From Labilithrix sp. (GTDB lineage Bacteria; Myxococcota_A; Polyangia; Polyangiales; Polyangiaceae): a stretch of DNA of 64,000 nt. Positions 1 through 64,000 of the stretch are shown one piece after another (positions within the stretch are counted from its first letter, which is position 1; every line of letters begins with the position of its first letter). The DNA is taken from contig JAHBWC010000020.1 of assembly GCA_019637225.1 (NCBI GenBank), positions 1 to 64,000 on the forward strand. The letters run 5' to 3'. Both the position numbers and the translations under genes were made by a program. The notes under the pieces are model-generated. The model saw nothing but the letters and a program-made list of their open reading frames with translations, was not told where the DNA came from and searched no databases.

Positions 1-106
1 AACCTCCGCCTCCGCCGCCCGGCGGGGGATAGCCGCCACCCGGAGGACCGTAGCCACCGGCGGCGTGAAGATTTCCGTTTGCGCTCGTCGGGTCCGAAAT
101 CATCAT
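1..106 (-). CDS. Gly/Pro/Tyr-rich N-terminus of an unknown protein (partial)
   Basis: The reading frame starts with two ATG codons at 106-101 and runs off the left edge of the window. The visible 35 residues begin MMISDPTSANGN and then become a low-complexity Gly-Pro-Tyr stretch. Such leaders often precede small membrane domains of the TM2 or DUF4190 type, and genes of that kind are common next to DUF2752 genes, but no domain is visible here, so this is only a guess. It is divergent from the DUF2752 gene, with about 118 bases between the starts. Too short for a firm call. Confidence 0.5.
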   Translation of the reverse strand, partial: MMISDPTSANGNLHAAGGYGPPGGGYPPPGGGGGG

Positions 107-223
107 TGAGGTCTCTCCGTCGTAACCCGAGCCGCGCGTCGTTTCCGGCGGTCTGCCCTCGCTCTCGGGAATCCGAGAATCGCATCGACCGTTGCGGATG
201 CCAATTCGAAACGTTTCTCCGCC

Positions 224-667
224 GTGCACGTTTCCCCTCCTGCGCAGCTGTCCGTGATGCCGCCGGCGCCGCTCGCGGTCCGCCTCCGTCGGGCCGCCCT
301 GGCGGTCGCGCTTGCCGGCCTCGTCGGGACCCTGCTCTACGCGAAGGCGATCCCCTGCGCGTTCGCGAGCCTCTTCCACACGCCGTGCCCCGGCTGCGGC
401 TCGACCCGCGCCGTCCTCGCCCTCGCGCACGGCGACCTCGACGGCGCGCTCCGTTACAACGCGGTCGGTCCGGTGATGGCCCTCTTCATCGGGATCTTCG
501 CGGTCCAGGCGTTCGTCTCCGTGCTCGTCCACGGCGATCTCCGCGACGCCGGCGAGGGCCGCCTCGGGTTCGTGGTGAAGCGAGGCATCTTCGTGCTCTT
601 CGCGCTCGAGGTCCTCCTCTGGATCGCCCGGCTCTTCGGCGCCTTCGGCGGTCCTGTCCCGGTCTGA
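224..667 (+). CDS. DUF2752 small membrane protein
   Basis: A 147-residue protein with three hydrophobic segments, at about 20-45, 80-105 and 122-140. The family hallmark is the stretch PCPGCGSTRAVLALAHGD near residues 54-71: a CPGCG turn followed by TRA and a small-residue helix, then RYNAVGPV. DUF2752 proteins are inner-membrane proteins of unknown biochemical function, often next to TM2-domain or DUF4190 genes, which fits the partial gene on the left. ATG at 224 gives the longest frame; ATG at 257 (MPPAPLAV) is equally plausible and would remove eleven non-conserved residues. The protein ends 68 bases before the downstream kinase gene, so the two could be co-transcribed. Confidence 0.8.
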   Translation: MHVSPPAQLSVMPPAPLAVRLRRAALAVALAGLVGTLLYAKAIPCAFASLFHTPCPGCGSTRAVLALAHGDLDGALRYNAVGPVMALFIGIFAVQAFVSVLVHGDLRDAGEGRLGFVVKRGIFVLFALEVLLWIARLFGAFGGPVPV

Positions 668-735
668 GGGCGTCGTCGCGGCGCCCTCCGCTCCGCTTCC
701 GCCGCCGGCGGTCGCGAGGTGGTAGGCTCTCGGCC

Positions 736-2484
736 GTGCCGAAGCTCTGCCCGCGCTGCTCGGAGCTGCTCCCCGACGACGCGGGCTTCTGTCCCTTCGA
801 CGGCGCGGAGCTCCAGAAGAGCAGCGACCGGTTCCTCGGCAAGACGATCGCCGCGCGCTACCGGCTCATCAAGAAGCTCGGGGCCGGCGGGATGTCCGTC
901 GTCTACCTGGCTCGCCACGAGCTCATCAGCCGCCTCAGCGCGCTCAAGATCCTCCGGCCGGAGCTCTCGCGCCTCCCCGAGCACCGCGAGCGCTTTCTCC
1001 GGGAGGCGCGCGCGGTCAACCGGATCAACCACGAGAACATCGTCGAGATCACCGACGTCGGCGAGTCGGACGGCGTCGCGTACCTCGTCATGGAGTACGT
1101 CGAGGGCGAGTCGCTCCTCGTGCAGATCCAGAAGGGGCCGCTCGCGTGGGATCGCGGCGCCCGGATCGCGCTGCAGGTCGCGAGCGCGCTCGCGCGCACC
1201 CACCAGACGGGCATCATTCACCGCGACCTCAAGCCGGAGAACATCCTGCTCGTCCCGCGCAAGGCGGCGGCACCCGAGCATGCGCCGGCCGAGCTCGTGA
1301 AGCTGACCGACTTCGGCATCGCGAAGATGATGGGCGAGCCGACGCTCACGCTGAACGAGCAGCTCTTCGGTACGCCGGGCTACATCGCGCCCGAGTACGT
1401 CGGCGGCCTGCCGATCGACGGACGCGCGGACATCTACTCCCTCGCGGTCGTCCTCTACGAGATGGTCACGGGCCAGCTCCCCTTCGAGGGCCGCGGCCAG
1501 TCCGATCTCCTGCTCAAGCCGCTCACGAGCGCGCCGATCCCTCCGAGCCAGCGCATCAGCGGGCTGCCGCCGGATCTCGAGTCGCTGCTCCTCCGCTGCC
1601 TCGCGCGCGATCCGGACGACCGCCCGCACGACGCGTTCGCCCTCCACGACGCGCTCGTCGACATCCTGCGGCGCTTCGGCGCGGGCTCGTTGGCTCCCGG
1701 AGCCGAAGGCGCGTCCGGGAGCGGGGCGCCCGGTCCGATCACCGGCAACACGCGCGAGCCGCTCGAGACCATCATCGATCGGACGAGCCAGCCGCGGCTG
1801 GTCATCGAGCTCGCCACCGCCGACGTGGGCAAGCTCGTGACGAGCGACATGAGCGCGCGCTGGTCGACGGCGCTCGCCGAGCTCGAGACGCACATCACGC
1901 GGGCGCGTCGGGCCGGGGGCGAGTCGGCGGTGGTCGCCGGCCGCGCCGCCGAGATGGCGCTCGTCGCGGGCGAGATGCTGCCCCGCATCGAGCGCGCGAC
2001 GAAGATGGCCTCGGAGCTCCAGGCCAAGGTCGATCGCCTCGAGGCCGTCGGCCGCGAGTTCCGCGGCAACCTCGGTCACGCGATCGACGTGCTCGTCCAC
2101 GATCGCTCCCGCGAGCGCGCGCACCTCGACGCCCTCCGCGCGCGTCGCGAGGCGCTCCAGCGCGCCCTCGGCGACGCGCTCCCGTCTTCCGAGAACCCGC
2201 TGGCGCCGTCGCTCGCGGATCTCTCGGCGGGATCGGACCCGCGCCCGTGGGAGGTCGAGGCGCTCGAGTCGGAGGAGCGTCGCGCCGCGGGCGTCGTCGA
2301 GGACCTCGCCTTCCAGATCGAGACGCTCCAGAAGCAGCTCGACGGCAAGAACGAGACGCACGAGCAAGCGCTGGTGCGCGCGACGGGCGCCCTCGAAGGA
2401 GCGCTCTCCGCGCTCCGCACGCTGACCCACGAGGTCGCGCGGTCGATCGCCGACGGCATCGACATGCTCCAGCGCGCAGGCTGA
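736..2484 (+). CDS. Cytoplasmic Ser/Thr protein kinase with N-terminal zinc ribbon and C-terminal coiled coil
   Basis: About 582 residues from a GTG at 736. I chose this start because the frame upstream is Arg-rich shadow coding and because the protein then opens with a double-Cys zinc ribbon (CPRC and CPFDG, residues 5-23). The Hanks-type kinase follows: glycine loop GAGGMSVVYLA at 49-59, ATP-binding Lys71, HRDLKPEN at 162-169 (catalytic Asp164) and DFG at 192-194, then an APE motif. All key catalytic residues are present, so it should be active. No membrane segment is visible. Residues from about 360 on are charged, Ala/Leu/Glu/Arg-rich and predicted as long helices or coiled coil, probably a docking or oligomerisation region. 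The zinc ribbon makes it distinct from the membrane-anchored kinase at 38,205. The substrate is unknown. Confidence 0.88.
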   Translation: MPKLCPRCSELLPDDAGFCPFDGAELQKSSDRFLGKTIAARYRLIKKLGAGGMSVVYLARHELISRLSALKILRPELSRLPEHRERFLREARAVNRINHENIVEITDVGESDGVAYLVMEYVEGESLLVQIQKGPLAWDRGARIALQVASALARTHQTGIIHRDLKPENILLVPRKAAAPEHAPAELVKLTDFGIAKMMGEPTLTLNEQLFGTPGYIAPEYVGGLPIDGRADIYSLAVVLYEMVTGQLPFEGRGQSDLLLKPLTSAPIPPSQRISGLPPDLESLLLRCLARDPDDRPHDAFALHDALVDILRRFGAGSLAPGAEGASGSGAPGPITGNTREPLETIIDRTSQPRLVIELATADVGKLVTSDMSARWSTALAELETHITRARRAGGESAVVAGRAAEMALVAGEMLPRIERATKMASELQAKVDRLEAVGREFRGNLGHAIDVLVHDRSRERAHLDALRARREALQRALGDALPSSENPLAPSLADLSAGSDPRPWEVEALESEERRAAGVVEDLAFQIETLQKQLDGKNETHEQALVRATGALEGALSALRTLTHEVARSIADGIDMLQRAG

Positions 2485-2504
2485 GCGTCGAGCTCGGCGC
2501 TCAG
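2481..2504. terminator. Possible stem-loop between convergent genes
   Basis: CTGAGCG at 2481-2487 (overlapping the kinase stop codon) is the exact inverse of CGCTCAG at 2498-2504, with a ten-base loop. It lies between the convergent kinase and CPBP genes. There is no U-run, so intrinsic termination is uncertain. Confidence 0.35.
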
Positions 2505-2535
2505 GCGCGGCGCTCAGGCCCGGCCGCTCAGGCCC
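2496..2535. repeat. Three tandem 13-14 base units at the CPBP gene 3' end
   Basis: Units GGCGCTCAGGCGC, GGCGCTCAGGCCC and GGCCGCTCAGGCCC lie head to tail. On the minus strand each carries GCCTGAGC, and the innermost unit supplies the real TGA stop of the CPBP gene. It looks like a slippage duplication of a gene end. Confidence 0.75.
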
Positions 2536-3184
2536 GGCCGAGCAGGCCGCCGAGGCGGCGCGGCTTTCGCGGCTCGACGTCGGTGTCGCGGAGGAACCGG
2601 AGGTTCATCACGTTGATCGATGCGTGCGCGACGATCGAGCCGAGCAGGCTGCCCGTCAGGAAGAAGAGCGCTCCGAAGAGCAGCCCCATCACCGCCGCCC
2701 AGCCCGCCCAGATCCAGCCGGTGCGGCCGCGGAGCTGGTGGAGAGCGCCGAAGGCGAGCGACGAGACGACGAGGCCGAGGGCGGGCGCGAGCAGCCCGCG
2801 GAAGAAGAGCTCCTCGGCGACGCCGCTCGCGATCCCGAGCACGAGGAGGGTCGCGTCGCCCGCGCCGTTCACCGCGGGGCGGAGGTCGGCGTGGAGCATC
2901 CTGGCCCACCCCCAGCGCTTCACGAACGAGCGCGTCGCGCGCACGGTCAGCGCGGCGAGCCCGACGCCGCCGGCGACGCTCACGACGTGGCGCGACCAGT
3001 CGGGCAGCTCGAGCCACGCCTCGGTGTCGAGGGGGCTCGTGTCGCGGGCGAGCGCGACGCCGAGCGTGAGCACGGACAGCGCTCCGTAGACGAGCAGGGC
3101 GAGCGGAGCCGGTCCCCGCCGAGACGCGCCCGGTCCCGGAGCGGCGAGAGCGCGGGCTCGGGACGGTACAGCTCGCACGGCCAT
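2528..3184 (-). CDS. CPBP (Abi/CAAX-type) intramembrane metalloprotease
   Basis: A 218-residue polytopic membrane protein. The CPBP family signature is clear: EELFFRG at 124-130 (the paired Glu plus Arg), HQ at 149-150, and HASIN near 187-191, supplying the Glu and His residues that define this glutamate-type intramembrane protease family. About five or six hydrophobic segments surround these motifs. The family includes CAAX prenyl proteases, bacteriocin self-immunity proteins and anti-sigma cleaving proteases; nothing nearby tells which role applies. ATG at 3184 was chosen because upstream sequence in this frame is antisense to the response-regulator gene. It is divergent from the HD-GYP gene at 3383 and convergent with the kinase, so it is probably monocistronic. 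Confidence 0.85.
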   Translation of the reverse strand: MAVRAVPSRARALAAPGPGASRRGPAPLALLVYGALSVLTLGVALARDTSPLDTEAWLELPDWSRHVVSVAGGVGLAALTVRATRSFVKRWGWARMLHADLRPAVNGAGDATLLVLGIASGVAEELFFRGLLAPALGLVVSSLAFGALHQLRGRTGWIWAGWAAVMGLLFGALFFLTGSLLGSIVAHASINVMNLRFLRDTDVEPRKPRRLGGLLGRA

Positions 3185-3382
3185 GGCTCGTCCGGAAACC
3201 TTGCACGGCCGAGCCTGGGGGGCAACGCCGGGGCCGCTCGGATTTTCGAGCGCGGCCATCGAGCGCGGCCCGAGAGCGCCCCGGCTCGCGGGCAGAGCCG
3301 GCTTCTGACGAAAGTCTGAAGGGCTCCTCGGCGGGTCTGGTAAAGTCGGATGCCGTCGCGGGGACACCCCTGACCATCCCAG

Positions 3383-4894
3383 ATGATGACGAACGAAGAG
3401 CGGCCTCGCGTCTTGATCGTGGACGACGAGAAGTTCATCCGCGACATTCTCGCGGACTTCCTCGGCATGGAAGGGTACGTGGTCCGCACCGCCGAGGACG
3501 GGCAGGCGGCCCTCAGCGAGCTCAATCACGCGCACTACGACCTCGTCATCAGCGACCTGAAGATGCCGCGCATGGGCGGCATCGAGCTGCTCGAGCAGAT
3601 CGGCAACGCGGCCCCGAACGCGCTCACCGTCATCATGACCGGCTTCGGCACGGTCGAGACGGCGATCGACGCGATGAAGCGCGGCGCGTACGACTACATC
3701 CTCAAGCCGTTCAAGGTCGAGGAGGTCATCCACGTCGTCCAGCGCGGCCTCGAGAAGCAGCGGCTCGCCGCCGAGAACCTCCGGCTCAAGGAGGCCCTCT
3801 CCCTCTACAAGGTGAGCGAGGCGATCGCGGCGAGCCTGTCGCTCGAGGAGGTCCTCGCGACCGTCGGCGAGACGGCGATTCACGAGATCCACGCCGATCT
3901 CGCGTCGACGTGGCTCGACGACGGCGAAGGCGGCTACTTCGAGCGGCAGCGGCTGCTCCCGCCGAAGCACCTCCGCAGCGTCACGCTCAAGGACATCAAG
4001 GACACGAGCCTCGGCGCTTTCGCGCCGCAGGCCATCGCGGCGCACCTCGCCGAGGACTCGACGCTCCTCGAGCACGGCAGGGACAAGGTGATGCGCTTCT
4101 TCGACAAGGAGCCCGAGCTCCCCGTCGAGTCGCTCATCGCGGTCCCGCTCCGGATGAAGCAGCGGCTCCTCGGCTGGATCTCGGTCGCGAGCTTCACGAA
4201 GGGCAAGCGCTTCGACGAGGGCCAGCGCAAGCTCCTGTCGATCGTCGGCTCGCGCGCCGCCGCCGCGATCGAGAACGCGCGGCTCTACGAGGATCTCCGC
4301 GCGACGTTCCAGCAGACCATCGAGGGGCTGGCGAAGGCGATCGACAAGATGGACCGCTACACCGCGGGCCACTCGGAGCGCGTCGCCACGTACGCGATGT
4401 ACCTCGCGACGCGCCTCGGCCTCTCGCCGGAGCAGATCGAGATCGTCCGCCAGAGCGCGCTGATGCACGACATCGGCAAGATCGGCTGCGTGCTCAACCT
4501 GAACAAGCCCGGCAAGCTGACGCAGGACGAGTACGAGACGTTCAAGCGGCACCCCGGCTACGGGCGCGACATCCTCGAGCCGATTCGCTTCCTCCACCCG
4601 CTGATCCCCGGCGTGCACCTGCACCATGAGCGATGGGACGGCCGCGGGTACCCGCTCGGTCTCAAGGGGCCCGACGTCCCGCTGATGGCGCGCATCATCG
4701 CGGTCGCCGACACCTACGACGCGATGACGAGCGATCGCGCCTACCGTCGTGCGCTCCCGCACGAGGTGGCGGTGGCGGAGATCGAGCGCTGCTCCGGCAC
4801 GCAGTTCGATCCCGAGGTCTCGCATAGCTTCTGCGAAGGCCTCGACGACTACCGCGAAGGCGAGATCGGCAAGGGCAACGAGGTCCCCGAGTAG
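3383..4894 (+). CDS. Response regulator with REC-GAF-HD-GYP architecture (probable cyclic-di-GMP phosphodiesterase)
   Basis: 503 residues. The receiver domain covers about 8-122, with the acidic pocket DD at 14-15, phosphoacceptor Asp58 and conserved Lys in YILKPF. A GAF-like domain spans about 140-300. The C-terminal HD-GYP domain shows HSERV, HDIGKIG and HHERWDGRGYP, so the metal-binding His/Asp residues and the GYP loop are all intact, as expected for an enzyme that hydrolyses c-di-GMP. This is a one-gene output module: phosphorylation by an unlinked histidine kinase would tune c-di-GMP, which controls motility, development and exopolysaccharide in this group. No sensor kinase is adjacent. 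ATGATG at 3383 is the natural start. Confidence 0.93.
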   Translation: MMTNEERPRVLIVDDEKFIRDILADFLGMEGYVVRTAEDGQAALSELNHAHYDLVISDLKMPRMGGIELLEQIGNAAPNALTVIMTGFGTVETAIDAMKRGAYDYILKPFKVEEVIHVVQRGLEKQRLAAENLRLKEALSLYKVSEAIAASLSLEEVLATVGETAIHEIHADLASTWLDDGEGGYFERQRLLPPKHLRSVTLKDIKDTSLGAFAPQAIAAHLAEDSTLLEHGRDKVMRFFDKEPELPVESLIAVPLRMKQRLLGWISVASFTKGKRFDEGQRKLLSIVGSRAAAAIENARLYEDLRATFQQTIEGLAKAIDKMDRYTAGHSERVATYAMYLATRLGLSPEQIEIVRQSALMHDIGKIGCVLNLNKPGKLTQDEYETFKRHPGYGRDILEPIRFLHPLIPGVHLHHERWDGRGYPLGLKGPDVPLMARIIAVADTYDAMTSDRAYRRALPHEVAVAEIERCSGTQFDPEVSHSFCEGLDDYREGEIGKGNEVPE

Positions 4895-4976
4895 CCGGCC
4901 GCGGGCGCTCGGCCCGGCAAGCTCGTGCGCGAGGAGGGGCCGGCCGTGGCTTCCCTTCGGCCGGCCCGCGCGCTAA

Positions 4977-7435
<2,459 letters not shown>

Positions 7436-7451
7436 GCGAGCGCCACCACAC

Positions 7452-7495
7452 GCAAGATCCTTGCCTCTGGCGATGGGCTAACTGTTGCAAATTGC
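7452..7495. promoter_or_regulatory. Two GCAA/TTGC palindromes upstream of the LysR gene
   Basis: GCAAG-ATC-CTTGC at 7452-7464 and GCAAATTGC at 7487-7495 have centres about 33 bases apart, that is about three helical turns. They lie 17-60 bases upstream of the LysR start codon and could be its autoregulatory sites. Function is inferred from position and symmetry only. Confidence 0.4.
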
Positions 7496-7592
7496 TGCGC
7501 ACGGAATCCGACGTCGTGCGGCCGAGCTCGTCGCTGTCCGCGCTCGGGTGTCGGCCTGACCGGACCGGGTGTGGGTCCTTCCAGACGTTTCT

Positions 7593-7654
7593 CGAACACA
7601 GTGTTCGGCGGAGCCAAACAATGAGTCGAACGTTGCGTTCGGTTCTGTCGAACG
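7593..7654. promoter_or_regulatory. Tandem CGAAC-N5-GTTCG operators between LysR and YoaK genes
   Basis: Two perfect 15-base palindromes, CGAACACAGTGTTCG at 7593-7607 and CGAACGTTGCGTTCG at 7627-7641, share CGAAC-N5-GTTCG and have centres 34 bases apart. A third CGAACG at 7649-7654 pairs with the second site's right half. They lie about 175-235 bases upstream of the YoaK start. The half-site spacing is one base longer than the Bacillus-type LexA box (CGAAC-N4-GTTCG). The binding protein could be the adjacent LysR regulator or another factor. The rest of the 393-base intergenic gap (7436-7828) holds no gene I can support. Confidence 0.5.
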
Positions 7655-7828
7655 AATGCACCTCGAGCGGTCGGTTTGGCCCGACGGCCCGACCCGGCTT
7701 CCGATCTCGACCGTCGGTTCTCTCCGCGCGCGTCGGGCCGGAGCGCGAGCGCGGGCGGCGCTTCATCGAACGCCCAATTAGAGAGTATCTCATGGCGACG
7801 GCACGGCCCGCGCCGTATCGACTGTTCG

Positions 7829-8686
7829 ATGGGAGTGTTCGCGACCGACGAGCGGATCTTTGCGCCGCGCCATGTGCTGGGCTGGACGTTGTTCACGCTC
7901 GCCTCGGGCTTCGTGAACGCCAGCGCCGTCATGGCGTGCAAGAACTTCGTGACGCACATCACGGGCAACGTGACGAACCTCGCCGCCGACGCGCCGCGAG
8001 CGACCGACTACATCTTCGTCATCGCGTCGTTCATCGGCGGCGGGATGATCGCCGTGCTCGTCGGCGAGACGCTCAAGGCGAAGCCGAAGGCAGCGTTCGC
8101 TCTTCCGCTCCTCGGCTCGTTCGCGACGTTGGTCGGCATCGCCATCGCCGGCAAGACCGGCGTCTTCGGCGGCTTCGGGATCGACGATCACGACAACGAG
8201 CGCGCGTTCATCATGCTCGGCCTCCTCGCCGCGGTGATGGGCATGGTCAATGCGTCGATCGCGATCGCCACGGACAACAAGATCCGCGTCACGCACCTCA
8301 CCGGTCCGGCGACCGACCTCGCCGGAAACATCGTGCGCGCCGCCCTCGGCGCGGGTGCCGGCCACGCGGCCGAGCTCCGCTGGGCGACGCTCCGCTTCGC
8401 CAAGCTCGCCGCGTTCGCGATCGGAGCAGGTCTGGCGGTGAAGACCGCGGGCCGCCTTCAGTACGACCTCTTCGCCGTGGCCGCGGGCATCCTGATCGTC
8501 GCGCTGGGGTTCACCGGCGCGCCCACGGCGGTCGACGCGCGCGAGGGCAAAGCGGACCCGGAGAAGCGCCCGGAGCCGAAGCCGTCCGGGCGGCCCCTGC
8601 TCCGGCCGACGAGCTTCGAGGACACGCTGCCGCTCGTCTCGCCGAGCGTGCGAAACGACTCCGGGGACCGCGACGCGGCGGAGTGA
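7829..8686 (+). CDS. YoaK/DUF1275-family membrane protein
   Basis: About 285 residues from ATG 7829. Six hydrophobic segments are spaced through residues 10-225, and the N-terminal family signature VNASAVMACKNFVTHITGNVTNLA is visible, with an internal echo IRVTHLTGPATDLAGNIVR about 130 residues later, the usual two-fold arrangement of this family. DUF1275 proteins are inner-membrane proteins of unknown substrate. The last 60 residues form a charged Pro-rich cytoplasmic tail longer than usual. The frame is open upstream to 7676, but that extension is Arg/Ser-rich, lies over the palindromic operator region and has no family similarity, so I rejected it. It is divergent from the LysR regulator, its likely controller. 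Confidence 0.82.
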   Translation: MGVFATDERIFAPRHVLGWTLFTLASGFVNASAVMACKNFVTHITGNVTNLAADAPRATDYIFVIASFIGGGMIAVLVGETLKAKPKAAFALPLLGSFATLVGIAIAGKTGVFGGFGIDDHDNERAFIMLGLLAAVMGMVNASIAIATDNKIRVTHLTGPATDLAGNIVRAALGAGAGHAAELRWATLRFAKLAAFAIGAGLAVKTAGRLQYDLFAVAAGILIVALGFTGAPTAVDAREGKADPEKRPEPKPSGRPLLRPTSFEDTLPLVSPSVRNDSGDRDAAE

Positions 8687-8785
8687 CGTTCCGTCCGCGG
8701 CGCCCGCGAGCGCGCTGACGTACGGCGGCGCGCGCGCACGGGCGAGCTTGCCTCGGCGTGGGCGCGCGGGTACGACGCGGGCGTC

Positions 8786-9556
8786 ATGAGGCGAACGCTC
8801 TCGGCGTACTGGCTCGGCCGCATCGGCTACGACGCTGCGCATCGTCTCCAGCAGAGGCTCGTCGAGGCCCGCATCGCCGGGCGCATCGGGGACGTCGTGC
8901 TCCTGCTCGAGCACGACGCGGTCATCACGCTCGGCCGCAGCGCGAAGTCCGACAACGTCCTCGCCGCCGACGACGAGCGTGCCGCCAGGGGCGTCGAGCT
9001 CGTCGAGACCGGGCGGGGCGGCGACGTGACCTTCCACGGCCCGGGGCAGCTCGTCGCGTACCCGATCGTCGACCTCAAGCCCGATCGCTGCGACGTTCGG
9101 CGCTACATCGGCGACCTCGCCGAGGTGATGGTGCGGCTCGCGAAGGACCACGGCGTCGCGGCCGGCGTCGTCCCCGGCGACGCGAAGCTCGTCGGCGTCT
9201 GGGTGGACGAGGCCGCACCGAGCGAATGGGACGAGGATCGCGCGCGCGACGCGTCGATCGGCGTCCCCAACGGCGCGCGCCTCGCGAAGATCGGGGCCAT
9301 CGGCGTCCGCCTCTCGCGATGGGTGACGATGCACGGATTCGCGTTCAACGTGAGCACGGACCTCTCCGGGTTCGAGCTCATCGTGCCGTGCGGGATCCGC
9401 GAGCTCGACGTGACGTCGCTCGCGCGCCTGGGCGTCGCCCCGCCGTCGATCGAAGACGTCGCGCGCGCTTCGCATCGCCACTTCGCGGACATCTTCGAGG
9501 CGGACGTCGTCGAAGCCCATCCGCGCGACCTCGACGCGATCATTCACGCGGCCTGA
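8786..9556 (+). CDS. lipB: Octanoyl-[acyl-carrier protein]:protein octanoyltransferase
   Basis: Transfers octanoate from acyl carrier protein to lipoyl domains, the first step of protein lipoylation for 2-oxoacid dehydrogenases and the glycine cleavage system. Of 256 residues, the signature TGRGGDVTFHGPGQLVAYPI lies near 73-93, the catalytic Lys is in AKIGAIGVRLSRWVTMHGFAFN, and the catalytic Cys is in VPCGI. An insertion of about 24 residues (WVDEAAPSEWDEDRARD and following) separates PGDAKLVGV from that Lys motif; most family members have only a few residues there. All catalytic residues are intact. No lipA is adjacent. Start ATG 8786 places the conserved WLGRIGYDAA at the normal distance. 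Confidence 0.95.
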   Translation: MRRTLSAYWLGRIGYDAAHRLQQRLVEARIAGRIGDVVLLLEHDAVITLGRSAKSDNVLAADDERAARGVELVETGRGGDVTFHGPGQLVAYPIVDLKPDRCDVRRYIGDLAEVMVRLAKDHGVAAGVVPGDAKLVGVWVDEAAPSEWDEDRARDASIGVPNGARLAKIGAIGVRLSRWVTMHGFAFNVSTDLSGFELIVPCGIRELDVTSLARLGVAPPSIEDVARASHRHFADIFEADVVEAHPRDLDAIIHAA

Positions 9557-9589
9557 CACGCGGCGCGCCGTTGGCGTAGGGTGCGGGCG

Positions 9590-10657
9590 ATGGGATCGTT
9601 GTACGAACCGCTCGCGTTCCGCACGGGGCTCACGGCGAAGAACCGCGTGCTCCTCGCGCCAATGACGAACCAGCAGAGCCACGACGACGGGACGCTGTCC
9701 GATCAAGAGCTCGCGTGGCTCACGTCGCGCGCGGACGGCGGCTTCGGCGTCGTCATGACCTGCGCCGCGCACGTCGCGAAGGACGGTCAGGGGTGGCCGG
9801 GGGAGCTTGGCGTCTTCGACGACGCCCACGTGCCCGGCCTCCGGCGGATCGCCGAGGCGCTCCGCGCGCGCGGCGCCCTGTCGATCGTCCAGATCTTCCA
9901 CGGCGGCCTGCGCGCGGACGTCTCGGTGAGCGGGACGCCGGCGTGGAGCGCGAGCGACCGCGACGGCGCTCGCGCGGCGACCGAGGACGACCTCGCGCGC
10001 GTCGTCGGCCAGTTCGCCGACGCCGCGGCGCGGGCGAAGGCCGCCGGCTGCGACGGCGTCGAGATCCACGGCGCGCACGGCTACCTCCTCACGCAGTTCC
10101 TCAGCGCGACGCAGAACCGGCGCTCGGACGGGTGGGGCGGCTCGCTCGAGGGGCGCGCGCGCTTGATCCGCGAGGTGATGCGCGCCGTGCGCGCGCGGAC
10201 CGGGCCCGCGTTCACCGTGGGCGTGCGGCTCTCGCCGGAGGACTTCGGCAACGCGGAGGGCCTCGACCTCGACGAGAGCCTCGCGACGGCGCGGTGGCTT
10301 GCCGAAGACGGCGCCGACTTCATCCACGCCTCGCTCTGGCGCGCGCATCTGAAGACGACCAAGCGGCCCGACGAGCACGCGCTCGGGCTCTTTCGCGCGG
10401 CCCTGCCGAGGGACGTGCGGCTGCTCGTGGCGGGCGCCGTCTGGACGCGGGCCGAGGCCGAGCACCTCCTCGGGGAGGGCGCCGACGGGATCGCCCTCGG
10501 CCGCTCGGCGATCGTCAACCCGGACTGGCCGCTCCGGGCCGTCGAGCACGGCTGGGAGCCGCGACGCCCGCCGGTGACGATCGAGGAGCTCCGCGCGCGC
10601 GGCCTCGGCCCCGGCTTCGCGGAGTACATGCGGCGGTGGAAGGGCTTCGTCGCCTGA
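9590..10657 (+). CDS. Old yellow enzyme-family NADH:flavin oxidoreductase
   Basis: A TIM-barrel FMN enzyme of about 355 residues. Seen are the N-terminal barrel strand NRVLLAPMTN, the QIFHGG strand, the substrate-binding HGAHGYLLTQFLS motif, and the FMN phosphate-binding loop GADGIALGRSAIVNPDWP near the C-terminus. These place it in the YqjM/2,4-dienoyl-CoA reductase-like branch of ene-reductases that reduce activated C=C bonds with NAD(P)H; there is no C-terminal 4Fe-4S or second flavin domain, so it is the short form. The natural substrate cannot be read from sequence. ATG 9590 is preferred to the GTG at 9581 because MGSLYEPL matches the usual start. It lies 33 bases behind lipB, so it may be co-transcribed. 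Confidence 0.92.
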   Translation: MGSLYEPLAFRTGLTAKNRVLLAPMTNQQSHDDGTLSDQELAWLTSRADGGFGVVMTCAAHVAKDGQGWPGELGVFDDAHVPGLRRIAEALRARGALSIVQIFHGGLRADVSVSGTPAWSASDRDGARAATEDDLARVVGQFADAAARAKAAGCDGVEIHGAHGYLLTQFLSATQNRRSDGWGGSLEGRARLIREVMRAVRARTGPAFTVGVRLSPEDFGNAEGLDLDESLATARWLAEDGADFIHASLWRAHLKTTKRPDEHALGLFRAALPRDVRLLVAGAVWTRAEAEHLLGEGADGIALGRSAIVNPDWPLRAVEHGWEPRRPPVTIEELRARGLGPGFAEYMRRWKGFVA

Positions 10658-10693
10658 GAGGTCCTGCGGCTCGGGCTCGCGCGCGCTGGGCGA

Positions 10694-11422
10694 TCAGCCC
10701 GCCGGCGGCGGCTTCGACATCCGGGTGCGCTCGAGCATGCGGAGGTACATCTTCGCCTGCGAGTTGTCGGGCTCGAGCGAGATGACGTGCCTCCAGTGCT
10801 CCTCGGCCGCGCTCGACTCGCCGGCCGCGAGGAGGATGACGCCGAGCTGGAGGCGCGCGGGCACGTAGTTCGGCTTCGCCTGGAGGGCGGCCTCGTAGTG
10901 CGACCGCGCGCTCGGGAGATCGTTGATCTCGCGCAGCAGCGCGCCGAGCTTCGTCTGGAGATCGGCGAACTGCGGACAGAGGCCGACGGCCTTTTCGTAC
11001 TCGCCGATGGCTTCGCGGACGAGCCCGGCGTCGTGGTAGGCCTGCGCGAGGTCCGCGTGCATGTTGGCGATCTTGCCGCGGGCGAACGGGTCGAGCCCCT
11101 GCGCGGTGCCCGACGGGCCGACCTTGATGCGGCTGTAGACCTCGCGCGCCTTCTCGTACTTGCCGCGATCGTTGTACGTGACGGCGAGGTTCAGCGCGGC
11201 CTCGGTGTACGCCGGGTTGATCTCGAGGGCGCGCTCGAAATGCCGCTCCGCGACCAGGAAATTGCCTCGTGAGTGCGCGATGACGCCGAGCATGTCGTGC
11301 ACGTCGGCGTAGCGGTCCTCTTCTTCGAGGACCATGCGAAGCATCTGCTCGGCCTTCTCGAACTCGCGCTTGGCATAGTGCTCGCGACCGAGGACGAGGA
11401 GCTGCTTCACACGCTCATTCAA
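10694..11422 (-). CDS. TPR-repeat protein
   Basis: 242 residues, almost entirely tetratricopeptide helices. Repeats can be seen from residue 5 (REHYAKREFEKAEQMLRMVL), 40-75 (RGNFLVAERHFERALEINP), 75-110 (RGKYEKAREVYSRI), 130-150 (AGLVREAIGEYEKAVGLCP), then AQAKPNYVPARLQLG and AEEHWRHVISLEP to the end. No signal peptide and no catalytic domain are seen, so it is a cytoplasmic scaffold. The conserved PAYTEAALNLAVTYNDRGKY is typical of stand-alone TPR proteins of myxobacteria; the partner is unknown. It is convergent with the old yellow enzyme gene and divergent from the M23 peptidase gene. Confidence 0.85.
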   Translation of the reverse strand: MNERVKQLLVLGREHYAKREFEKAEQMLRMVLEEEDRYADVHDMLGVIAHSRGNFLVAERHFERALEINPAYTEAALNLAVTYNDRGKYEKAREVYSRIKVGPSGTAQGLDPFARGKIANMHADLAQAYHDAGLVREAIGEYEKAVGLCPQFADLQTKLGALLREINDLPSARSHYEAALQAKPNYVPARLQLGVILLAAGESSAAEEHWRHVISLEPDNSQAKMYLRMLERTRMSKPPPAG

Positions 11423-11726
11423 GGCATCCCTCCTGTGGTGATCGCCTCGCCCTGCTGCGGCAGGGGCGTGGCGTGCCTGTCACGAAGACGAACATTACTC
11501 GTCTTTTCGTCGCGCGGAAGCGCGAACCGCTGCCTCCCGGCGGGCACCGCTCTTGCTCGAGGGCGAAAAGTGAGGGCTCCAAGCATCTCGCCGCGTGCGG
11601 TCAGGTTGCGTCAGCGGTTGGCCGAGGCTATGGACCGCGCGCTTCACGGCTCCTCGCGCTCGCGTGGGGAGGGGAACGCCCGACGACGCGATGCTCGCGG
11701 GGTCGGGACGAGCCGACCGAGAACCG
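11423..11726. other. Intergenic region, divergent promoters expected
   Basis: 304 bases between the divergent TPR and M23 peptidase genes. An AT-richer patch sits near 11,490-11,515. I see no RNA gene, clear promoter consensus or credible small ORF. Confidence 0.4.
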
Positions 11727-13373
11727 ATGGTGCAGCCGAGTCGCCTTTCCGATCCTCCCCAGGAGGAAGCCTTCATCGGAGATCCTCGCGTCGAGGACGC
11801 TCCGGTCAGCGAGCATGGAGCCCCGTCGTCGCGCGGGCCGTCCCTCGTCGACGGTGGGCGCGGATCCGCCGAAGGCGGGACGCGGGGCGAGACTCTTGTC
11901 GACGGTAGCCGCGGATCCGCCGAAGGCGGGACGCGGGATCGGGGGCGGGTCCTCGGTCTCGGCGCGATGGGGGCGCTCGTGGCGGTGGGCATCGGCTTGA
12001 TCGTCGCGTCGCCTCGGCGGCTCGGCGATGCGTCGCCGCCGTCTCTCGCGCTGACGAGCGCCGGCGCCGCCGCGAACACGAACGCCGGCGGCAAGAACGT
12101 CGCGGCGATCGAGGGCGCCGTCGTCATCGCCGACGCGGGCGCGCCGGTCGTCCGGCCTCCTCCGGCGTGGCGCGTGTCGAGCCTCGCGGACGATCCGAAC
12201 GTCGAGCTGTCGGACGGCTCGTTCGGCAAGCGCGGCCTCGTCGCGACCCTCGGGCAGGCGGGGCTCCCCCGAGCCGAAATCCGGCGCCTCGCGCAGGCGT
12301 TCGACGGAGTACGGCGCCTCGACCGCCCGCGCGAGAGCGACACGTTCGTGCTCGCGAAGGACAAGAGCAAGGGGGCGCTCGTCGCGTTCGAGTACGCGAC
12401 GTCGCCGCTCGACATCTGGCAAGCGCGCGCCGACGACTCGAGCGCGGACGGCCGTCTCGTCGTCAAGAAGCTCGAGCTCTTCGTCGAGCACCGCCGCGTC
12501 GCGCACGGCCTCGTGATCAACGCCGACCTCGCGAAGGCGATCGCCGGCGCCGGGATGCGCCCCGAGATCGCCCTCGCCGTCGACGACGCGCTCGAGGGTC
12601 ACGTCGAGGCGGGAGCGATCCGCGCGGGCGCGCGGATGCGCGTCGCGGCGACCGAGGACTGGGTCGAGGGCGCGTTCGCCCGCGTGAAGGTCGAGGCGAT
12701 CGAGTTCGTGCCGAAGGCCGGCTCGCCGCTCCGCATCTATTTCTACGAGCGCGATCCGCGCGAGGGGCTCGGCTCGGCGCGTCGCGCGCCGGCGCCCGGG
12801 TTCTACGATGCGAAGGCGCGGCAGCCGTTCCACGGCCAGTTTCGCTCGCCGCTCGCGCTCGCCCGCGTCACGTCGCGCTTCAACCCGAAGCGCCTGCACC
12901 CGGTCCTGAAGACGGTGATGCCGCATCAGGGCGTCGACTTCGGGGCGTCGACCGGGACGCCCGTGTACGCCTCGGCGTCCGGCACGGTGGTCAGCGCAGG
13001 CAACAGCGGGCCGTGCGGGAACATGGTCGAGATCGACCACGGCGGCGGCATCCACACGGCGTACTGCCACCTCAAGGGGTTCGCCCCGGGCGTTCGCTCC
13101 GGCCAGAAGGTCGAGCAGCGCCAGCTCGTTGGTTACGTCGGACAGACGGGCCGCGTGACCGGTCCGCACCTGCACTTCGTCGTCAAGAAGAACGGCGTCT
13201 TCATCGATCCGCTCGGGCTCAAGATGGACGGCGTCCGCGTCCTGCCCCCGGCCGATCGCGACGCGTTCGCCAAGAAGCGCGCCGACCTCGACGCGCTCAT
13301 CGACGGCGTCGCGCTGCCCTCGGCGGCGGACGTCCCGGACGACAACGACGACAAGGACCTGCACGCCGACTGA
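11727..13373 (+). CDS. Membrane-anchored M23-family peptidoglycan endopeptidase (LytM domain)
   Basis: About 548 residues. A disordered N-terminus with two copies of a 17-residue repeat (LVDG.RGSAEGGTR) is followed by one membrane helix at about 74-92 (LGAMGALVAVGIGLIVA), then a periplasmic domain. Residues about 150-400 resemble the OapA/LysM-like segment seen before LytM in MepM-type enzymes. The C-terminal M23 domain has HQGVDFGASTGTPVYA (zinc His and Asp), the GNMVEIDHGGGIHTAYCHL strand and GRVTGPHLHFVV (catalytic/zinc HxH), so it should cleave cross-links. It probably acts in cell-wall growth or division. ATG 11727 is my choice; ATG 11691 is also possible. Confidence 0.88.
   Translation: MVQPSRLSDPPQEEAFIGDPRVEDAPVSEHGAPSSRGPSLVDGGRGSAEGGTRGETLVDGSRGSAEGGTRDRGRVLGLGAMGALVAVGIGLIVASPRRLGDASPPSLALTSAGAAANTNAGGKNVAAIEGAVVIADAGAPVVRPPPAWRVSSLADDPNVELSDGSFGKRGLVATLGQAGLPRAEIRRLAQAFDGVRRLDRPRESDTFVLAKDKSKGALVAFEYATSPLDIWQARADDSSADGRLVVKKLELFVEHRRVAHGLVINADLAKAIAGAGMRPEIALAVDDALEGHVEAGAIRAGARMRVAATEDWVEGAFARVKVEAIEFVPKAGSPLRIYFYERDPREGLGSARRAPAPGFYDAKARQPFHGQFRSPLALARVTSRFNPKRLHPVLKTVMPHQGVDFGASTGTPVYASASGTVVSAGNSGPCGNMVEIDHGGGIHTAYCHLKGFAPGVRSGQKVEQRQLVGYVGQTGRVTGPHLHFVVKKNGVFIDPLGLKMDGVRVLPPADRDAFAKKRADLDALIDGVALPSAADVPDDNDDKDLHAD
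11847..11937. repeat. In-frame 51-base tandem repeat with hairpin core
   Basis: Two 40-base near-identical blocks at 11847-11886 and 11898-11937, period 51 bases (17 codons), inside the M23 gene. Each contains CCGCC-GAA-GGCGG, a perfect five-base stem with a three-base loop, next to a GGATCC palindrome. The reading frame is preserved. Confidence 0.85.
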
Positions 13374-13483
13374 CGCCGGGCGCGGCGCCCCACGCCGCCG
13401 CGTCGCGCGCCGCCGCCTCCGCGCCGCCGTTTCGCGCGCCGCCGCCGAGCCGAGCACCGCCGCAACGTCGCTGACGCCGCGGC

Positions 13484-15202
13484 CTACTTGGCGAGCGGCC
13501 TGCCGTGACCGGGGCCGAGGATGTCGGCCATCTTCGCCTTCGCGTCGAAGGTGTGGACGTGCGGCGGGTGATGGCACGCGACGCACGACTCCGGCGACGG
13601 CTTCGCGATCGGGATCTTCACGCGCTCGGGCTTCGCCGCGTGGAGCGAGCCGGGGCCGTGGCAGACCTCGCACTGGACGTCCTTCAGGTCGGACACGTGC
13701 GTGACCGTGCTCCCGCCCGGCTTGTCGTAGCCGGTGACGTGGCAGCCGACGCAGTCGAGGTTCGCCTCCTTGAACTGCTTCTCGAGCGTGGCGTAGGCGT
13801 GCGCGTGGCCCGTGCCGTCCCAGACCTTCTTCGCGTCCTCGTGGCAGTTCGAGCACGCCTCGATGCCGACGTAGCTCGCCTCGCCCTTGGCGACGGCAAC
13901 GGGCTTCTTGTCCTTGAAGGCGAGCTTGTTGGCGTCGTTGACCTTCTTGTAGAACGCACCCATCTGCGACTTGACCGCGTCGTCGGCGCCGAGGCCGTCG
14001 CGGATCTCGCGCATCACGTAGCGGTAGAAGCTGCCCGTGGCGGGCGCGGGCGCCTTGTCGAGCGCGTCGCGCTCGGCCTCGAGCTTCGCGACGTCGGCCT
14101 TTCGCGCCGCGACGTCCCGCGCGTCGATCGCCTTGTCCGTCTCCCACGTCGCGATCTTCTTCCGGAGCTCGTCGATGCGCCCCGTGAGCTCCTCGCGCTT
14201 CTGCATCCGCTCGATGCCGGTCCCGTCGGCGAGCTTCACGAGGCCGGCCTTCGGCGCGTCGGCGCGGACGTAGAGATCGAGCACGCCGACGGTCTGGAGG
14301 TGGTTCGCCGTCTCGACCACGAGGACGTCGCCGATCTTCTCGGGCGGCGCGGCCTTCGTGTTCGAGTCGCCGCTCGCGCCGGTCGAGCCGACGAGGATCG
14401 CGAGGAGCTCGGGGTTGTCGTCCGCGATGCGCTTCGCCTCTCCGCGTCCGACGGCGGCGAGCACGACGATCGCCTGGGCGCCCTCCTTCTTCAGCGCGGC
14501 GACGCCCTCCTTGACGGCCGGGATCGCCGGCGACGAGGTGACGTCGGCGAGCGTCGCCTCCTTGTGGCCCGGCGCGGGCTCCGCCTTGTCGGGAGCGGCG
14601 ACGCCGATGACGCCGAGCCTGAAGCCGGCCACCTCGACGATCTTCGTTTTCGCGGGCGCGAGCGTGCCGGCCGAGAGGTTCGCGGCCACCAGCGCCGCGC
14701 CGCTCGCGTCGCGGAGCTTGGCGAGCGTGTCGGTCCCGGCGGCGAAGCCGTTGCGCGAGGGCGCGAAGGCGGCGAGCTTGAGCGTCTTCAGCGTCGCCGC
14801 GATGGTCTCGGCCTTGGCGATCTCCTGCGCCTTCTTCTCCTCGGGGAGGTCCATGTCCATGAAGAAGAGCGGTCCGGCGGCGAGCGTCGCGTAGTCGGCG
14901 GCCTTGCCCTTCTCCCCGGTGACGAGCGCGCCGAAGTGATCCATTCCGCCAAGCTGATCCTTGACGCACCCGCACGGCTCGAGCGCGCCCGCGAGGTCCG
15001 ACACGAGGTACAGCCGCGCTCGCGGGGCCTCGGTCGAGGTCGCCGCGGTCCCGTCGGCTGGGGTCGTCGACGGACGGCAGCCCTCGCACGCCGACAGGAG
15101 GCAGAGGCACCCGACGAACGCGAAGAGGAGCGCGAAGAGGGCGCGGCCCAGCGGGCGCGGGGTTCGAGGGCGACGGCTCGAGCGCGAAGAATCACTCAGC
15201 AT
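13484..15202 (-). CDS. Lipoprotein: metallophosphoesterase-like domain fused to tetraheme cytochrome c
   Basis: About 572 residues. From ATG 15202 there is an Arg-rich n-region, a hydrophobic stretch and a lipobox LLSAC, so it is exported and lipidated. The middle (about 60-330) resembles the UshA/5'-nucleotidase or SoxB-like phosphoesterase fold: YLVSDLAGALEPCGC, AANLSAG, and a VETANHLQTVGVLDL segment, but the usual metal ligands DxH and GNHD are not evident, so catalytic activity is doubtful. A helical linker (350-400) leads to a cytochrome c554-like region with four CXXCH heme sites at about 450, 484, 511 and 540. It probably takes part in periplasmic or outer-membrane electron transfer. 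Convergent with the M23 gene; divergent from the kinase at 15,265. Confidence 0.82.
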   Translation of the reverse strand: MLSDSSRSSRRPRTPRPLGRALFALLFAFVGCLCLLSACEGCRPSTTPADGTAATSTEAPRARLYLVSDLAGALEPCGCVKDQLGGMDHFGALVTGEKGKAADYATLAAGPLFFMDMDLPEEKKAQEIAKAETIAATLKTLKLAAFAPSRNGFAAGTDTLAKLRDASGAALVAANLSAGTLAPAKTKIVEVAGFRLGVIGVAAPDKAEPAPGHKEATLADVTSSPAIPAVKEGVAALKKEGAQAIVVLAAVGRGEAKRIADDNPELLAILVGSTGASGDSNTKAAPPEKIGDVLVVETANHLQTVGVLDLYVRADAPKAGLVKLADGTGIERMQKREELTGRIDELRKKIATWETDKAIDARDVAARKADVAKLEAERDALDKAPAPATGSFYRYVMREIRDGLGADDAVKSQMGAFYKKVNDANKLAFKDKKPVAVAKGEASYVGIEACSNCHEDAKKVWDGTGHAHAYATLEKQFKEANLDCVGCHVTGYDKPGGSTVTHVSDLKDVQCEVCHGPGSLHAAKPERVKIPIAKPSPESCVACHHPPHVHTFDAKAKMADILGPGHGRPLAK

Positions 15203-15264
15203 TTTCACGGGCGCGGAGCTTATCACCGCGCGATCCGAGATCGGCGAGCGACGAGGATGCGGTG

Positions 15265-17427
15265 ATGACATACGACGGCGGAATCGCTACCATTTCGGGT
15301 TGCGTGAGCGCCTCGCATCGCTTCGGCCCCTTCTTCCTCGACGCGCGGATCGCGGTCGGCGGGACGGCCGAGGTCTATCTGGCGAGGCCCGTCACGCCGG
15401 CGGCGGACCTGCCCGAGCGCCTCGTCGTGAAGCGTCTCTTGCCGCACTTCGCGTCGGACGCCGAGGGGCGGACGATGTTCGAGCGCGAGGCGCGGCTCCA
15501 CGCGTCGGTCAACCACGAGAACGTCGTCACCGTCTTCCATGCCGGCAAGGACGACCGCGGCGAGCCGTACCTCGCGATGGAGTACATCGACGGCGTCGAC
15601 GGCTACCGTCTCCTCCGCCGTCTCCGGCAGGAAGGGGAGTTTCTGCCGATCGGCGTGGCGGTGCACATCGCGCGCGAGGTTCTCCGCGCGCTCGAGAGCG
15701 TGCACGCCGCGCTCGACCCGACCTCGGGCGGATCGCTCGGCATCGTCCATCGCGACGTGAGCCCGTCGAACATCTACCTGTCGAAGGGCGGGAGCGTGAA
15801 GCTCGGCGACTTCGGCATCGCCCGCTCGACGACGCGCGCGACGCTCCGCAGCGAGGCCGGCCACGTGCTCAAGGGCAAGTTCGCCTACCTCGCGCCCGAG
15901 CAGGTCGCCGGGGAGACGAGCGACCATCGCGCCGATCTCTTCAGCCTGGCGACCGTGCTCGCCGAGATGCTGTTGAACCGGCCGCTCTTTCCCGGCGGCG
16001 GGCAGCTCGCGATCCTCCTCGCGATCCGCGACTGCAAGATCGACGCGCTGACGGAGATCAAGCCGCGCCTCCCGCCGGGCCTCTTCGAGGTGATGCAGCG
16101 GGCGCTCGCGCGCAATCCGGCGCAGCGCTACGACGACGCGACGTCGTTCGCGGCGGCGCTCGCGCCGTTCGAGGCGGACAAGCGGCTCGCCGCGCGCGAA
16201 ATCGCCGCGCGCGTTCGCTGGGTCAAGGCCGCGAGCTCCTCGGACACGCTCACCGCGCAGCAGGGCAGCGCGGCGATGCGCGCGGTCAAGGTCGAGACGC
16301 CCGCCGCTCCGCCCGTCATCTCGGCGCCGCCGGCCCTGCCTGCTCAGGCGAGCGCCGTCGCGCCTCGGGCTGCCGTCGAGCCGGAGGCGCTCGACGACGC
16401 GGATCTCGAGGACGACGACGTGCCGTCGGAGGTGAAGACCTCGGAGTACGAGCTCTTGCCGTCGCACGTCCTGAAGGCGGACGGCACGACGCACGGGCCG
16501 TGGACGTTCGCGCGCTTGATGGAGGCGCTCGCCACGGGGCAGATCGAGCGCGGCGACCGCGTCGACTTCGTCGGGCGCGGCTTCCAGACGGCCGAAGACA
16601 TCGAGGAGTTCGCCCGCTTCTTCCCCGCGCCCGGCGCGACGACGAGCCAGCTCCAGGGCCCGGGGACGCCGGACCTGAGCGATCACATCGGTCCGAAGAC
16701 GATGCTCGAGACGCTCATGTTCGTGCTCGCGCAGAGCGAGACGGGCGTCCTCTTCGTCGAGCGCGCCGAGGCCGACGGTCCCGCCGGCCCGGCGTCACGC
16801 GGCGGGAAGAAGGAGCTCTACTTCGTCCAGGGCAGGCTCCACCACGTCGCGTCGAGCAACGCGAGCGAGCTCCTCGGCGAGTACCTCGTGCGCCGGGGCA
16901 AGCTCGAGCGCGAAGAGCTCGATCTCGCGCTCGCCGTCCTCCCTCGCTACAGCGGCCGGATGGGCGACACGCTCATCTCGATGGGCCTCGTCGGTCCGGT
17001 CGACATCTTCCGCGCGATCCGCGATCAAGGCCGTGATCGCGTCGCCGATCTCTTCCTCTGGCGAGGGGGCACGCTCGCGTTCTATCGCGGACACACCGCG
17101 CCGCACGTCGAGTTTTCGCTCGACCTCGAGCTCCCCGCGCTCATGCTCGCCGGCCTCGAGACGGCGAAGCCGGGCGACACGCTGCTCACCGAGCACCGCG
17201 CCGACCTCGACCGCGTCCTCGGGCCGTCCTCGCCGCGCGACGATCTCTTCTCGTTCGAGGGCGTGACGTGGCCACCGGTCATCGTGAAGCTCCTCGAGCT
17301 CGTCCGGAAACCGGTGACCCTCCGCGAGGTCCTCCAGAACGCCGCGAAGGGCGGCGTTCTCTCGACGGGGGACGTCCTGCGCGCTGCGGAGGTCCTCCTC
17401 GCGGCGGGCCTCGTCGCCTGGAAGTGA
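15265..17427 (+). CDS. Ser/Thr protein kinase with GYF-like and DUF4388 domains
   Basis: About 720 residues. Kinase domain at about 18-290: VGGTAEVYLA loop, VVKRLL with the ATP Lys, HRDVSPSN catalytic loop, GDFGIAR, and APEQ. HRDVSPSN replaces HRDLKPEN, as is common in this kinase branch in myxobacteria. An acidic linker (340-390) is followed by a GYF_2-like segment (HGPWTFARLMEALATGQIERGDRV) and a C-terminal DUF4388 domain (GVLFVERA, KELYFVQGRLHHVASSNASE, LGEYLVRRGKLEREELD), a domain found next to gliding-motility and signalling proteins. No membrane helix is seen. The start is ambiguous: GTG 15262, ATG 15265 or GTG 15304 all keep the kinase. The promoter must be shared with the divergent cytochrome gene. 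Confidence 0.88.
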   Translation: MTYDGGIATISGCVSASHRFGPFFLDARIAVGGTAEVYLARPVTPAADLPERLVVKRLLPHFASDAEGRTMFEREARLHASVNHENVVTVFHAGKDDRGEPYLAMEYIDGVDGYRLLRRLRQEGEFLPIGVAVHIAREVLRALESVHAALDPTSGGSLGIVHRDVSPSNIYLSKGGSVKLGDFGIARSTTRATLRSEAGHVLKGKFAYLAPEQVAGETSDHRADLFSLATVLAEMLLNRPLFPGGGQLAILLAIRDCKIDALTEIKPRLPPGLFEVMQRALARNPAQRYDDATSFAAALAPFEADKRLAAREIAARVRWVKAASSSDTLTAQQGSAAMRAVKVETPAAPPVISAPPALPAQASAVAPRAAVEPEALDDADLEDDDVPSEVKTSEYELLPSHVLKADGTTHGPWTFARLMEALATGQIERGDRVDFVGRGFQTAEDIEEFARFFPAPGATTSQLQGPGTPDLSDHIGPKTMLETLMFVLAQSETGVLFVERAEADGPAGPASRGGKKELYFVQGRLHHVASSNASELLGEYLVRRGKLEREELDLALAVLPRYSGRMGDTLISMGLVGPVDIFRAIRDQGRDRVADLFLWRGGTLAFYRGHTAPHVEFSLDLELPALMLAGLETAKPGDTLLTEHRADLDRVLGPSSPRDDLFSFEGVTWPPVIVKLLELVRKPVTLREVLQNAAKGGVLSTGDVLRAAEVLLAAGLVAWK

Positions 17428-17523
17428 TCGTCGCGTCGCGAGCGCGCGGCGTCGATCGCCGCCGCGCGCGTGGGCGCCTCTCTGCTCGACGCGCGTGGGT
17501 TGTGTTGTAGGCTCGTCGCCCGC

Positions 17524-18384
17524 ATGGCTGGCGTCCTCGACGATCTGGTGCAGCTGCTCGCGCTCGAGCGCATCGAAGAAAACCTGTTTCGCGGTCAGAG
17601 CCAGGACCTCGGCTGGGGCACGGTCTTCGGCGGTCAGGTGCTCGGGCAGGCGCTCTCGGCGGCCGCGCAGACGGTCCCGAGCGAGCGCCACGTGCACTCG
17701 ATGCACGCGTACTTCCTCCGGCCCGGCGACGTGTCGAAGCCGATCGTCTACGACGTCGACCGCATCCGCGACGGCTCGTCGTTCACGACCCGTCGCGTGG
17801 TCGCGATCCAGAACGGCAAGGCGATCTTCAACCTGGCCGCCTCGTTCCAGAAGGAGGAGCCGGGCTTCGAGCACCAGGAGCCGATGCCCGACGCGCCGGC
17901 CCCTATGACGCTCCGGACCGATCAGGAGCGCTTCGCCGCGGCCGCCGGGCGCCTGCCGAAGTTCGCGATGGAGCGCGCGACCGCCGAGCGTCCGATCGAG
18001 ATCCGCGTGGTCGAGGAGGAGGACGACCTCTTCCACCCTGCGAAGCACCCGCCGCGGCGCATGGTGTGGCTCCGCGCCATCGCGCCGCTCCCGGACGATC
18101 CGGCGCTGCACGCGTACCTCCTGGCCTACGCCTCCGACTTCTCGTTCGTCACCACCGCGCTGCTTCCGCACGGCGTCACGTGGCTCACGCCGGGAATGCA
18201 GATCGCGAGCATCGATCACGTGATGTGGTTCCATCGCCCGGCGCGCATCGACGACTGGCTCCTCTACGTGATGGACAGCCCCGCCGCGTACGGCGCCCGC
18301 GGCCTCGCGCGCGGGCTCGTCTTCGCGAAGGACGGCCGCCTCGTCGCCTCCGCCGCTCAGGAAGGTCTCATCCGGAAGCGCTGA
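17524..18384 (+). CDS. tesB: Acyl-CoA thioesterase II
   Basis: 286 residues, the same length as Escherichia coli TesB. Double hot-dog fold: the first half holds LFRGQSQDLGWGTVFGGQVLGQAL and HVHSMHAYFLRPGD, the second YLLAYASDFSFVTTALLPHG and SIDHVMWFHRP, where the catalytic Asp/Thr/Gln triad of the family sits. It hydrolyses medium- and long-chain acyl-CoA to free acid and CoA in the cytosol. ATG 17524 gives MAGVLDDLVQLLALE, a normal family N-terminus; the upstream in-frame extension to 17470 has no similarity. No fatty-acid gene is adjacent, and the gene is convergent with the LEA-2 lipoprotein. Confidence 0.94.
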   Translation: MAGVLDDLVQLLALERIEENLFRGQSQDLGWGTVFGGQVLGQALSAAAQTVPSERHVHSMHAYFLRPGDVSKPIVYDVDRIRDGSSFTTRRVVAIQNGKAIFNLAASFQKEEPGFEHQEPMPDAPAPMTLRTDQERFAAAAGRLPKFAMERATAERPIEIRVVEEEDDLFHPAKHPPRRMVWLRAIAPLPDDPALHAYLLAYASDFSFVTTALLPHGVTWLTPGMQIASIDHVMWFHRPARIDDWLLYVMDSPAAYGARGLARGLVFAKDGRLVASAAQEGLIRKR

Positions 18385-18396
18385 GCCAGCCGAGCT

Positions 18397-18912
18397 TCAC
18401 GGGGTGACGCGGAGGTCGAAGCCCGGAATCGCCGGCATTCCCTTGAGCGCGGCGCCGGCGATCTGCTCGCGGGTGATCGTCCCGGCGAGCTTGAACGGGA
18501 GGTCGAAGCTCAGCTTCTCGCCGCCGACGGCGACGGTGCCGTCGACCGTGTAGGGGACGGGCCCCGTGGCGAGCGCGAGCGCGCCGAGCGTCCTCACGTC
18601 GGTCCACGGCAGCTTCATCGGGACGTCGATCATCGTCGGCGTGTTCGGCGGCAGCACGATCGGCTGCGCCACGGTGACGGTGCCGAGGGCCCACTTGCCG
18701 TCGAGCGTGGCCTTGCCGGTGACGGCCTGGGCCGAGAGCGTCATCCGGTTGGGGTTCGTCGCCTCGATGCGGAGGAGGAGATCGAGGCCGGCCGGACCGA
18801 CCGCGGTGACCTTCGCCTCCTTCGGGACGAGCTTCGGCGGTTCGGGCTTCGAGCACGCGCTGGAGAGGAGAGCTCCAGCGATACCCGCGAAGAGGAGGCG
18901 TCGCGAGATCAC
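18397..18912 (-). CDS. LEA type 2 (LEA14-like) lipoprotein
   Basis: 171 residues. A lipoprotein signal with lipobox LLSSAC (Cys20) directs it to the cell envelope. The mature part is one water-stress/hypersensitive-response (WHy or LEA-2) beta-sandwich: a KVTAVGPAGLDLLLRIEATNPNRMTLSAQAV segment, then PIVLPPNTPTMIDVPMKLPW, and a hydrophobic GGEKLSFDLPFKLAGTI strand. The IEATNPN core is the family signature. Bacterial members are linked to desiccation or envelope stress but mostly untested. Only 12 bases separate its stop from that of tesB, which is convergent. Confidence 0.82.
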   Translation of the reverse strand: MISRRLLFAGIAGALLSSACSKPEPPKLVPKEAKVTAVGPAGLDLLLRIEATNPNRMTLSAQAVTGKATLDGKWALGTVTVAQPIVLPPNTPTMIDVPMKLPWTDVRTLGALALATGPVPYTVDGTVAVGGEKLSFDLPFKLAGTITREQIAGAALKGMPAIPGFDLRVTP

Positions 18913-19059
18913 GTGCCGAGACTACCACTGCCGCGGGGCATCCATTCCCAGCGCGCGGGACAATCGCGCGCGCGGGCGCAACGCCGCACGCGACCCACGC
19001 CGCGTCCCGCTCCGGCGCGTTCGGAACGTGCAGGCGTGTCGGCCGAGGAGAACGTCGCC

Positions 19060-19815
19060 ATGCACTCGCCTTCGCTCGCGCTCGTCGTGCTCGATCTCGC
19101 TGGAACTACGATCGAGGACCACGACGTCGTCGCTCGCTGCCTCGTCGAGGCGGTGCAAGCCGTCGACGTCGCCATCGATCGAGAGGCCGCGAACGCCGTG
19201 ATGGGACTGCCGAAGCCGGTGGCGATCGCGCAGATCCTCGCGCAGCACGACGGGATGCCGATCGCGCCGCTCGGCTCCGAGCGCGTCCTCCGCGCGACGG
19301 CCGTCTTCGAGCGCGCGATCTTGAGGCACTACGGCTCACCCGGGGCCGTCGTGCCGATCTCCGGCGTCGAGGAGACGCTCGACGCGCTCCGCGAGCGAGG
19401 CGCGAAGATCGCGATCGACACCGGGTTCTCGGCGGTCGTCGCGGACGCGATCCTCGATCGTCTGGGGTGGATCGCCGAGGGCCTCGTCGATGCGCGCGTG
19501 GCCAGCGACGAGGTGCGCCGCGGCCGGCCCGCGCCCGACCTCCTGTTCGAGGCGATGCGGCGCGTGGGCGTGACCGACGTGTCGACCGTCGCGAAGGTCG
19601 GCGACACGCCGGCCGATCTCGGAGAGGGCGCGAGCGCGCGTTGCCGGTGGAACATCGGAGTCACGTACGGGACGCACTCGCGCGCGGCGCTCCTCGACCA
19701 CCCGCACACGGCGCTGATCGACGACATCCACGATCTGCCGATCGCGCTCGGTGTCGAGAGCGTTCGATCCCGCGTCCGTCCCGCCCCCGCGCGCCGGCCG
19801 GGGGGCCGCCCCTAG
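19060..19815 (+). CDS. HAD-superfamily phosphonatase-like hydrolase
   Basis: 251 residues. HAD motif I reads VVLDLAGTTIED at about 6-17, with the nucleophile Asp and the acid-base position in DLAGTT; the small helical cap follows (residues 20-85, conserved LPKPVAIAQIL); motif II is AIDTGFS; motif III Lys lies around RRGRPAPDLLFEAM (the RP region of the family); motif IV is KVGDTPADLGEGASARCRWNIGVTYG. This matches the phosphonatase-like group related to phosphonoacetaldehyde hydrolase and beta-phosphoglucomutase. The DLAGTT form and absence of a cap Lys that I can identify make true phosphonatase activity unproven. ATG 19060 has GAGGAG nine bases upstream; the open frame further 5' is a shadow. 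Confidence 0.85.
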   Translation: MHSPSLALVVLDLAGTTIEDHDVVARCLVEAVQAVDVAIDREAANAVMGLPKPVAIAQILAQHDGMPIAPLGSERVLRATAVFERAILRHYGSPGAVVPISGVEETLDALRERGAKIAIDTGFSAVVADAILDRLGWIAEGLVDARVASDEVRRGRPAPDLLFEAMRRVGVTDVSTVAKVGDTPADLGEGASARCRWNIGVTYGTHSRAALLDHPHTALIDDIHDLPIALGVESVRSRVRPAPARRPGGRP

Positions 19816-19822
19816 CGCGCCA

Positions 19823-20165
19823 CCCATTCCTGTCGCGATGGATGCCCGAGACAAGATCGGGCACGGGCACGGGCACGGGCACGTGGGAGACGAGAGGGGA
19901 CGTCACTTGCGTCACGAGCACAGACAACCTTTGGCGCGATGGGCCGAAGCGAGGAGATGGTCTCGATCGACAAGCGACGCTACTACGTCAGGGCACGCGG
20001 CTCGGCGAGTTGCGCAGTGTCTTGCCTGGATCGCGTGCCATGTGCACAGCAATGCCCGCCGCCACAGAACACGACGCGCCTCTCGTCTCCTCTCCCACGT
20101 GCCCGTGCCCGTGCCCGTGCCCGTGCCCGATCTCTCTTCTGATCACCTCGACCGGAATAGGGACG
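19823..20165. mobile_element. Non-coding inverted-repeat element, MITE-like
   Basis: Long inverted repeat between two convergent genes. The left arm (19854-19897) contains AGATC, four GGGCAC hexamers, then GTGGGAGA and CGAGAGG. The right arm (20079-20133) is its reverse complement with five hexamers and a five-base insertion. Weaker matching continues outward for about 30 bases (CCC.ATTCC.GTCG on both sides), so the whole unit is about 340 bases with a core of about 180. The core has no credible gene; short frames through it read only Gly-His or Val-Pro repeats in the arms. This could be a miniature transposable element, or a structured bidirectional terminator. No target-site duplication is obvious. 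It accounts for the whole 368-base gap. Confidence 0.6.
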
Positions 20166-20183
20166 CCCTCTAGCGCGCGCGGC

Positions 20184-21176
20184 TCAGGGGCGGGTGGCGA
20201 CGAAGACGTCCATCGAGCCCGCGCGGTCGCTCACCAGGTAGAGCCTGCAGCCGTCGGGCGACACCCACGTCGGGAACTCGGTCCGGGCGGAGTTCAGCGC
20301 CGTCACGGGCGTCGCCTGGCCGAACGCGGCCTGGAGTGTCGCCCGCGTCGCGACCCAGACGTCGCTGTCGCCGAGGCCGCCGGGGCGATCGCTGCCGAAG
20401 TAGACCGTGAGCCCGTCGGGCGAGAAGGCGACGCCCGCCTCGTTGTTCGACGACCTGAGCTCCGCCACGAGCGTCGGGGCCTGGTAATCGCCGATGTCGT
20501 CGCGCACGCTCCGGAAGAGGTGGCGCGTGATCCCGCCGAGGCGCTCCGACGTGAACCACAGCTCCGCGCCGTCGTGCATGACCGCCGGATACGTCTCGAC
20601 CTGCGGCGTGGCGAGGCGAGTGAGTCTGCGGGGCGCGCCGAACGGCGCCGTCGCGATCGCGCGCGACGCCGTGTAGATGTCCGCGTCGTCGCCCGACTCG
20701 CCGCTGTAGAAGAGCATGAGCCCGTCGGCCGTGAGCGCCGGCAAACCGACCGACGTGACCGACAAGCCCTGCGTGAGCCCGTCGATCGGCGCCGGAGCGG
20801 AGAAGGGCGCTTGCCGGGAGGCGCGCGTCGCGAGGAGGATCGTCTCGTTGAAGTCGACCCGGCGCGAGAACACGATCGTGAGCTCGTCGGCGGTGAAGCT
20901 CGCGAACTGCTCCCCGCTCGTGCTGTTCACCGGTGCGCCGAGCGCCGTCGGAGCACCGAAGGGAAGCGCCGGATCGCACGGCGGACCCGGAGGCGCGTCG
21001 GAGGTCGGCGCGTCGTCGGCCGGCGTCGCATCGCGTTGCGAGGCTCCGTCGTCGCCGCCGTCGCCGCCCTGCTCGGTCGATCCCGTCACCCTCTCGAGGT
21101 CGCCGAAGCCGACGATCGCGTTGCACGCGGCGAGCGCCGTCGATCCCGCCAGCGTCAGTCGCTCGAGCGCGCGCAT
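20184..21176 (-). CDS. PD40/WD40-like beta-propeller lipoprotein
   Basis: 330 residues with a short lipoprotein signal (lipobox LAAC, Cys18), then an acidic Asp/Gly linker (30-65) and a propeller built of TolB-like PD40 blades. Blade signatures are FTADELTIVFSR, LTADGLMLFYSGE, MHDGAELWFTSER, FSPDGLTVYFGSDRPGG and VSPDGCRLYLVSDRAG. This fold is used for protein-protein contact; in TolB it works with Pal at the outer membrane, and in these lipoproteins the partner is unknown. Many such single-gene PD40 lipoproteins occur in Polyangiales. It is divergent from the acidic protein at 21,368, and its 3' end abuts the inverted-repeat element. Confidence 0.84.
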   Translation of the reverse strand: MRALERLTLAGSTALAACNAIVGFGDLERVTGSTEQGGDGGDDGASQRDATPADDAPTSDAPPGPPCDPALPFGAPTALGAPVNSTSGEQFASFTADELTIVFSRRVDFNETILLATRASRQAPFSAPAPIDGLTQGLSVTSVGLPALTADGLMLFYSGESGDDADIYTASRAIATAPFGAPRRLTRLATPQVETYPAVMHDGAELWFTSERLGGITRHLFRSVRDDIGDYQAPTLVAELRSSNNEAGVAFSPDGLTVYFGSDRPGGLGDSDVWVATRATLQAAFGQATPVTALNSARTEFPTWVSPDGCRLYLVSDRAGSMDVFVATRP

Positions 21177-21210
21177 CGGCTGAGTCTAGCCGATGGCCAC
21201 CGCGCGGGCA

Positions 21211-21315
21211 GGGGCCAGGGGAAGGGACGGGAGCGGGCGAGAGGGAGACGGGAGGGAACGGAGAGGGGGAACGGTAAGGGAGAAGGAGGGACGGGGAGGG
21301 GAAGCCGGGGAAAGC
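21211..21315 (+). other. Polypurine tract
   Basis: About 105 bases, nearly all A/G on the plus strand, with many GGG and GAGGG runs, in the 191-base spacer between two divergent genes. Such mirror-like purine tracts can form triplex or G-quadruplex DNA; no coding explanation is apparent. Confidence 0.7.
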
Positions 21316-21367
21316 GCGGCTCGTCCGAGAAGGAGCGGTCCGTACCTGCAGGGTGTACTTTTGTCCG

Positions 21368-22846
21368 GTGGCCCGTTCGCGCGACGCGGGTGAGGAGGAG
21401 GGAGCGGTCGACGTCCACGTCGAGCCGGCCTCGGTGATCACGGCGTCGGTCGAGACGACGTCGCCCTTCGGCCTTCCCGCCGGCGCGGAGCCTGCCTCGG
21501 TGATCACGGCGTCGGTCGAGACGACGTCGCCCTTCGGCCTCCCCGTCGGCGCGGAGCCGGCCTCGGTGATCACCGCGTCGGTCGAGCTGAGGTCGCCCGG
21601 TCTGCCCGCGGACGCCGAGCCCGCGACGAGCCCGCTCGAGCTCCGCGCGCCGACGACGAGCGCGACGAGCCGCGGTGGCGATGCGCCTCGCGTCCCGCTC
21701 CCGCGAGCGGCGCGCGATCGGCAGGACGCGCGAGGGTCCGAGGCCGCGTCCGACGAGGAGCCGGTCTCGCTCGTCACCGCGCGGTTCGACGCGGATCCGC
21801 TCGTGGGCTCGGAGCTCGCGTTCGCGGATACGGTCAGCGCCGCCGAAGACGATCCGGCGCTCGACGAGGAGGACGCGAGCGAGCTCGGCACGGTCCCCAA
21901 CCTCCACGCCGAAGAAGACGGTGACGATGCGACGCTCGAGCGCGACGTTGGCGATCGCGGTGTCGTGGACGAGCCGACCGTCGACGAGCGCGGTCGCGTG
22001 GCGGCGTTGCGGCGCGCCTCGCCTTCGGAGGTGCGCGGCTCCTCGGAGCCCGGCGACCTGGAAGAGGACGCGACGACGCGGCAGGTCTCACCCGCGGCGA
22101 TCCGGCAGGCGCGCGAGGAGGCTCCCGCCGTCGATCTCCCGCCGATGCGTCCGCGAATGGACTCCGAGGCCGCGGGGCACTGGCCACCCTGGCACGCTCA
22201 GCCCGACGAGGTACGCGCCGCGGTTCGCGACGTCGGCTCTCCCGTCGGCAGCGGTACCGAGATCCTCCCGCGGAGCAGGGTCGAGCACGCGCTCAGTCTC
22301 GTCGATTCGGCGGCGAAGAACGCCCCGCGCGAGTCGGCGCCATACCCCTCGCCGCGTGCGGTCCCCGTCTCGGCGCCGCCGGCGCAACGGTTCGAGCCGG
22401 TGCACGATCCGTCGATGACGCCGCGGCGCCCGATCGATCCGGCGCGCGCGGGCGGCGCGCCACCGGTCGCGCGCGACGCGAAGCGCGGTATCTCGCCGGT
22501 CACGGTCTTCGTCATCGCCTTCCTGGCGACGGGGGCGCTCTTCGGCGGCGCGCTCGGCGCCCGTCGCGCCGGTTGGATCGCCTTCGGAGAAGCGGTCGCG
22601 ACCCCGACGTCGAGTGAGGCGCCCGCGGTCGCCGCGCTACTCCGCGAGCGGTGCGCCGGCGCCGAGCGAGGCGCCGCGACCGCCGCCGCGCCTTCGGCGA
22701 GCGCTGCACCGGCGTCGAGCGAGCCAGCGCCTCAGGCGAGCGCCGCGCGGTCGACCTCGGCTGCGCCCACGCCGGCCGGGAGCGCGGCACGACCGCGGAC
22801 GAAGGCGGGCCCTCGTCCTCGCAGATCGCCGCGGACGCCGCGCTGA
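21368..22846 (+). CDS. Unknown acidic single-pass membrane protein with N-terminal 22-residue repeats
   Basis: About 492 residues. I do not recognise a family. Residues 18-83 are three tandem copies of EPASVITASVETTSPFGLP, encoded by 66-base DNA repeats at 21,422-21,616. The middle is acidic and apparently disordered. One clear membrane helix, VTVFVIAFLATGALFGGALGA, lies near residues 382-402, followed by a Ser/Ala/Pro tail rich in small residues and ending Arg-rich. This is an N-in single-pass design: long cytoplasmic region, short periplasmic tail. Start candidates are GTG 21353 and GTG 21368; neither has a strong ribosome site. The convergent gene (22,928) is another acidic unknown of similar composition. 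Coding potential is supported by uninterrupted frame and third-position G/C. Confidence 0.6.
   Translation: MARSRDAGEEEGAVDVHVEPASVITASVETTSPFGLPAGAEPASVITASVETTSPFGLPVGAEPASVITASVELRSPGLPADAEPATSPLELRAPTTSATSRGGDAPRVPLPRAARDRQDARGSEAASDEEPVSLVTARFDADPLVGSELAFADTVSAAEDDPALDEEDASELGTVPNLHAEEDGDDATLERDVGDRGVVDEPTVDERGRVAALRRASPSEVRGSSEPGDLEEDATTRQVSPAAIRQAREEAPAVDLPPMRPRMDSEAAGHWPPWHAQPDEVRAAVRDVGSPVGSGTEILPRSRVEHALSLVDSAAKNAPRESAPYPSPRAVPVSAPPAQRFEPVHDPSMTPRRPIDPARAGGAPPVARDAKRGISPVTVFVIAFLATGALFGGALGARRAGWIAFGEAVATPTSSEAPAVAALLRERCAGAERGAATAAAPSASAAPASSEPAPQASAARSTSAAPTPAGSAARPRTKAGPRPRRSPRTPR
21422..21616 (+). repeat. Three tandem in-frame 66-base repeats
   Basis: Copies begin at 21422, 21488 and 21554; the first two are nearly identical over 66 bases and the third is shortened by three bases and diverged at its end. 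They encode EPASVITASVE-type units. Confidence 0.9.
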
Positions 22847-22927
22847 GCCGCCGGCGCAGCGATGCTGCGCGATCCGCGTCGAGTCGCCACCTCTGCGAGC
22901 CTCGCGCGGGCGGCCGAGGCTGCGCGA

Positions 22928-24115
22928 TCAGCGGCGCGGGAGCATGCCGCGTCGCGGCGGATCGAGGTGGCCGGAGGGCCTGTCGAGCTCCTTGAACGGC
23001 ACGTCGCCGGCGGCGCGCGAAAAGCGGCGCGTCTCGTCGTCGGTCGCGAACGTGCCATCGCCGGCGGCGGGCTCGAGCTCCGGCGTCGTGTCCGTCGGCT
23101 CGATCGGGCGCGCGCGTCGCATCACGAAGCCCGAGGGACGACGCGGCTCGCGCTCGGTCTCCGCCATGAACGCGTCGCCGCTGTCGAGCGCGCGGCTCGA
23201 AGCGAGCGCGAAAGAGCCCGTGTCGAGCTCGACCTCGGCGTCGTACCGGAGCGCCGCGGCGAAGCGCTCGGAGCGCGCGAACGCGGTCGTGACGACGTCG
23301 AGATCGGCGCCCGAAGCGAGGGGGATGGCGAACGCGAGCTCGGCGTCCGCTTCGCCTGCTTCGCCGCGCCCGGCCTCCACGTCGCCTGCTTCTCTGAGCA
23401 GGACGTCCGCTTCGCCTGCTTCGGCGAGCTCGGCGTCGACCTCTTCGGCCTCCGCGTCCGCGGCGTCGGCCGCTCGGAGCTCGGCGCTCCCTGCTTCTTC
23501 GGCGACCGCGCGCGCCGGCTCGTCGGCGCCCGCGTCTTCGGCGGGAGCATGCTCGACCACGATGTCCGCGACGGAGTCCGGCGAGAACGACGCGATGACG
23601 TCCTCGAGATCGGGAACGTCCGCCACGGTCGGCGGCAACGGCTCGCTCACGGCCGCGGTCGGGACGACGTGCTCGCGTGCACCGTCGACGCCCGGCGACG
23701 GCGCCGTCGAGACGGCGGCCGACTCTCGCGCGGTGGCGACAGCCGCGGAGGTCGGCGCGTCGAGCTTCTCGAAGGACTGGAGCGGACCGAAGCGCACGAG
23801 CGCGACGCGCCCGTCGGTCACGACCGCGAAGAGGAGGTTCGTCCCCACGCGCGGCTCGTGGCCCATGAAGCCGGGCGCGTCCGCGTCGAGCGCGGCCACG
23901 TACTGCGCGCCGACGCAGCGCCGCGCGGCGGCGACGGTCGCGTCGCTCGCGTCGGCCTTCGGCACGACCCAGCGACAGATCCCGTCGCCGTCGAGAAGGA
24001 GGGCACAGCGCTCGGAGTGGGCGATGTAGGCCAGGTCCACGCGCGGCTGGGTATGAGCTGCGAAGGCCGCTTCGGCAAGGAAAACTGCCGAAGTTGTTGC
24101 GGGTGGCAGGCTCAT
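22928..24115 (-). CDS. Unknown protein with conserved N-terminal domain and acidic Glu-Ala tail
   Basis: 395 residues, family not recognised. Residues 1-125 look globular: ARVDLAYIAHSERCALLLDGDGICRW, a second Cys in ARRCVGAQYVAALD, and NLLFAVVTDGRVALVRFGPL, compatible with a small alpha/beta sensor-like domain. From about 125 to 340 the sequence is acidic and repetitive (AGEADVLLREAGDVEAGRGEAGEAD type), encoded by slightly diverged CTTCGCCTGCTTC repeats near 23,345-23,440, and probably disordered. The C-terminus turns basic. No signal peptide or membrane helix is seen. It is the last gene of a minus-strand run behind the crotonase (88 bases). Function unknown. Confidence 0.6.
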   Translation of the reverse strand: MSLPPATTSAVFLAEAAFAAHTQPRVDLAYIAHSERCALLLDGDGICRWVVPKADASDATVAAARRCVGAQYVAALDADAPGFMGHEPRVGTNLLFAVVTDGRVALVRFGPLQSFEKLDAPTSAAVATARESAAVSTAPSPGVDGAREHVVPTAAVSEPLPPTVADVPDLEDVIASFSPDSVADIVVEHAPAEDAGADEPARAVAEEAGSAELRAADAADAEAEEVDAELAEAGEADVLLREAGDVEAGRGEAGEADAELAFAIPLASGADLDVVTTAFARSERFAAALRYDAEVELDTGSFALASSRALDSGDAFMAETEREPRRPSGFVMRRARPIEPTDTTPELEPAAGDGTFATDDETRRFSRAAGDVPFKELDRPSGHLDPPRRGMLPRR

Positions 24116-24203
24116 TCCAACCGCGTCGGGATTTTTCGTCCAGCGTGGAGCCGCGCCGACCAGATTCCACGCGCTTGCGCGAGCGGGCTCCGACGCCGGC
24201 CTC

Positions 24204-24908
24204 TCACGCCGTCGGCGTCATGAGGCTCTTCATGTCGTCCGCGAGCGTCGCGCGGATATGGTCGATCGTCTTGCCGCGAAGGCGCGTCTTCGTCGCCTCG
24301 AACGCAGGACGCGCGAGCCCGGCGAGGCGCGTGGCCTCGGCCTTCGCGAGATCGAGGACGGCGTCGGCGGCCGCGGTCGCGTCGAGGTAGCCGACCTTCG
24401 CGGCCGCCGCGGGGTCGTAGATCTGGGCGAGGAGGGTCGCGCGCGTGAGCTCCGCCGGCGTGATGCGATCGCGCGCGAGCTCCATCGCGAGCACGGGCAC
24501 CGGCATGCCGATCGACACCTCGTTGAGGCCGATTCGGTACGCGCCTTCCGCGCCGATGCGCACGTCGCCGGTGAGCAAGACGAGCGCGCCGCCGGCCAGC
24601 GCGTGACCCGTACACGCGATGACGAGCGGCACCTTCGCGGCGTAGAGCTTCATCAGGAGATCCGAGCCGCGCGTCAGCAGCGCCTTCGCCGCGTCGGGGC
24701 TCTGCATCATCACGCGCAGATCGAACCCGGCGCAGAACCGATCGGGACGGCCGGTGAGGACCATCGCGCTCGCCTCTTTCTCCGCGCGCGCGAGCGCCTC
24801 GAGGAGGCTGTCGATCATCGTCTCCGAGAGGGCGTTCGCCTTGCCGTCGTCCATGCGGACGATCGCGGTGGTGCCTTCGAGCGAGTAGGTGAGGACGTCG
24901 GTTGCCAT
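24204..24908 (-). CDS. Enoyl-CoA hydratase/isomerase (crotonase) family protein
   Basis: 234 residues, the compact crotonase length. The oxyanion-hole strands are visible: MVLTGRPDRFCAGFDLRVM (first backbone NH) and ACTGHALAGGALVLLTGDVRIG (second), followed by YRIGLNEVSIGMPVP, where hydratases carry their acid/base Glu. Here NEVSIGM keeps one Glu at the site, while the other, normally in the AGGG/AGADIKE region, is not obvious, so the reaction (hydratase, isomerase or other) is uncertain. It acts on acyl-CoA thioesters in the cytosol. The start ATG at 24908 is supported by MATDVLTYSLEGTTAIVRMD, a usual family opening. Confidence 0.88.
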   Translation of the reverse strand: MATDVLTYSLEGTTAIVRMDDGKANALSETMIDSLLEALARAEKEASAMVLTGRPDRFCAGFDLRVMMQSPDAAKALLTRGSDLLMKLYAAKVPLVIACTGHALAGGALVLLTGDVRIGAEGAYRIGLNEVSIGMPVPVLAMELARDRITPAELTRATLLAQIYDPAAAAKVGYLDATAAADAVLDLAKAEATRLAGLARPAFEATKTRLRGKTIDHIRATLADDMKSLMTPTA

Positions 24909-25096
24909 CGCGACGCACCCTAACGCATCCGGCGTCGCGATCGCCGTCGCGGCGGGGCGATGGTGGATCGGCCTCCCCTCAGCGGGCGGTTCGAGCGCGG
25001 TTCCGCGCGCGTCTGCGTACGTTACAAGTAGCGGAAATCACGTGGCTGGCCCCCGGCGCATCTGGTGGTTTGATGTGTGCATAAGTACGCCTCACG

Positions 25097-25669
25097 ATGA
25101 AGCGCCTCTTCGCACTCCTGTTCTCCGTCGGAACCCTCACTGCCCTCGCGTCCGGCTGCTCGGCCGAAGCCGAGGACGAGGACACGGCCACCGAAGACGA
25201 CGAGCTCCGGCGGTTCCGCCCGAACGGAGAGAACGGCGGCGAGACGCTCCCGACGCAGACGAGCATCAACGGCTTCTACATCGGCGGCTACGAGTACTGG
25301 CCCTACAAGGAGGCGCAGCCGCTCTACCCCGAGAAGATCCAGTGGGGCTTCTCCGCGGGCAGCGATCCGGCGCGCCTCTGCATGGCGGAGGGCACGCGCG
25401 CGCTCGCGCGGATCCTCGAGAACCCGCCGGCGTCGCTCCTCGAGCTGCGCGAGAAGCACGGCGTCTCGAGCTTCTTCAACTGGAACAACGACTACACCGG
25501 CGCGGCCCGCGACGGCATGGGCGGCCACCGCAAGCTCTGGCTCTACAACCAGCGGCTCATCAAGTGGATCAGCGAGACGAACGGCAACGGCAGCTGCCTC
25601 ATCCCGTCGAAGGCTGACCTCGATCGCTTCGCCAAGGCGTGCATCGACTCGTATCCGAACTGCTACTGA
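25097..25669 (+). CDS. Unknown lipoprotein
   Basis: 190 residues. A clear lipoprotein signal (MKRLFALLFSVGTL, lipobox LASGC at Cys21) is followed by an acidic linker and a globular part rich in Trp/Tyr: NGFYIGGYEYWPYKEAQPLYP, then FSAGSDPARLCMAEGTRAL and FFNWNNDYTGAARDGMGGHRKLWLYNQRLIKWI. Three Cys at the C-terminal half may form disulphides. I recognise no named family; similar Cys-containing small lipoproteins occur in many Polyangiales. A possible promoter (TTGATG then CATAAGT) lies just upstream near 25,070-25,088. It is divergent from the crotonase gene across 188 bases that hold nothing else I can support. Confidence 0.72.
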   Translation: MKRLFALLFSVGTLTALASGCSAEAEDEDTATEDDELRRFRPNGENGGETLPTQTSINGFYIGGYEYWPYKEAQPLYPEKIQWGFSAGSDPARLCMAEGTRALARILENPPASLLELREKHGVSSFFNWNNDYTGAARDGMGGHRKLWLYNQRLIKWISETNGNGSCLIPSKADLDRFAKACIDSYPNCY

Positions 25670-25793
25670 CGCCGGTTGACGGTGCGCGGCGCGCACCGTA
25701 ACTCGTGGGCGTGCCGACGCTCCTGACGCTCTCCGCGCTCCGGGCGCGCCACGTCGAGGGCCATGTCGCGGCGTCGCGCGCGGGGCGCGCCCG

Positions 25794-28700
25794 ATGACGT
25801 CGGCCGACGGCGTCGCGCGCATCCTGGGCTCGTACCGCCCGCACCTCCTCGACCGCGGGCGCATGTACGCGGCGGAGGGGCGGGTGACGGAGCTGTGCGA
25901 GCAAGACGCGCGCGTCACCGCGTTCGTCACGGGCACGGCGCGCTACGAGGTGGTCCTCCACGAGACGCCGCGCGGCAAGACGCTCACGCGCTGCTCGTGT
26001 CCCGCCTACGACCGCGCAGGGGAGTGCAAGCACATCGCCGCGGTCGCGTGGACCGTGTCGCTGCAGCATCGGGCGCGGAGCGCGAGCCGTGTGCCGCTCG
26101 AGCCGGCTCCGTCGCTCCTTCGATCGGTCTACTCGAGCGGCGTGTTTCTCTCGCGCCTCGCGCTCTACGCGGGGCGCGCCCTCGAGCACGCCACCGAGGA
26201 CTACGTGCCGCTCACGGACTGGTGGTGGGAGGCGATGCACGGGTCTCTGCCCACGTCGCGCGCGCTCGCTGACGTCGTCCTCGAGCACGTCCCGGAGATC
26301 GCGACGACGCTCGACACGCTCCGCGCGTGGCGCCCGCCGCCGTCGCCGCTCCCGAGCACGACCGGCTTCGGCGATCTCTACACCAAGCTCGCGAGCGTCT
26401 ACGCCGATCACGCGGAGCACGCCGAGGTCGGCTCGGCGCCGCCGGGGCCGCTCGACGCGCGTCACCCGGGCTTCGTGCTCGCCTACGCCCCGCGTCGCCG
26501 CGTCTTCGAGATCCGCGAGAAGGCTTCGACGCTCCTCCGCGCGCCGCGGTTCCTTGCGGTCACGATCGCGCTCGAGCCCGGAGAGCGCGTCGCGTTCGAG
26601 GCCGGCGCGTTCGGCGATCGCGTCTCGACCGATGCGTGGGATCTCTTCGCGCTGCGCGAGCTCTTGTCGGCCCTCGCGGCGCGGACGGACCCGACGGTGC
26701 AGGAGCTCGCGCGCGATCTGGACCGTCCGATGTGGGACGCGCTCCTCGAGCACCTGGTCGCGCTCCAGGGGACCGCCGCGCCGGCTCGCGAGTGGTGCTT
26801 CGCCGTTGCTCCGTCGCGTGGGCACCGGGTGCTCGAGCTCGCCGCATTCTCGCGCGATCTCCGGGATGCTGGCGACAAGCGCAGCGCGGGGAGATGGAAG
26901 CCTCAGCGGTTCGACGCCCTCCTCGCCGAGGGCGCGACCGACGACGAGCGGGAGATCGGTCGCATGATGCTCCGCGATCCGGCGCCCTCAGGCCGCGGGG
27001 CGCGGGCGACGCGCGCGCAGGTGAGCTTCGTCGCCCTCGGCACGCCGCTCGCGCACGACGTGCTCCGGCTCCTCGCGCGACACCCGCGCGTCACCATGTG
27101 CCAGACGCTGCGCGCGAGCCCCGAGAGCGATCCGCCGGTCGAGATCGTCGCGGGCCTCCTGACGATGACGCTCGAACGCGCGCGCGGTGACGCGCTCACG
27201 CCCCGGTTCCGCGTGAACGGCGAGCCGCTCCCCGCGCCGCTCGAGTCGCTGAGCGGAGAGCGCGGCTCGCTCTTTCGCTGGAGGCTCGACGAGCGCAGGA
27301 TCGTCGCGATCGAGGTCCCGGCGCCGCTGAGGCCGTGGGTCGATCTCGCGATGAAGCTCGGCGACCGGCTCGCGTTTCCGCTCGACGCGGTGCCGAAGCT
27401 CGCCCTCGCCACGCAACCGCTCACGAGCGCGGGGCTCGTCGAGCTTCCGCGCGTCGCCCTCGGCGACGAGCTCCCGTACGAGCCGGCCGCGGCGCTCCGC
27501 GTGGCGTGGAAGACCGACGGCAAGGACGTCGAGGCCGTCGTCGAGGTGATGATCAAGGTTCACCCGCGCGCGCCGTTCGCGCCCGCGGGCGGCGGCGCGA
27601 AGCTCTTCACGTTCGCGGTCGGCGAAGAGCGCTTCTTCGTGGAGCGGGAGCTCACGCGCGAGCTCCAGATCGCGGGCAGGACCGTGGACGCGATCGACGT
27701 CGAAGGCCTCGCGTGGGAGCGAGGCGTCGGCGTCACCGACGGCGTCGAGCCCGCGCTCGCGCTCGCGCGCTGGCTCGACGAAAACCCGCTCGGTCTCGCG
27801 ATCGAGGTGAAGGTCGGGCGCCCGCCGACGGTCCGCGAGCTCCCGCGGAACACGAACATCGTGGTCCGGAAGACGGGCTCCTGGCTGCGCCTCGACGGCA
27901 CGCTCGATCTCGGCGGCGTCAAGCTCACGCTCGGCGAGATGCTCGAGGCCGCGCGCCTCGCGCAGCGCTACGTGCGCGCGGGCGACGGCGTCTTCCTCGA
28001 GCTCTCCGACGACGCGCGCGCGAAGCTCCGGCCGCTCGCGACGGCGGCTCGCCTCGCGCCCGCGGGCGTCGCGCGCGGCGCGGACGGAGCCGAGGCGCCG
28101 GGCGCGCTCCTTCACGAGGGCTTCGGCGCCCTGCTCGCGCGCGCGGCCGATCTCTTCGGTCGCGTCGAGGCCAAGGGGATCGACCTCGACGAGTATCGCC
28201 GTCGCTTCGAGGGCCGCGACCGTCGCGTGCGCGTCCCCGCGCTCGAGAGCGGCGCGCTCCGCGACTACCAGCGCGAGGGCGTCGCCTGGATGCTGTCGCT
28301 CGCCGCGTGGGCGCCGGGCTGCGTGCTCGCCGACGACATGGGCCTCGGCAAGACGGTGCAGACCGCGGCGGTCTTGAAGGCGCGCGCGAAGCGCGGCCCC
28401 GCGCTGATCGTCGCGCCGGCCAGCGTCTCCTCGAACTGGGTCTCCGAGCTCGCGCGCTTCATGCCGAGCCTCGCCGTGCGCTGGTACAACGAGGACCGCA
28501 CCGCGCCGCTCGGCGAGCTCGGCGCCGGCGACGTCCTCATCGTCTCCTACGGCCTGCTCCAGCGCGAGAGCGCCACGTTCCGCGAGCAGCACTGGGCCAC
28601 CGTCGTCGTCGACGAGGCCCAGTACGTGAAGAACATCGAGGCGCAGCGGAGCGACGCCGTGCGGAGCCTGCCGCGCGACTTCACGATCGCGCTCACCGGC

Positions 28701-29633
28701 ACGCCGCTCGAGAACCACCTCGGCGAGCTCTTCAGCATCGTCGACATCGCGTTCCCCGGTCTGCTCGGCGACGAGCCGTCGTTTCGCGAGATCTTCCGTC
28801 GGCCGATCGAGGCGCATCGCGACAAGGAGCAGCTCGCCACGCTGGGGCTGCTCGTCGGACCGTTCCTCCTCCGCCGGACGCGCGCGAGCGTCCTCGCCGA
28901 GCTCCCGCCGCGCGAGGAGATCACCGAGCAGATCGAGCTGAGCCTCCCGGAGCGGAAGCGCTACCTCGCGCTCCGCGACGAGTGCGCGAAGGCGCTGTCG
29001 AGGAAGCGCAGCCGGGCGACGCCGTCGCAGCTGAAGATCGCGCTCCTCGCCGCGCTGATGCGCCTCCGCCAGATGGCTTGCGACGTCGGCCTCGTCGATC
29101 CGGACTACGACGGACCGTCGACCAAGATCGCCCGCGTCGTCGAGCTCGTGCGCGAGCTCGCGGCGGAGGGCAACCGCGCGCTCGTCTTCAGCCAGTTCAC
29201 GCAGTTCCTCGACAAGGTCCGCGCGGCGCTGGCTTCGGCCTCGCTCCGCGTCGCGACCCTCACGGGCGAGACGCCGACGACCGAGCGCCGCGCGATCGTC
29301 GAGGCGTTCCAGGCCGGCGAGTACGACGTCTTCTGCGTCTCGCTGCTCGCGGGCGGGACGGGGCTCAACCTCACCAAGGCGAGCTACGTCATCCACCTGG
29401 ACCCCTGGTGGAACCCCGCGGTCGAGGAGCAGGCGACGGCGCGCGCGCATCGCATGGGGCAGACGAACCCGGTGACGGTCTACCGCCTGGTCGCGCGCGG
29501 GACGATCGAAGAGGCCGTGCTCGAGATGCACGCCGACAAGCGCGACCTCGCCTCGGCCGTGCTCGACGGGAAGGCGACGCCGAAGCCGATCTCGTCGGCC
29601 GAGCTCCTCGAGCTCCTCCGCTTCGGCGGCTGA
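25794..29633 (+). CDS. SWIM-domain SNF2-family DNA-dependent ATPase
   Basis: 1279 residues. The N-terminal SWIM zinc finger is complete (CSCPAYDRAGECKHI, Cys67, Cys69, Cys78, His80), a DNA- or protein-binding module. Residues about 100-790 form the large bacterial_SNF2 accessory region. The helicase core follows: DDMGLGKTVQ (Walker A, near 846), VDEAQY (motif II, near 939), LTGTPLENHLGELF (motif III), and the second lobe with FSQFTQFLDKV, LAGGTGLNLTKA, and HRMGQTNPVTVYRLVARGTIEE (motifs V and VI). This is the usual architecture of bacterial HepA/RapA-like translocases, which remodel protein-DNA complexes. It is free-standing; no nuclease or methylase neighbour suggests a defence system such as DISARM. 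The start ATGACG at 25794 is a modest choice. Confidence 0.92.
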   Translation: MTSADGVARILGSYRPHLLDRGRMYAAEGRVTELCEQDARVTAFVTGTARYEVVLHETPRGKTLTRCSCPAYDRAGECKHIAAVAWTVSLQHRARSASRVPLEPAPSLLRSVYSSGVFLSRLALYAGRALEHATEDYVPLTDWWWEAMHGSLPTSRALADVVLEHVPEIATTLDTLRAWRPPPSPLPSTTGFGDLYTKLASVYADHAEHAEVGSAPPGPLDARHPGFVLAYAPRRRVFEIREKASTLLRAPRFLAVTIALEPGERVAFEAGAFGDRVSTDAWDLFALRELLSALAARTDPTVQELARDLDRPMWDALLEHLVALQGTAAPAREWCFAVAPSRGHRVLELAAFSRDLRDAGDKRSAGRWKPQRFDALLAEGATDDEREIGRMMLRDPAPSGRGARATRAQVSFVALGTPLAHDVLRLLARHPRVTMCQTLRASPESDPPVEIVAGLLTMTLERARGDALTPRFRVNGEPLPAPLESLSGERGSLFRWRLDERRIVAIEVPAPLRPWVDLAMKLGDRLAFPLDAVPKLALATQPLTSAGLVELPRVALGDELPYEPAAALRVAWKTDGKDVEAVVEVMIKVHPRAPFAPAGGGAKLFTFAVGEERFFVERELTRELQIAGRTVDAIDVEGLAWERGVGVTDGVEPALALARWLDENPLGLAIEVKVGRPPTVRELPRNTNIVVRKTGSWLRLDGTLDLGGVKLTLGEMLEAARLAQRYVRAGDGVFLELSDDARAKLRPLATAARLAPAGVARGADGAEAPGALLHEGFGALLARAADLFGRVEAKGIDLDEYRRRFEGRDRRVRVPALESGALRDYQREGVAWMLSLAAWAPGCVLADDMGLGKTVQTAAVLKARAKRGPALIVAPASVSSNWVSELARFMPSLAVRWYNEDRTAPLGELGAGDVLIVSYGLLQRESATFREQHWATVVVDEAQYVKNIEAQRSDAVRSLPRDFTIALTGTPLENHLGELFSIVDIAFPGLLGDEPSFREIFRRPIEAHRDKEQLATLGLLVGPFLLRRTRASVLAELPPREEITEQIELSLPERKRYLALRDECAKALSRKRSRATPSQLKIALLAALMRLRQMACDVGLVDPDYDGPSTKIARVVELVRELAAEGNRALVFSQFTQFLDKVRAALASASLRVATLTGETPTTERRAIVEAFQAGEYDVFCVSLLAGGTGLNLTKASYVIHLDPWWNPAVEEQATARAHRMGQTNPVTVYRLVARGTIEEAVLEMHADKRDLASAVLDGKATPKPISSAELLELLRFGG

Positions 29634-29645
29634 CGTGCCTCGGGC

Positions 29646-29798
29646 ATGTCGAGTGCACCGAGCGGCGACACGGAGATCGTCATGGGACTCGTCGCCGACG
29701 CTCGAAGGAACGCGCCCTTCATCGGGGTCCTGTTCGCGATCGTGGTCATGGGCCTCGCGCTCGTCGTCGCGCTGCTCGCGCTCCTCGCGCGCATGTGA
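29646..29798 (+). CDS. Small single-pass membrane protein (50 residues)
   Basis: Starts at ATG 29646, 12 bases after the SNF2 gene. Twenty-five polar residues are followed by one hydrophobic helix (FIGVLFAIVVMGLALVVALL) and a terminal LLARM. No good ribosome site is seen, so coding is uncertain; the strong, isolated membrane helix and G/C-rich third positions argue for it. Function unknown. Confidence 0.45.
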   Translation: MSSAPSGDTEIVMGLVADARRNAPFIGVLFAIVVMGLALVVALLALLARM

Positions 29799-29942
29799 TC
29801 GCGACCGTGCACGAGCGCCCGCGCGGACCTCGATCGCGACGCGCGGTGGTCGCTCGTCGCCGAGTCGCCTGCGGCACCGGAGGCACGCCGCGCGGTCGAC
29901 CTGTGCGGAGCCGACCGCGCGGTGCTAGGTACAGGGTGAACG

Positions 29943-30347
29943 ATGAGCGACGTGACCGCGCCCCCCAGGTTCGTGCCGACCGAGAAGCAGCTCGCGCTGT
30001 TTCGTGCCGTCGAGGACATCCACGACCTCACGCAGGCCATCACCGTCTTGCTCGTCGACGAGAACGGGGAGCTCGTCGCGGTCTCGGGCGACGAGAACGA
30101 CGTCCCGGCGACGCTGCGCGCGGTGCTGAGCGGCAAGCAGCTCGCCGAGGCGGGGAGCGTTCGCGTGCTCCTCGAGGACGTCGACCTCGCCGGCGCGCCG
30201 GTGAACGTCACCGTCTACGACGTCGACGGGACGCACGTCCTCGCGATCTTCTTCGACGCCGAAGCCGACCTCGTCACGGTGCAGCAGGTAGGCAAGGAAG
30301 CTCGCGAAATGCTTGCGGAGATCCTCTCGGCGCCGCTCGCTTCGTGA
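29943..30347 (+). CDS. Roadblock/LC7-fold protein
   Basis: 134 residues forming one alpha/beta domain: helix VEDIHDLTQAITVLLVDENGELVAVSGDE, helix VPATLRAVLSGKQLA, then strands VRVLLEDVDLAGAPVNVTVYDVDGTHVLAIFFD and a final amphipathic helix. The pattern (helix, strand ITVLLVDENGELVAVSGDE, helix, three strands, helix) matches Roadblock/LC7 or profilin-like regulators such as MglB, the GTPase-activating partner of the MglA polarity GTPase of Myxococcus. There is no adjacent MglA-like GTPase, so the partner is unknown. It is cytoplasmic with no signal peptide. A 144-base spacer lies upstream; start ATG 29943. Confidence 0.75.
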   Translation: MSDVTAPPRFVPTEKQLALFRAVEDIHDLTQAITVLLVDENGELVAVSGDENDVPATLRAVLSGKQLAEAGSVRVLLEDVDLAGAPVNVTVYDVDGTHVLAIFFDAEADLVTVQQVGKEAREMLAEILSAPLAS

Positions 30348-30390
30348 GCCTCTCATAAAACGCGCGCCCGCGCCCCACTCAGGGGGCAAG

Positions 30391-31089
30391 ATGCGCTTCG
30401 GAGCTTTCCGGTTCGACCTTCGCGCGCGCGGGACCCGCGCCGTCTCGTCACTCGCGCCCCGGATCGGCGCCGCCCTCGCGCTCACCGCCGTCGTGGCGGC
30501 GTGCAGCGGCGGGGGCACGCCGTCCGGGCTCTTCGACCGTCCTTCGGGGAGCTGCGCGCCCGGCGAGGTCTGCGAGGGGAGCTCCGGCGCGAGCGCGGGT
30601 TCCGACGCCGATCCCGACGAGCGCGATCCGGACGGGAGCGACTCGGAGACGCCCTCGCCGGGGACGCCGAGCGCCGACGCCGGTGAGCCGTGCCGGCGCG
30701 ACGCGGAGTGCGCGAACGGTCTCTGCAACCTCCGGCTCGATCGCTGCGCCGGTCCCGGCGTCGACGGCACGCCCTGCAGCCGCGACTCGGAGTGCGCGAA
30801 CGGTCTCTGTAACCTCCGCCTGCACCAGTGCTCCGCGAGCGGCGCCAACGGCATGGCCTGCAGCCGCGACTCGGAGTGCGCGAACGGTCTCTGCAACCTT
30901 CGCCTCCACCAGTGCGCCGAGCGGGGAGCTCTCGGCGCAACGTGCAGTCGTGACTCCGAGTGCAAGCAGGCGCTCTGTAACCTCAGGCTCCACGAGTGCG
31001 CCGTCCGTCAGGCGGCGGGCGGCTCGTGCAGCCGCGACTCGGAGTGCGCCTCGAACCTGTGCAACACGGCGACCCGCCGCTGCCAGTGA
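30391..31089 (+). CDS. Lipoprotein with five tandem Cys-rich (Dickkopf-like) repeats
   Basis: 232 residues. Lipobox VVAAC near residue 35, then an acidic Ser/Gly/Asp linker (60-105). The C-terminal half is five units of about 25 residues around the core CSRDSECANGLCNLRLHQC, each with four Cys, which would make two disulphides per unit. This is the bacterial "Dickkopf N-terminal Cys-rich" pattern that occurs in exported myxobacterial proteins. The DNA repeat unit is highly conserved, which shows recent tandem expansion. Role unknown: surface contact or a stable spacer is plausible. Chosen start ATG 30391; the upstream open frame is a shadow of the Roadblock gene. A 22-base-period direct repeat overlaps the stop codon. 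Confidence 0.8.
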   Translation: MRFGAFRFDLRARGTRAVSSLAPRIGAALALTAVVAACSGGGTPSGLFDRPSGSCAPGEVCEGSSGASAGSDADPDERDPDGSDSETPSPGTPSADAGEPCRRDAECANGLCNLRLDRCAGPGVDGTPCSRDSECANGLCNLRLHQCSASGANGMACSRDSECANGLCNLRLHQCAERGALGATCSRDSECKQALCNLRLHECAVRQAAGGSCSRDSECASNLCNTATRRCQ

Positions 31090-31125
31090 CGTCGCGCGCC
31101 GCTGCGCGTGACGTCGCGCGCCGCT
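31086..31125. repeat. Duplicated 18-base block at a convergent gene end
   Basis: GTGACGTCGCGCGCCGCT occurs at 31086-31103 and 31108-31125. The first copy contains the TGA stop of the Cys-rich lipoprotein; the second reaches the stop of the MCE gene on the opposite strand. Confidence 0.85.
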
Positions 31126-32596
31126 AACGCCCGGTCGTGGCGCCGCCGGCGAACGGCAGGATCGTCTTCAGGTCTTCGTCGGTGAAGCGGAGCTGCAGGC
31201 CGAGGAAGTAGTCGCGGCGGTTGCCGAGGAAGACGTGGTCGATGCCGCCGATGAGCCAGAGGCGGCGGATGAACTCGTAGCCGACCCAGAGGCGATAGCG
31301 CGGGCGGATCTCCTCGCCGAAGCCGAAGAGGTCCTGGACGATCTCGAAGCGGTTCGACAGGAGGTGCGTGTCGAGGCCGATGCCGCCGGTCGACTCCTTG
31401 ATGCCGAAGCGCCCCGTGAAGGGGCCGATGCGGCGAGCGAACTGCAGGCTGAAGCGGAACGCGTCCGTCGTCGTCGTCGTGACGGTGCGGTAGTGCGCCG
31501 GATCGTTCGGGTTCGTCGTGTCGACGTCGGTCTGCGTGAAGCTCGTCTTTCCGCGCGGATCGTTGATGAGCTCGACGAGGTAGTACTTGTCCTCGCGCGG
31601 CTGCAGGCGGAGCTCGACGTAGCTCTTCACCGTGTTCGCGAGGAAGTTGTAGTCGCTGCGGAGGCCGACGATCGCCTGGAGCCGCCGGAGGCTGTCGACG
31701 TAGTCGTTGACGCCCTCGGCGACGCCCTGCACTTCGTTGATCAGCGCCTCGTCCTTCGTGAGCTTGCCGATCGTGCCCTCGCCGCGGTCGATGCGGCCGG
31801 CGACGTTGTCGACGTGGCCGAGCGCGCTCTCGAGGCTCTTCGACGCCCGGTTGACGCGCTCGATCGTCTGCCGGAGCTCGCCCGACTCGCCGTCCTTGCC
31901 GCCCTGCGCGGCCATCATCTGCTTCACGTCCTCGGTGATGACCTTGATGTTGAGGAGGATCTGCTGGAGCTCGGGCCCGCCCTTGGCGGTGATGCGGTCG
32001 ATGTTCTCGAGCGTGTCCTTGATGACGACGCGGTTCTCGCGGACCGTCAGGTTGATCGCCTCGGTGGCGTCGGCGAGGTTCTGCAGGATCGCGCTGATGT
32101 TCTTGCCGCCCTGATCCGAGCCGACCGAGTTCGCGAGCTGCTGGGCGACCTTCTCGATCAGCTCGGCGATGCGCGAGACCTGCGCCTTGATGTCCTCGAC
32201 CGACGCGTTGTCGGGCATCGTCTCGATCTCGTCGCCGTTCGTCTTGTTCGGCTCGCCGACGCCTTCGCTGAGGACGATGACGTTCTCGCCGAGCAGCGAC
32301 GCGCTCTTCACGCCGAGCCGCGCCGTCTGGTGCAGCGTGACGTCGCCGTTCACGCGCACGTCGATGCGCGCCTTGCCGTTCTCGAGGCGGATGTCCTCGA
32401 CGGATCCGACCGGGATGCCGGCGATGGTGACGCGCGAGTGCTTCGCGATTCCGCTCGCGTCCTTCAGGTACGCGTGGACGACGTAGCCGCCCCCGCGGCC
32501 CGTCTCCCTGTGGATGGTGCGATAGACCAGTAGGCCCGCCCCCGCCGTGACGACGACGAAGAGGCCGATCTTGGCCGCCTGCGAGAACTTCGCCAT
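31124..32596 (-). CDS. MCE (MlaD-type) protein with a likely C-terminal outer-membrane beta-barrel
   Basis: About 490 residues. One N-terminal membrane helix (KIGLFVVVTAGAGLLVY) is followed by the MCE domain (about 32-110: VVHAYLKDASGIAKHSRVTIAGIPVG then LLGENVIVLSEG). MCE proteins form hexameric rings that carry lipids between membranes. Residues about 130-300 are a long amphipathic helical region. The last 180 residues switch to alternating hydrophobic/aromatic beta strands (KYYLVELINDP, AFRFSLQFARRIG, YRLWVGYEFIRRLWLIGG, DYFLGLQLRFTDEDL), typical of an outer-membrane barrel. No permease or ATPase gene is adjacent. ATG 32596 follows GGAGG almost directly; TTG 32632 is a less likely start. 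Confidence 0.87.
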   Translation of the reverse strand: MAKFSQAAKIGLFVVVTAGAGLLVYRTIHRETGRGGGYVVHAYLKDASGIAKHSRVTIAGIPVGSVEDIRLENGKARIDVRVNGDVTLHQTARLGVKSASLLGENVIVLSEGVGEPNKTNGDEIETMPDNASVEDIKAQVSRIAELIEKVAQQLANSVGSDQGGKNISAILQNLADATEAINLTVRENRVVIKDTLENIDRITAKGGPELQQILLNIKVITEDVKQMMAAQGGKDGESGELRQTIERVNRASKSLESALGHVDNVAGRIDRGEGTIGKLTKDEALINEVQGVAEGVNDYVDSLRRLQAIVGLRSDYNFLANTVKSYVELRLQPREDKYYLVELINDPRGKTSFTQTDVDTTNPNDPAHYRTVTTTTTDAFRFSLQFARRIGPFTGRFGIKESTGGIGLDTHLLSNRFEIVQDLFGFGEEIRPRYRLWVGYEFIRRLWLIGGIDHVFLGNRRDYFLGLQLRFTDEDLKTILPFAGGATTGR

Positions 32597-32723
32597 CCTC
32601 CGAGAAGAGGAGGCTAGTCGCTTCTCACCCAAACTTCACGGGCAAAGGGAGGACTCCCCTTGCCCGTGAACCACCCGCAGTCGGGGTAGACTCCCCGCGG
32701 CCGATGCGGTGTAGTCGGCGCTC

Positions 32724-33062
32724 ATGAGCACTCCCTGCGCCCATCGTTTCGGCAAAGTCACGCGACACCCCACGCGCGGGACCGAGATCGGGAGCGGCAC
32801 CTGCCTCGATTGCAAGACGCGCCTGTGCGTGCACGACTTTCTCGACAAGCGGAATCGTGCAGCCCTGGTCATGTATCGATTCACGCACCCGCTCTCGGGC
32901 CCAGCCGTCTCCGGTTGCGTGATCTGCCAGGGCAGCCCACGCGCGAACACCTTCGAGCAGCAACGAATTCTACCGTGGTTCGATGGTGCGGGCCCGCCCC
33001 TGCCCGCCGGCTGGTACTTCGCCGGCAACCTCAAAGCCGCGGACGACGACGCGACGACCTGA
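32724..33062 (+). CDS. Unknown small Cys-containing protein
   Basis: 112 residues, family not recognised. Cys/His spacing suggests a metal-binding turn: CAHRF near the start, CLDCKTRLCVHDF at about 28-40 and GCVICQG at about 65-71. Composition is less G/C-biased than its neighbours. It sits 14 bases from the convergent FAD-dependent dehydrogenase and forms, with the gene at 34,695, a pair of unknowns flanking it. A minus-strand frame also runs through here, but the plus-strand version has the better ordered residues. Start ATG 32724 is inferred. Confidence 0.5.
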   Translation: MSTPCAHRFGKVTRHPTRGTEIGSGTCLDCKTRLCVHDFLDKRNRAALVMYRFTHPLSGPAVSGCVICQGSPRANTFEQQRILPWFDGAGPPLPAGWYFAGNLKAADDDATT

Positions 33063-33076
33063 CGGCGCCGAGGCGG

Positions 33077-34654
33077 TCAGGCTGGGTAGAGGGCGGCGAG
33101 GCGCTCGACGACGCGTTCGCCGTCCATCGCCGCGGAGACGATGCCCCCCGCGTAGCCGGCGCCTTCGCCGCAAGGAAAGAGCCCATGCACCGCTGGATGC
33201 TCGAGCGTATCGGGACGACGCGGAATGCGGACCGGAGAGGACGTGCGCGACTCGACCGCGATCACGACCGCTTCGTTGGTGTAGTAGCCGCGCATGCGAC
33301 GGCCGAAGACCTGGAGGGCCTGCTGAAGCCGCTCCGCGATCTCCGGCGGGAGGAGCCGGTCGACGCGCGCGGAGGCGAGGCCCGGCGGATAGCTCGACGA
33401 GGGCAAATCGCTCGAGAGGCGGCCTTCGCAGAAATCGACGAGGCGCTGGCCCGGCGCGGCCTGCGTCTTGCCGCCCGCCTCCCATGCTGCGCGCTCGACC
33501 GATCGTTGATATTCGACGCCGGAGAGCGGTCCGCCGTCGCCCACGGGCCCCCGAACTTCGACCACGACTCCCGAGTTCGCAAGTGGGTTATTGCGTTTGC
33601 TTGGGCTCCATCCGTTCGTCACGACTTCGCCCGGAGCCGTCGCGCACGGGGCGACGATGCCACCAGGACACATGCAGAACGTATAAACGCCCAGTCCCTC
33701 GACCTGCGCTACTTCGGAATAGCTCGCGGGCGGCAAGAACTCGCCGCGATCTGTCATGCGATAACGCGCCTGATCGATCAAGGCCTGTGGATGCTCGACG
33801 CGAACGCCTAGCGCGAAGTCCTTACGCTCGATCGCGATCCCCTGCGCGAAGAACATCTCGAAGATGTCGCGCGCCGAGTGGCCGGTGGCGAGAACCACGC
33901 GCGTTGCGTCGATCGTCGTGCCGTCTCGAAGCGACACCCCCGTGAGCTGACCGTCCTTCACGACGAGTCCGGTCACGCGCGCGCCGAAGCGCACGTCGCC
34001 GCCCGCGCGCAGGATCGCTTCGCGCATCGACGTGATGATGCCCGGCAGCTTGTTCGTGCCGATGTGCGGGTGGGCGTCGACGAGGATCGCCGGGCTCGCG
34101 CCATGGGCGACGAAGGTCGCGAGCACGCGCGCGATGTCCTCACGCTTACCGCTCCGCGTGTAGAGCTTCCCGTCGCTGTACGTGCCGGCACCGCCCTCGC
34201 CGAAGCAGTAATTGCTATCGGGATCGACGACGCCACGTTGGGTGATGGCGGCGAGGTCGAGGCGGCGAGCGCGCACGTCCTTGCCTCGTTCGAGGACGAG
34301 GGGACAGAGGCCACGCTCGATCGCGCGAAGGGCCGCGAAGAGCCCCGCCGGTCCTGCGCCAATGATCACGACCGTGGGCTTGCCTTCGACGTTGGGCAGC
34401 GCGGGCGGCGTCGTGACGGGAGCCTCGAAGGGTCCGTCGGTAGAGATCTCGACGCGGAGCTGCATCCGGGGCTCGCGACCGCGTGCGTCGATCGAGCGCT
34501 TCACGATCCGGATGTCCTTCACCTCGGCTGGATCGAGGTTCGCCGCGCGCATGGCGGCGGCACGCACCTCCGCTTCGACGCTCGCCTTGGCCGGCGAGAG
34601 CACGACATCGACGGAGACGACCGCGTCTTTCCTCACGCCCTCGAGTCTAGTCAC
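33077..34654 (-). CDS. FAD-dependent dehydrogenase of the COG2509 type
   Basis: About 525 residues. A short N-terminal domain (1-90, with a conserved EVKDIRIVKRSIDAR) precedes the dinucleotide-binding fold: TVVIIGAGPAGLFAALRAIERG (GxGxxG, about 95-116). Then come FGEGGAGTYSDGKLYTR, the substrate/FAD region HIGTNKLPGIITSMREAI, VVLATGHSARDIF, and the C-terminal FPCGEGAGYAGGIVSAAMDGERV, which ties FAD. This matches the "uncharacterised FAD-dependent dehydrogenase" family (COG2509); substrate unknown. A GTG at 34654 is used; a second GTG six codons later is equally possible. The region is less G/C-rich near 33,550-33,800, hinting at a transferred segment. Confidence 0.85.
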   Translation of the reverse strand: MTRLEGVRKDAVVSVDVVLSPAKASVEAEVRAAAMRAANLDPAEVKDIRIVKRSIDARGREPRMQLRVEISTDGPFEAPVTTPPALPNVEGKPTVVIIGAGPAGLFAALRAIERGLCPLVLERGKDVRARRLDLAAITQRGVVDPDSNYCFGEGGAGTYSDGKLYTRSGKREDIARVLATFVAHGASPAILVDAHPHIGTNKLPGIITSMREAILRAGGDVRFGARVTGLVVKDGQLTGVSLRDGTTIDATRVVLATGHSARDIFEMFFAQGIAIERKDFALGVRVEHPQALIDQARYRMTDRGEFLPPASYSEVAQVEGLGVYTFCMCPGGIVAPCATAPGEVVTNGWSPSKRNNPLANSGVVVEVRGPVGDGGPLSGVEYQRSVERAAWEAGGKTQAAPGQRLVDFCEGRLSSDLPSSSYPPGLASARVDRLLPPEIAERLQQALQVFGRRMRGYYTNEAVVIAVESRTSSPVRIPRRPDTLEHPAVHGLFPCGEGAGYAGGIVSAAMDGERVVERLAALYPA

Positions 34655-34694
34655 ACTTGCGTGAAGGATGGACGGCGTCTAGTAAGTTTGCGAC

Positions 34695-35207
34695 TTGGAC
34701 CGGAATCGCACCCCTTGTTGCCTCGACCCCAAGACGCGCGTGCCATGCGGCACGCGCTGGGCGGAGCTCCGCAAGTGGGCGTGCATCTCCACTGGCAAGG
34801 GCGTCAGCCTCGTCACGCTCACCGGGACCGCGCAGGGGAATGCGCCGTTCTTCGCGCAGCCCGTGGGCTACGACGGCCGCACCTTCATGATCGGCTTCGA
34901 CCACGGCTGCGACACGGAGAAGCTCCTCCATGACGTGTGTCACTGGCTCGTCGCCCCCAAGGAGCGGCGCGGCCGGATGAACTTCGGGCTCGGGCCCGGC
35001 CCGACGACGGTCAGCGATCATGAGAGTGACAACGAAGAGGTCACGGTGATGCTCCTCGAAGGACTCCTCGCGCCTCTCTTCAAGCTCTCGCCGGACAAGA
35101 TCGCGAAGCCCGACTACAACGTCGCCGACAAACGAAACCTCGACTGGGACGCCTGCGCCGCGCGCGCGGAAGCGATCTTCGAGTCCGTTCGTCCAAGCGT
35201 TCCGTAG
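34695..35207 (+). CDS. Unknown protein
   Basis: Up to 170 residues from a TTG at 34695; the next in-frame starts are GTG 34740 and an internal ATG near residue 65. Family unknown. Residues 65-100 hold a His/Cys-rich stretch (FDHGCDTEKLLHDVCHWLVAP), followed by an acidic turn SDHESDNEEVTVMLLEGLLAPLF and a C-terminal DACAARAEAIFESV helix. His-Cys-His-Glu spacing could bind metal, but I have no family to support this. It is divergent from the FAD-dependent gene and convergent with the GH43 gene, with a hairpin between them. Coding probability moderate, start uncertain. Confidence 0.5.
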   Translation: MDRNRTPCCLDPKTRVPCGTRWAELRKWACISTGKGVSLVTLTGTAQGNAPFFAQPVGYDGRTFMIGFDHGCDTEKLLHDVCHWLVAPKERRGRMNFGLGPGPTTVSDHESDNEEVTVMLLEGLLAPLFKLSPDKIAKPDYNVADKRNLDWDACAARAEAIFESVRPSVP

Positions 35208-35274
35208 AGTCCTCCCGCGTTCGCTACCGGCCTCTCCGTCGACGTGGAGTCGCGGGCTCACGCCCACGCGCGCG

Positions 35275-35307
35275 TCTACCTGCCCGGAAGGACCGAGCAG
35301 GTAGACA
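35275..35307. terminator. Bidirectional hairpin between convergent genes
   Basis: Perfect ten-base inverted repeat GTCTACCTGC (35275-35284) and GCAGGTAGAC (35298-35307) with a 13-base loop. It sits between the stop codons of the unknown gene (35,207) and the GH43 gene (35,326). No U-tract. Confidence 0.6.
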
Positions 35308-35325
35308 GGCGACGGGGGGGCCGCC

Positions 35326-37224
35326 TCAGAGCTCCGGGAGCGACCGCACGCGCACGTGGTCGAAGCGCGCCGTGAAGCCCGAGCCGCCGAACGCGACGAG
35401 GCCGATCTTCGCGTCCGGTCCGAGCTGGTGGTCCCAGGTGGCGCCGCGCGAGAACGTGACGCCGTCGCGGCTCGAGTACGAGACGTACGTCTCCTGGCCG
35501 TTGCGGACGACCTTCGCGATGCGGAGCCACGTCGTTCGACCGGGCGGTCCGCCGACGCCGGACCCGTAGACGGGGAAGCCCGGAGAAGGCGAGGGGACCT
35601 CCTTGGCGAACTCGATCTGACGCGTCTCCCAGATCGAGACGTGGGCGAGCTTCACGTAGGCGTCGTCGCCCGCGTAGACGACGAGGCCTGCTTGCACGAA
35701 GTTCTGGCAGCAGCCGGTGTCGGGGACGTCGAGGTCGACCTTCACCTCCGCGAGCCAGTTGCCGGCGGGAGCGGACTCGGTGAGGACGGAGGCGTTGTTC
35801 GAGCCGCCGTGGAGATCGGCCGCCTGCGTCGCGAGGCGGAAGACGCCGCCTCCGACGCCGAAGTCGGCCGCCGGCGGCGGCCTCACCCACGACCAGCGCG
35901 ACGCGAGCGCGTTGCCGGTGAACTCCTCGGACGCGGCGGCGACGAGCGGGAGCTTCTTGACGTCGACGCGATCGAGCCAGAGGAGGTAGCCGTTCGGATC
36001 GAGGACGTCGGCGAGCGTGTCGGCGACGAGCCGGGTCTTGGCTGCGTTGCGAGCGTCGCGCGGCGCCGTCGCCGCGGGAGCGAGCTGCTTCGTGTCGGAA
36101 GGCCCGAGCCCGCCGCGGACCGACGGCCACCCGCCGCTCCACGTGACGCGGTCGACGAGCATCGGCCGGCGCGTGTAGCCGACCGAGCCGTCGAAGTAGG
36201 CGTCGCCGCGATCGATCGCGTGGTAGGCCGTGTACCAGTTGCCCGCGGCGTCCTGGAAGACCGAGTTGTGGCCGGCGCCGACCCAGCGGTTGCCGTTCTG
36301 CGTGAGGACGGGCGAGCCGCCCGCGCGGGCGTCGAGGAGCGACACTCCCTCGCGATCGGCGAACGGCCCGAACGGGCTCTTCGAGCGTCCGGCGAAGACC
36401 TGATAGCCGGTGAGCGGTCCGTTGCAGCAGTTGCTGGCGGAGGCGAAGAGGTAATAGGAGCCGTCCTTCTCGACGACGTTCGCGGCCTCGTACCGATTCG
36501 GGATCGCGATCGGCGTCGCGGTCTCGGGCAGCGAGCCGAGCCCGTCGGCGGTGAGGTCGCGGGCCTCGATGCCGCCGTAGTAGCTGCCGTAGTAGAGCAC
36601 CGCGCGCCCGCTCTTCGTGACGAGGACGTCCGGATCGTACGTCCAGAAGAAGTTGCAGCCGCCGCCGCCGCGTCGGGGAGCCACGACGGGCGCGCCCGCG
36701 TCGACCCACGGGCCGAGCGGGCTCGCGCTGGTCGCGACGCCGATCGCGTTGTCGCTCGAGCAGCCGGGCTCGCCGCTCACCTCGTCGACCACGTCGGTCG
36801 CGACGTAATAGAGGAAGTACTTCCCGTTCCGGTACACGATCTCCGGAGCCCAGAGCGAGCCGCCGCGCGCCACCCACGACGGCGGCTCGGCGAACGCATC
36901 GCCCATGTACTCCCACGCGACGAGGTCACGCGAGCGGAGCATCGGCAAGAGGTGGAATCGGCGCGCGCCGCGCTCGTCGACGTCCTCGTCGTTCAGCGAG
37001 TCGGTGGTGCAGAGCGCGTACCAGTACGGGTCCTTGCCTTCGCCGCGGATCACGGTGGGGTCGGCGCAGTTCGTCTGCTCGAGCCCGTTCGGCATCCGGA
37101 TCGTCAGCGCGTTCTCGAAGAACACGAGCTCGTCCCTGCCCCCCGCGCGATCGTCGGCGAGGGCGGTAGAGCCACAAATGAGGAGCGTGGCGGAGATCTT
37201 CAGGGTCACGCCTGACTTCGACAT
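35326..37224 (-). CDS. Secreted GH43-family glycoside hydrolase
   Basis: 632 residues with a cleavable signal peptide (about 1-23, ending ALA/DD). A five-bladed GH43 propeller occupies residues about 40-400: NCADPTVIRG (general-base Asp), GGSLWAPEIVYRNGKYFLYYVA, WTYDPDVLV, and YEAANVVEKDGSYYLFAS (candidate acid Glu), then VGAGHNSVFQD. The C-terminal 200 residues form a concanavalin-like sandwich (EEFTGNALASRWSWVRP, then WLAEVKVDLDVPD and FVQAGLVVYAGDD) that resembles the XynB-type C-terminal beta-sandwich. GH43 enzymes act on arabinans and xylans. A strong AGGAGG lies just before ATG 37224. The gene follows the PEGA-like protein by 37 bases and so probably belongs to the kinase operon. Confidence 0.9.
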   Translation of the reverse strand: MSKSGVTLKISATLLICGSTALADDRAGGRDELVFFENALTIRMPNGLEQTNCADPTVIRGEGKDPYWYALCTTDSLNDEDVDERGARRFHLLPMLRSRDLVAWEYMGDAFAEPPSWVARGGSLWAPEIVYRNGKYFLYYVATDVVDEVSGEPGCSSDNAIGVATSASPLGPWVDAGAPVVAPRRGGGGCNFFWTYDPDVLVTKSGRAVLYYGSYYGGIEARDLTADGLGSLPETATPIAIPNRYEAANVVEKDGSYYLFASASNCCNGPLTGYQVFAGRSKSPFGPFADREGVSLLDARAGGSPVLTQNGNRWVGAGHNSVFQDAAGNWYTAYHAIDRGDAYFDGSVGYTRRPMLVDRVTWSGGWPSVRGGLGPSDTKQLAPAATAPRDARNAAKTRLVADTLADVLDPNGYLLWLDRVDVKKLPLVAAASEEFTGNALASRWSWVRPPPAADFGVGGGVFRLATQAADLHGGSNNASVLTESAPAGNWLAEVKVDLDVPDTGCCQNFVQAGLVVYAGDDAYVKLAHVSIWETRQIEFAKEVPSPSPGFPVYGSGVGGPPGRTTWLRIAKVVRNGQETYVSYSSRDGVTFSRGATWDHQLGPDAKIGLVAFGGSGFTARFDHVRVRSLPEL

Positions 37225-37261
37225 ACGGCCTCCTGGCGTAGGGGAATGAGCGGCGCGACGG

Positions 37262-38194
37262 TCAGAACCGCGCCGCAAAGCTCGCCGCTCCGCCGTTCGG
37301 CTGCGGAGCGACGCCGAACGAAACGAACCCCGGGCGCGGTGCGCTGCGCGCACCCTCGGCCCGATCGCGCTCCGTCGACGAAGAACCCCCGCTGGTCAAG
37401 AAGAGGACGGCTGCCACCCCGAGCGACACCACGCCGACGCCGAGCGCGACGTCGGCGACGAGGAGCTGGGTCTTGATCGAGTCGACCTGCTCCTGACGGC
37501 AACTGCCGAAGCACTCCTTCTCGAGGGCGCTCCTCCGCGACATCCCGTGGAGCGCCAGCGCGCCGAAGGTCGCGGTCGCGGCGACGCCGACGCCGCCGAG
37601 CACCCACACGCTCGTCGGCGTGCGACGCTCGGATCGCGGCTCGGCGGGCTCGCCGCCCGGCGTGGTCTTCTCCGTCTTCGCCCAGCTCACGCTGACGACC
37701 CGCGCCTTCTCGCCTTCGCGCACCATGATCGTCTGCTCGATCGGCGGCTCGCTCGCGTGCTCGAAGCGGAGCGTGTGCGAGCCGGGGTCGAGGGAGATGG
37801 ACTTGCCGTCGAGCGTCTCGGTGAGGTGCTGACCATCCATGGTGACGTGCACCGCGGTCACGTCCTTGCCGTCGACGCCCTTGGCCGCGAACGCGATCGA
37901 GGGCAGCGCGGCCTCGACCTCGGTGAGCCAGCGCGTGCAGTCGGGTTGCATCATCGACGGGCACCGATCGCTCACGCACACGAGGAGCGACTCGCGCGCG
38001 CGGAGGAGCGCGCCGCTCTTCCGCTGGATCTGGGCGTTCCTGTAGGTGTCGGCGCAGTACGCCTTGTCGGGCTCGCTGGCCGCGGCCGTCGTCGGGGCGG
38101 CGGCCGAGGCGAGCCCGGTGAGCACGGCGGCGAGGGCGAGCACGCGTCGCGCGGGGGCGACAGTGCGGGGGGAACGATGCGAGCTCGGCTTCAT
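37262..38194 (-). CDS. PEGA-like membrane protein encoded after a Ser/Thr kinase
   Basis: 310 residues. Signal-like hydrophobic segment at about 19-40 (VLALAAVLTGLASAAAPTTA), then a Cys-containing helical domain (AYCADTYRNAQIQRKSGALLRARESLLVCVSDRCP). A PEGA-like beta domain follows (VHVTMDGQHLTETLDGKSISLDPGSHTLRFEHASE), a membrane helix (SVWVLGGVGVAATATFGALAL) and a second near the C-terminus (LLVADVALGVGVVSLGVAAVLFL). This arrangement is a recurrent companion of Ser/Thr kinases in Polyangiales; it probably senses or scaffolds at the envelope. GAGGAGAAG precedes ATG 38194. Its start lies 10 bases after the kinase stop, and it is followed by the GH43 gene, so all three probably share one transcript. 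Confidence 0.75.
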   Translation of the reverse strand: MKPSSHRSPRTVAPARRVLALAAVLTGLASAAAPTTAAASEPDKAYCADTYRNAQIQRKSGALLRARESLLVCVSDRCPSMMQPDCTRWLTEVEAALPSIAFAAKGVDGKDVTAVHVTMDGQHLTETLDGKSISLDPGSHTLRFEHASEPPIEQTIMVREGEKARVVSVSWAKTEKTTPGGEPAEPRSERRTPTSVWVLGGVGVAATATFGALALHGMSRRSALEKECFGSCRQEQVDSIKTQLLVADVALGVGVVSLGVAAVLFLTSGGSSSTERDRAEGARSAPRPGFVSFGVAPQPNGGAASFAARF

Positions 38195-38204
38195 GGTCTT
38201 CTCC

Positions 38205-39791
38205 TCACAGACACTCCGGCTTGATCTGACGGATCCCGTCGGGGCCGATGGCAAACGGACTCTCGCAGCCGGGCTTGTGGGCGGGGCTCGATGTGGAGGT
38301 CGCCTCCGCCCGCGCCGTCGGAGCGGGCGCCGGCGCGCGACGTCGCCCAGGGCTGCGCGCGAACGCCAGCGCGGCGCGACTCCGCACACGCGCGCCGGCG
38401 GCTGCGGCGCGGACCATGTCGGCGGTGGCCTCGAGGCCGTCGGGAGCGCCCTCGAGCTCGGCGGCGCGCGGCGACGGAGCGAGCTCGGTCGACGGCTCAC
38501 TCGCCCTCGGCGCGACGCCGTTCGTCGTCGACACCGACGTGATCGGGGCCGCGTCGATCGGCGCGGCGGAGGCCGCGTCGCGGCGGGTGAGCGTGCGCAG
38601 CCCCACGAGGAGCATCGCCACGGTGAACGCGACCAGCGCCGCCGGCATCGTCCAGCTCCGGGGAGCCGCGTGCATCGTCGGCCGCTCGCTCGCGCGCGGC
38701 TCTCCGTCCGCGCGCAGCTCGAGCGAGCCCGTCCCCGTCCGCGGGATCGTCGCGGTGACGACGTGGATGCTCCCGGTCGATCCGGCGCGTGCCATCGTCG
38801 TGAGACGCCCGTCCGGCGCGCCCTGGATGTCGCTCTCGATCCGGCGCATCACCGAGGCGACGCGCTCGATCCGCGTCCCGGCGACCTCGCGGACCCAGTC
38901 GGTCACGTCGCGCGCCGGCGCGGGAGCGACGGCGGCCTCGAGCGCGACGGCCATCTCGCGCGCGGTGTCGAAGCGCTCGGCCGGATCCGGGTGGGTCGCC
39001 CGCGCCACCACCGCGTCGAGCGCCGGAGTGGCGTCGCCGCGGAGCGTGCTCGGGGGCGGCGGCGCCTCGATCTCGTTCTTCGCCAGCTTGAGGAAGAGCC
39101 CGTCGTTGCGCTCGCCGGCGTGGCGCCGCCGGCCGGTGAGGAGCTCCCAGAGGATGACGCCGGCCGCGTAGAGATCGGCGCGGCGGTCGGCGGTGCCGCG
39201 CACCTGCTCCGGCGCCATGTACGTGACCTTGCCCTTGATCACGCCCTCGCGCGTCTCCTGCGTGTTGATCGCGGCCTTCGCGATGCCGAAGTCGAACACG
39301 CGCGCGACGCCGTCGACCCCGACGAGGATGTTGTGCGGCGACACGTCGCGATGGACGATCTCGAGCGGCTCCCCCGTGTCGCCGAGCGCCTCGTGCGCGC
39401 CGTGGAGCCCTTCGAGGACTCCGCACACGATCGACGAGATCACCGGCAGCGGGATGGGACGGCTGCCCTCGCGCGGCATCATCGCCTCGAGCGAGTCGCC
39501 GAGCACGTGCTCCATGACGAGGAAGACCTCGGTCTCGTCGGCCACGACGTCGAGGGTCGAGACGACGTTCGGGTGCGCGACCCGCGCGGCGAGGCGCGCC
39601 TCGTCGAGGAACATCTGCACGAAGTGCGCGTCGTTCGCGTAGTTCGGATGCAGCCGCTTGACCGCGACGAGGCGCGAGAAGCCGATCGCTCCGTGCATGC
39701 GCCCGAAATGGACCGTGGCCATCCCACCGGCCGCGATCTGGTCGTAGAGGACGTAACGGCCCAGCTCTCTCGGAAGCACACCGACGCTCAT
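38205..39791 (-). CDS. Membrane-anchored Ser/Thr protein kinase
   Basis: 528 residues. Kinase domain at about 10-285: IAAGGMATVHFG loop, AVKRLH with the ATP Lys, HRDVSPHN catalytic loop with its Asp, FDFGIAK, and MAPEQVRG. A low-complexity linker leads to one membrane helix (about 380-400, MPAALVAFTVAMLLVGL), then an extracytoplasmic Ser/Ala-rich tail ending CESPFAIGPDGIRQIKPEC, whose two Cys could form a disulphide or ligand loop. The kinase would sense outside and phosphorylate inside. It heads the unit kinase - PEGA protein - GH43, and is divergent from the second GH43 unit across 460 bases. Substrate unknown. Confidence 0.9.
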   Translation of the reverse strand: MSVGVLPRELGRYVLYDQIAAGGMATVHFGRMHGAIGFSRLVAVKRLHPNYANDAHFVQMFLDEARLAARVAHPNVVSTLDVVADETEVFLVMEHVLGDSLEAMMPREGSRPIPLPVISSIVCGVLEGLHGAHEALGDTGEPLEIVHRDVSPHNILVGVDGVARVFDFGIAKAAINTQETREGVIKGKVTYMAPEQVRGTADRRADLYAAGVILWELLTGRRRHAGERNDGLFLKLAKNEIEAPPPPSTLRGDATPALDAVVARATHPDPAERFDTAREMAVALEAAVAPAPARDVTDWVREVAGTRIERVASVMRRIESDIQGAPDGRLTTMARAGSTGSIHVVTATIPRTGTGSLELRADGEPRASERPTMHAAPRSWTMPAALVAFTVAMLLVGLRTLTRRDAASAAPIDAAPITSVSTTNGVAPRASEPSTELAPSPRAAELEGAPDGLEATADMVRAAAAGARVRSRAALAFARSPGRRRAPAPAPTARAEATSTSSPAHKPGCESPFAIGPDGIRQIKPECL

Positions 39792-39868
39792 GCGTTCTCC
39801 TCGCGAGCTGCAAACGATATGCGTGGATCAAAATGGCGCAATCATTAGTGTGATATCGAAAGAGAATT

Positions 39869-39897
39869 GCGGGGAGGTCCCCGCAGGTGCGGGGGAC
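39869..39897. promoter_or_regulatory. Alternative overlapping hairpins in the divergent region
   Basis: GCGGGGA-GG-TCCCCGC (39869-39884) and CCCCGCA-GG-TGCGGGG (39879-39894) share their middle arm, so only one can form at a time. This resembles an attenuator-like switch or a binding site. It also resembles a single type I-E CRISPR repeat, but only one copy exists. Confidence 0.4.
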
Positions 39898-40211
39898 GCC
39901 CTGCTGTGACATGCCCTCGGCGCGTGCGAGCGGCATGTTCGGAGCAGACGAGAGGTCGGCGAGGTGCTCCGACACGCGAGCCAGGTCGACGGAGATGCGC
40001 TCAGCGTGCCATCACGCCCACCTTGTGGACGTCGTCGGTGAGCCTGATTTGTCGACGATCCAGCGATCCGATGTCGAGCTCGAGCGTCGAGCTCATGGGC
40101 TCGTGGCGCGCGTCGGCCTTCATCGACCGACGCCGTCGCCGAGGTGGCACCTCGAGCTCGACGGGTGGTGCGCGGAACTTGCAGAGGGAAACGTCGCGCT
40201 CGGAGTCGACG

Positions 40212-40223
40212 ACCGATATCGGT
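40212..40223. promoter_or_regulatory. Perfect 12-base palindrome before the GH43-unit start
   Basis: ACCGATATCGGT lies 29 bases upstream of the first start codon of the plus-strand unit, next to a strong AGGAGG. A second half-site ATACCG follows at 40230. Position and symmetry fit an operator. Confidence 0.45.
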
Positions 40224-40251
40224 TTTGCGATACCGAAGGAGGAACCAATTG

Positions 40252-41211
40252 ATGATTCATTCGCTTCGCGATCACGCTCCGCGACTGATGCTCGCCTCGC
40301 TTCTGTCGACCGCGGTGGCCGTCGCCGCCGGGTGCGCCGACGACGCCGACTCGCTCTTGACGAACCCCGACGACTCGCCGGGCACTCCCAGCGTCGACGG
40401 CGGCCGCGCGACCGACGACGAGGACGCCGCCACCGACCCGATCGACTCCGGCACCGACGCGGCGCCCGACGACGCGTGCGCCGACGGCGGCTGCGTCGCG
40501 CCGAACGGCTGCGCCGCGTTCCCCGAGGCGTCGTTCTGCGACGACTTCGATCGCGCGGACGCGCTCACCGCGGGCAAGACCCGCTGGGACTTCATCGAGC
40601 CGAGCGAACAGCCGGTGGCGACGCTCTCGAGCGCGCACGCGGTGTCGGCGCCGAGCTCGCTTCTGTCGCGCGTGATCGACAGGGACACGCCGGGCGCGAA
40701 GTTCGCCAAGACGGTCACCAAGGCGAACTTCGAGGAGGTGACGTGGGCCTACGACGTCTACTTCGACTCGATCGGCCAGGAGGACGGCTTTTTCCTCGAC
40801 GACTTCCAGTTCAGCGACGCGGCCGGCCCCGATACGTTCGGCTTCCGCCTCGTGATGTTCGCGCAGGCCGGCGCGATCCGCGAGCTGAAGGTCGAGCACA
40901 ACCGGCAGGCCAACGGCGGCCCGTACGTCATCGAGCCGGCGCTCGCGGCGGGCGCCGTCGAGCTCGGGAAGTGGCACCACTTCGAGCAGACGGTGAAGTT
41001 CACGTTCGCCGACGACCCCGCAGGAGACAAGGCCCAGTACACGCTTCGAATCGACGGGGCCGCCACGCCTGCCTTCCAGGCCGAGTACCCCGGAGCGAGG
41101 CGCGAGCAGGTGGCCTTCGCTCGCATCGCCGGCCTGCCGCTCGTCTTCAACAAGGAGCGTAGCGCGGGCCTCGCCATTCACTGGGACAACCACGTTCTCG
41201 AGCTGAAATGA
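40252..41211 (+). CDS. Lectin-fold (concanavalin-like) lipoprotein
   Basis: 319 residues. Lipobox VAAGC near residue 27, then an acidic Ser/Thr/Asp linker up to about 80. The mature domain starts CAAFPEASFCDDFDRADAL, a LamG/concanavalin-like signature found in many myxobacterial secreted proteins; strands include VTWAYDVYFDSI, GFRLVMFAQAGAIRELKVEHN, WHHFEQTVKFTF and IHWDNHVLELK. No catalytic pair typical of lyases is obvious, so I read it as a glycan-binding surface protein. The ribosome site AGGAGG is excellent, with ATG 40252. Its stop overlaps the next ATG by four bases (ATGA), so translation is coupled. Confidence 0.78.
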   Translation: MIHSLRDHAPRLMLASLLSTAVAVAAGCADDADSLLTNPDDSPGTPSVDGGRATDDEDAATDPIDSGTDAAPDDACADGGCVAPNGCAAFPEASFCDDFDRADALTAGKTRWDFIEPSEQPVATLSSAHAVSAPSSLLSRVIDRDTPGAKFAKTVTKANFEEVTWAYDVYFDSIGQEDGFFLDDFQFSDAAGPDTFGFRLVMFAQAGAIRELKVEHNRQANGGPYVIEPALAAGAVELGKWHHFEQTVKFTFADDPAGDKAQYTLRIDGAATPAFQAEYPGARREQVAFARIAGLPLVFNKERSAGLAIHWDNHVLELK

Positions 41212-42119
41212 GACGAGCCCGCTTCGCCCTCCGCGGGGCATCCGCCCTCCTCCTCGCCGCGACCGCGGCGTGCTCGTTCACCGCCGGGTTCGACGGCTTC
41301 GTCGGACCCGGAGCGGGTGACGGTGGCGGCGACGATCGCAACGGCGATGGATCCCAGAACCTCGCGGGCGACGAGACGGGCGCCGACGGCGGCGGCGACT
41401 CGAACCGAGACTCCGGCGCGGAGCTCGACGGTCCGGATCCGAACGTCCCGCCGGTGTTCGTCGACGCGGGCACCTCGTTCTGCCCGACGCCCGAGTCGGC
41501 GACGACGTTCTGCGAGGACTTCGACACGGCCGACCTCACGGCGCGCTGGCTCCGCGAGGGCGTGTTCGGCAAGCTCACGAGCTACGCCTCGCGGTCGGCG
41601 CCGAACGTCTTCCTCCTCGACGTCCCGCCGACGACGACGGGCGGCACGTTCGTGTCGAAGATCACGCGGGCCTTCGACACGTCCGCGACGAGCGTGGTGC
41701 TCAGCTTCGACATCAAGCCGGAGCGCGTCTACCTCGGCTCCTCGTTCTTCATCCTCGGGGCGCTCGAGTGGGCCCGGGGTGAGGACAAGTACTCGCTCCG
41801 CCTCGTCTACTCGAACGGGAGCGTGCGGCTCGAGGAGTCGAACCTCGTCCCGCCGCCGAACAACAAGGACGCGTACCACCCGTTCTTCGCGCTCCCCGAG
41901 GGCAAGTGGACGCGGCTGACGCTCGACATCGTGGCGTCCGGCGCCACGCCGGGCGCGCAGCTGCTCCTCGACGGGATCGCGGTCGGGACACGCGAGCCGC
42001 TCGCCCCCACCGTCGGCATCGATCCTCGGCCGACGTTGATCCTCGGCGCCGTGTTCGCCGGCAACCCGCACACCGGATGGACGCTCCGCTACGACGACGT
42101 CATGTTGACGTTTCGCTGA
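41208..42119 (+). CDS. Second lectin-fold lipoprotein
   Basis: 303 residues, coupled to the previous gene by ATGA. Lipobox ATAAC near residue 22, then a Gly/Asp-rich linker (30-88). The mature domain opens FCPTPESATTFCEDFDTADLTARW, the same fold as the upstream protein, then VSKITRAFDTSATSVVLSFDIKP, YSLRLVYSNGSVRLEE, KWTRLTLDIVASG and WTLRYDDVMLTFR. It differs enough in sequence from its neighbour that a recent duplication is unlikely. The two proteins probably bind glycan at the cell surface for the downstream GH43. No signal for catalysis is evident. Confidence 0.78.
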   Translation: MRRARFALRGASALLLAATAACSFTAGFDGFVGPGAGDGGGDDRNGDGSQNLAGDETGADGGGDSNRDSGAELDGPDPNVPPVFVDAGTSFCPTPESATTFCEDFDTADLTARWLREGVFGKLTSYASRSAPNVFLLDVPPTTTGGTFVSKITRAFDTSATSVVLSFDIKPERVYLGSSFFILGALEWARGEDKYSLRLVYSNGSVRLEESNLVPPPNNKDAYHPFFALPEGKWTRLTLDIVASGATPGAQLLLDGIAVGTREPLAPTVGIDPRPTLILGAVFAGNPHTGWTLRYDDVMLTFR

Positions 42120-42157
42120 CGGGCGCCGAACCGCCGACACTTCCGAACAAGGAGCGC

Positions 42158-43288
42158 ATGCGCGAGAGCATCAGGCACGGTAAGCGCCTCACCGGCGTCA
42201 CTTCCCTCGTCGTCACCCTCGGCAGCTGTACGCCCCCGGCCTCGCAGTCGGCGGGGGCCCCGGACGATCACGTCGACGCCGGCGCGACGTCCCTCGGCGA
42301 GGACGGAGGCGCCCCGCCCTCCGACGCGTCGACGACGCCCGACGCGACCGCGGGCGCCAGCTACACGAACCCCGTCTTCGCCGACGACTTCCCCGATCCG
42401 TTCGTCCTCCGCGACGGCGATCGCTACTACGCCTTCGCGACCAACTCCGGCGGGAAGAACGTTCCCGTCGTGACCTCCACGGATCTCGCGAGCTGGAGCG
42501 AGCTTCCCGACGCGATGCCCGTCCTGCCGGCGTGGGCGCGCTCGAACGCGTCGCTCACGTGGGCGCCGGCGGTGCTCAGGCGCGGAAGCACGTTCGTCCT
42601 CTACTTCACCGCGAGGTCCATCGCGTCCGGGTTCCAGTGCATCGGCCGCGCGATCGCGACGAGCCCGGCGGGGCCGTACGTCGACGACTCCAGCGGGCCG
42701 TTCGTCTGTCAGGTCGGCGAAGACGCGCCGCTCTGCGGCTCGATCGACGCGAGCCCGTTCGTCGGCGCGAACGGCGACGCCTACCTCCTCTGGAAGAGCG
42801 ACGAGAACGCCGCCGAGTGCGCCGGAGACGCGAGGCTCTGGGCGCAGCGGCTCGGCGTGGACGGGATCTCGCTCCTGGGCTCGCCGACGGAGCTCCTCCG
42901 TCGCGATCGCGGCTGGGAGATGCCGCTCGTCGAGGGCCCAAGCATGCTCGCCCACGACGGCCGCTACTACCTCTTTTACTCCGCCGGGTGGTGGGAGAGC
43001 TCGAGCTACGCCATCGGCTACGCGGTTTGCGCGACGCCGCTCGGTCCCTGCGAGAAGAAGACGTCGGACGGGCCGCTCGTGAAGTCCGACGGCGAGGCGC
43101 TCGGCCCCGGAGGGCAGGAGTTCTTCACCGACACCGGGGGCAAGACATGGATGGCGTACCACGGCTGGTCGAGCCCCATCGTAGGCTACCGGAACGGCGG
43201 CGGGCGCTCGCTCCGGATCGATCCGGTCGCGTTCGTCGGCGAGGTCCCCGTGATCGCCGGCCCCACCACTTCACCGAGGCCGCTATGA
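42158..43288 (+). CDS. GH43-family glycoside hydrolase lipoprotein
   Basis: 376 residues. A short N-terminus with lipobox TLGSC (about 20-24), an acidic linker, then the GH43 propeller from about residue 68: YTNPVFADDFPDPFVLRDGDRYYAFAT (general-base Asp), WAPAVLRRGSTFVLYFTA, CGSIDASPFVGANGDAYLLWK (pKa-modulating Asp), and MPLVEGPSMLAHDGRYYLFYSAGWW (candidate catalytic Glu). GQEFFTDTGGKTWMAYHGW fits the family too. This single-domain form is typical of arabinofuranosidases, arabinanases and xylosidases; the substrate is not readable from sequence. GGAG precedes ATG 42158; the gene is 38 bases after the second lipoprotein and overlaps the next start by ATGA. Confidence 0.9.
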   Translation: MRESIRHGKRLTGVTSLVVTLGSCTPPASQSAGAPDDHVDAGATSLGEDGGAPPSDASTTPDATAGASYTNPVFADDFPDPFVLRDGDRYYAFATNSGGKNVPVVTSTDLASWSELPDAMPVLPAWARSNASLTWAPAVLRRGSTFVLYFTARSIASGFQCIGRAIATSPAGPYVDDSSGPFVCQVGEDAPLCGSIDASPFVGANGDAYLLWKSDENAAECAGDARLWAQRLGVDGISLLGSPTELLRRDRGWEMPLVEGPSMLAHDGRYYLFYSAGWWESSSYAIGYAVCATPLGPCEKKTSDGPLVKSDGEALGPGGQEFFTDTGGKTWMAYHGWSSPIVGYRNGGGRSLRIDPVAFVGEVPVIAGPTTSPRPL

Positions 43289-43842
43289 ACGCGATGAACG
43301 CGAGGTCGCTGATGAGCAGTCGTCCCGAACCGAAGACAGTCCCGCCGCCGAGAGGCGCGAAGGACGCGTACAGCGCGCCGACGCGCGTAGGGACGCTGCC
43401 CGAGGAGGTGCTCGCCGCGATGCGCCAGCAGGAGACCGACGCCTCGCTCGCGGCGCGGACGCAGAGCGGGACCCGCGCCGCCACACGCCCGAGCCCTCCG
43501 CCGCTGCCGGCGGACGTGTTCGCGCCTGCGCGGACGTCCGCCCCGCCGCCCTCGGCGACCTGGCCGCCCGCGTCGCAGGCCGTCACGACACTGCCGCCGC
43601 CTCCGCCGTTCGGCGCGCCTCCTCCTTTCGAGCTAGGTACGCCTTCGCCTTTCGAGCCCGGTGCGCCGCCGCTCCCGTCGATGAGCACGCCTCCGCCGTT
43701 CGGGCTGTCGCCGCCGGCGTCCTTCGATCTCTCCGTCGACGTCGAGTTCCCGCCGCAGCCGAGGCTCGCGCGCTCGATCGTGATCGTCGTCTGTTTCGCC
43801 GTGCTCGGCGGCCTGCTCGCGGCGGCGATCCTCTTCTGGTGA
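43285..43842 (+). CDS. Pro-rich tail-anchored membrane protein
   Basis: 185 residues. The start ATG 43285 overlaps the GH43 stop (ATGA); ATG 43312 (MSSRPEPK) is an alternative. Residues 30-145 are low-complexity Pro/Ala/Ser (PPPLPADVF, TLPPPPPFGAPPPFE), apparently disordered. The C-terminus is one hydrophobic helix (IVIVVCFAVLGGLLAAAILFW) that ends the protein, so it is a tail anchor with the bulk in the cytoplasm. No known family. It belongs to the GH43 unit by overlap and may link the outer enzymes to a cytoplasmic partner such as the divergent kinase, but this is inference. Confidence 0.7.
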   Translation: MNAMNARSLMSSRPEPKTVPPPRGAKDAYSAPTRVGTLPEEVLAAMRQQETDASLAARTQSGTRAATRPSPPPLPADVFAPARTSAPPPSATWPPASQAVTTLPPPPPFGAPPPFELGTPSPFEPGAPPLPSMSTPPPFGLSPPASFDLSVDVEFPPQPRLARSIVIVVCFAVLGGLLAAAILFW

Positions 43843-43941
43843 CCGCGCGCGGGTGCCCTCGAGCCGGCGGGTCCGGCCCAGGGCATCCGCGCCGGCTCCC
43901 GTGCGATCGCTCCGCGACGCTCGCGCCCTCTGCCCTATGAT

Positions 43942-43956
43942 GAGCCGCAAAGGCTC
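43942..43956 (+). promoter_or_regulatory. Short leader hairpin
   Basis: GAGCC-GCAAA-GGCTC lies 16 bases before the start of the next gene, just upstream of its GGGAGG ribosome site. It might act as a small attenuator; weak evidence. Confidence 0.25.
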
Positions 43957-43972
43957 AATCGGGAGGCAAGAG

Positions 43973-45331
43973 ATGCGTGCAACGTTCGTTCTGGCGCTCG
44001 TCGTCGCGACCTCGACGGTGTCGTGTGGCCGTGCTCCGTCGTCGACCACGGAGCCGGCCGCGCCGTCGAAGGCCGCGCAGAACCCGCCGGGGATGTCGCG
44101 GCTCGGCCACTTCAGCACGGCGGACGGGATGATCCATCTCGTCATCGACCGGACGGGCGACAAGGTGAAGATCCGCGTGGACGGATCGAGCGACATCATC
44201 GAGCTCACGCAGGATGAGGTCCGGTCTCGCCGAGGGGATCTCCTCGGGTACGCGTTCATCGCGCCCGACGGCGCGCGCATGCTCTTCATCGACACGGGCG
44301 GCGGGGTCAGCTTCGTGAAGGGCGCGACCGAGCATCGCTCCGGCGACGAGCTCCCGCTCGTCCGCGACGCCGACGCCGAGCCGCTCGGCGTCGCGACGGT
44401 GCGGGGCGCGCCGCCTGGGCCGAAGCCGCCGGAGAGGTCGCAGTCGGAGATCGTCGCGGAGGAGCTCGCGCAGATCTCGGTCGTGAAGCGGTTCCCGCAG
44501 TTCAAGCCCGAGGACGCGGGCGATCTCGCCAAGGTCACCGAGGCCTACAAGCTCGTCACCGCCGACATGCTGATGCACTGCACGGACGTGTGCGCGGCCT
44601 GGTACGCGCCGCACCCGCTGCCCGGCGGCAACGGCAAGGGCGGTCTCGGCTTCCAGCGCGACAAGGACCTGAGGCAGGGCCCCGCCACGGAGGCGGAGAA
44701 GAAGGCGCCCCTCGCGAAGTTCAACGCGTGGCTCCGGCCCGACTACGAGTTCGGCGACTGGACGCACCAGATCGTCAAGTCGTCCTGGCTGTCGATCTTC
44801 CAGCTCGAGTTCCGGCGCCTCCAGCCGAAGAGCCCGGTCGTCGTGTGGGACGTCGAGGGCACGGAGATCATCGTCGTGACGCCGGACGGCTCACGCTACT
44901 GGGACAGCCCGCTCGAGAACGGGGAGAAGCGAAACTTCGCCAAGGGGATTCCGCCGAGGGCGGAGTGGCCGGCGCCCATGCGCAACAACCTGCTCTTCCT
45001 CGAGCACGTGAAGGTGATGGGCGAGCGCGGCATCGTCGACAAGAAGCTGGCCGACGAGCTCGAGGGGATCCGGAAGAAGTGGAACGAGTGCGCGCAGAAG
45101 GTCTTCGTCCCCGCGCAGAAGGAGATCGAAGGCAACCTCACCGGCACGGCGCCCCACTACGCGGCGTCGAACCGGAACGATCTCGTGCGTCGGAAGTACA
45201 ACGACAAGGCGATGAAGGAGTGCGGCGGGAATCGGGCTGCGGCGATCCTCGTCGAGATCCTCGCGAAGCGAGACAAGGATCAGCGCGCGCTCTTCGAGCA
45301 GAACGCGGCTCGGCTCTCGACGTTGCGGTAG
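43973..45331 (+). CDS. Unknown large lipoprotein
   Basis: 452 residues. A signal peptide (MRATFVLALVVATSTVSC) has the lipobox TVSC with Cys18. Residues 35-125 are a beta-rich domain (GMIHLVIDRTGDKVKIRVDG, GYAFIAPDGARMLFIDTGGG). From 150 on it is helical with conserved-looking CTDVCAAWYAPHPLPGGNG, FEFGDWTHQIVKSSWLSIFQLEFRRL-like and KKWNECAQKVFVPAQ; three Cys pairs may be oxidised. No named family is recognised. GGGAGG is well placed for ATG 43973. It is probably envelope-located and monocistronic; it ends 8 bases from the convergent SEC-C gene. Confidence 0.72.
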   Translation: MRATFVLALVVATSTVSCGRAPSSTTEPAAPSKAAQNPPGMSRLGHFSTADGMIHLVIDRTGDKVKIRVDGSSDIIELTQDEVRSRRGDLLGYAFIAPDGARMLFIDTGGGVSFVKGATEHRSGDELPLVRDADAEPLGVATVRGAPPGPKPPERSQSEIVAEELAQISVVKRFPQFKPEDAGDLAKVTEAYKLVTADMLMHCTDVCAAWYAPHPLPGGNGKGGLGFQRDKDLRQGPATEAEKKAPLAKFNAWLRPDYEFGDWTHQIVKSSWLSIFQLEFRRLQPKSPVVVWDVEGTEIIVVTPDGSRYWDSPLENGEKRNFAKGIPPRAEWPAPMRNNLLFLEHVKVMGERGIVDKKLADELEGIRKKWNECAQKVFVPAQKEIEGNLTGTAPHYAASNRNDLVRRKYNDKAMKECGGNRAAAILVEILAKRDKDQRALFEQNAARLSTLR

Positions 45332-45339
45332 AGCGCCCG

Positions 45340-47406
<2,067 letters not shown>

Positions 47407-47510
47407 GGCGCGCGGAGCTTAGGCGATCTTCGTCGATGTTTCTCGTCGGTCGCCTCCCGGCGGCGTTTTCGTCGGGGGGCGCGCTCGAGCTCGCCTGCGC
47501 GCTCCGGCGG

Positions 47511-48968
47511 TCACGCGACCGGACGGCTCTCCATCCGCGCGCGCGACGCGAGCCAGCCCCCGCGCGCGTAGACGATCGCGTACACGATCGCGCTCACCAC
47601 GTTCGTCACCGCGACGCAGACGAAGAGCGTGCGGAGCGAGCCGCCGAGCGCGCCGACGACCACGAGGCAGATCGGGAGCTCGAACGCGAGGATGACGAGC
47701 GCGTCGACGGCGAACGTCGTGCGCGTGGCGCCTGCGCCGGCCATGGCGTTGCCGAGCACGATGCCGAGCCCGAGCGCGAAGTACGACGGCGCGACGACGT
47801 GGAGGTAGTCGAGCGCGATCATCACGGGCGGCGTCTGATCGTCGAAGACACGCAGGATCGCCTCGCCCCACTGGAAGATCGCCGCGACGAGCAGGACGTT
47901 GGTGACGACGTCGTACGCGCCGGCGAGCCAGCCGGACCGGCGCGCCCGGCGCTCCTCGCCCGCGCCGAGGTTCTGCCCGACGAACGTCTGGGCGGCGTTC
48001 CCCCAGCCCATCGCGACGAAGAGCGTCATCGTGTCGAGGCGGAAGACGAGCCCCATCGCCGTCGTCGCCGTCTGGTCCTCGGCCGTCGTGAAGAAGCGGG
48101 CGACGAGCGAGTTGACGAGCAGCATGGCCGAGATGCGGAGCACGAACTGCGCGCTCGACGGCCAGGCGATGTCGACGAGCTGCCTCATCTCGACGAGGCT
48201 CGGCCCTCGCTTGCCCTTCGGCGGGAAGACGTCGAAGCGTCGCGCGAGGATGATCACGTTCGGGAGCAAGACGACGCAGCGGGCGAGGATCGACGCCCAC
48301 GCGGCGCCGATCATGCCCATGCGCGGGATCCCGAGCGCGGACGCGAGGTCGGTCGACCAGCCGAGCCAGCCCGGCGCGGGGCCGGGGCCGAAGATGAAGA
48401 GGACCGCAAGGACGAGGTTCAGCGCGTTGCCTGCGACGAGGAGCGCGACGGGCGTCTTCGCCGAGCCGAGCGCGCGCTGGATGTTCGTGAGCTGGAGCAG
48501 GAAGTAGATCGAGAAGCTCCCGAGCATCGCGACGCGCAGGTACGACGTCGCGACCTCGGCGACGGCGCCCTTCGCGCCGATCAGGTCGTGCACGATCACG
48601 CCGGCGCCGAGGCCGCCGAAGACCCCGAGGACGACGCTGAGCGCGCCGATGAGGAGGATCGACTGCCACGCGGCGCGCTGGACGCCCTCGTGGTCCTCCG
48701 CCCCCTTGCGGTTCGAGATGAGGGCCGCGGCCGCCGTGGAGACGCCGAAGCTGACGATCGTGCCGAGCGCCGCGACCTGATCGCAGATGCCGATCGCCCC
48801 GACGGCGGCGCCGACTTCGTCCTTCGGGAGCTGCGCGATGAGGTAGGCGTCGACGAGGTTGAACGTCGTCTGGAGCGCCATTCCGACGGCGAGGGGCGTT
48901 CCGAACCGCGCGACCTCCCACGCGAGTGGGCCCTTCAGGATGCGGCTCTCGCTCTTGCCTTCCGCCAT
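47511..48968 (-). CDS. MATE-family multidrug/cation exporter
   Basis: 485 residues, 12 predicted membrane helices in two six-helix halves. The family features are visible: APMALQTTFNLVDAYLIAQL-like helix 1 (VDAYLIAQL), the GAIGICDQVAALGTIVSFGVSTAAAALI start of helix 2, and the halves divided near FDVFPPKGKRGP. The second half has GWGNAAQTFVGQNLGAGEERRARR, the MATE motif with the conserved Gln-Asn-Gly. It exchanges cationic compounds for H+ or Na+ across the inner membrane. It starts at ATG 48968; the 195-base region upstream holds a GCGGCG-GAGA-CGCCGC hairpin at 49020-49035 and separates it from the divergent DUF362 gene. Substrate unknown. Confidence 0.9.
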   Translation of the reverse strand: MAEGKSESRILKGPLAWEVARFGTPLAVGMALQTTFNLVDAYLIAQLPKDEVGAAVGAIGICDQVAALGTIVSFGVSTAAAALISNRKGAEDHEGVQRAAWQSILLIGALSVVLGVFGGLGAGVIVHDLIGAKGAVAEVATSYLRVAMLGSFSIYFLLQLTNIQRALGSAKTPVALLVAGNALNLVLAVLFIFGPGPAPGWLGWSTDLASALGIPRMGMIGAAWASILARCVVLLPNVIILARRFDVFPPKGKRGPSLVEMRQLVDIAWPSSAQFVLRISAMLLVNSLVARFFTTAEDQTATTAMGLVFRLDTMTLFVAMGWGNAAQTFVGQNLGAGEERRARRSGWLAGAYDVVTNVLLVAAIFQWGEAILRVFDDQTPPVMIALDYLHVVAPSYFALGLGIVLGNAMAGAGATRTTFAVDALVILAFELPICLVVVGALGGSLRTLFVCVAVTNVVSAIVYAIVYARGGWLASRARMESRPVA

Positions 48969-49164
48969 CGAAGGCGCCGTCTTTGCCAGGGTTTTCCGCG
49001 AAGGTCAAAGGAGGCAGGTGCGGCGGAGACGCCGCGCCGCGGCGCCGGGAGGGTCCAAGTGCGCGGAACTGGGGGCATGCGCCGCCCCGAGCGGGCTGGC
49101 TCGAGTATTTCCCTGAGGGCCCGCGGAGTTGCCTTGCCCCCACCGCACGGGCTAAGAGAATCCC

Positions 49165-50244
49165 ATGAGCGACAAGGACGGCAAGGACCGGCCCGGGGAG
49201 GGTCAGCCCTCGGACGCGGCTGCGGCGCCGACGCCGCTCGTCGTCCCGGCTTCGCCGATGTTCGAGCGGCCGTCGCGGCGCGACATGTTGAAGCGCGTCG
49301 GGCTCGCCGCCGGCGTGCTCACCGGCTCGGCGGTCCTCGGGCGCGCCGTGTGGGATCGCGGCGGCTTCGGCGTGGCCGCGGGGCAGGGCGCTCGGCAGGT
49401 GCGTGACTACCGCCTCCGCGAAGTGGCGCCCGAGCACGCCGAGCTCGCGATCGCGAAGGGCAAGGCCGGCGAGGCCGTGTCCGCCGACGCCCTCGTCCGT
49501 CGCGCCGTCGACGCGATGGGCGGGATCAAGCGCTTCGTCAGCCGCGGCGACGTCGTCGTCATCAAGCCGAACATCGGCTGGGACCGCATGCCGATCCACG
49601 CGGCGAACACCAACCCCGACGTCGTGGGCGCGGTCATCCAGCTCGCGATCGAGGCCGGCGCCAAGCGCGTCGTCGTCGCCGACGGCTCGTGCAACGATCC
49701 AAACCGCTGCTTCCAGCGCTCCGGCATCTGGCGGAAGGCGTACGCCCTCGGCGCCGAGGTCGTGCTCCCCGCGGCGCACCGCTTCCGCACGACGCGGATG
49801 AGGGGCGAAGTGCTCGACGAGTGGCCGATCTTCACGACGCTCGTCGACGCCGACAAGGTGATCAACGTCCCGGTCGCCAAGCACCACAACCTCGCCAAGT
49901 TCACGGCGGCGATGAAGAACTGGTACGGCGTCCTCGGCGGGCGGCGAAACCGGCTCCACCAGAACATCGACACGTCGATCGCCGATCTCGCGACCTTCAT
50001 GCGCCCGACGCTCGTCGTGGTCGACGCGATGCGCGTGCTCATGCGCAACGGCCCGCAGGGCGGCAACATCGACGACACGAAGGTGATGAACCAGGTGTTC
50101 GCCACCGTCGACCAGGTCGCCGCCGACGCCTACGGCGCGACCTTGATCGGCCAGCACCGCGACAACCTCCCGTACCTGAAGATGGGCCACGAGCGCGGCC
50201 TCGGGACGATGTACTGGGAGCAGCTCAGGGTGCGGGAGGTCTGA
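49165..50244 (+). CDS. DUF362 protein with Tat-like signal
   Basis: 359 residues. The N-terminus carries SRRDMLKRVGLAAGVLTGSAVLG, a twin-arginine-type signal or anchor (residues 38-60). The DUF362 domain follows: VVVIKPNIGWDRMPIHAANTNPDVVGAVIQLAIEAGAKRVVVADGS, FTTLVDADKVINVPVAKHHNLAKFTAAMKNWYG, and LVVVDAMRVLMRNGPQGG. DUF362 domains usually bind an iron-sulphur protein or are fused to ferredoxin domains; here the ferredoxin part is the next gene, one base after the stop. That tight pair suggests one redox complex at the membrane. Catalysed reaction unknown. ATG 49165 lies after a spacer with few signals. Confidence 0.88.
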   Translation: MSDKDGKDRPGEGQPSDAAAAPTPLVVPASPMFERPSRRDMLKRVGLAAGVLTGSAVLGRAVWDRGGFGVAAGQGARQVRDYRLREVAPEHAELAIAKGKAGEAVSADALVRRAVDAMGGIKRFVSRGDVVVIKPNIGWDRMPIHAANTNPDVVGAVIQLAIEAGAKRVVVADGSCNDPNRCFQRSGIWRKAYALGAEVVLPAAHRFRTTRMRGEVLDEWPIFTTLVDADKVINVPVAKHHNLAKFTAAMKNWYGVLGGRRNRLHQNIDTSIADLATFMRPTLVVVDAMRVLMRNGPQGGNIDDTKVMNQVFATVDQVAADAYGATLIGQHRDNLPYLKMGHERGLGTMYWEQLRVREV

Positions 50245-50245
50245 C

Positions 50246-52531
50246 ATGGCCGCGTCGCCGTCGCATTCCGGGGCCGCGCGTGGCTCGAGCGCGCCGGCGC
50301 ACGCGGGCATCGCGCTCGATCTGGGCGCGATCGAACGCGGTCACGCGCACGATCACGCGCCGGTCGAGCCGATCCCGTGGAAGACGGGGGACGTCGGCGT
50401 CGTCGCGCCGCTCGACGTCGACACGAGCTTCGTCCCGACGATCCCCGCGACCTACGGATTGAAGGTCCCGCCGGCGCCGGGCCCGGTCGCGGGTCCGCCT
50501 CCTGCGAAGAAGACGGGGTGCGGATCGTTGTGCGGCTGCGGCAGCGTCGCGGGTTCGGCGAAGGCGCCGGCTCCCGCGAAGAAGACGGGATGCGGATCGT
50601 CGTGCGGCTGCGGGAGCGCCGCCGCATCGGCGAAGGCGCCGGCTCCCGCGAAGGACGCCGCCGCGATGCGGCGGGCCGCGTCGAGCCGCATCGCCGAGCT
50701 CGCGAGCATCCTCGGCATCGGCACCCCGCGCGAGCGCGCCGGCGCTTCCCCGGACGCCGGCGCGCCGGCGAAGGGCGAGCCGCCGAAGGGAGCGTCGGGA
50801 GGCAAGAAGCCGCCGAAGAAGCTCCCCGGCTCGGGGATCCCCGCGCGGCGGAGCATCCGGATCCTCGTGTGGGTGAGGAGGGCCGCGCAGCTCGGCTTCT
50901 TCTCGCTCTTCATGTTCTTCCTGTTCCAGACGGGCTTCCGCGGAAACTTCGCCGCGAGCGCCGACACGCCCGTTCGCCTGCCGTACCCGGTCGAGGCGTT
51001 CCTCCTCGCCGATCCGTTCGTGACGGCGATGACCTTCGGCGCCACGCATCAGGTCTACCGCGGCCTCCTCTGGTCGGTCGGCCTGCTCGCGGTGACGCTC
51101 GTCTTCGGCCGCGTCTTCTGCGGATGGATCTGCCCGTTCGGCACGCTCCACCACTTCTTCGGCTGGCTCCTCCCGTCGCGGAAGGGGCGCGGCGCGTCGC
51201 GCGTCGAGGCGAACAAGACGCACGGCTACCAGCGCGCGAAGTACTACCTGATGTACGCGTTCCTCCTGGCGTCGCTCGCCGGGAGCGCGATCGGCGGGCT
51301 GTTCGATCCGATCTGCGTCGCCGTCCGCGCCATCGGCCTCGGCGTCATCCCCGGCGTGCAGTACATGGCCGGCCGCGCGCTCGGCGCGGCGCAGGACATC
51401 CCCGCGCGGCCTGTGCAGCACGCCGCCGACGGCGCGCAGGACGTGCTCGCCACCACCGTGTGGCAGTCGCACCAGTTCTACTTCCACCAGACGTGGCTCA
51501 TCGTCGCGCTGCTCGTCGCGATCCTCTTCTTGAACCGCTTCATCCCGCGGTTCTGGTGTCGCGTCCTCTGTCCGCTCGGCGCGTTCCTCGGCGTGTTCGC
51601 GCGCTTCGCCCTCTTCGGAATGGAGAAGGATCACGCGAAGTGCACCGACTGCAACCTGTGCCTCGTGAACTGCCAGGGCGCCGACAGCCCGCAGGGCGGC
51701 GTGAAGTGGCGGCAGGACGAGTGCCACATGTGCCTCAACTGCGAGAGCGCGTGCCCCGAGGACGTCATCAAGTTCCGGCTCCTGCCGAACCGGAAGAGCC
51801 GCATCGGCGTCCCCGATCTGCAGCGCCGCACGCTGCTCGCGACGGCGGCGGCGGGCGCGGCGTTCATCCCGGCGGCGCGCATCGCCGACTCGCTCGACGT
51901 CAACTACCACGCGAAGGTCATCCGCCCGCCGGGCGCCGTCGAGGAGCGCGCGTTCCTCGAGCGCTGCATTCGCTGCGCCGAGTGCATGAAGGTGTGCCCG
52001 AACAACGCCCTTCACCCGGCGATGTTCGAGTCCGGCGTCGAGGGGCTCTGGACGCCCATCCTCATCGCGCGCATCGGCTACTGCGAGCACTCGTGCGTTC
52101 TCTGCGGTCAGGTCTGCCCGACCGGCGCGATCCAGAAGATCACCGAGAAGGAGAAGCTCGGGCAGGGGATCCCGCCGGTCAAGATCGGCACCGCCTTCTA
52201 CGACCTCGGGCGCTGCCTCCCGTGGAGCATGGGCACGCCGTGCATCGTCTGCGAGGAGTTCTGCCCGACGTCGCCCAAGGCGATCTGGGTCGAAGAGGTC
52301 GAGGCGCCGATGCGCGACAGCAAGCCGGGCCCCGACGGGACCGAGCCGGCGATGCTGACCGTGAAGCTTCAGCGGCCGCACGTCGATCCGAGCCTCTGCA
52401 TCGGCTGCGGCGCCTGCGAGAAGGTCTGCCCGGTCCAGGACCAGCCGGCCGTCTACATCACGAGCGTCGGCGAGAGCCGCTCGAAGACGAACGTGATTCT
52501 GCTCGAGAACACGAACTACAACCAAGGCTGA
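50246..52531 (+). CDS. Polytopic 4Fe-4S protein of the NapH/MauN type with a ferredoxin C-terminus
   Basis: 761 residues, encoded one base after DUF362. The first 140 residues are low-complexity with two 24-residue repeats, each with a CGSxCGCG motif (Cys 92/96/98 and 116/120/122), which could bind metal. Four or five membrane helices follow (about 210-450) with two NapH-like CGWICPFGT and CRVLCPLGA motifs. The C-terminal half is a polyferredoxin: CTDCNLCLVNC, CHMCLNCESACP, CIRCAECMKVCP, CVLCGQVCP, CIVCEEFCP and CIGCGACEKVCP, that is up to about six cubane clusters. It also contains a twin-Arg-like RRTLLATAAAGAAF segment. It probably moves electrons from quinol to DUF362 or the periplasm. Product not defined. 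Confidence 0.88.
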   Translation: MAASPSHSGAARGSSAPAHAGIALDLGAIERGHAHDHAPVEPIPWKTGDVGVVAPLDVDTSFVPTIPATYGLKVPPAPGPVAGPPPAKKTGCGSLCGCGSVAGSAKAPAPAKKTGCGSSCGCGSAAASAKAPAPAKDAAAMRRAASSRIAELASILGIGTPRERAGASPDAGAPAKGEPPKGASGGKKPPKKLPGSGIPARRSIRILVWVRRAAQLGFFSLFMFFLFQTGFRGNFAASADTPVRLPYPVEAFLLADPFVTAMTFGATHQVYRGLLWSVGLLAVTLVFGRVFCGWICPFGTLHHFFGWLLPSRKGRGASRVEANKTHGYQRAKYYLMYAFLLASLAGSAIGGLFDPICVAVRAIGLGVIPGVQYMAGRALGAAQDIPARPVQHAADGAQDVLATTVWQSHQFYFHQTWLIVALLVAILFLNRFIPRFWCRVLCPLGAFLGVFARFALFGMEKDHAKCTDCNLCLVNCQGADSPQGGVKWRQDECHMCLNCESACPEDVIKFRLLPNRKSRIGVPDLQRRTLLATAAAGAAFIPAARIADSLDVNYHAKVIRPPGAVEERAFLERCIRCAECMKVCPNNALHPAMFESGVEGLWTPILIARIGYCEHSCVLCGQVCPTGAIQKITEKEKLGQGIPPVKIGTAFYDLGRCLPWSMGTPCIVCEEFCPTSPKAIWVEEVEAPMRDSKPGPDGTEPAMLTVKLQRPHVDPSLCIGCGACEKVCPVQDQPAVYITSVGESRSKTNVILLENTNYNQG

Positions 52532-52672
52532 GCGCGCTTCGTGCGGCGCGTGCGACGGAGATCTATTCGCGTGAGCGACTTCGCTCGTCGGCGCGGAACC
52601 GCGAGGACGCGACCCGAGCGAGCTTCGTGCAATCACGTAGGACGGGCGAAGAGTTCCACGGACGCGATGTCG
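52532..52672. other. Short spacer, lower G/C
   Basis: Between the polyferredoxin and the candidate immunity gene. Base composition drops from here to about 53,400, which fits foreign DNA. No gene seen. Confidence 0.4.
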
Positions 52673-53110
52673 TCATGTCGAACGAGTGCGCGAGAAGTAT
52701 CCTTTCGCTCCGAGCCCCACGGCCTCAAAGCGTTCGTGCGCTGGATCTCCGGACTCCTCCGGCAGAGCAGAACGCCAGAGATTCAAGTCAAGCGTTCGGA
52801 ACGTCGCCGTCGTTGGATACTCTGTGTCCGTTGTATCGACAGGGCCGAGGCGCGAGGCGGCCGCAATCGCCTGCCGCGCATCCACAGATAGGAGGTCTAC
52901 GCCACCGAGCCTCGCACCCACGCCGGCGACCAGAACGACTAGCTCGGCCTGCTGAATTGGCGAGTAGTGCACGTGCACGAGTCCCCGAATGAAGAAGTCC
53001 TTGACGTCGTCCGAACGCACAGGGTCTCCCAGCAGTTCGCAAACGCGAATGCGAGGCATGCCGAAGCGTACTTCGCCCACGCCGCTGTGGATCTGCAGCT
53101 CAAGGTCCAT
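52673..53110 (-). CDS. Candidate immunity protein next to a toxin remnant
   Basis: About 145 residues, no named family recognised. The N-terminus reads MDLELQIHSGVGEVRFGMPRIRVCELLGDPV, a pattern common to small cytoplasmic immunity-type proteins (strand, GxxRFGM, helix, LLGDP). Then FFIRGLVHVHYSPIQQAELVVLVAG and a Leu/Ala-rich end. The ATG at 53110 overlaps the toxin stop as TGATG; GTG codons at 53113 and 53116 are further start options. Lower G/C than the flanking genes. By position it would neutralise the upstream toxin tip; that is inferred from the usual toxin-then-immunity order and coupling. Confidence 0.6.
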   Translation of the reverse strand: MDLELQIHSGVGEVRFGMPRIRVCELLGDPVRSDDVKDFFIRGLVHVHYSPIQQAELVVLVAGVGARLGGVDLLSVDARQAIAAASRLGPVDTTDTEYPTTATFRTLDLNLWRSALPEESGDPAHERFEAVGLGAKGYFSRTRST

Positions 53111-53475
53111 CACCACTGTCCGCTCCAGAGGTACGAGAGCATCTCCGTGATCTGTCGGTCGTACTTGCCCGGAAACTGGCGTTGAACGTCAGCGATGTCC
53201 CGCGCAAGTGCATCCAGGAAGCGCCCTTCCTGAAGCATCGCAGCTGTCTCGGCTCGCCATGCTGCTCCCTGCGGCCCCCAGCTCCCGGTTGCCATGTGGT
53301 CGAGCTTGTCCATGAGAATGCCCGGCGCCTGATTGTACGACAACGGGTTCTTGTCCCACTTGTTCAGGGATCCCCACGCGGGCATATGGTGGACTTCACC
53401 TCCCGCGTTAGCAGACCGGACCGCGCGGTATGCGCGCCCCGCTCCAGAACGAAGTGGGCGATGCGAGCTCTGGAC
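53110..53475 (-). pseudogene. Start-less polymorphic toxin C-terminal tip (EVHHMP type)
   Basis: The frame is open from 53475 (after a TAG at 53478-53476) to the TGA at 53110 and reads [13 protein letters not shown], then [19 protein letters not shown] and on to DKLDHMATGSWGPQGAAW, ending near DVQRQFPGKYDRQITEMLSYL. EVHHMP followed by a D-H-x-x-T-x-S-W-like motif is the layout of His-rich nuclease-like toxin tips on Rhs, contact-dependent or other polymorphic toxins. No ATG, GTG or TTG precedes the EVHH core; the only ATG (53385) is inside it. There is no delivery domain, so it looks like a displaced module or decayed cassette. Nuclease activity is inferred. Confidence 0.65.
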
Positions 53476-53600
53476 CTACCCGAATCATGAGCGCGCTCGC
53501 GCCCCGTCCACCTCGCCCCCACCTCGTCGCGCTCTTCTTTCTCTTTACGCCGGCGCGGCGAGCCGACGATGATGATCGATCACGAATGGAGGCGCCCGGC

Positions 53601-55964
53601 ATGAAGCTCGCGTGGTTGGTCTTGGTCCTTGGGTTGGTGCTGGTGGGCTGCTCCGGCTCCTCGGACCCAGTGATCCCGCCGACCGCGAGCATCACCGTCA
53701 CTGCCTCTCCGTCGCTTCCCGTCGAGGGGCAGCCGGTCACCTTGACGGCCACCGTGACGCCACCGGATCTGGACCTGTCGAAGACCGGGGCGACGGTGGA
53801 GTTCCTGGCCGCGACGTCGCTCGGCACCGCGACCCTGAACGCCGACTACCATGCGACCTTGTCGATTCTGCTGTCGCCCGGCGCGCACAGCATCACGGCG
53901 ACCTTCGGTGAGGCCACGTCGCCCGCCGTCGACGTTTCGGTGCTTGCCGCCACGACGACGACGACGCAAACGTCGCTGGATCGGTCGTCCCCGACGCAGG
54001 ACGTGACCTTCACGGCGACGGTGGCGGGCGTGAGCGTGTCGGAGACGCCGACGGGCACGGTGACGTTCGTGGTGGACAACATCAACCAGGCGCCCGTGAC
54101 GCTGGACGGCGGCACGGCGACGTTCTCCACGTCGGCGCTGGCACCCGGCGCTCACGTCATCGGCGCGATCTACAGCGGGGACGGCAGCTTCGCCACCAGC
54201 AGCGCCTCGGCGCTGTCGCAGACCGTGCGATCGAAGGCGCTCAGCGCGATCAGCCTGCAGTCCTCGGGCAATCCCGTCACCGGCCAGGAGCTGACCTTCC
54301 GCGCAACCGTGACCGCGGCCGACTCCAGCTTGACCCGAACCCCCAGCGGGACGGTCACCTTCTCGATCAACGGCACGGAGCATCCACCGGCGGTCACGCT
54401 CGTCAACGGAGTCGCGACCTTCTCCACCTCGGCGCTCTCGAGCAGCGGGTCGCCCCACACCATCGGGGCGACCTACGATGGGGACACGATCTTCGGCACG
54501 AGCGCCGCGGCCATGCAGCAGTCCGTCACGGCCACAACGAGCATCACGAGCCTCGGTCCGTCGTCTGGACCACCCGCTGGCGGCACGACCGTGACCATCA
54601 CCGGGTCCCGTTTCACCGGGGCGACGGCAGTGAGCTTCGGAGCCACGCCGGCGACCAGCTTCACGGTGCAGTCCGACACGTCCATCACAGCGATCGCGCC
54701 GGCAGGAACGGGCATCGTGAACGTCACGGTGACGGCGCCGGGGGGCACCAGCAACGCGGCGAGCTACGGCTACGATCTGGTGCTGACCGGGGCGCACACC
54801 TTCGACACGGGCACCGGACGGCTGGACGGCGCGACGGTGCCGGCAGGGAGCACCTTCAGCGGCGGGATCTGGCACCTGACCACCGGCCTGGAACTCGGCG
54901 TGGGCGCGACGCTGACGGTAAGCGGGACCGCGCCGTTCATCGTCGACGCCGCGGATCGGGTGAACGTCGACGGGACGATCGAGGCCTCCGCCGGCGGCAA
55001 CGGCCGCTCGATCAAGCTCGACGCGGCGACCACGCTCTCGGTGTCCGGCACCATTCGCTGCCGCGGCGGCGCGGGCAGCGTTGGAATCGGAGGGAACGGC
55101 AACGCGGGCGGCAGCGGCGGCGCCGTCGAGCTCACGGCAGCGACCACACTTTCGGTCAGCGGCACGATCGACTGCAGCGGCGGCGCGGGTGGCGCGGGCG
55201 CCTCGGCCGCGATCCAGGGAGGCTCGGGCAGCGACGGCGGCGCGGGCGGCGCGGGCGGATCCATCGTCCTCAACGGCGGTTCGCCGCCGATCGTAACGGG
55301 GTCGCTCCTCGTGAACGCGGGGCACGGGGGGGACGGAGGGGACGGGGGTGCTGGCCTTGTCGCGGGCGATGGAGGTCTCGGTGGCCGAGGAGGGGCCGGC
55401 GGCAACACGGGTACTGGCGGCACCCCGGGCGGCAGCAACGGGGGTACGGGCGGCAAGGGGGGCCACGGAGGGGTCGGCGGCAGCGAGGGTGGCCACGGGG
55501 GTGCGGGCGGCGCTGGAGGCATGGGGGGCGTCGCGGGCGCCGCTGGCTCCCACGGCCATGGGGGCGTTGGCGGCAACGGGGGAGCCGGCGGCGACGGGAG
55601 CGTCGGCAACGCCGGCCACGGGGGGGCCGGCGGCGCCGGCGGCAACGGGAGCGTCGGCAACGGCGGCAACGGGGGGGCCGGCGGCCCCGGCGGTCGCGGA
55701 GGTACCAACGGCCATGGAGGATCAGGCGGCCGTGGGGGGGCCGGCGGCAACGCCGACAACGGCAATGGCGGCAACGGGGGGGCCGGGGCTCGCGGCGGCG
55801 AGGGCGGCGTGATCTACGGCAACGGCGGCAATGGCGGCAACGGCGGCAATGGCGGCAACGGAGGGCTCACCGGCTTCGGCGGCGCGGGCGGCCCGGGCGG
55901 CCGCGGCGGCCCCGCCACCAATGGCATCAACGGCACCGTGGGCTCTAGCGGAAACAACGGGTGA
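53601..55964 (+). CDS. Lipoprotein with bacterial Ig-like domains, IPT/TIG domain and PGRS-like Gly-rich tail
   Basis: About 787 residues. Signal peptide [17 protein letters not shown] with lipobox LVGC; GGAGG lies 8 bases before ATG 53601 (ATG 53586 is weaker). Residues about 25-305 are three Ig-like (Big_3/Big_5) repeats with [20 protein letters not shown]-type strands and YSGDGSF/YDGDTIF loops. An IPT/TIG domain follows ([27 protein letters not shown]). From about 395 come parallel beta-helix-like turns ([13 protein letters not shown]), and the last 230 residues are GGxGG/NGG repeats like PE_PGRS proteins. It is probably a long surface adhesin or matrix protein. Composition and the toxin remnant upstream suggest foreign origin. 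Confidence 0.8.
55330..55960 (+). repeat. Gly-coding GGNGG-type DNA repeats
   Basis: About 630 bases of imperfect GGCGGCAACGGGGG and GGCGGCGCGGGC units encode the Gly-rich tail. Such repeats are prone to slippage and may be collapsed in assemblies. Confidence 0.85.
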
Positions 55965-56152
55965 CGCGCCAGTCGGCGTCGGGCGCTCGCGTTGGAGGGG
56001 CGCCGACGACGTGGCTCGGGGCGCGGTGCGTCGTCGGGGAGGGGAGCGTGGGAGATCTCCGTCGCGTGCGTCCTCCTTGGAGAATCCGCCCGCCCGGGCG
56101 CGATCCGGGAGATCGCCGATAGCTCTTCCACGCGGACGCCGTTTGGACCACG

Positions 56153-56989
56153 ATGGCGGCTGCCATGACGAGGGAACCCGACGACGCGAGGGGCGGCGCG
56201 CGCGGAGAGGGCGCGGGCACGCCGGGCCTTGGCGCAGGCACGCCGGGCCTTGGCGCGGGCGCGTCTGGCCGAAGCGTGGCGGTGCTCGGCGCGGCGGACG
56301 CCGGCCGTCCGGTCGCGGGCAGCGAGGCGCCCGAGTGGAGCGAGCTCGCGTTCCCGAAGGAAGCCGACACGCTCACCACGCACGAGGCGCCGGTCCTCTC
56401 GCGACGCGACACGATGCCGGCGCCTCCGATCGAAGCCGCGCCGCCGTCGTCCGATGCGCTCGACGACGACGACATCCTCGACGACGAGCTCGACGACGAC
56501 ACCCAGACGCAGGTCGAGCCCTTCGAGCCGTCGGACGAGCCGACGAGCCCGACGCTCTCGCTCGAGAACCGTAGCGACTCGGCCCGCGAGGTCTATCGCC
56601 TCTTTCTCGCGAGCGACTACGCGCCCGCCCTCGCGCTCGCCAACGAGCTCATCGCGCAGGGCGACAGCGATCCGATGCTCGTGACGATCGCGCGCGAGTG
56701 CCGCTCGAGCGTCGCCGCGCTCTCCTCGGCCCCGCCGGCGTCGCTCCTCCACGACGGAGCCCCGCGTCCGCCGCCGCCTCCCGCGCGGAGCGACCCGCGC
56801 TCCCTGCTCCGGCCGCCGAGCCCGCCCGTCCGACCGCAGCGCGGCGCCTCCCTCGCCAAGGGGATGTTCGACGCCAGGATGACAATCGAGGAGGTCGCGT
56901 CGATGACCGGCGCGCCGGTCGAGCAGGTCCTCGGGCTCCTCGAACGCTTCGTGACGATGGGCGTCCTGCCCGCGCGCCCTCCGCGCTGA
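56153..56989 (+). CDS. Unknown protein with conserved helical module
   Basis: 278 residues. Residues 10-40 hold a repeated GAGTPGLGAGTPGLGAGASG. The acidic middle (DDDDILDDELDDDTQTQVEP) is disordered. Two conserved-looking helices follow: SAREVYRLFLASDYAPALALANELIAQGDSDPML (TPR-like) at about 140-175, and GMFDARMTIEEVASMTGAPVEQVLGLLERFV at about 235-268 (helix-turn-helix-like). No signal peptide. Similar domain pairs occur near Ser/Thr kinases and sigma-54 regulators in myxobacteria, so a signalling role is plausible; no family name can be given. Start ATG 56153; ATG 56165 also possible. Confidence 0.6.
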   Translation: MAAAMTREPDDARGGARGEGAGTPGLGAGTPGLGAGASGRSVAVLGAADAGRPVAGSEAPEWSELAFPKEADTLTTHEAPVLSRRDTMPAPPIEAAPPSSDALDDDDILDDELDDDTQTQVEPFEPSDEPTSPTLSLENRSDSAREVYRLFLASDYAPALALANELIAQGDSDPMLVTIARECRSSVAALSSAPPASLLHDGAPRPPPPPARSDPRSLLRPPSPPVRPQRGASLAKGMFDARMTIEEVASMTGAPVEQVLGLLERFVTMGVLPARPPR

Positions 56990-57008
56990 GCACCTCTCCC
57001 CGCCGCGC

Positions 57009-57929
57009 TCACCGGATGACGAGCGCGTGGCTCGCGAAAGCGACGCCGCCGCGCGCGTCGCGGAGGACGACGAACAGGTGCGCGCTCCCTGCCGCGCGAG
57101 GCGCGGTCCACGTGTTGGTGGTCGACGTCTCGAGCTCGTCCTCCGCGCGACCCGTGCGATCGCTCTCGAACGTCCCCGCCGTCGCGAACCACGAGACGCG
57201 CATCGTCTCGCGCCGCTCGACCACGGCGCGGCTCGCGAGATCGTAGACCACGTACCGCTCCGCCGCCTCGGCCGGCCAGCTCGCGCGCAGCGTGACCGTC
57301 GCGCCCGCCGGGATCGCGTCGAGCGCGACGGGAGCCCCGCCCAGCGTCGCCTCGAGCGGCTCGAGCTCGGGGTTCGCGTTCGCGACATAACGTCGGGAGA
57401 AGTCCGTCGTGACGTCCGCGGACGCGTTGGCGAGGGCGCAGCCGACCCGCTGGAGCCCGAAGGCGACCGAGGTCGCTCCGCGATCGAAGACCGTCACGCG
57501 GACCGGCTGGTAGTAGCCGCCCGTCACGTCGGGATCGCGCGGGCGCAGCTCCGCCGCCGCGACCTGCGGACCGAAGAGCGCGCAGGCGTCGCCCGGAATC
57601 GCCGCCGACGCCGCCGCCGCCCCCTCGACGATCGGCCTGACGCCGTCGCCGAGGCACGCCGCGCTCGCGGCGCCGTTCTCCGTGAGGAGCTTCGGCGTCG
57701 CGCAGAGCGCCCAGCTCGCGATCGGCTCCGCGACCGGCCCGTCGGGGGTCGCCACGAGCAAGGACCACGAGACGACCTCGCCCGGCTTCGCCTCCGGCGG
57801 ATCGCCGCGCACCGCGAGCACCTGCGTCCGCGTGACGAGCGACTCGCGATCGCCGAAATCCGGGCGGCAAGCGAACGGCGCGCCTCCGAGCACGACGACG
57901 AGCGAAAGCGCGCGAAGCGAGCGGTGCAT
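57009..57929 (-). CDS. Unknown lipoprotein ending the uptake operon
   Basis: 306 residues. From ATG 57929: signal MHRSLRALSLVVVLGGAPF with lipobox FAC (Cys21). The mature protein looks beta-rich with four Cys (ALCATPK, ASAACLG, DACALFG, VGCALAN) that can form two disulphides, and a C-terminal Ig-like part (TVTLRASWPAEAAERYVVYDL, SAHLFVVLRDARGGVAFASHALVI). Family not recognised. The start region has been tandemly copied (see the 57,901-58,054 repeat), giving extra start-like blocks upstream. It is the last gene of the minus-strand run; the stop lies 20 bases from the convergent gene at 56,153-56,989. Confidence 0.7.
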   Translation of the reverse strand: MHRSLRALSLVVVLGGAPFACRPDFGDRESLVTRTQVLAVRGDPPEAKPGEVVSWSLLVATPDGPVAEPIASWALCATPKLLTENGAASAACLGDGVRPIVEGAAAASAAIPGDACALFGPQVAAAELRPRDPDVTGGYYQPVRVTVFDRGATSVAFGLQRVGCALANASADVTTDFSRRYVANANPELEPLEATLGGAPVALDAIPAGATVTLRASWPAEAAERYVVYDLASRAVVERRETMRVSWFATAGTFESDRTGRAEDELETSTTNTWTAPRAAGSAHLFVVLRDARGGVAFASHALVIR

Positions 57930-58054
57930 CACAGCTCGAGCCTCCCGACGAGCGAAAGCGCGGGAAGCGAGCGTTGCATCACAGCTCGAGCCTCCCGACG
58001 AGCGCGAGCGAGCGCGCGAAGCGAGCGGTGCATCACAGCTCGAGCCTCCCGCCG
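57901..58054. repeat. Three tandem 50/50/54-base copies spanning a gene junction
   Basis: Units at 57901-57950, 57951-58000 and 58001-58054 differ by a few bases. On the minus strand each unit carries the end of the TonB-receptor gene (GGGAGGCTCGAGCTG, coding RLEL), the coupled TGATG, and the start of the lipoprotein signal (ATGCACCGCTCGCTTCGCG). The receptor uses the outermost copy for its stop (58033-58035) and the lipoprotein uses the innermost copy for its start. Confidence 0.92.
57929..58033 (-). CDS. Duplication-born 34-residue leader ORF
   Basis: Within the tandem repeat, ATG 58033 overlaps the receptor stop (TGATG), the frame reads MHRSLRALARARREARAV then MQRSLPALSLVGRLEL, and its TGA (57931-57929) overlaps the lipoprotein ATG. 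So the ORF is chained between two genes by TGATG at both ends. It has no known family, and no evidence exists that the peptide is useful; it may pass ribosomes from the receptor to the lipoprotein gene. Confidence 0.35.
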   Translation of the reverse strand: MHRSLRALARARREARAVMQRSLPALSLVGRLEL

Positions 58055-60741
58055 ACGACGGCGATGAAGGGGAGGCCGGTGATGATCCCGCGCCGGCGGA
58101 AGTCGGCCGAGTAAGCGATCTCCTCGGCGTTGTCCCGGTTCGTCACGTTCTGGAGATCGGCGAAGACGAGCGCGCGCACGCCGCGTCCGAGCACGAAGGT
58201 GCGATCGACGCGGAGATCGAGCTGCCAGAACGACGGAATGCGCGTGGTGCTCTGTGGCCCGAAGACCGGATCGAACCGGTCCGAGCGCGCGTCGTAGACG
58301 CTGCCGATGACGGGCGTGCGCGGATTGCCGCTCGCGTAGCGGAAGCGCGCGCCGACGCTCCAGCTGCCGATCTCCTGGCTCGCGACGAGCGAGAGCACGT
58401 GCGGCTGATCGAAATCGAACGGTCGCCACTCTTCGTCGCCCTCGAAGCGCCGCTCGCTCTTGCTGATGGCGTAGGAGGCCCAGCCGAAGAAGCCTCGCCA
58501 GAGCTCCTGGCGGAGGAGGAGCTGCACGCCGTAGCTGCGGCCCTCACCGTTCTGCGTGAGCGAGCGCGCGCGCAGCGGGTTCGCGAGCCGGCTTCGCACG
58601 ACGAGGTCCTTCATGCGCTTGTCGAAGGCGACGACGTCGACCGTGAGCGAGTCGGTGACGCGCAAGGACTCGCCGGCGGTGATGTGGGTCGAGCGCGAGA
58701 GCCCGAGCTCCGGTGTCCCGAACACGGCCGAGAGGTCCTCCGGCTCCGGCGGCTGGTGGTAGTTGCCGTACGCGGTCGTGAGCGCGAGCCGGCGCGTCAC
58801 GTCCCACCGCGCCGACGCGCGCGGCGCGACCGTCGTCTCCATCCGCGAGAAGCCGATGGGCGGGACGTTGCCGGCGGGAGGGAGGCTCTTGCTCCCCTCG
58901 ATGACGAAGGCGTCGAAGCGCACGCCCGGCGTCAAGGTCACGGGGCCGACGCGGACGTCGGCGTAGGCGTGCGGTCCGACGTCGAGGATGTGCGTCTTCC
59001 ACCGATCGACGGCGTACTCGTCGCCGGCGGGCTGTCCGAAGACCGCGACGTCACCCTCGCGCGGCGGCAGCGTGAGCGAGCCCTCACGCGAGACGCTCGA
59101 CGCGGTGCCGAGGGCATCCATTCCCGTGACGAGCACGACGCGCGATCCGAGCTTCGAGCGCAGCGAAGCACGGAGGCCGTAGCGGTCGGAGTCGACCTCG
59201 AGCCGCGTCGGGTTCGCGCCGAAGCGCTGCACGAGCGAGCTCGCGTCGTGACCGACGAACGGCGTGACGATCGCCGTGTCGCCGTCGTCGGTCGTGTTGG
59301 TGTAGCGCGCGTAGGCCCGCCAGAAGCCGGAGCGCGTGGCCTCGACGCGGCGCTTCGCCGGATCGGGCGACGGGACGGTGCGGTCGAGCGCGTCCGACGA
59401 GACGAGGACGACCGTGTCGAGGCTCTCGCGCTTGCGGAGATCGATGGTGGCCTTGAGCTGCGCGTCGCGGTAGCGCGGGATCGGGAAGAAGTCGCCGATG
59501 TCGGACGCGCCGCCGGTCGACGACGGGCTCGCCGCCGCGAGGACGCGATCGAGCCAGCTGTAGCGGAACGCGCTCCCGACCCGGACGCGCTCGCCGATCT
59601 GGGTCGACGCGAAGGCCGAGCCGTCGAGCGTGTCGGCCCCGACGTACCCGTGCGTGCCGCGCGGGAGGCTCCGGGTCTCGACGCGTACGAGGCCGCCGAG
59701 CCCGCGTCCGTACTCCGCGCCGAAGGCGCCGGGGACGAGGTCGATGCTCGCGACGAGGTCCGAGTTGATCGTCCCGCGGAGGCCGCTGCCGTGGTAGAGC
59801 GCGGGCAGGTCGACGCCGTCGACGTAGACGCGTGTGTCCCTCGGCGCCGATCCCCAGACGACGATCTGCCCCGAAGCGACGGGCGGACGCGAGACGCCCG
59901 GCAAGTTCTGCACGACCTTGAGGACGTCGCCCTGCGTCCCGGCGACCTTCTTCGCCTGCTCGGCGCGGACCGCGTAGTCGACGATCTCGCGCCGCGCGCG
60001 CGGGCGGCCGCGGATCTCGACCTCGTCGACGCCGTCGGGCGGGGAGGGGCGCGCGGGCGGCGGGAGGACGACGTCGTAGCGGACCCGCGTCGTCTTGCCG
60101 GGCGCGGCCGTCTCGCTGAACCTCGTCGTCGTCCCGTCGGGCGCCTCGACGACGACCGCGTACGTCCCGGCCGGGAGGTCCGGCAGCGAGAAGCGCCCGG
60201 CGGCGTCGGTCGTCGCGCTCTTCACGATCGGCGCGGCGCCGTCCGGCGCAGGCTCGCGGCTCACGGTCACCTTAACGCCGCCGAGCGGCGCGAAGGTCGA
60301 CGCCGCGCGGACCTCGCCTTCCAGCGCCGCGAGCGCCGCGGCCGGAGGCTCCGGCGCGGCGATCACGAAGTCGTAGCGGTAAGTGATCTTCGCCGGCGCC
60401 GGCTTGTCGTCGACCTCGGCCGGCTCGAACTCGAAGCCCGCGGCGGCGGCGGCGGCGGCCGCGTCGAAGTCGGCGCCCGCGCTTTCGGCGACGGAGACGG
60501 CGGTGACCTTGCCCGTCGCACCGATCTCGATCGTGAGGACGACGGACGCCGCGACGCCGGCGGCCTTCTTCGCCGGCGGATACTCCGCCTCGACGAACTT
60601 CACGAGGCGCGGCATCTTCGTGAGCTTCCGCTTCGTGGGCTGCCCGCCGATGTCCGAGCCGCGCTGCTGCGCGAGCGCCGGAGCCGGCGAGCCGGCGAGG
60701 AGCGCCACGGAGACGAACGCGACGAAGCAACGGCCGCGCAT
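58033..60741 (-). CDS. TonB-dependent outer-membrane receptor with fused TonB-type and CarboxypepD_reg domains
   Basis: 902 residues. Signal peptide 1-24 (ALA/QQ). Residues about 43-128 resemble the TonB C-terminal domain: MPRLVKFVEAEYPPAKKAAGVA, then a GKVTAVSVAESAGADFD strand/helix and a YRYDFVI end. Residues 140-235 form a CarboxypepD_reg-like fold (GRFSLPDLPAGTYAVVVEAPD). The plug domain (245-355) has GTQGDVLKVVQNLPGVSRPP and GSAPRDTRVYVDGVDLP; the barrel follows to the end with an aromatic C-terminus GGRLEL. TonB boxes are not evident. A receptor that contains its own TonB-like domain is unusual; it may be a periplasmic stabiliser. Six bases lie between the DUF2135-like stop and this start. 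Confidence 0.9.
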   Translation of the reverse strand: MRGRCFVAFVSVALLAGSPAPALAQQRGSDIGGQPTKRKLTKMPRLVKFVEAEYPPAKKAAGVAASVVLTIEIGATGKVTAVSVAESAGADFDAAAAAAAAGFEFEPAEVDDKPAPAKITYRYDFVIAAPEPPAAALAALEGEVRAASTFAPLGGVKVTVSREPAPDGAAPIVKSATTDAAGRFSLPDLPAGTYAVVVEAPDGTTTRFSETAAPGKTTRVRYDVVLPPPARPSPPDGVDEVEIRGRPRARREIVDYAVRAEQAKKVAGTQGDVLKVVQNLPGVSRPPVASGQIVVWGSAPRDTRVYVDGVDLPALYHGSGLRGTINSDLVASIDLVPGAFGAEYGRGLGGLVRVETRSLPRGTHGYVGADTLDGSAFASTQIGERVRVGSAFRYSWLDRVLAAASPSSTGGASDIGDFFPIPRYRDAQLKATIDLRKRESLDTVVLVSSDALDRTVPSPDPAKRRVEATRSGFWRAYARYTNTTDDGDTAIVTPFVGHDASSLVQRFGANPTRLEVDSDRYGLRASLRSKLGSRVVLVTGMDALGTASSVSREGSLTLPPREGDVAVFGQPAGDEYAVDRWKTHILDVGPHAYADVRVGPVTLTPGVRFDAFVIEGSKSLPPAGNVPPIGFSRMETTVAPRASARWDVTRRLALTTAYGNYHQPPEPEDLSAVFGTPELGLSRSTHITAGESLRVTDSLTVDVVAFDKRMKDLVVRSRLANPLRARSLTQNGEGRSYGVQLLLRQELWRGFFGWASYAISKSERRFEGDEEWRPFDFDQPHVLSLVASQEIGSWSVGARFRYASGNPRTPVIGSVYDARSDRFDPVFGPQSTTRIPSFWQLDLRVDRTFVLGRGVRALVFADLQNVTNRDNAEEIAYSADFRRRGIITGLPFIAVVGGRLEL

Positions 60742-60747
60742 CGAGCC

Positions 60748-61650
60748 TCAGGGCACGTCGAGCTCGAGGGCGAGGACGCCGCCGCCTCGATTGTGCTCGA
60801 AGCGCGCGTCGATCTCGGTCCCGGTGCCCGCGGCGGCGCCGATGCGCGTTCCCTCGAGGAAGGCCTCGACGCGCCACGGCGCGCTTGGCGCGCCGCACAG
60901 CGAGAAGGTGTCGACGCGGACCACGTACCGGCCCGGCTGCGGACGCTCCGTCCACACGACGTTCTCGCCGCGCGCGCCGTCCTGGACGCACATCGCGTTG
61001 GAGTCGCGATCGAGGAAGCCGCCGTCGGTGGGCGCGTTCGGATCGACCGGGCCCGCGCTCGGCGGCGGGCGCTGGTACTCGGTGCGGTTGCGCTTGAAGA
61101 TCTCGACGCCGTTCGGCAGGACGACGTGGAGATCGAGATCCGCCTGGTTCCCCCACGAGAGCGAGATCACGAAGCGTCCCTCCGGCCGGAGGGACGGGCC
61201 GATCGTGAGCGGTCGCGCCGCCTTCGGCCCGAACCTCCCCGCCGCGTCGACGGCCCGGATCACGACCTCGTAGTCGCCGGGCGGGACGCTGCCGGCGAGC
61301 CCCAGCACGGCCTCGAACGTGGGCGACGTCGGCGCCGCCGCCAGCGGGAGCCCCGCGGGCACGATCCAGTAGCCGACGTCCGAAGAGAGGCCGATCGCGA
61401 CGGCCGTTGCGGGGCGCTCGAGATCGCCGGCGCAGGCTTGCGCGACGACGCCCGCGCGCGCGCGCGACACGACGGTGGCCGACAGGACCTTGGGGCCGTC
61501 CTCTCCCGCCGGCATCGCCTTCCGGAAGAACTGCGCTCCGTCGACGCGAAGCATCGCGTCGAGGCCCTCGTCGGCGCGTGTCCCGTCGCACGCCGAGGGC
61601 GCGAGCGACCCGAGCACGAGGAGCGCGAACGCGGTCGCGAGCCGTCGCAT
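60748..61650 (-). CDS. DUF2135-like (YfaP-type) lipoprotein
   Basis: 300 residues. Signal with lipobox PSAC (Cys21). A beta-rich first half (ATVVSRARAGVVAQACAGDLERP, DYEVVIRAVDAAGRFGPKAARPL) precedes a YfaP/DUF2135-like second half: SLSWGNQADLDLHVVLPNGVEIF, GGFLDRDSNAMCVQDGARGENVVWTERPQPGRYVVRVDTFSLCG. The ADLDLHV...GENVxW...PGxYxVxVD pattern is the family hallmark. It couples to the porin by TGATG at 61650 and precedes the TonB receptor by six bases. An extracellular or periplasmic binding role in the uptake system is likely. Confidence 0.8.
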   Translation of the reverse strand: MRRLATAFALLVLGSLAPSACDGTRADEGLDAMLRVDGAQFFRKAMPAGEDGPKVLSATVVSRARAGVVAQACAGDLERPATAVAIGLSSDVGYWIVPAGLPLAAAPTSPTFEAVLGLAGSVPPGDYEVVIRAVDAAGRFGPKAARPLTIGPSLRPEGRFVISLSWGNQADLDLHVVLPNGVEIFKRNRTEYQRPPPSAGPVDPNAPTDGGFLDRDSNAMCVQDGARGENVVWTERPQPGRYVVRVDTFSLCGAPSAPWRVEAFLEGTRIGAAAGTGTEIDARFEHNRGGGVLALELDVP

Positions 61651-63158
61651 CAGAAGCGCACCTCGGCGCGCAGCGTGAAGGAGTCGTCGGCGAGCGTCGT
61701 CGGGCGGCCGGACGTGTCGCGCCCGAGCGCGTTCTGGCGGCGATCGTACTGAGCGACGAGGCGCGCGACGCGCGTGCGCCCGGTCGCGCTGAACGACCAG
61801 GTGGACATCGACGTGTCGCGGGGCACGAGCGCGAAGGGCTCCTGCTCGCGCGCGTCGGCGTCGGGGTCGTAGCGATCGTAGCGCACGCCGACGAGTGCCC
61901 AGCGCGTGATCTCCTGCGAGGCGCCGAGGTAGTAGCCGAGCTGCCGGAGGTCGCGCGTCATCGCGACGGGGTCCGAGACGAAGAGCCCGCGATCGAGGTT
62001 GTTGCCGCGGACGACCTCCGCGCGGAGGTGGAGATCGCCGAGCGTCGGGAGGGTGATCGTCGCGCGGAGGTCCGCGCCGACGGCGAAGCGCTTGAAGCTC
62101 TCGGATGGCGTCGCCGGAGAGCCGGGGATGACCTGGATCTCGGTCGTGTTGTCGACGATGCCGTCGGCGTTCGAGTCCTGCCACTGCATCAGGTCCTTCG
62201 TCGCCGCCGTGCCTCGGTGGAAGCCGCGGCCGCTCACGCCGGAGAGCCCGCCGTCGACGCGGATGCGCTCGGTCACGGCCGTCGCGCCGCCGATGCGGAA
62301 GACGAGGTCCTTGCTCTCGTTCGGGTCGCGGCCCGGAAACGTGCGCTCGCCGATCGGATCGCCGTTCATGATCGCGAAGGCGTAGCGGAGGAAGCGGTAG
62401 CCGCCGAGGACGCGCAGTCCGAGATCGAACGACTGCGGGAACATCGCGGCCGACATCGTCGCGCGCTCGAGCCACGGCCTCTCGCGCTCGGACTCGGGCA
62501 CCTCGAAGCCGAAGGGCGTGCGGAAGAGCCCCGCGGTCACCATGAACCAGGGCGCGTCGTGGTCTCGCGCATCGCTCTTTTCGCGCGGGGCATCCCAGCT
62601 GACGCGCGGAGGGGACGGATCGTGGGCCCAGGGCGTCCGCGGGTAGGCGCGGCTCGCGGGCCACTTGAACGAGGCCTCGGCGTTGATGGGGCGGAGCTGC
62701 GGGCCGTTCAGCGTGTTCGCGTCGACCTCGAACGCGCCGTGGAAGAGCCCGTAGTCGCGCTCGGCGCGGAGGCGCGCGCGGCGGAGGAGGAACCGGTCCT
62801 CGTTCAGCGGCTGTCCGTCCTGCGTGACCTCGTCCTGCGACGACTGCCGGAAGACCACCCAGTCCATGTGGACGTAGCCGGAGAGGACGAGCGGGGCTTC
62901 GCGACGCTCGGCCGCCTCGTTCTCGAGGCGCGCGACCCGCGCCTCGAGGTCCGCGCGCGAGGTGTCGGCGAGCGGCGTGGCGACGGCTCCGGGAGCGCCG
63001 GACGGAGCGGTGTCCGCCGGCGCCTCGGCGCTCGAAGTGCGTTCTGGCGCTGCCGGCTCGGCTCTCGCGGTCGCGCCGGCGAGGAGGCAAGCCAAGGCGG
63101 CGGCGTGGCTCGATCCCCTCGCGATCGCGGGCACGAGACGCACTCTACAGCATGCCAC
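61650..63158 (-). CDS. O/P-type outer-membrane porin
   Basis: About 502 residues. Signal peptide (AALACLLAGATARA), a linker with a short coiled coil (DLEARVARLENEAAERRE, residues about 68-85), then a 16-strand-like barrel: LVLSGYVHMDWVVFRQ, FLLRRARLRAERDYGLFHGAFEVD, ITAGLFRTPFGFEVPESER-like (VTAGLFRTPFGFEVPESE), and a C-terminal LRAEVRF. The features match phosphate-selective porin O/P (OprO/OprP) relatives, where Arg/Lys-rich loops select anions. GTG 63158 begins the frame; GTG codons at residues 6 and 9 are alternatives. Next gene overlaps by TGATG. Confidence 0.88.
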   Translation of the reverse strand: MACCRVRLVPAIARGSSHAAALACLLAGATARAEPAAPERTSSAEAPADTAPSGAPGAVATPLADTSRADLEARVARLENEAAERREAPLVLSGYVHMDWVVFRQSSQDEVTQDGQPLNEDRFLLRRARLRAERDYGLFHGAFEVDANTLNGPQLRPINAEASFKWPASRAYPRTPWAHDPSPPRVSWDAPREKSDARDHDAPWFMVTAGLFRTPFGFEVPESERERPWLERATMSAAMFPQSFDLGLRVLGGYRFLRYAFAIMNGDPIGERTFPGRDPNESKDLVFRIGGATAVTERIRVDGGLSGVSGRGFHRGTAATKDLMQWQDSNADGIVDNTTEIQVIPGSPATPSESFKRFAVGADLRATITLPTLGDLHLRAEVVRGNNLDRGLFVSDPVAMTRDLRQLGYYLGASQEITRWALVGVRYDRYDPDADAREQEPFALVPRDTSMSTWSFSATGRTRVARLVAQYDRRQNALGRDTSGRPTTLADDSFTLRAEVRF

Positions 63159-63173
63159 CGTCGTTTTGCGCGG

Positions 63174-63500
63174 TCAGTCGAGCGGGGGGAGCCCGCCGTC
63201 CGCGAGCAGCTTGGTCAGGGTCGGGTCCTTCGTGATCCGCGTGGCGTTGGTGCACGCGTTGATGATCTCGAAGTGGGTCTTCGGGTTGTCGAAGCAGTCC
63301 TTCGGCGCGCCGTCGGGGAGAGTGCCCGCGTCGAACCCGCCGCCGCCGCTGTCGATCGGCCCTCCGTCGATGCCGGTGCCGGGCCCGGCGTCCGGAGAGG
63401 GCTCCTTCACAGCGGAGGAGCTGTCGTCGCAGGCCACGCCGATGACGGCCGAGAGGATGACGATCGCGCAGCCGATGAAGCAGGAGTGGATCTTCTTCAT
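63174..63500 (-). CDS. Small Cys-containing lipoprotein
   Basis: 108 residues. Signal MKKIHSCFIGCAIVILSAVIGVAC with lipobox GVAC (Cys24). Gly/Asp/Pro linker, then a short C-terminal domain with two Cys (PKDCFDNPKTHFEIINACTNATRI) likely disulphide-linked. It starts two bases after the upstream stop, so translation is coupled. No family recognised. By operon position it may be an accessory to the substrate-binding-like protein and porin. Confidence 0.72.
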   Translation of the reverse strand: MKKIHSCFIGCAIVILSAVIGVACDDSSSAVKEPSPDAGPGTGIDGGPIDSGGGGFDAGTLPDGAPKDCFDNPKTHFEIINACTNATRITKDPTLTKLLADGGLPPLD

Positions 63501-63502
63501 GA

Positions 63503-64000
63503 CTATTTCGCCTCGCAGAAGCCGAAGCGGCACTTGCCGCCGTTGCAGGGACCGTCGTTCCCGACCGTGCACTGCTTGCAGGTCGTCGAGCCCTGGGGCA
63601 CGTTCTTCTCGAAGTAGCAGCCGCACGGCGCCGGATCGTCGTAGAGCGAGAGGTCTGCGCCGTCGCCGCTCCGCGTGACCTTCATCGCGCACTCGGGGAC
63701 CAGGCCGCTCTGCACGACCTGGAGGAGCCCGTCGACGTCGTCTCCGACGCGGGTCCCCATGACGAGCTCGTAGATGCGTTTGGCGTTCGCGTCGGTGATG
63801 GTCTTCGTGCCGGGGGTCACCTTCGCGATGTACGGCGTCGGCGACCACGGGAGGTAGTGGCCGTCGCGCACGTTCTGCTTGTCGAACGTCGCGTTGGTCG
63901 AGTCGGGAAAATAGGCGAACTTTTGCCCGAACGTCTTGAACGCGAGGAGCTTGATGTCCGCGCGCCGCTGATCGAACAGCTCCGTGCCGAGGATGCCGAG
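63503..64000 (-). CDS. Substrate-binding-like protein, C-terminal part (runs off the window)
   Basis: At least 165 residues; the frame is open to the right edge, so the start lies outside. The visible part reads LGILGTELFDQRRADIKLLAFKTFGQKFAYFP, then DKQNVRDGHYLPWSPTPYIAKV, KRIYELVMGTRVGDD, and a Cys-rich end: CGCYFEKNVPQGSTTCKQCTVGNDGPCNGGKCRFGFCEAK. The first half resembles the C-terminal lobe of PstS-like periplasmic binding proteins (NVRDGHY and the helix before it); the Cys tail (about eight Cys) is unusual for them and may be a disulphide-rich cap. With a porin O/P downstream, an anion such as phosphate is a reasonable guess, not shown. Confidence 0.65.
   Translation of the reverse strand, partial: LGILGTELFDQRRADIKLLAFKTFGQKFAYFPDSTNATFDKQNVRDGHYLPWSPTPYIAKVTPGTKTITDANAKRIYELVMGTRVGDDVDGLLQVVQSGLVPECAMKVTRSGDGADLSLYDDPAPCGCYFEKNVPQGSTTCKQCTVGNDGPCNGGKCRFGFCEAK

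Follow-up and report, generated by a model that had tools for sequence, protein, structure and literature searches.

The window, a stretch of 64,000 nucleotides from Labilithrix sp., contains a long inverted repeat with arms of GGGCAC hexamers between two convergent genes, and this locus raises the question of whether the repeat is a mobile sequence or a signal that serves its neighbors. The original prediction named both options, a miniature mobile element carrying variable arrays of the hexamer at its termini or a structured bidirectional terminator. The former is supported by further copies, empty sites, CTAG ends and transposase-bearing relatives. Very probably, the repeat arose by internal deletion as a non-autonomous, MITE-type derivative of an IS5-family element of 1.37 kb, in which a 23S rRNA-intervening sequence protein (IVP) gene is a passenger.

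The repeat was first placed at positions 19,823 to 20,165, which proved slightly too short on both sides. The complete unit spans 362 nt, from one CTAG (19,812–19,815) to another (20,170–20,173), with 354 nt between the two. Inside the left CTAG is an imperfect terminal inverted repeat (TIR) beginning with CGCGCCACCCATTCCTGTCGCGATGG (19,816–19,846, plus strand), which was recognized by alignment with the right end and is common to six other copies in the genome (L009, L012, L014, L015, L016, and L018). The right TIR (20,144–20,169, minus strand), defined by alignment of the two halves and by copy comparison, ends in CGACCGGAATAGGGACGCCCT. The left arm (19,854–19,900, plus strand) consists of (GGGCAC)x4 at 19,859–19,882 plus CGTGGGAGACGAGAGGGGA, and the inverted right arm (20,081–20,133, minus strand) includes (GTGCCC)x5 at 20,099–20,128; the four and five hexamers counted originally were therefore correct. 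Arm alignment gave 30 nt of pairing at 100% complementarity (19,854–19,883 with 20,104–20,133) and, in another register, 43 nt at 93% (19,858–19,900 with 20,081–20,123, with a 180-nt spacer). The imperfect outward extension was also confirmed, as complementarity runs on through the TIRs and ends in CTAG. The two halves aligned with a score of 47.5, compared to 17.1 ± 2.9 and a maximum of 32 in 500 dinucleotide shuffles. The inverted repeat is real and far beyond chance. CTAG is found 11 times in the window while base composition predicts 167, and because it is so rare its presence at both ends is not a chance expectation.

The position between convergent genes was borne out as well. The upstream gene (18,913–19,815, plus strand; a HAD-like hydrolase by eye) has 87% amino acid identity to its counterpart in congener G004 and 74% in congener G003, and its TAG stop codon forms part of the left CTAG. 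The downstream gene (20,184–21,176, minus strand; WD40/PD40-like repeats by eye) is 76% and 65% identical in the same two genomes, respectively, and ends at 20,184.

Further genomic analysis revealed that the unit is one of many related sequences. A 391-nt query returned 105 matching stretches in the genome's own assembly (8.2 Mb in 182 contigs, 83% complete). Approximately ten copies match well past the arrays, namely the window copy and those on C124, C97, C130, C2, C128, C120, C135, C165, and C55, and these long copies share 76–97% similarity through the TIRs and core. Thirty-nine matching places were fetched and examined together with the window, giving 40 loci. Inverted pairs of arrays were found in 12 of them, unpaired arrays of at least three units in 26, and none that long in the remaining two. 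By eye, some of the single arrays form part of reading frames, and these probably have nothing to do with the element. Array length varies from 3 to 6 units between copies, as would result from the slippage that was suggested by the unequal arms; the variation is observed, and slippage would be its likely cause.

Among the ends where a CTAG could be identified, alignment at the CTAG gave a majority identity inside the element of 0.73 for eight left ends and 0.72 for eight right ends. Outside the element these values were 0.53 and 0.52, compared to 0.49 ± 0.02 for random sequence. Similarity among copies thus stops sharply at CTAG. The tetranucleotide was found at both ends in 6 of the 40 loci (the window, L009, L010, L013, L014, and L015) and at one identified end in eight more. 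Several window-element relatives in the genome (L019, L021, L023, L025, and L028) have a long (CGTCT)n array as their core, and the left ends of L021 and L023 carry right-end-like sequence. Assembly contigs stop inside or near the elements at L018, L019, and L023, therefore the family is probably under-counted.

Twelve genomes of the genus, including its own, were compared at the insertion sites. Clear orthologues of the downstream gene were found in G004 and G003. The search returned twelve loci for this gene and three were checked for the neighboring gene, which was present at L182 and L183 and absent at L184. In both G004 and G003 the convergent gene pair lies close together and the element is absent. 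The same was found for a second copy (L015, on C135), which is missing from G004, where the flank is 95% identical, and from G003. For a third copy (L009) there was no informative empty site, as only the right-hand part matches in congeners. The search of the genome and its relatives proposed in the original prediction therefore yielded both multiple copies and orthologous empty sites, which exclude a single-copy sequence of conserved position. Alignment with the empty sites of G004 and G003, together with the end of copy similarity, marks the CTAG at 19,812–19,815 as the putative left target-site copy, and the same two kinds of evidence mark that at 20,170–20,173 as the second. CTAG or YTAR is the target of the IS5 family, and the CTAG ends of the window element fit it. 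In G004, GTAG stands in place of CTAG at the window site and TGA rather than TAG at the L015 insertion point, so the CTAG before insertion is inferred rather than seen. The empty sites suggest that CTAG would be a 4-bp target duplication, with a palindromic target being compatible with 2 bp as well as 4 bp.

Candidate parents of the family were found in two congeners, one of 1,368 bp (L155; G011, C14:64687-66054) and one of 1,373 bp (L156; G004, C162:8092-9464). Both consist of a CTAG, a TIR, (GTGCCC)n, an IVP gene, a convergent transposase gene, (GGGCAC)n, a TIR, and a CTAG. In L155, (GTGCCC)x4 and the IVP gene follow CTAG-GACGTGTCCCTGAACGG, and beyond the convergent transposase come (GGGCAC)x6 and an inverted end that closes with CTAG. 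The transposase belongs to the IS5 family (NF033580, 1.9e-37) and matches DUF4096 (PF13340, 1e-25) and a DDE domain (PF13586, 2e-7). We take the parent elements to be members of the IS427-like subgroup. In G011 and G004 the N- and C-terminal halves of the transposase are in different frames, with one TAG in G004, and no uninterrupted single-frame transposase was seen in either genome. Either programmed frameshifting or decay could account for this. The own assembly, at 83% completeness, gave no transposase matches.

The TIR pattern of the congeners was matched 24 times in G011, 28 times in G010, and three times in G004, and not at all in the own assembly at up to 2 mismatches. The own-genome ends have diverged from those of the congeners, and the TIRs of the window copy only partly resemble theirs. 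In G011 approximately nine end pairs are spaced near 300 bp, representing a miniature form. An IS5 relative of ~869 bp in G042 (L158) ends in CTAG and has neither IVP nor GGGCAC arrays. G010 contains CTAG-type end pairs 169–178 bp apart and no match to the window-element DNA or to the IVP query. Based on these IVP-free IS5-type relatives, the IVP module appears to have been added to an IS5 element. The 169-bp CTAG-ended TIR pairs, present at several places in G010 (e.g., C5:28790-28958 and C107:11748-11916), resemble a miniature IS5-type family. Other genomes show further variation; the element at L114 (G069) has an intact IVP gene, only relics of a transposase, and five hexamers on each side, and the arrays of G072 mix GTGAAC and GTGCCC units. 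At L128 (G020:C62) a single CTAG seemingly serves two element ends (..GACACGCCCTAGGGCCTGTCCC..), as though the CTAG next to one element had been the insertion site of another.

The connection between the window unit and these elements lies in its core. The statement that the core has no gene held for intact genes; it did not hold for gene remains, as relics of two genes are present. The first relic comprises the region upstream of IVP with its start codon (19,942–19,976, plus strand; 92% identity to L011 on C130), in which the ATG is retained at 19,957–19,959. It is followed by a piece of IVP coding sequence, DKRRYYVRARGSA (19,968–20,008, plus strand), which is identical to the L011 IVP open reading frame at 40 of 41 bases (97.6%) and was detected by tblastn with an E value of 5e-4. 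The second relic is the 3′ end of the transposase gene, only ~27 nt long (20,009–20,035, minus strand), whose reverse complement encodes ..GKTLRN.. as in IS5 transposases. L011 is the longest copy in the genome. It encodes a 119-amino acid IVP, followed by a transposase C-terminus on the opposite strand (85% over 20 amino acids to the G011 transposase C-terminus, E 2e-7), the right arm, and the right end. The window and L011 are colinear in three blocks (19,942–19,976 at 92%, 19,968–20,008 at 97.6%, and 20,008–20,173 at 96%), separated by two deletions in the window copy. The left end of L011 is truncated upstream of the IVP gene, beside a transposase-like gene (IS4-like by eye).

From this, a pathway for the family can be proposed. 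A parent with the order CTAG, TIR, (GTGCCC)n, IVP gene, convergent DDE transposase gene, (GGGCAC)n, TIR, and CTAG would have given rise to copies like that in the window, which would have lost most of both genes through internal deletions and kept their ends. Their movement would most likely have depended on an IS5 transposase supplied from elsewhere that recognized the TIRs; this mobilization in trans, like the transposition chemistry itself, is inferred. Insertion would occur at CTAG, a rare tetranucleotide that arises at gene ends wherever a TAG stop codon is preceded by C.

The passenger gene, which encodes a four-helix bundle protein, was identified in L011, whose open reading frame scored at 4e-20 (PF05635) and 9e-18 (TIGR02436) against the 23S rRNA-intervening sequence protein family. 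Seven sequences were compared in pairs; the elements that supplied them contain a transposase gene or its relics, or have similar arms. The dN/dS values lay between 0.06 and 0.28 (21 pairs, several with dS near saturation). These values point to purifying selection on IVP, unlike what would be expected of a random captured fragment, and this constraint suggests that IVP serves the element. The IVP reading frame lies between complementary ends in L114 and L155; L011 has the right arm only and the window relics only. The family has a solved structure, 2gsc (XCC0516). Viral contigs scanned with the IVP protein gave seven pattern matches and no relative, and a comparison of L001, L155, L049, L058, and L238 with Rfam gave nothing at the gathering score.

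The association of IVP with inverted hexamer arms extends well beyond this genus. Named genomes were scanned with an IVP alignment and the best 80 of 501 relatives were kept. Flanks of 220 nt from the match ends were then scored for inverted arms, with 20 as the threshold; 12 loci had no flank or contained N, leaving 68. Among these best 80 of 501 relatives, inverted arms scoring at least 20 were found at 38 of the 68 usable IVP loci, compared to 0 of 505 control reading frames from the same loci, with five controls dropped for N. No arms reached the threshold in ~44% of the named loci tested from this set. In an earlier version with 70 loci, which includes an artefact of N at L227, 40 of 70 matched pairs scored at least 20 compared to 70 of 4,830 mismatched left-right pairs, and 10,000 permutations never gave a sum as high as that observed. 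L227 itself was rejected as an armed locus and removed from the 68-locus count, as its high score came from a run of N; two control reading frames that scored highly in the earlier scoring also lie there.

The arms are often periodic. A period of 6 was found in 25 of 44 arms scoring at least 18 (L227 included), while periods of 4, 5, 7, and 8 were found once each. The units include CGTGGT (Sorangium), GAGCCC, ATCGAA, TAATCG, GGTCGT, and GTGCCC. Because units differ by locus, even within one genome, and yet the two arms of a locus match, the arms may be kept or rebuilt together. Sorangium cellulosum So ceGT47 contains three armed IVP copies with two different units, and its relative G096 has an IVP copy at another place, with similarity running from arm to arm only. 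Twelve stretches from So ceGT47 (G091) and G096 (L313–L324) include many palindromes with CGTGGT-type arms in which IVP is deleted or reduced to fragments; at least one stretch (L316) resembles a repetitive reading frame and another (L319) shows one orientation only. Several ends among these twelve share GGTCACCAACGTGAACG and further inverted sequence (by eye), suggesting long TIRs. No transposase was recognized inside the Sorangium elements, and the armed-IVP design thus recurs without a recognized internal transposase. A contig of a Planctomycetota metagenome-assembled genome (L206) contains hexamers, IVP, and a convergent IS5-like transposase within 3 kb, although a binning error is possible. 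L231 was not counted as a composite element, since its IS5-like transposase adjoins IVP outside the arms.

The window's own genome encodes other IVP subfamilies, and none of the 10 loci tested had flanking arms (none scored above 10), which weighs against generalizing the pattern. At further IVP-family loci of this genome (L049, L050, L051, L052, L053, L054, L057, and L061; L056 and L058; L062) a long imperfect hairpin immediately precedes the gene, whose ATG falls within the 3′ arm or next to it; at several of them the stop codon is followed by G-rich simple arrays. The hairpins of the three subfamilies are unrelated and share the same layout.

These observations raise an alternative in which the IVP gene and its inverted hexamer arms are the real mobile unit, moving by a hairpin- or RNA-based route as rRNA intervening sequences might, with the IS5 transposase as a later partner in one lineage. 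The frequency of arms at IVP genes, their locus-specific units, and the Sorangium elements and IVP-deleted palindromes would all be in keeping with it. For the window family, however, TIRs, CTAG ends, and an IS5 transposase within the same ends suffice to explain its spread, and the IVP-free IS5 relative and the 169-bp CTAG-ended elements in a congener with no IVP match show such ends without IVP. The inverted ends in Sorangium also appear extended (by eye), so that there, too, the elements may be served by a transposase from elsewhere, and IVP is not known to have a catalytic domain. This alternative is therefore considered unlikely.

The terminator option takes the repeat to be a structured bidirectional terminator, or an RNase III processing site, of the two convergent genes. 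The location is suited to this role, and the unit has a predicted RNA fold of -190.8 kcal/mol (z -7.5 compared to shuffles). Moreover, open frames of at least 100 codons terminate at 15 of 20 element ends, compared to 34 of 72 readings of other CTAGs (Fisher p 0.04). This preference follows from CTAG at stop codons, as does the placement between convergent genes, because the rare target arises from a C before a TAG stop. The scattered copies have different neighbors, two congeners have this gene pair with nothing inserted between, and no site of the intrinsic terminator type (GC-rich hairpin followed by a T run) was found in 19,700–20,300. As an explanation of the unit, this part of the original prediction was abandoned as quite improbable. 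A side effect on expression is still conceivable, as the long RNA stem in the predicted fold may affect both convergent transcripts.

REP/BIME-type sequences, which a TnpA_REP (RAYT) transposase would spread, resemble the unit in being short palindromes near gene ends with a tetranucleotide at the foot; given that a REP is a much shorter sequence and that relatives with similar ends enclose an IS5 DDE transposase, this reading is very improbable. In a GC-rich genome, independent GGGCAC simple-sequence arrays might come to lie in opposite orientation by coincidence, as the 26 of 40 loci without an inverted pair of arrays of at least three units, some in reading frames by eye, could suggest, but the similarity through TIRs and core up to CTAG and a score well above the shuffle maximum make this scarcely credible.

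The preferred reading, an internally deleted derivative of an IS5-type element, can be compared with known systems. IS5-family insertion sequences (NF033580) have in common with these elements the DDE transposase (in the parents), short TIRs, a palindromic CTAG target, and split frames. They differ in that the elements described here add an IVP gene convergent to the transposase gene and inverted hexamer arrays inside both ends; L158, which has neither, represents the basic form. Like bacterial MITEs, the window unit is short and without an intact gene, occurs in several copies, and has imperfect TIRs and putative target copies (CTAG) at both ends, and it would, as they do, derive from a larger element by internal deletion; unlike them, its core keeps traces of IVP, and its variable subterminal (GGGCAC)n arrays give an unusually long perfect stem. 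The bAvd protein and other accessory proteins of diversity-generating retroelements are four-helix bundles which presumably belong to the same broad family as IVP. In contrast to those retroelements, no reverse transcriptase was noticed in the elements.

A further likeness is to the intervening sequence in the 23S rRNA of Coxiella burnetii. This sequence is described as a selfish element with an S23p reading frame and complementary ends that are cut by RNase III (PMC4990558). It shares with the present elements an IVP-family reading frame within complementary ends that could form one long stem. The differences are that the window copy lies between two protein genes rather than in a 23S rRNA helix, and that these elements have TIRs, CTAG ends, and, in the parents, a transposase. 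The same paper calls the function and origin of the intervening sequence unclear, with ‘remnants of a transposition event’ given as one hypothesis (PMC4990558). The accessible portion of a paper on rRNA insertions in CPR bacteria contains none of the IVP-related terms that were looked for (PMC11270868). A literature search of titles and abstracts, with few subscription journals and no preprints, found no report joining IVP with IS5 elements or hexamer arms, which is weak evidence of novelty.

The ordinary part of this account is a MITE of an IS5 element, and the family accounts for one class of palindromes, bounded by CTAG, that lie where genes end in these genomes. The new part is the IVP passenger and the hexamer palindrome. 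The passenger, its constraint, and the recurrence of a hexamer palindrome around IVP genes may be surprising to a specialist. It is tentatively suggested, as a possibility with the balance against it, that IVP genes, each lying between inverted tandem hexamer arrays, could be central to a class of dispersed elements that is widespread and spans several phyla. Such elements would shed gene-less palindromes, would sometimes be coupled to a DDE transposase, and might be related to rRNA intervening sequences as free-living forms, perhaps even as their source, with IVP acting on the long stem of its own element. The link between IVP and arms in distant bacteria predicts a nucleic-acid substrate for this protein family. 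How rRNA intervening sequences and IVP (S23) proteins arose and spread is a question that is decades old, and the IVP family as a constrained passenger in IS5-type elements with TIRs, together with deletion derivatives that have empty sites, would offer a testable vehicle for that spread.

Follow-up and report, generated by a model that had tools for sequence, protein, structure and literature searches.

The locus described here raises the question of why a gene for a transmembrane Ser/Thr kinase lies among genes for GH43 glycoside hydrolases, and whether the kinase is tied to them in function. The locus lies in a 64,000-nucleotide stretch of DNA, the window, from a soil/sludge myxobacterium of the Polyangiaceae (Labilithrix sp.), whose assembly comprises 8.2 Mb in 182 contigs and is 83% complete. 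To our knowledge, most myxobacterial Ser/Thr kinases have no known signals. Myxobacteria carry up to hundreds of these kinases, with 508 in one Sorangium (PMC3696898). A kinase recognisable by its partner and its tail motif, with a conserved locus next to it, would give a concrete handle on what such kinases sense.

The locus consists of two units which diverge from a 460-base gap (39792-40251). In the minus unit, the kinase gene (KIN) is followed after 10 bases by a gene for a PEGA-like protein and, after a further 37 bases, by GH43a; the plus unit runs in the order LecA, LecB, GH43b and a gene for a Pro-rich tail-anchored protein. The genes, strands and spacings of the preliminary description were exact to the base, except that the ATGA overlaps said to join the plus unit are present only at the LecA/LecB and GH43b/Pro-rich junctions, while LecB and GH43b are 38 bases apart. 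The features are as follows:

35326-37224, minus strand: GH43a, secreted GH43 enzyme (Pfam match, PDB neighbours, start codon checked)
37262-38194, minus strand: PEGA-like partner from a multi-copy family, composed of three helices, a beta-domain and two hydrophobic helices, with a signal peptide
38205-39791, minus strand: KIN, transmembrane Ser/Thr kinase (Pkinase match, translation, hydrophobicity)
38208-38267, minus strand: C-terminal tail of KIN, CESPFAIGPDGIRQIKPECL, belonging to a conserved Cys-flanked tail family
39792-40251, no strand: divergent intergenic region of 460 bp (three-species alignment)
40176-40187, no strand: conserved block AACTTGCAGAGG, invariant in three species
40252-41211, plus strand: LecA, lipoprotein; a start at 40288 is also conceivable
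41208-42119, plus strand: LecB, lipoprotein with a concanavalin-like jelly roll (predicted model)
42158-43288, plus strand: GH43b, lipoprotein GH43 enzyme (Pfam match; nearest solved structure 4qqs)
43285-43842, plus strand: Pro-rich tail-anchored protein; C-terminal TM helix at residues 165-183

KIN, PEGA, LecB and GH43b were found together in five genomes from three genera, in three arrangements. Besides the window genome (G000), the carriers are Myxococcales bacterium 68-20 (G003), Labilithrix sp. ACE_MYX5 (G004), Labilithrix luteola NGEE_A_bin2 (G012), which is grouped as another genus, and G066. Both the order and the divergence of the core (KIN, PEGA, LecA, LecB, GH43b and the Pro-rich gene) are kept in G004 and G003, where the Pro-rich protein has relatives at the corresponding position. 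In G012, KIN-PEGA-LecB-GH43b are co-directional on one strand; in G066, PEGA, KIN and LecA lie on the minus strand and LecB-GH43b on the plus strand. Conservation in relatives thus holds for the linkage of the kinase-PEGA pair to a jelly-roll lipoprotein and a GH43 enzyme in three genera, and fails for the exact divergent arrangement, which is confined to the genus (three genomes) and rearranged elsewhere. GH43a is not a stable member of the locus either, being present there only in G000 and G004; G003 (84% identical, contig C31) and G066 (62-63%, contig C214) carry it elsewhere with no adjoining kinase-PEGA pair. At the flanks of the window locus, an FAD-dependent oxidoreductase gene and an EpmC-like gene (33077-35207) separate GH43a from an MlaD-domain gene and were not found at that place in the G003 and G004 loci. 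A lipoprotein gene downstream of the plus unit (43973-45331), with no Pfam match, likewise had no call at the corresponding place in either genome.

With GH43b as the query, a neighbourhood scan across bacteria returned 80 relatives from many phyla, and a PEGA-family gene and LecB accompanied the relative in the same four loci only. Close LecB relatives (E<1e-39) numbered five in 106 family genomes, all at kinase-GH43b loci. GH43b relatives with neither LecB nor a kinase-PEGA pair nearby were found in G008, G010, G011 and on contig C168 of G066, some of these contigs being short. More distant GH43 loci with a kinase-PEGA pair within 7 kb were detected in G005, G007 and G071, the last pair adjoining Laminin_G_3 proteins. 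Among about 75 GH43 loci, 8 had a strong PEGA gene, where about 2 were expected from our own estimate that chance places some 3% of genes within 7 kb of a PEGA-like gene; this excess is mild and, with shared descent taken into account, not overwhelming.

KIN is a protein of 528 amino acids whose sole Pfam match is the kinase domain (Pkinase, E 2e-31), with the HRD, DFG and APE motifs intact in the translation and one TM helix predicted by hydrophobicity at residues 380-398. In its predicted topology it has in common with PASTA-type kinases (PknB/Stk1) a cytoplasmic kinase domain, one TM helix and an extracytoplasmic part. No PASTA repeats were found in KIN, which does not class as a PASTA kinase (238 bits to NF033483, cut-off 450); it differs in its short tail flanked by cysteines and in having a separate membrane protein as partner. 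Tails of this family, of the type CxPPYxxDxxGxxxxKxECL, are carried by 21 of the 28 kinases adjoining a strong PEGA gene and by 2 of the remaining 18 kinases of these loci (Fisher p 4.6e-5, in a sample of loci picked by GH43 or PEGA with related rows, thus neither random nor independent). Since two cysteines follow a single upstream TM helix, the sequence suggests that the tail lies on the far, periplasmic side of the membrane, possibly closed by a disulfide.

The partner was called PEGA-like on structural and positional grounds. Its AlphaFold model, of low confidence (pTM 0.41), has three helices at the N-terminus, a beta-domain of the transthyretin/carboxypeptidase-regulatory-like type and two hydrophobic helices. 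The predicted beta-domain is compatible with a PEGA domain. No Pfam PEGA (PF08308) match was obtained for the window protein, and 4 of 20 family members matched weakly (best E 0.0078). Some PEGA genes also adjoin a second kinase-like gene without the Cys tail (L160 3376-5355, L216_5 and L162 6880-8268), two of which have five predicted TM stretches. In the open-licence literature searched, we found no description of the kinase-PEGA pair or its tail, nor of any GH43 locus linked to a Ser/Thr kinase. KIN shares with the expanded eukaryotic-like kinases of myxobacteria (PMC3696898 and PMC2887360) its membership of a large paralogous set; a kinase-PEGA two-gene module with such a C-terminal tail was not seen in the papers searched.

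The pair itself is not special to glycans. PEGA-like matches were detected in 35 of the 38 relatives searched, with about 20 in the window genome, and the larger genomes of the family mostly have at least 12 copies; counting kinase paralogues through the PEGA partner, the kinase-PEGA pair is a lineage-expanded, multi-copy generic module. Perhaps, then, modules this abundant simply come to lie near lipoprotein genes and are co-inherited with them without any functional tie. Similar PEGA-like copy numbers in most large relatives, the varied lipoproteins which adjoin the sibling modules and the lack of a nearby PEGA gene at most GH43 loci of the family all fit such a neutral neighbourhood. However, the linkage has outlasted rearrangement over three genera, and with kinases of two clades, and LecB and the kinase-PEGA pair co-occur strictly, so that we regard a purely neutral neighbourhood as somewhat unlikely.

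The two clades were seen in a tree of the module kinases, where the kinases of the window, G003 and G004 fall in one clade and those of G012 and G066 in another. A single clade for the locus kinases was rejected (AU p=0.00025), and a single clade for the PEGA proteins was neither supported nor rejected, as that tree lacks resolution (AU p 0.37). The kinase tree suggests that copies from two paralogous clades reached the locus by repeated recruitment or by swapping in place, and the surface unit seems to work with either of two paralogous pairs. A neighbourhood kept even with a different kinase copy hints at a functional link; recruitment and swapping would each favour such a tie, with few independent events behind it.

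The surface unit was examined through its lipoproteins and enzymes. The lectin fold attributed to both lipoproteins was supported for LecB by its predicted model, a concanavalin-like jelly roll (best Z 16.2 over 201 residues, to a glucuronan lyase; mean pLDDT 67, with most values at 60-88 from residue 81 onward), a fold which in itself is no demonstration of glycan binding. LecA, with no Pfam match, is only distantly similar to LecB by sequence. Both enzymes are genuine GH43 members, as had been proposed, with PF04616 matches at E 6e-45 and 1e-51 (154 and 176 bits, cut-off 32.2), and they were the only two GH43 genes found in the 83%-complete window assembly. The nearest PDB entries to GH43a are endo-alpha-1,5-L-arabinanases, and its C-terminal domain is weakly GH43_C2/DUF1349-like. 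Both proteins share the GH43 catalytic domain with these arabinanases and with 4qqs, but neither reached the NCBIfam equivalog cut-off for endo-arabinanases of the AbnA/AbnB type (GH43a 117 bits, GH43b 35.5, versus 480 for GH43a). The putative catalytic Asp, Asp and Glu of GH43b are invariant among its relatives. LecA, LecB and GH43b probably bind and trim a glycan at the outer membrane.

Relatives of GH43b in Anaerolineae/Roseilinea records (L236 9001-9957 and L238 1561-2526) show 59-60% identity; horizontal transfer of these genes is likely, judging from sequence, since this exceeds the 55% identity of the G012 protein. Between two GH43 genes of G139, an ORF translating to (VN)n marks a simple repeat (L127 10388-10636).

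The preliminary description held that the kinase senses glycan breakdown at the envelope and controls the locus, as an alternative to SusCD or sensor-histidine-kinase systems; in the version weighed here, it would sense the breakdown of arabinan or xylan and induce both divergent units for feeding. The divergent arrangement kept in three species and the resemblance of GH43a to endo-arabinanases agree with this. The locus is indeed unlike a SusCD system: SusD (PF07980) was found in none of the five carriers, two of which are 80-83% complete, and the Bacteroides control matched. As in the SusC/SusD polysaccharide utilisation loci of Bacteroidota, surface lipoproteins and glycoside hydrolases are clustered beside a sensor gene, whereas here the part of the sensor would fall to a Ser/Thr kinase pair, and no regulator was found. 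In the three-species alignment, the 460-bp gap has conserved blocks at both ends, with AACTTGCAGAGG lying upstream of LecA. Within the gap, no sigma-54 (-24/-12) site (TGGCACN5TTGC) or sigma-70 promoter was matched; none of the genes at the locus was recognised as a transcription factor, and there is no FHA-Sigma54 activator gene within four genes of it. Control of the locus by the kinase is thus without a visible route, as neither a transcription factor nor a sigma-54 promoter was found there. The five carriers, two of them 80-83% complete, yielded no match to L-arabinose isomerase (AraA_N domain), the one sugar route covered by our search among the arabinose and xylose routes, a negative result which weakens a simple reading of arabinan as food. 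Feeding on arabinan is possible and not favoured, and with GH43a in addition no stable member of the locus, we consider induction of both units by sensed arabinan or xylan breakdown very unlikely.

The GH43 enzymes could instead act on prey glycan, or on one from the bacterium's own envelope or matrix, with the kinase tuning predation or surface remodelling. The three plus-unit products read as lipoprotein-anchored from their sequences, only two GH43 genes were found in the window genome, and myxobacteria are predators, as the abstract of PMC6971385 states; the missing SusD and L-arabinose isomerase also fit. Many GH43 enzymes, however, target plant glycans, and we rate a prey or self glycan as quite unlikely.

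The reading which we tentatively prefer, at a little under even chances, is that a generic kinase-PEGA envelope signalling module is here coupled to a surface glycan unit, so that the kinase reports the state of the unit or of its glycan. KIN and the PEGA-like protein would be one copy of a two-gene transmembrane signalling module of the Polyangiaceae, different copies of which adjoin different envelope genes. With the kinase domain in the cytoplasm, the single TM helix would present the short Cys-flanked tail in the periplasm, where it may contact the partner at the latter's helical/beta-sandwich domain. This copy would be coupled to LecA, the jelly-roll LecB and GH43b, presumably placed at the outer membrane and binding glycan, and KIN would report by phosphorylating cytoplasmic targets encoded elsewhere. 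We hold this coupling back because the module is common, some GH43b relatives lack the pair, the locus has no transcription factor and the PEGA model is weak. The interpretation given in the preliminary description is thus supported in part: the neighbourhood is real, conserved and modestly novel, and sensing and control by the kinase are put forward as a hypothesis.

The kinase-partner module is of interest in its own right. Kinase-PEGA pairs with a disulfide-type periplasmic tail might even form a general envelope-sensing system of the Polyangiaceae, copies of which were repeatedly recruited to surface units that bind or hydrolyse glycans; we regard this as unlikely, and if true, it would make the module a Ser/Thr-kinase counterpart of glycan-sensing regulators. 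Of the 33 strong PEGA-family genes, 10 have an activator with FHA and sigma-54 domains, a plausible output of a Ser/Thr kinase, within four genes, and none of those at the GH43b loci does. The activators near sibling modules, a candidate output pathway, were identified by Pfam FHA and Sigma54 matches in L163 941-2242 and L169 7152-8468, and further ones by similarity in L142 4506-5675, L176 788-2161 and L179 2-877.
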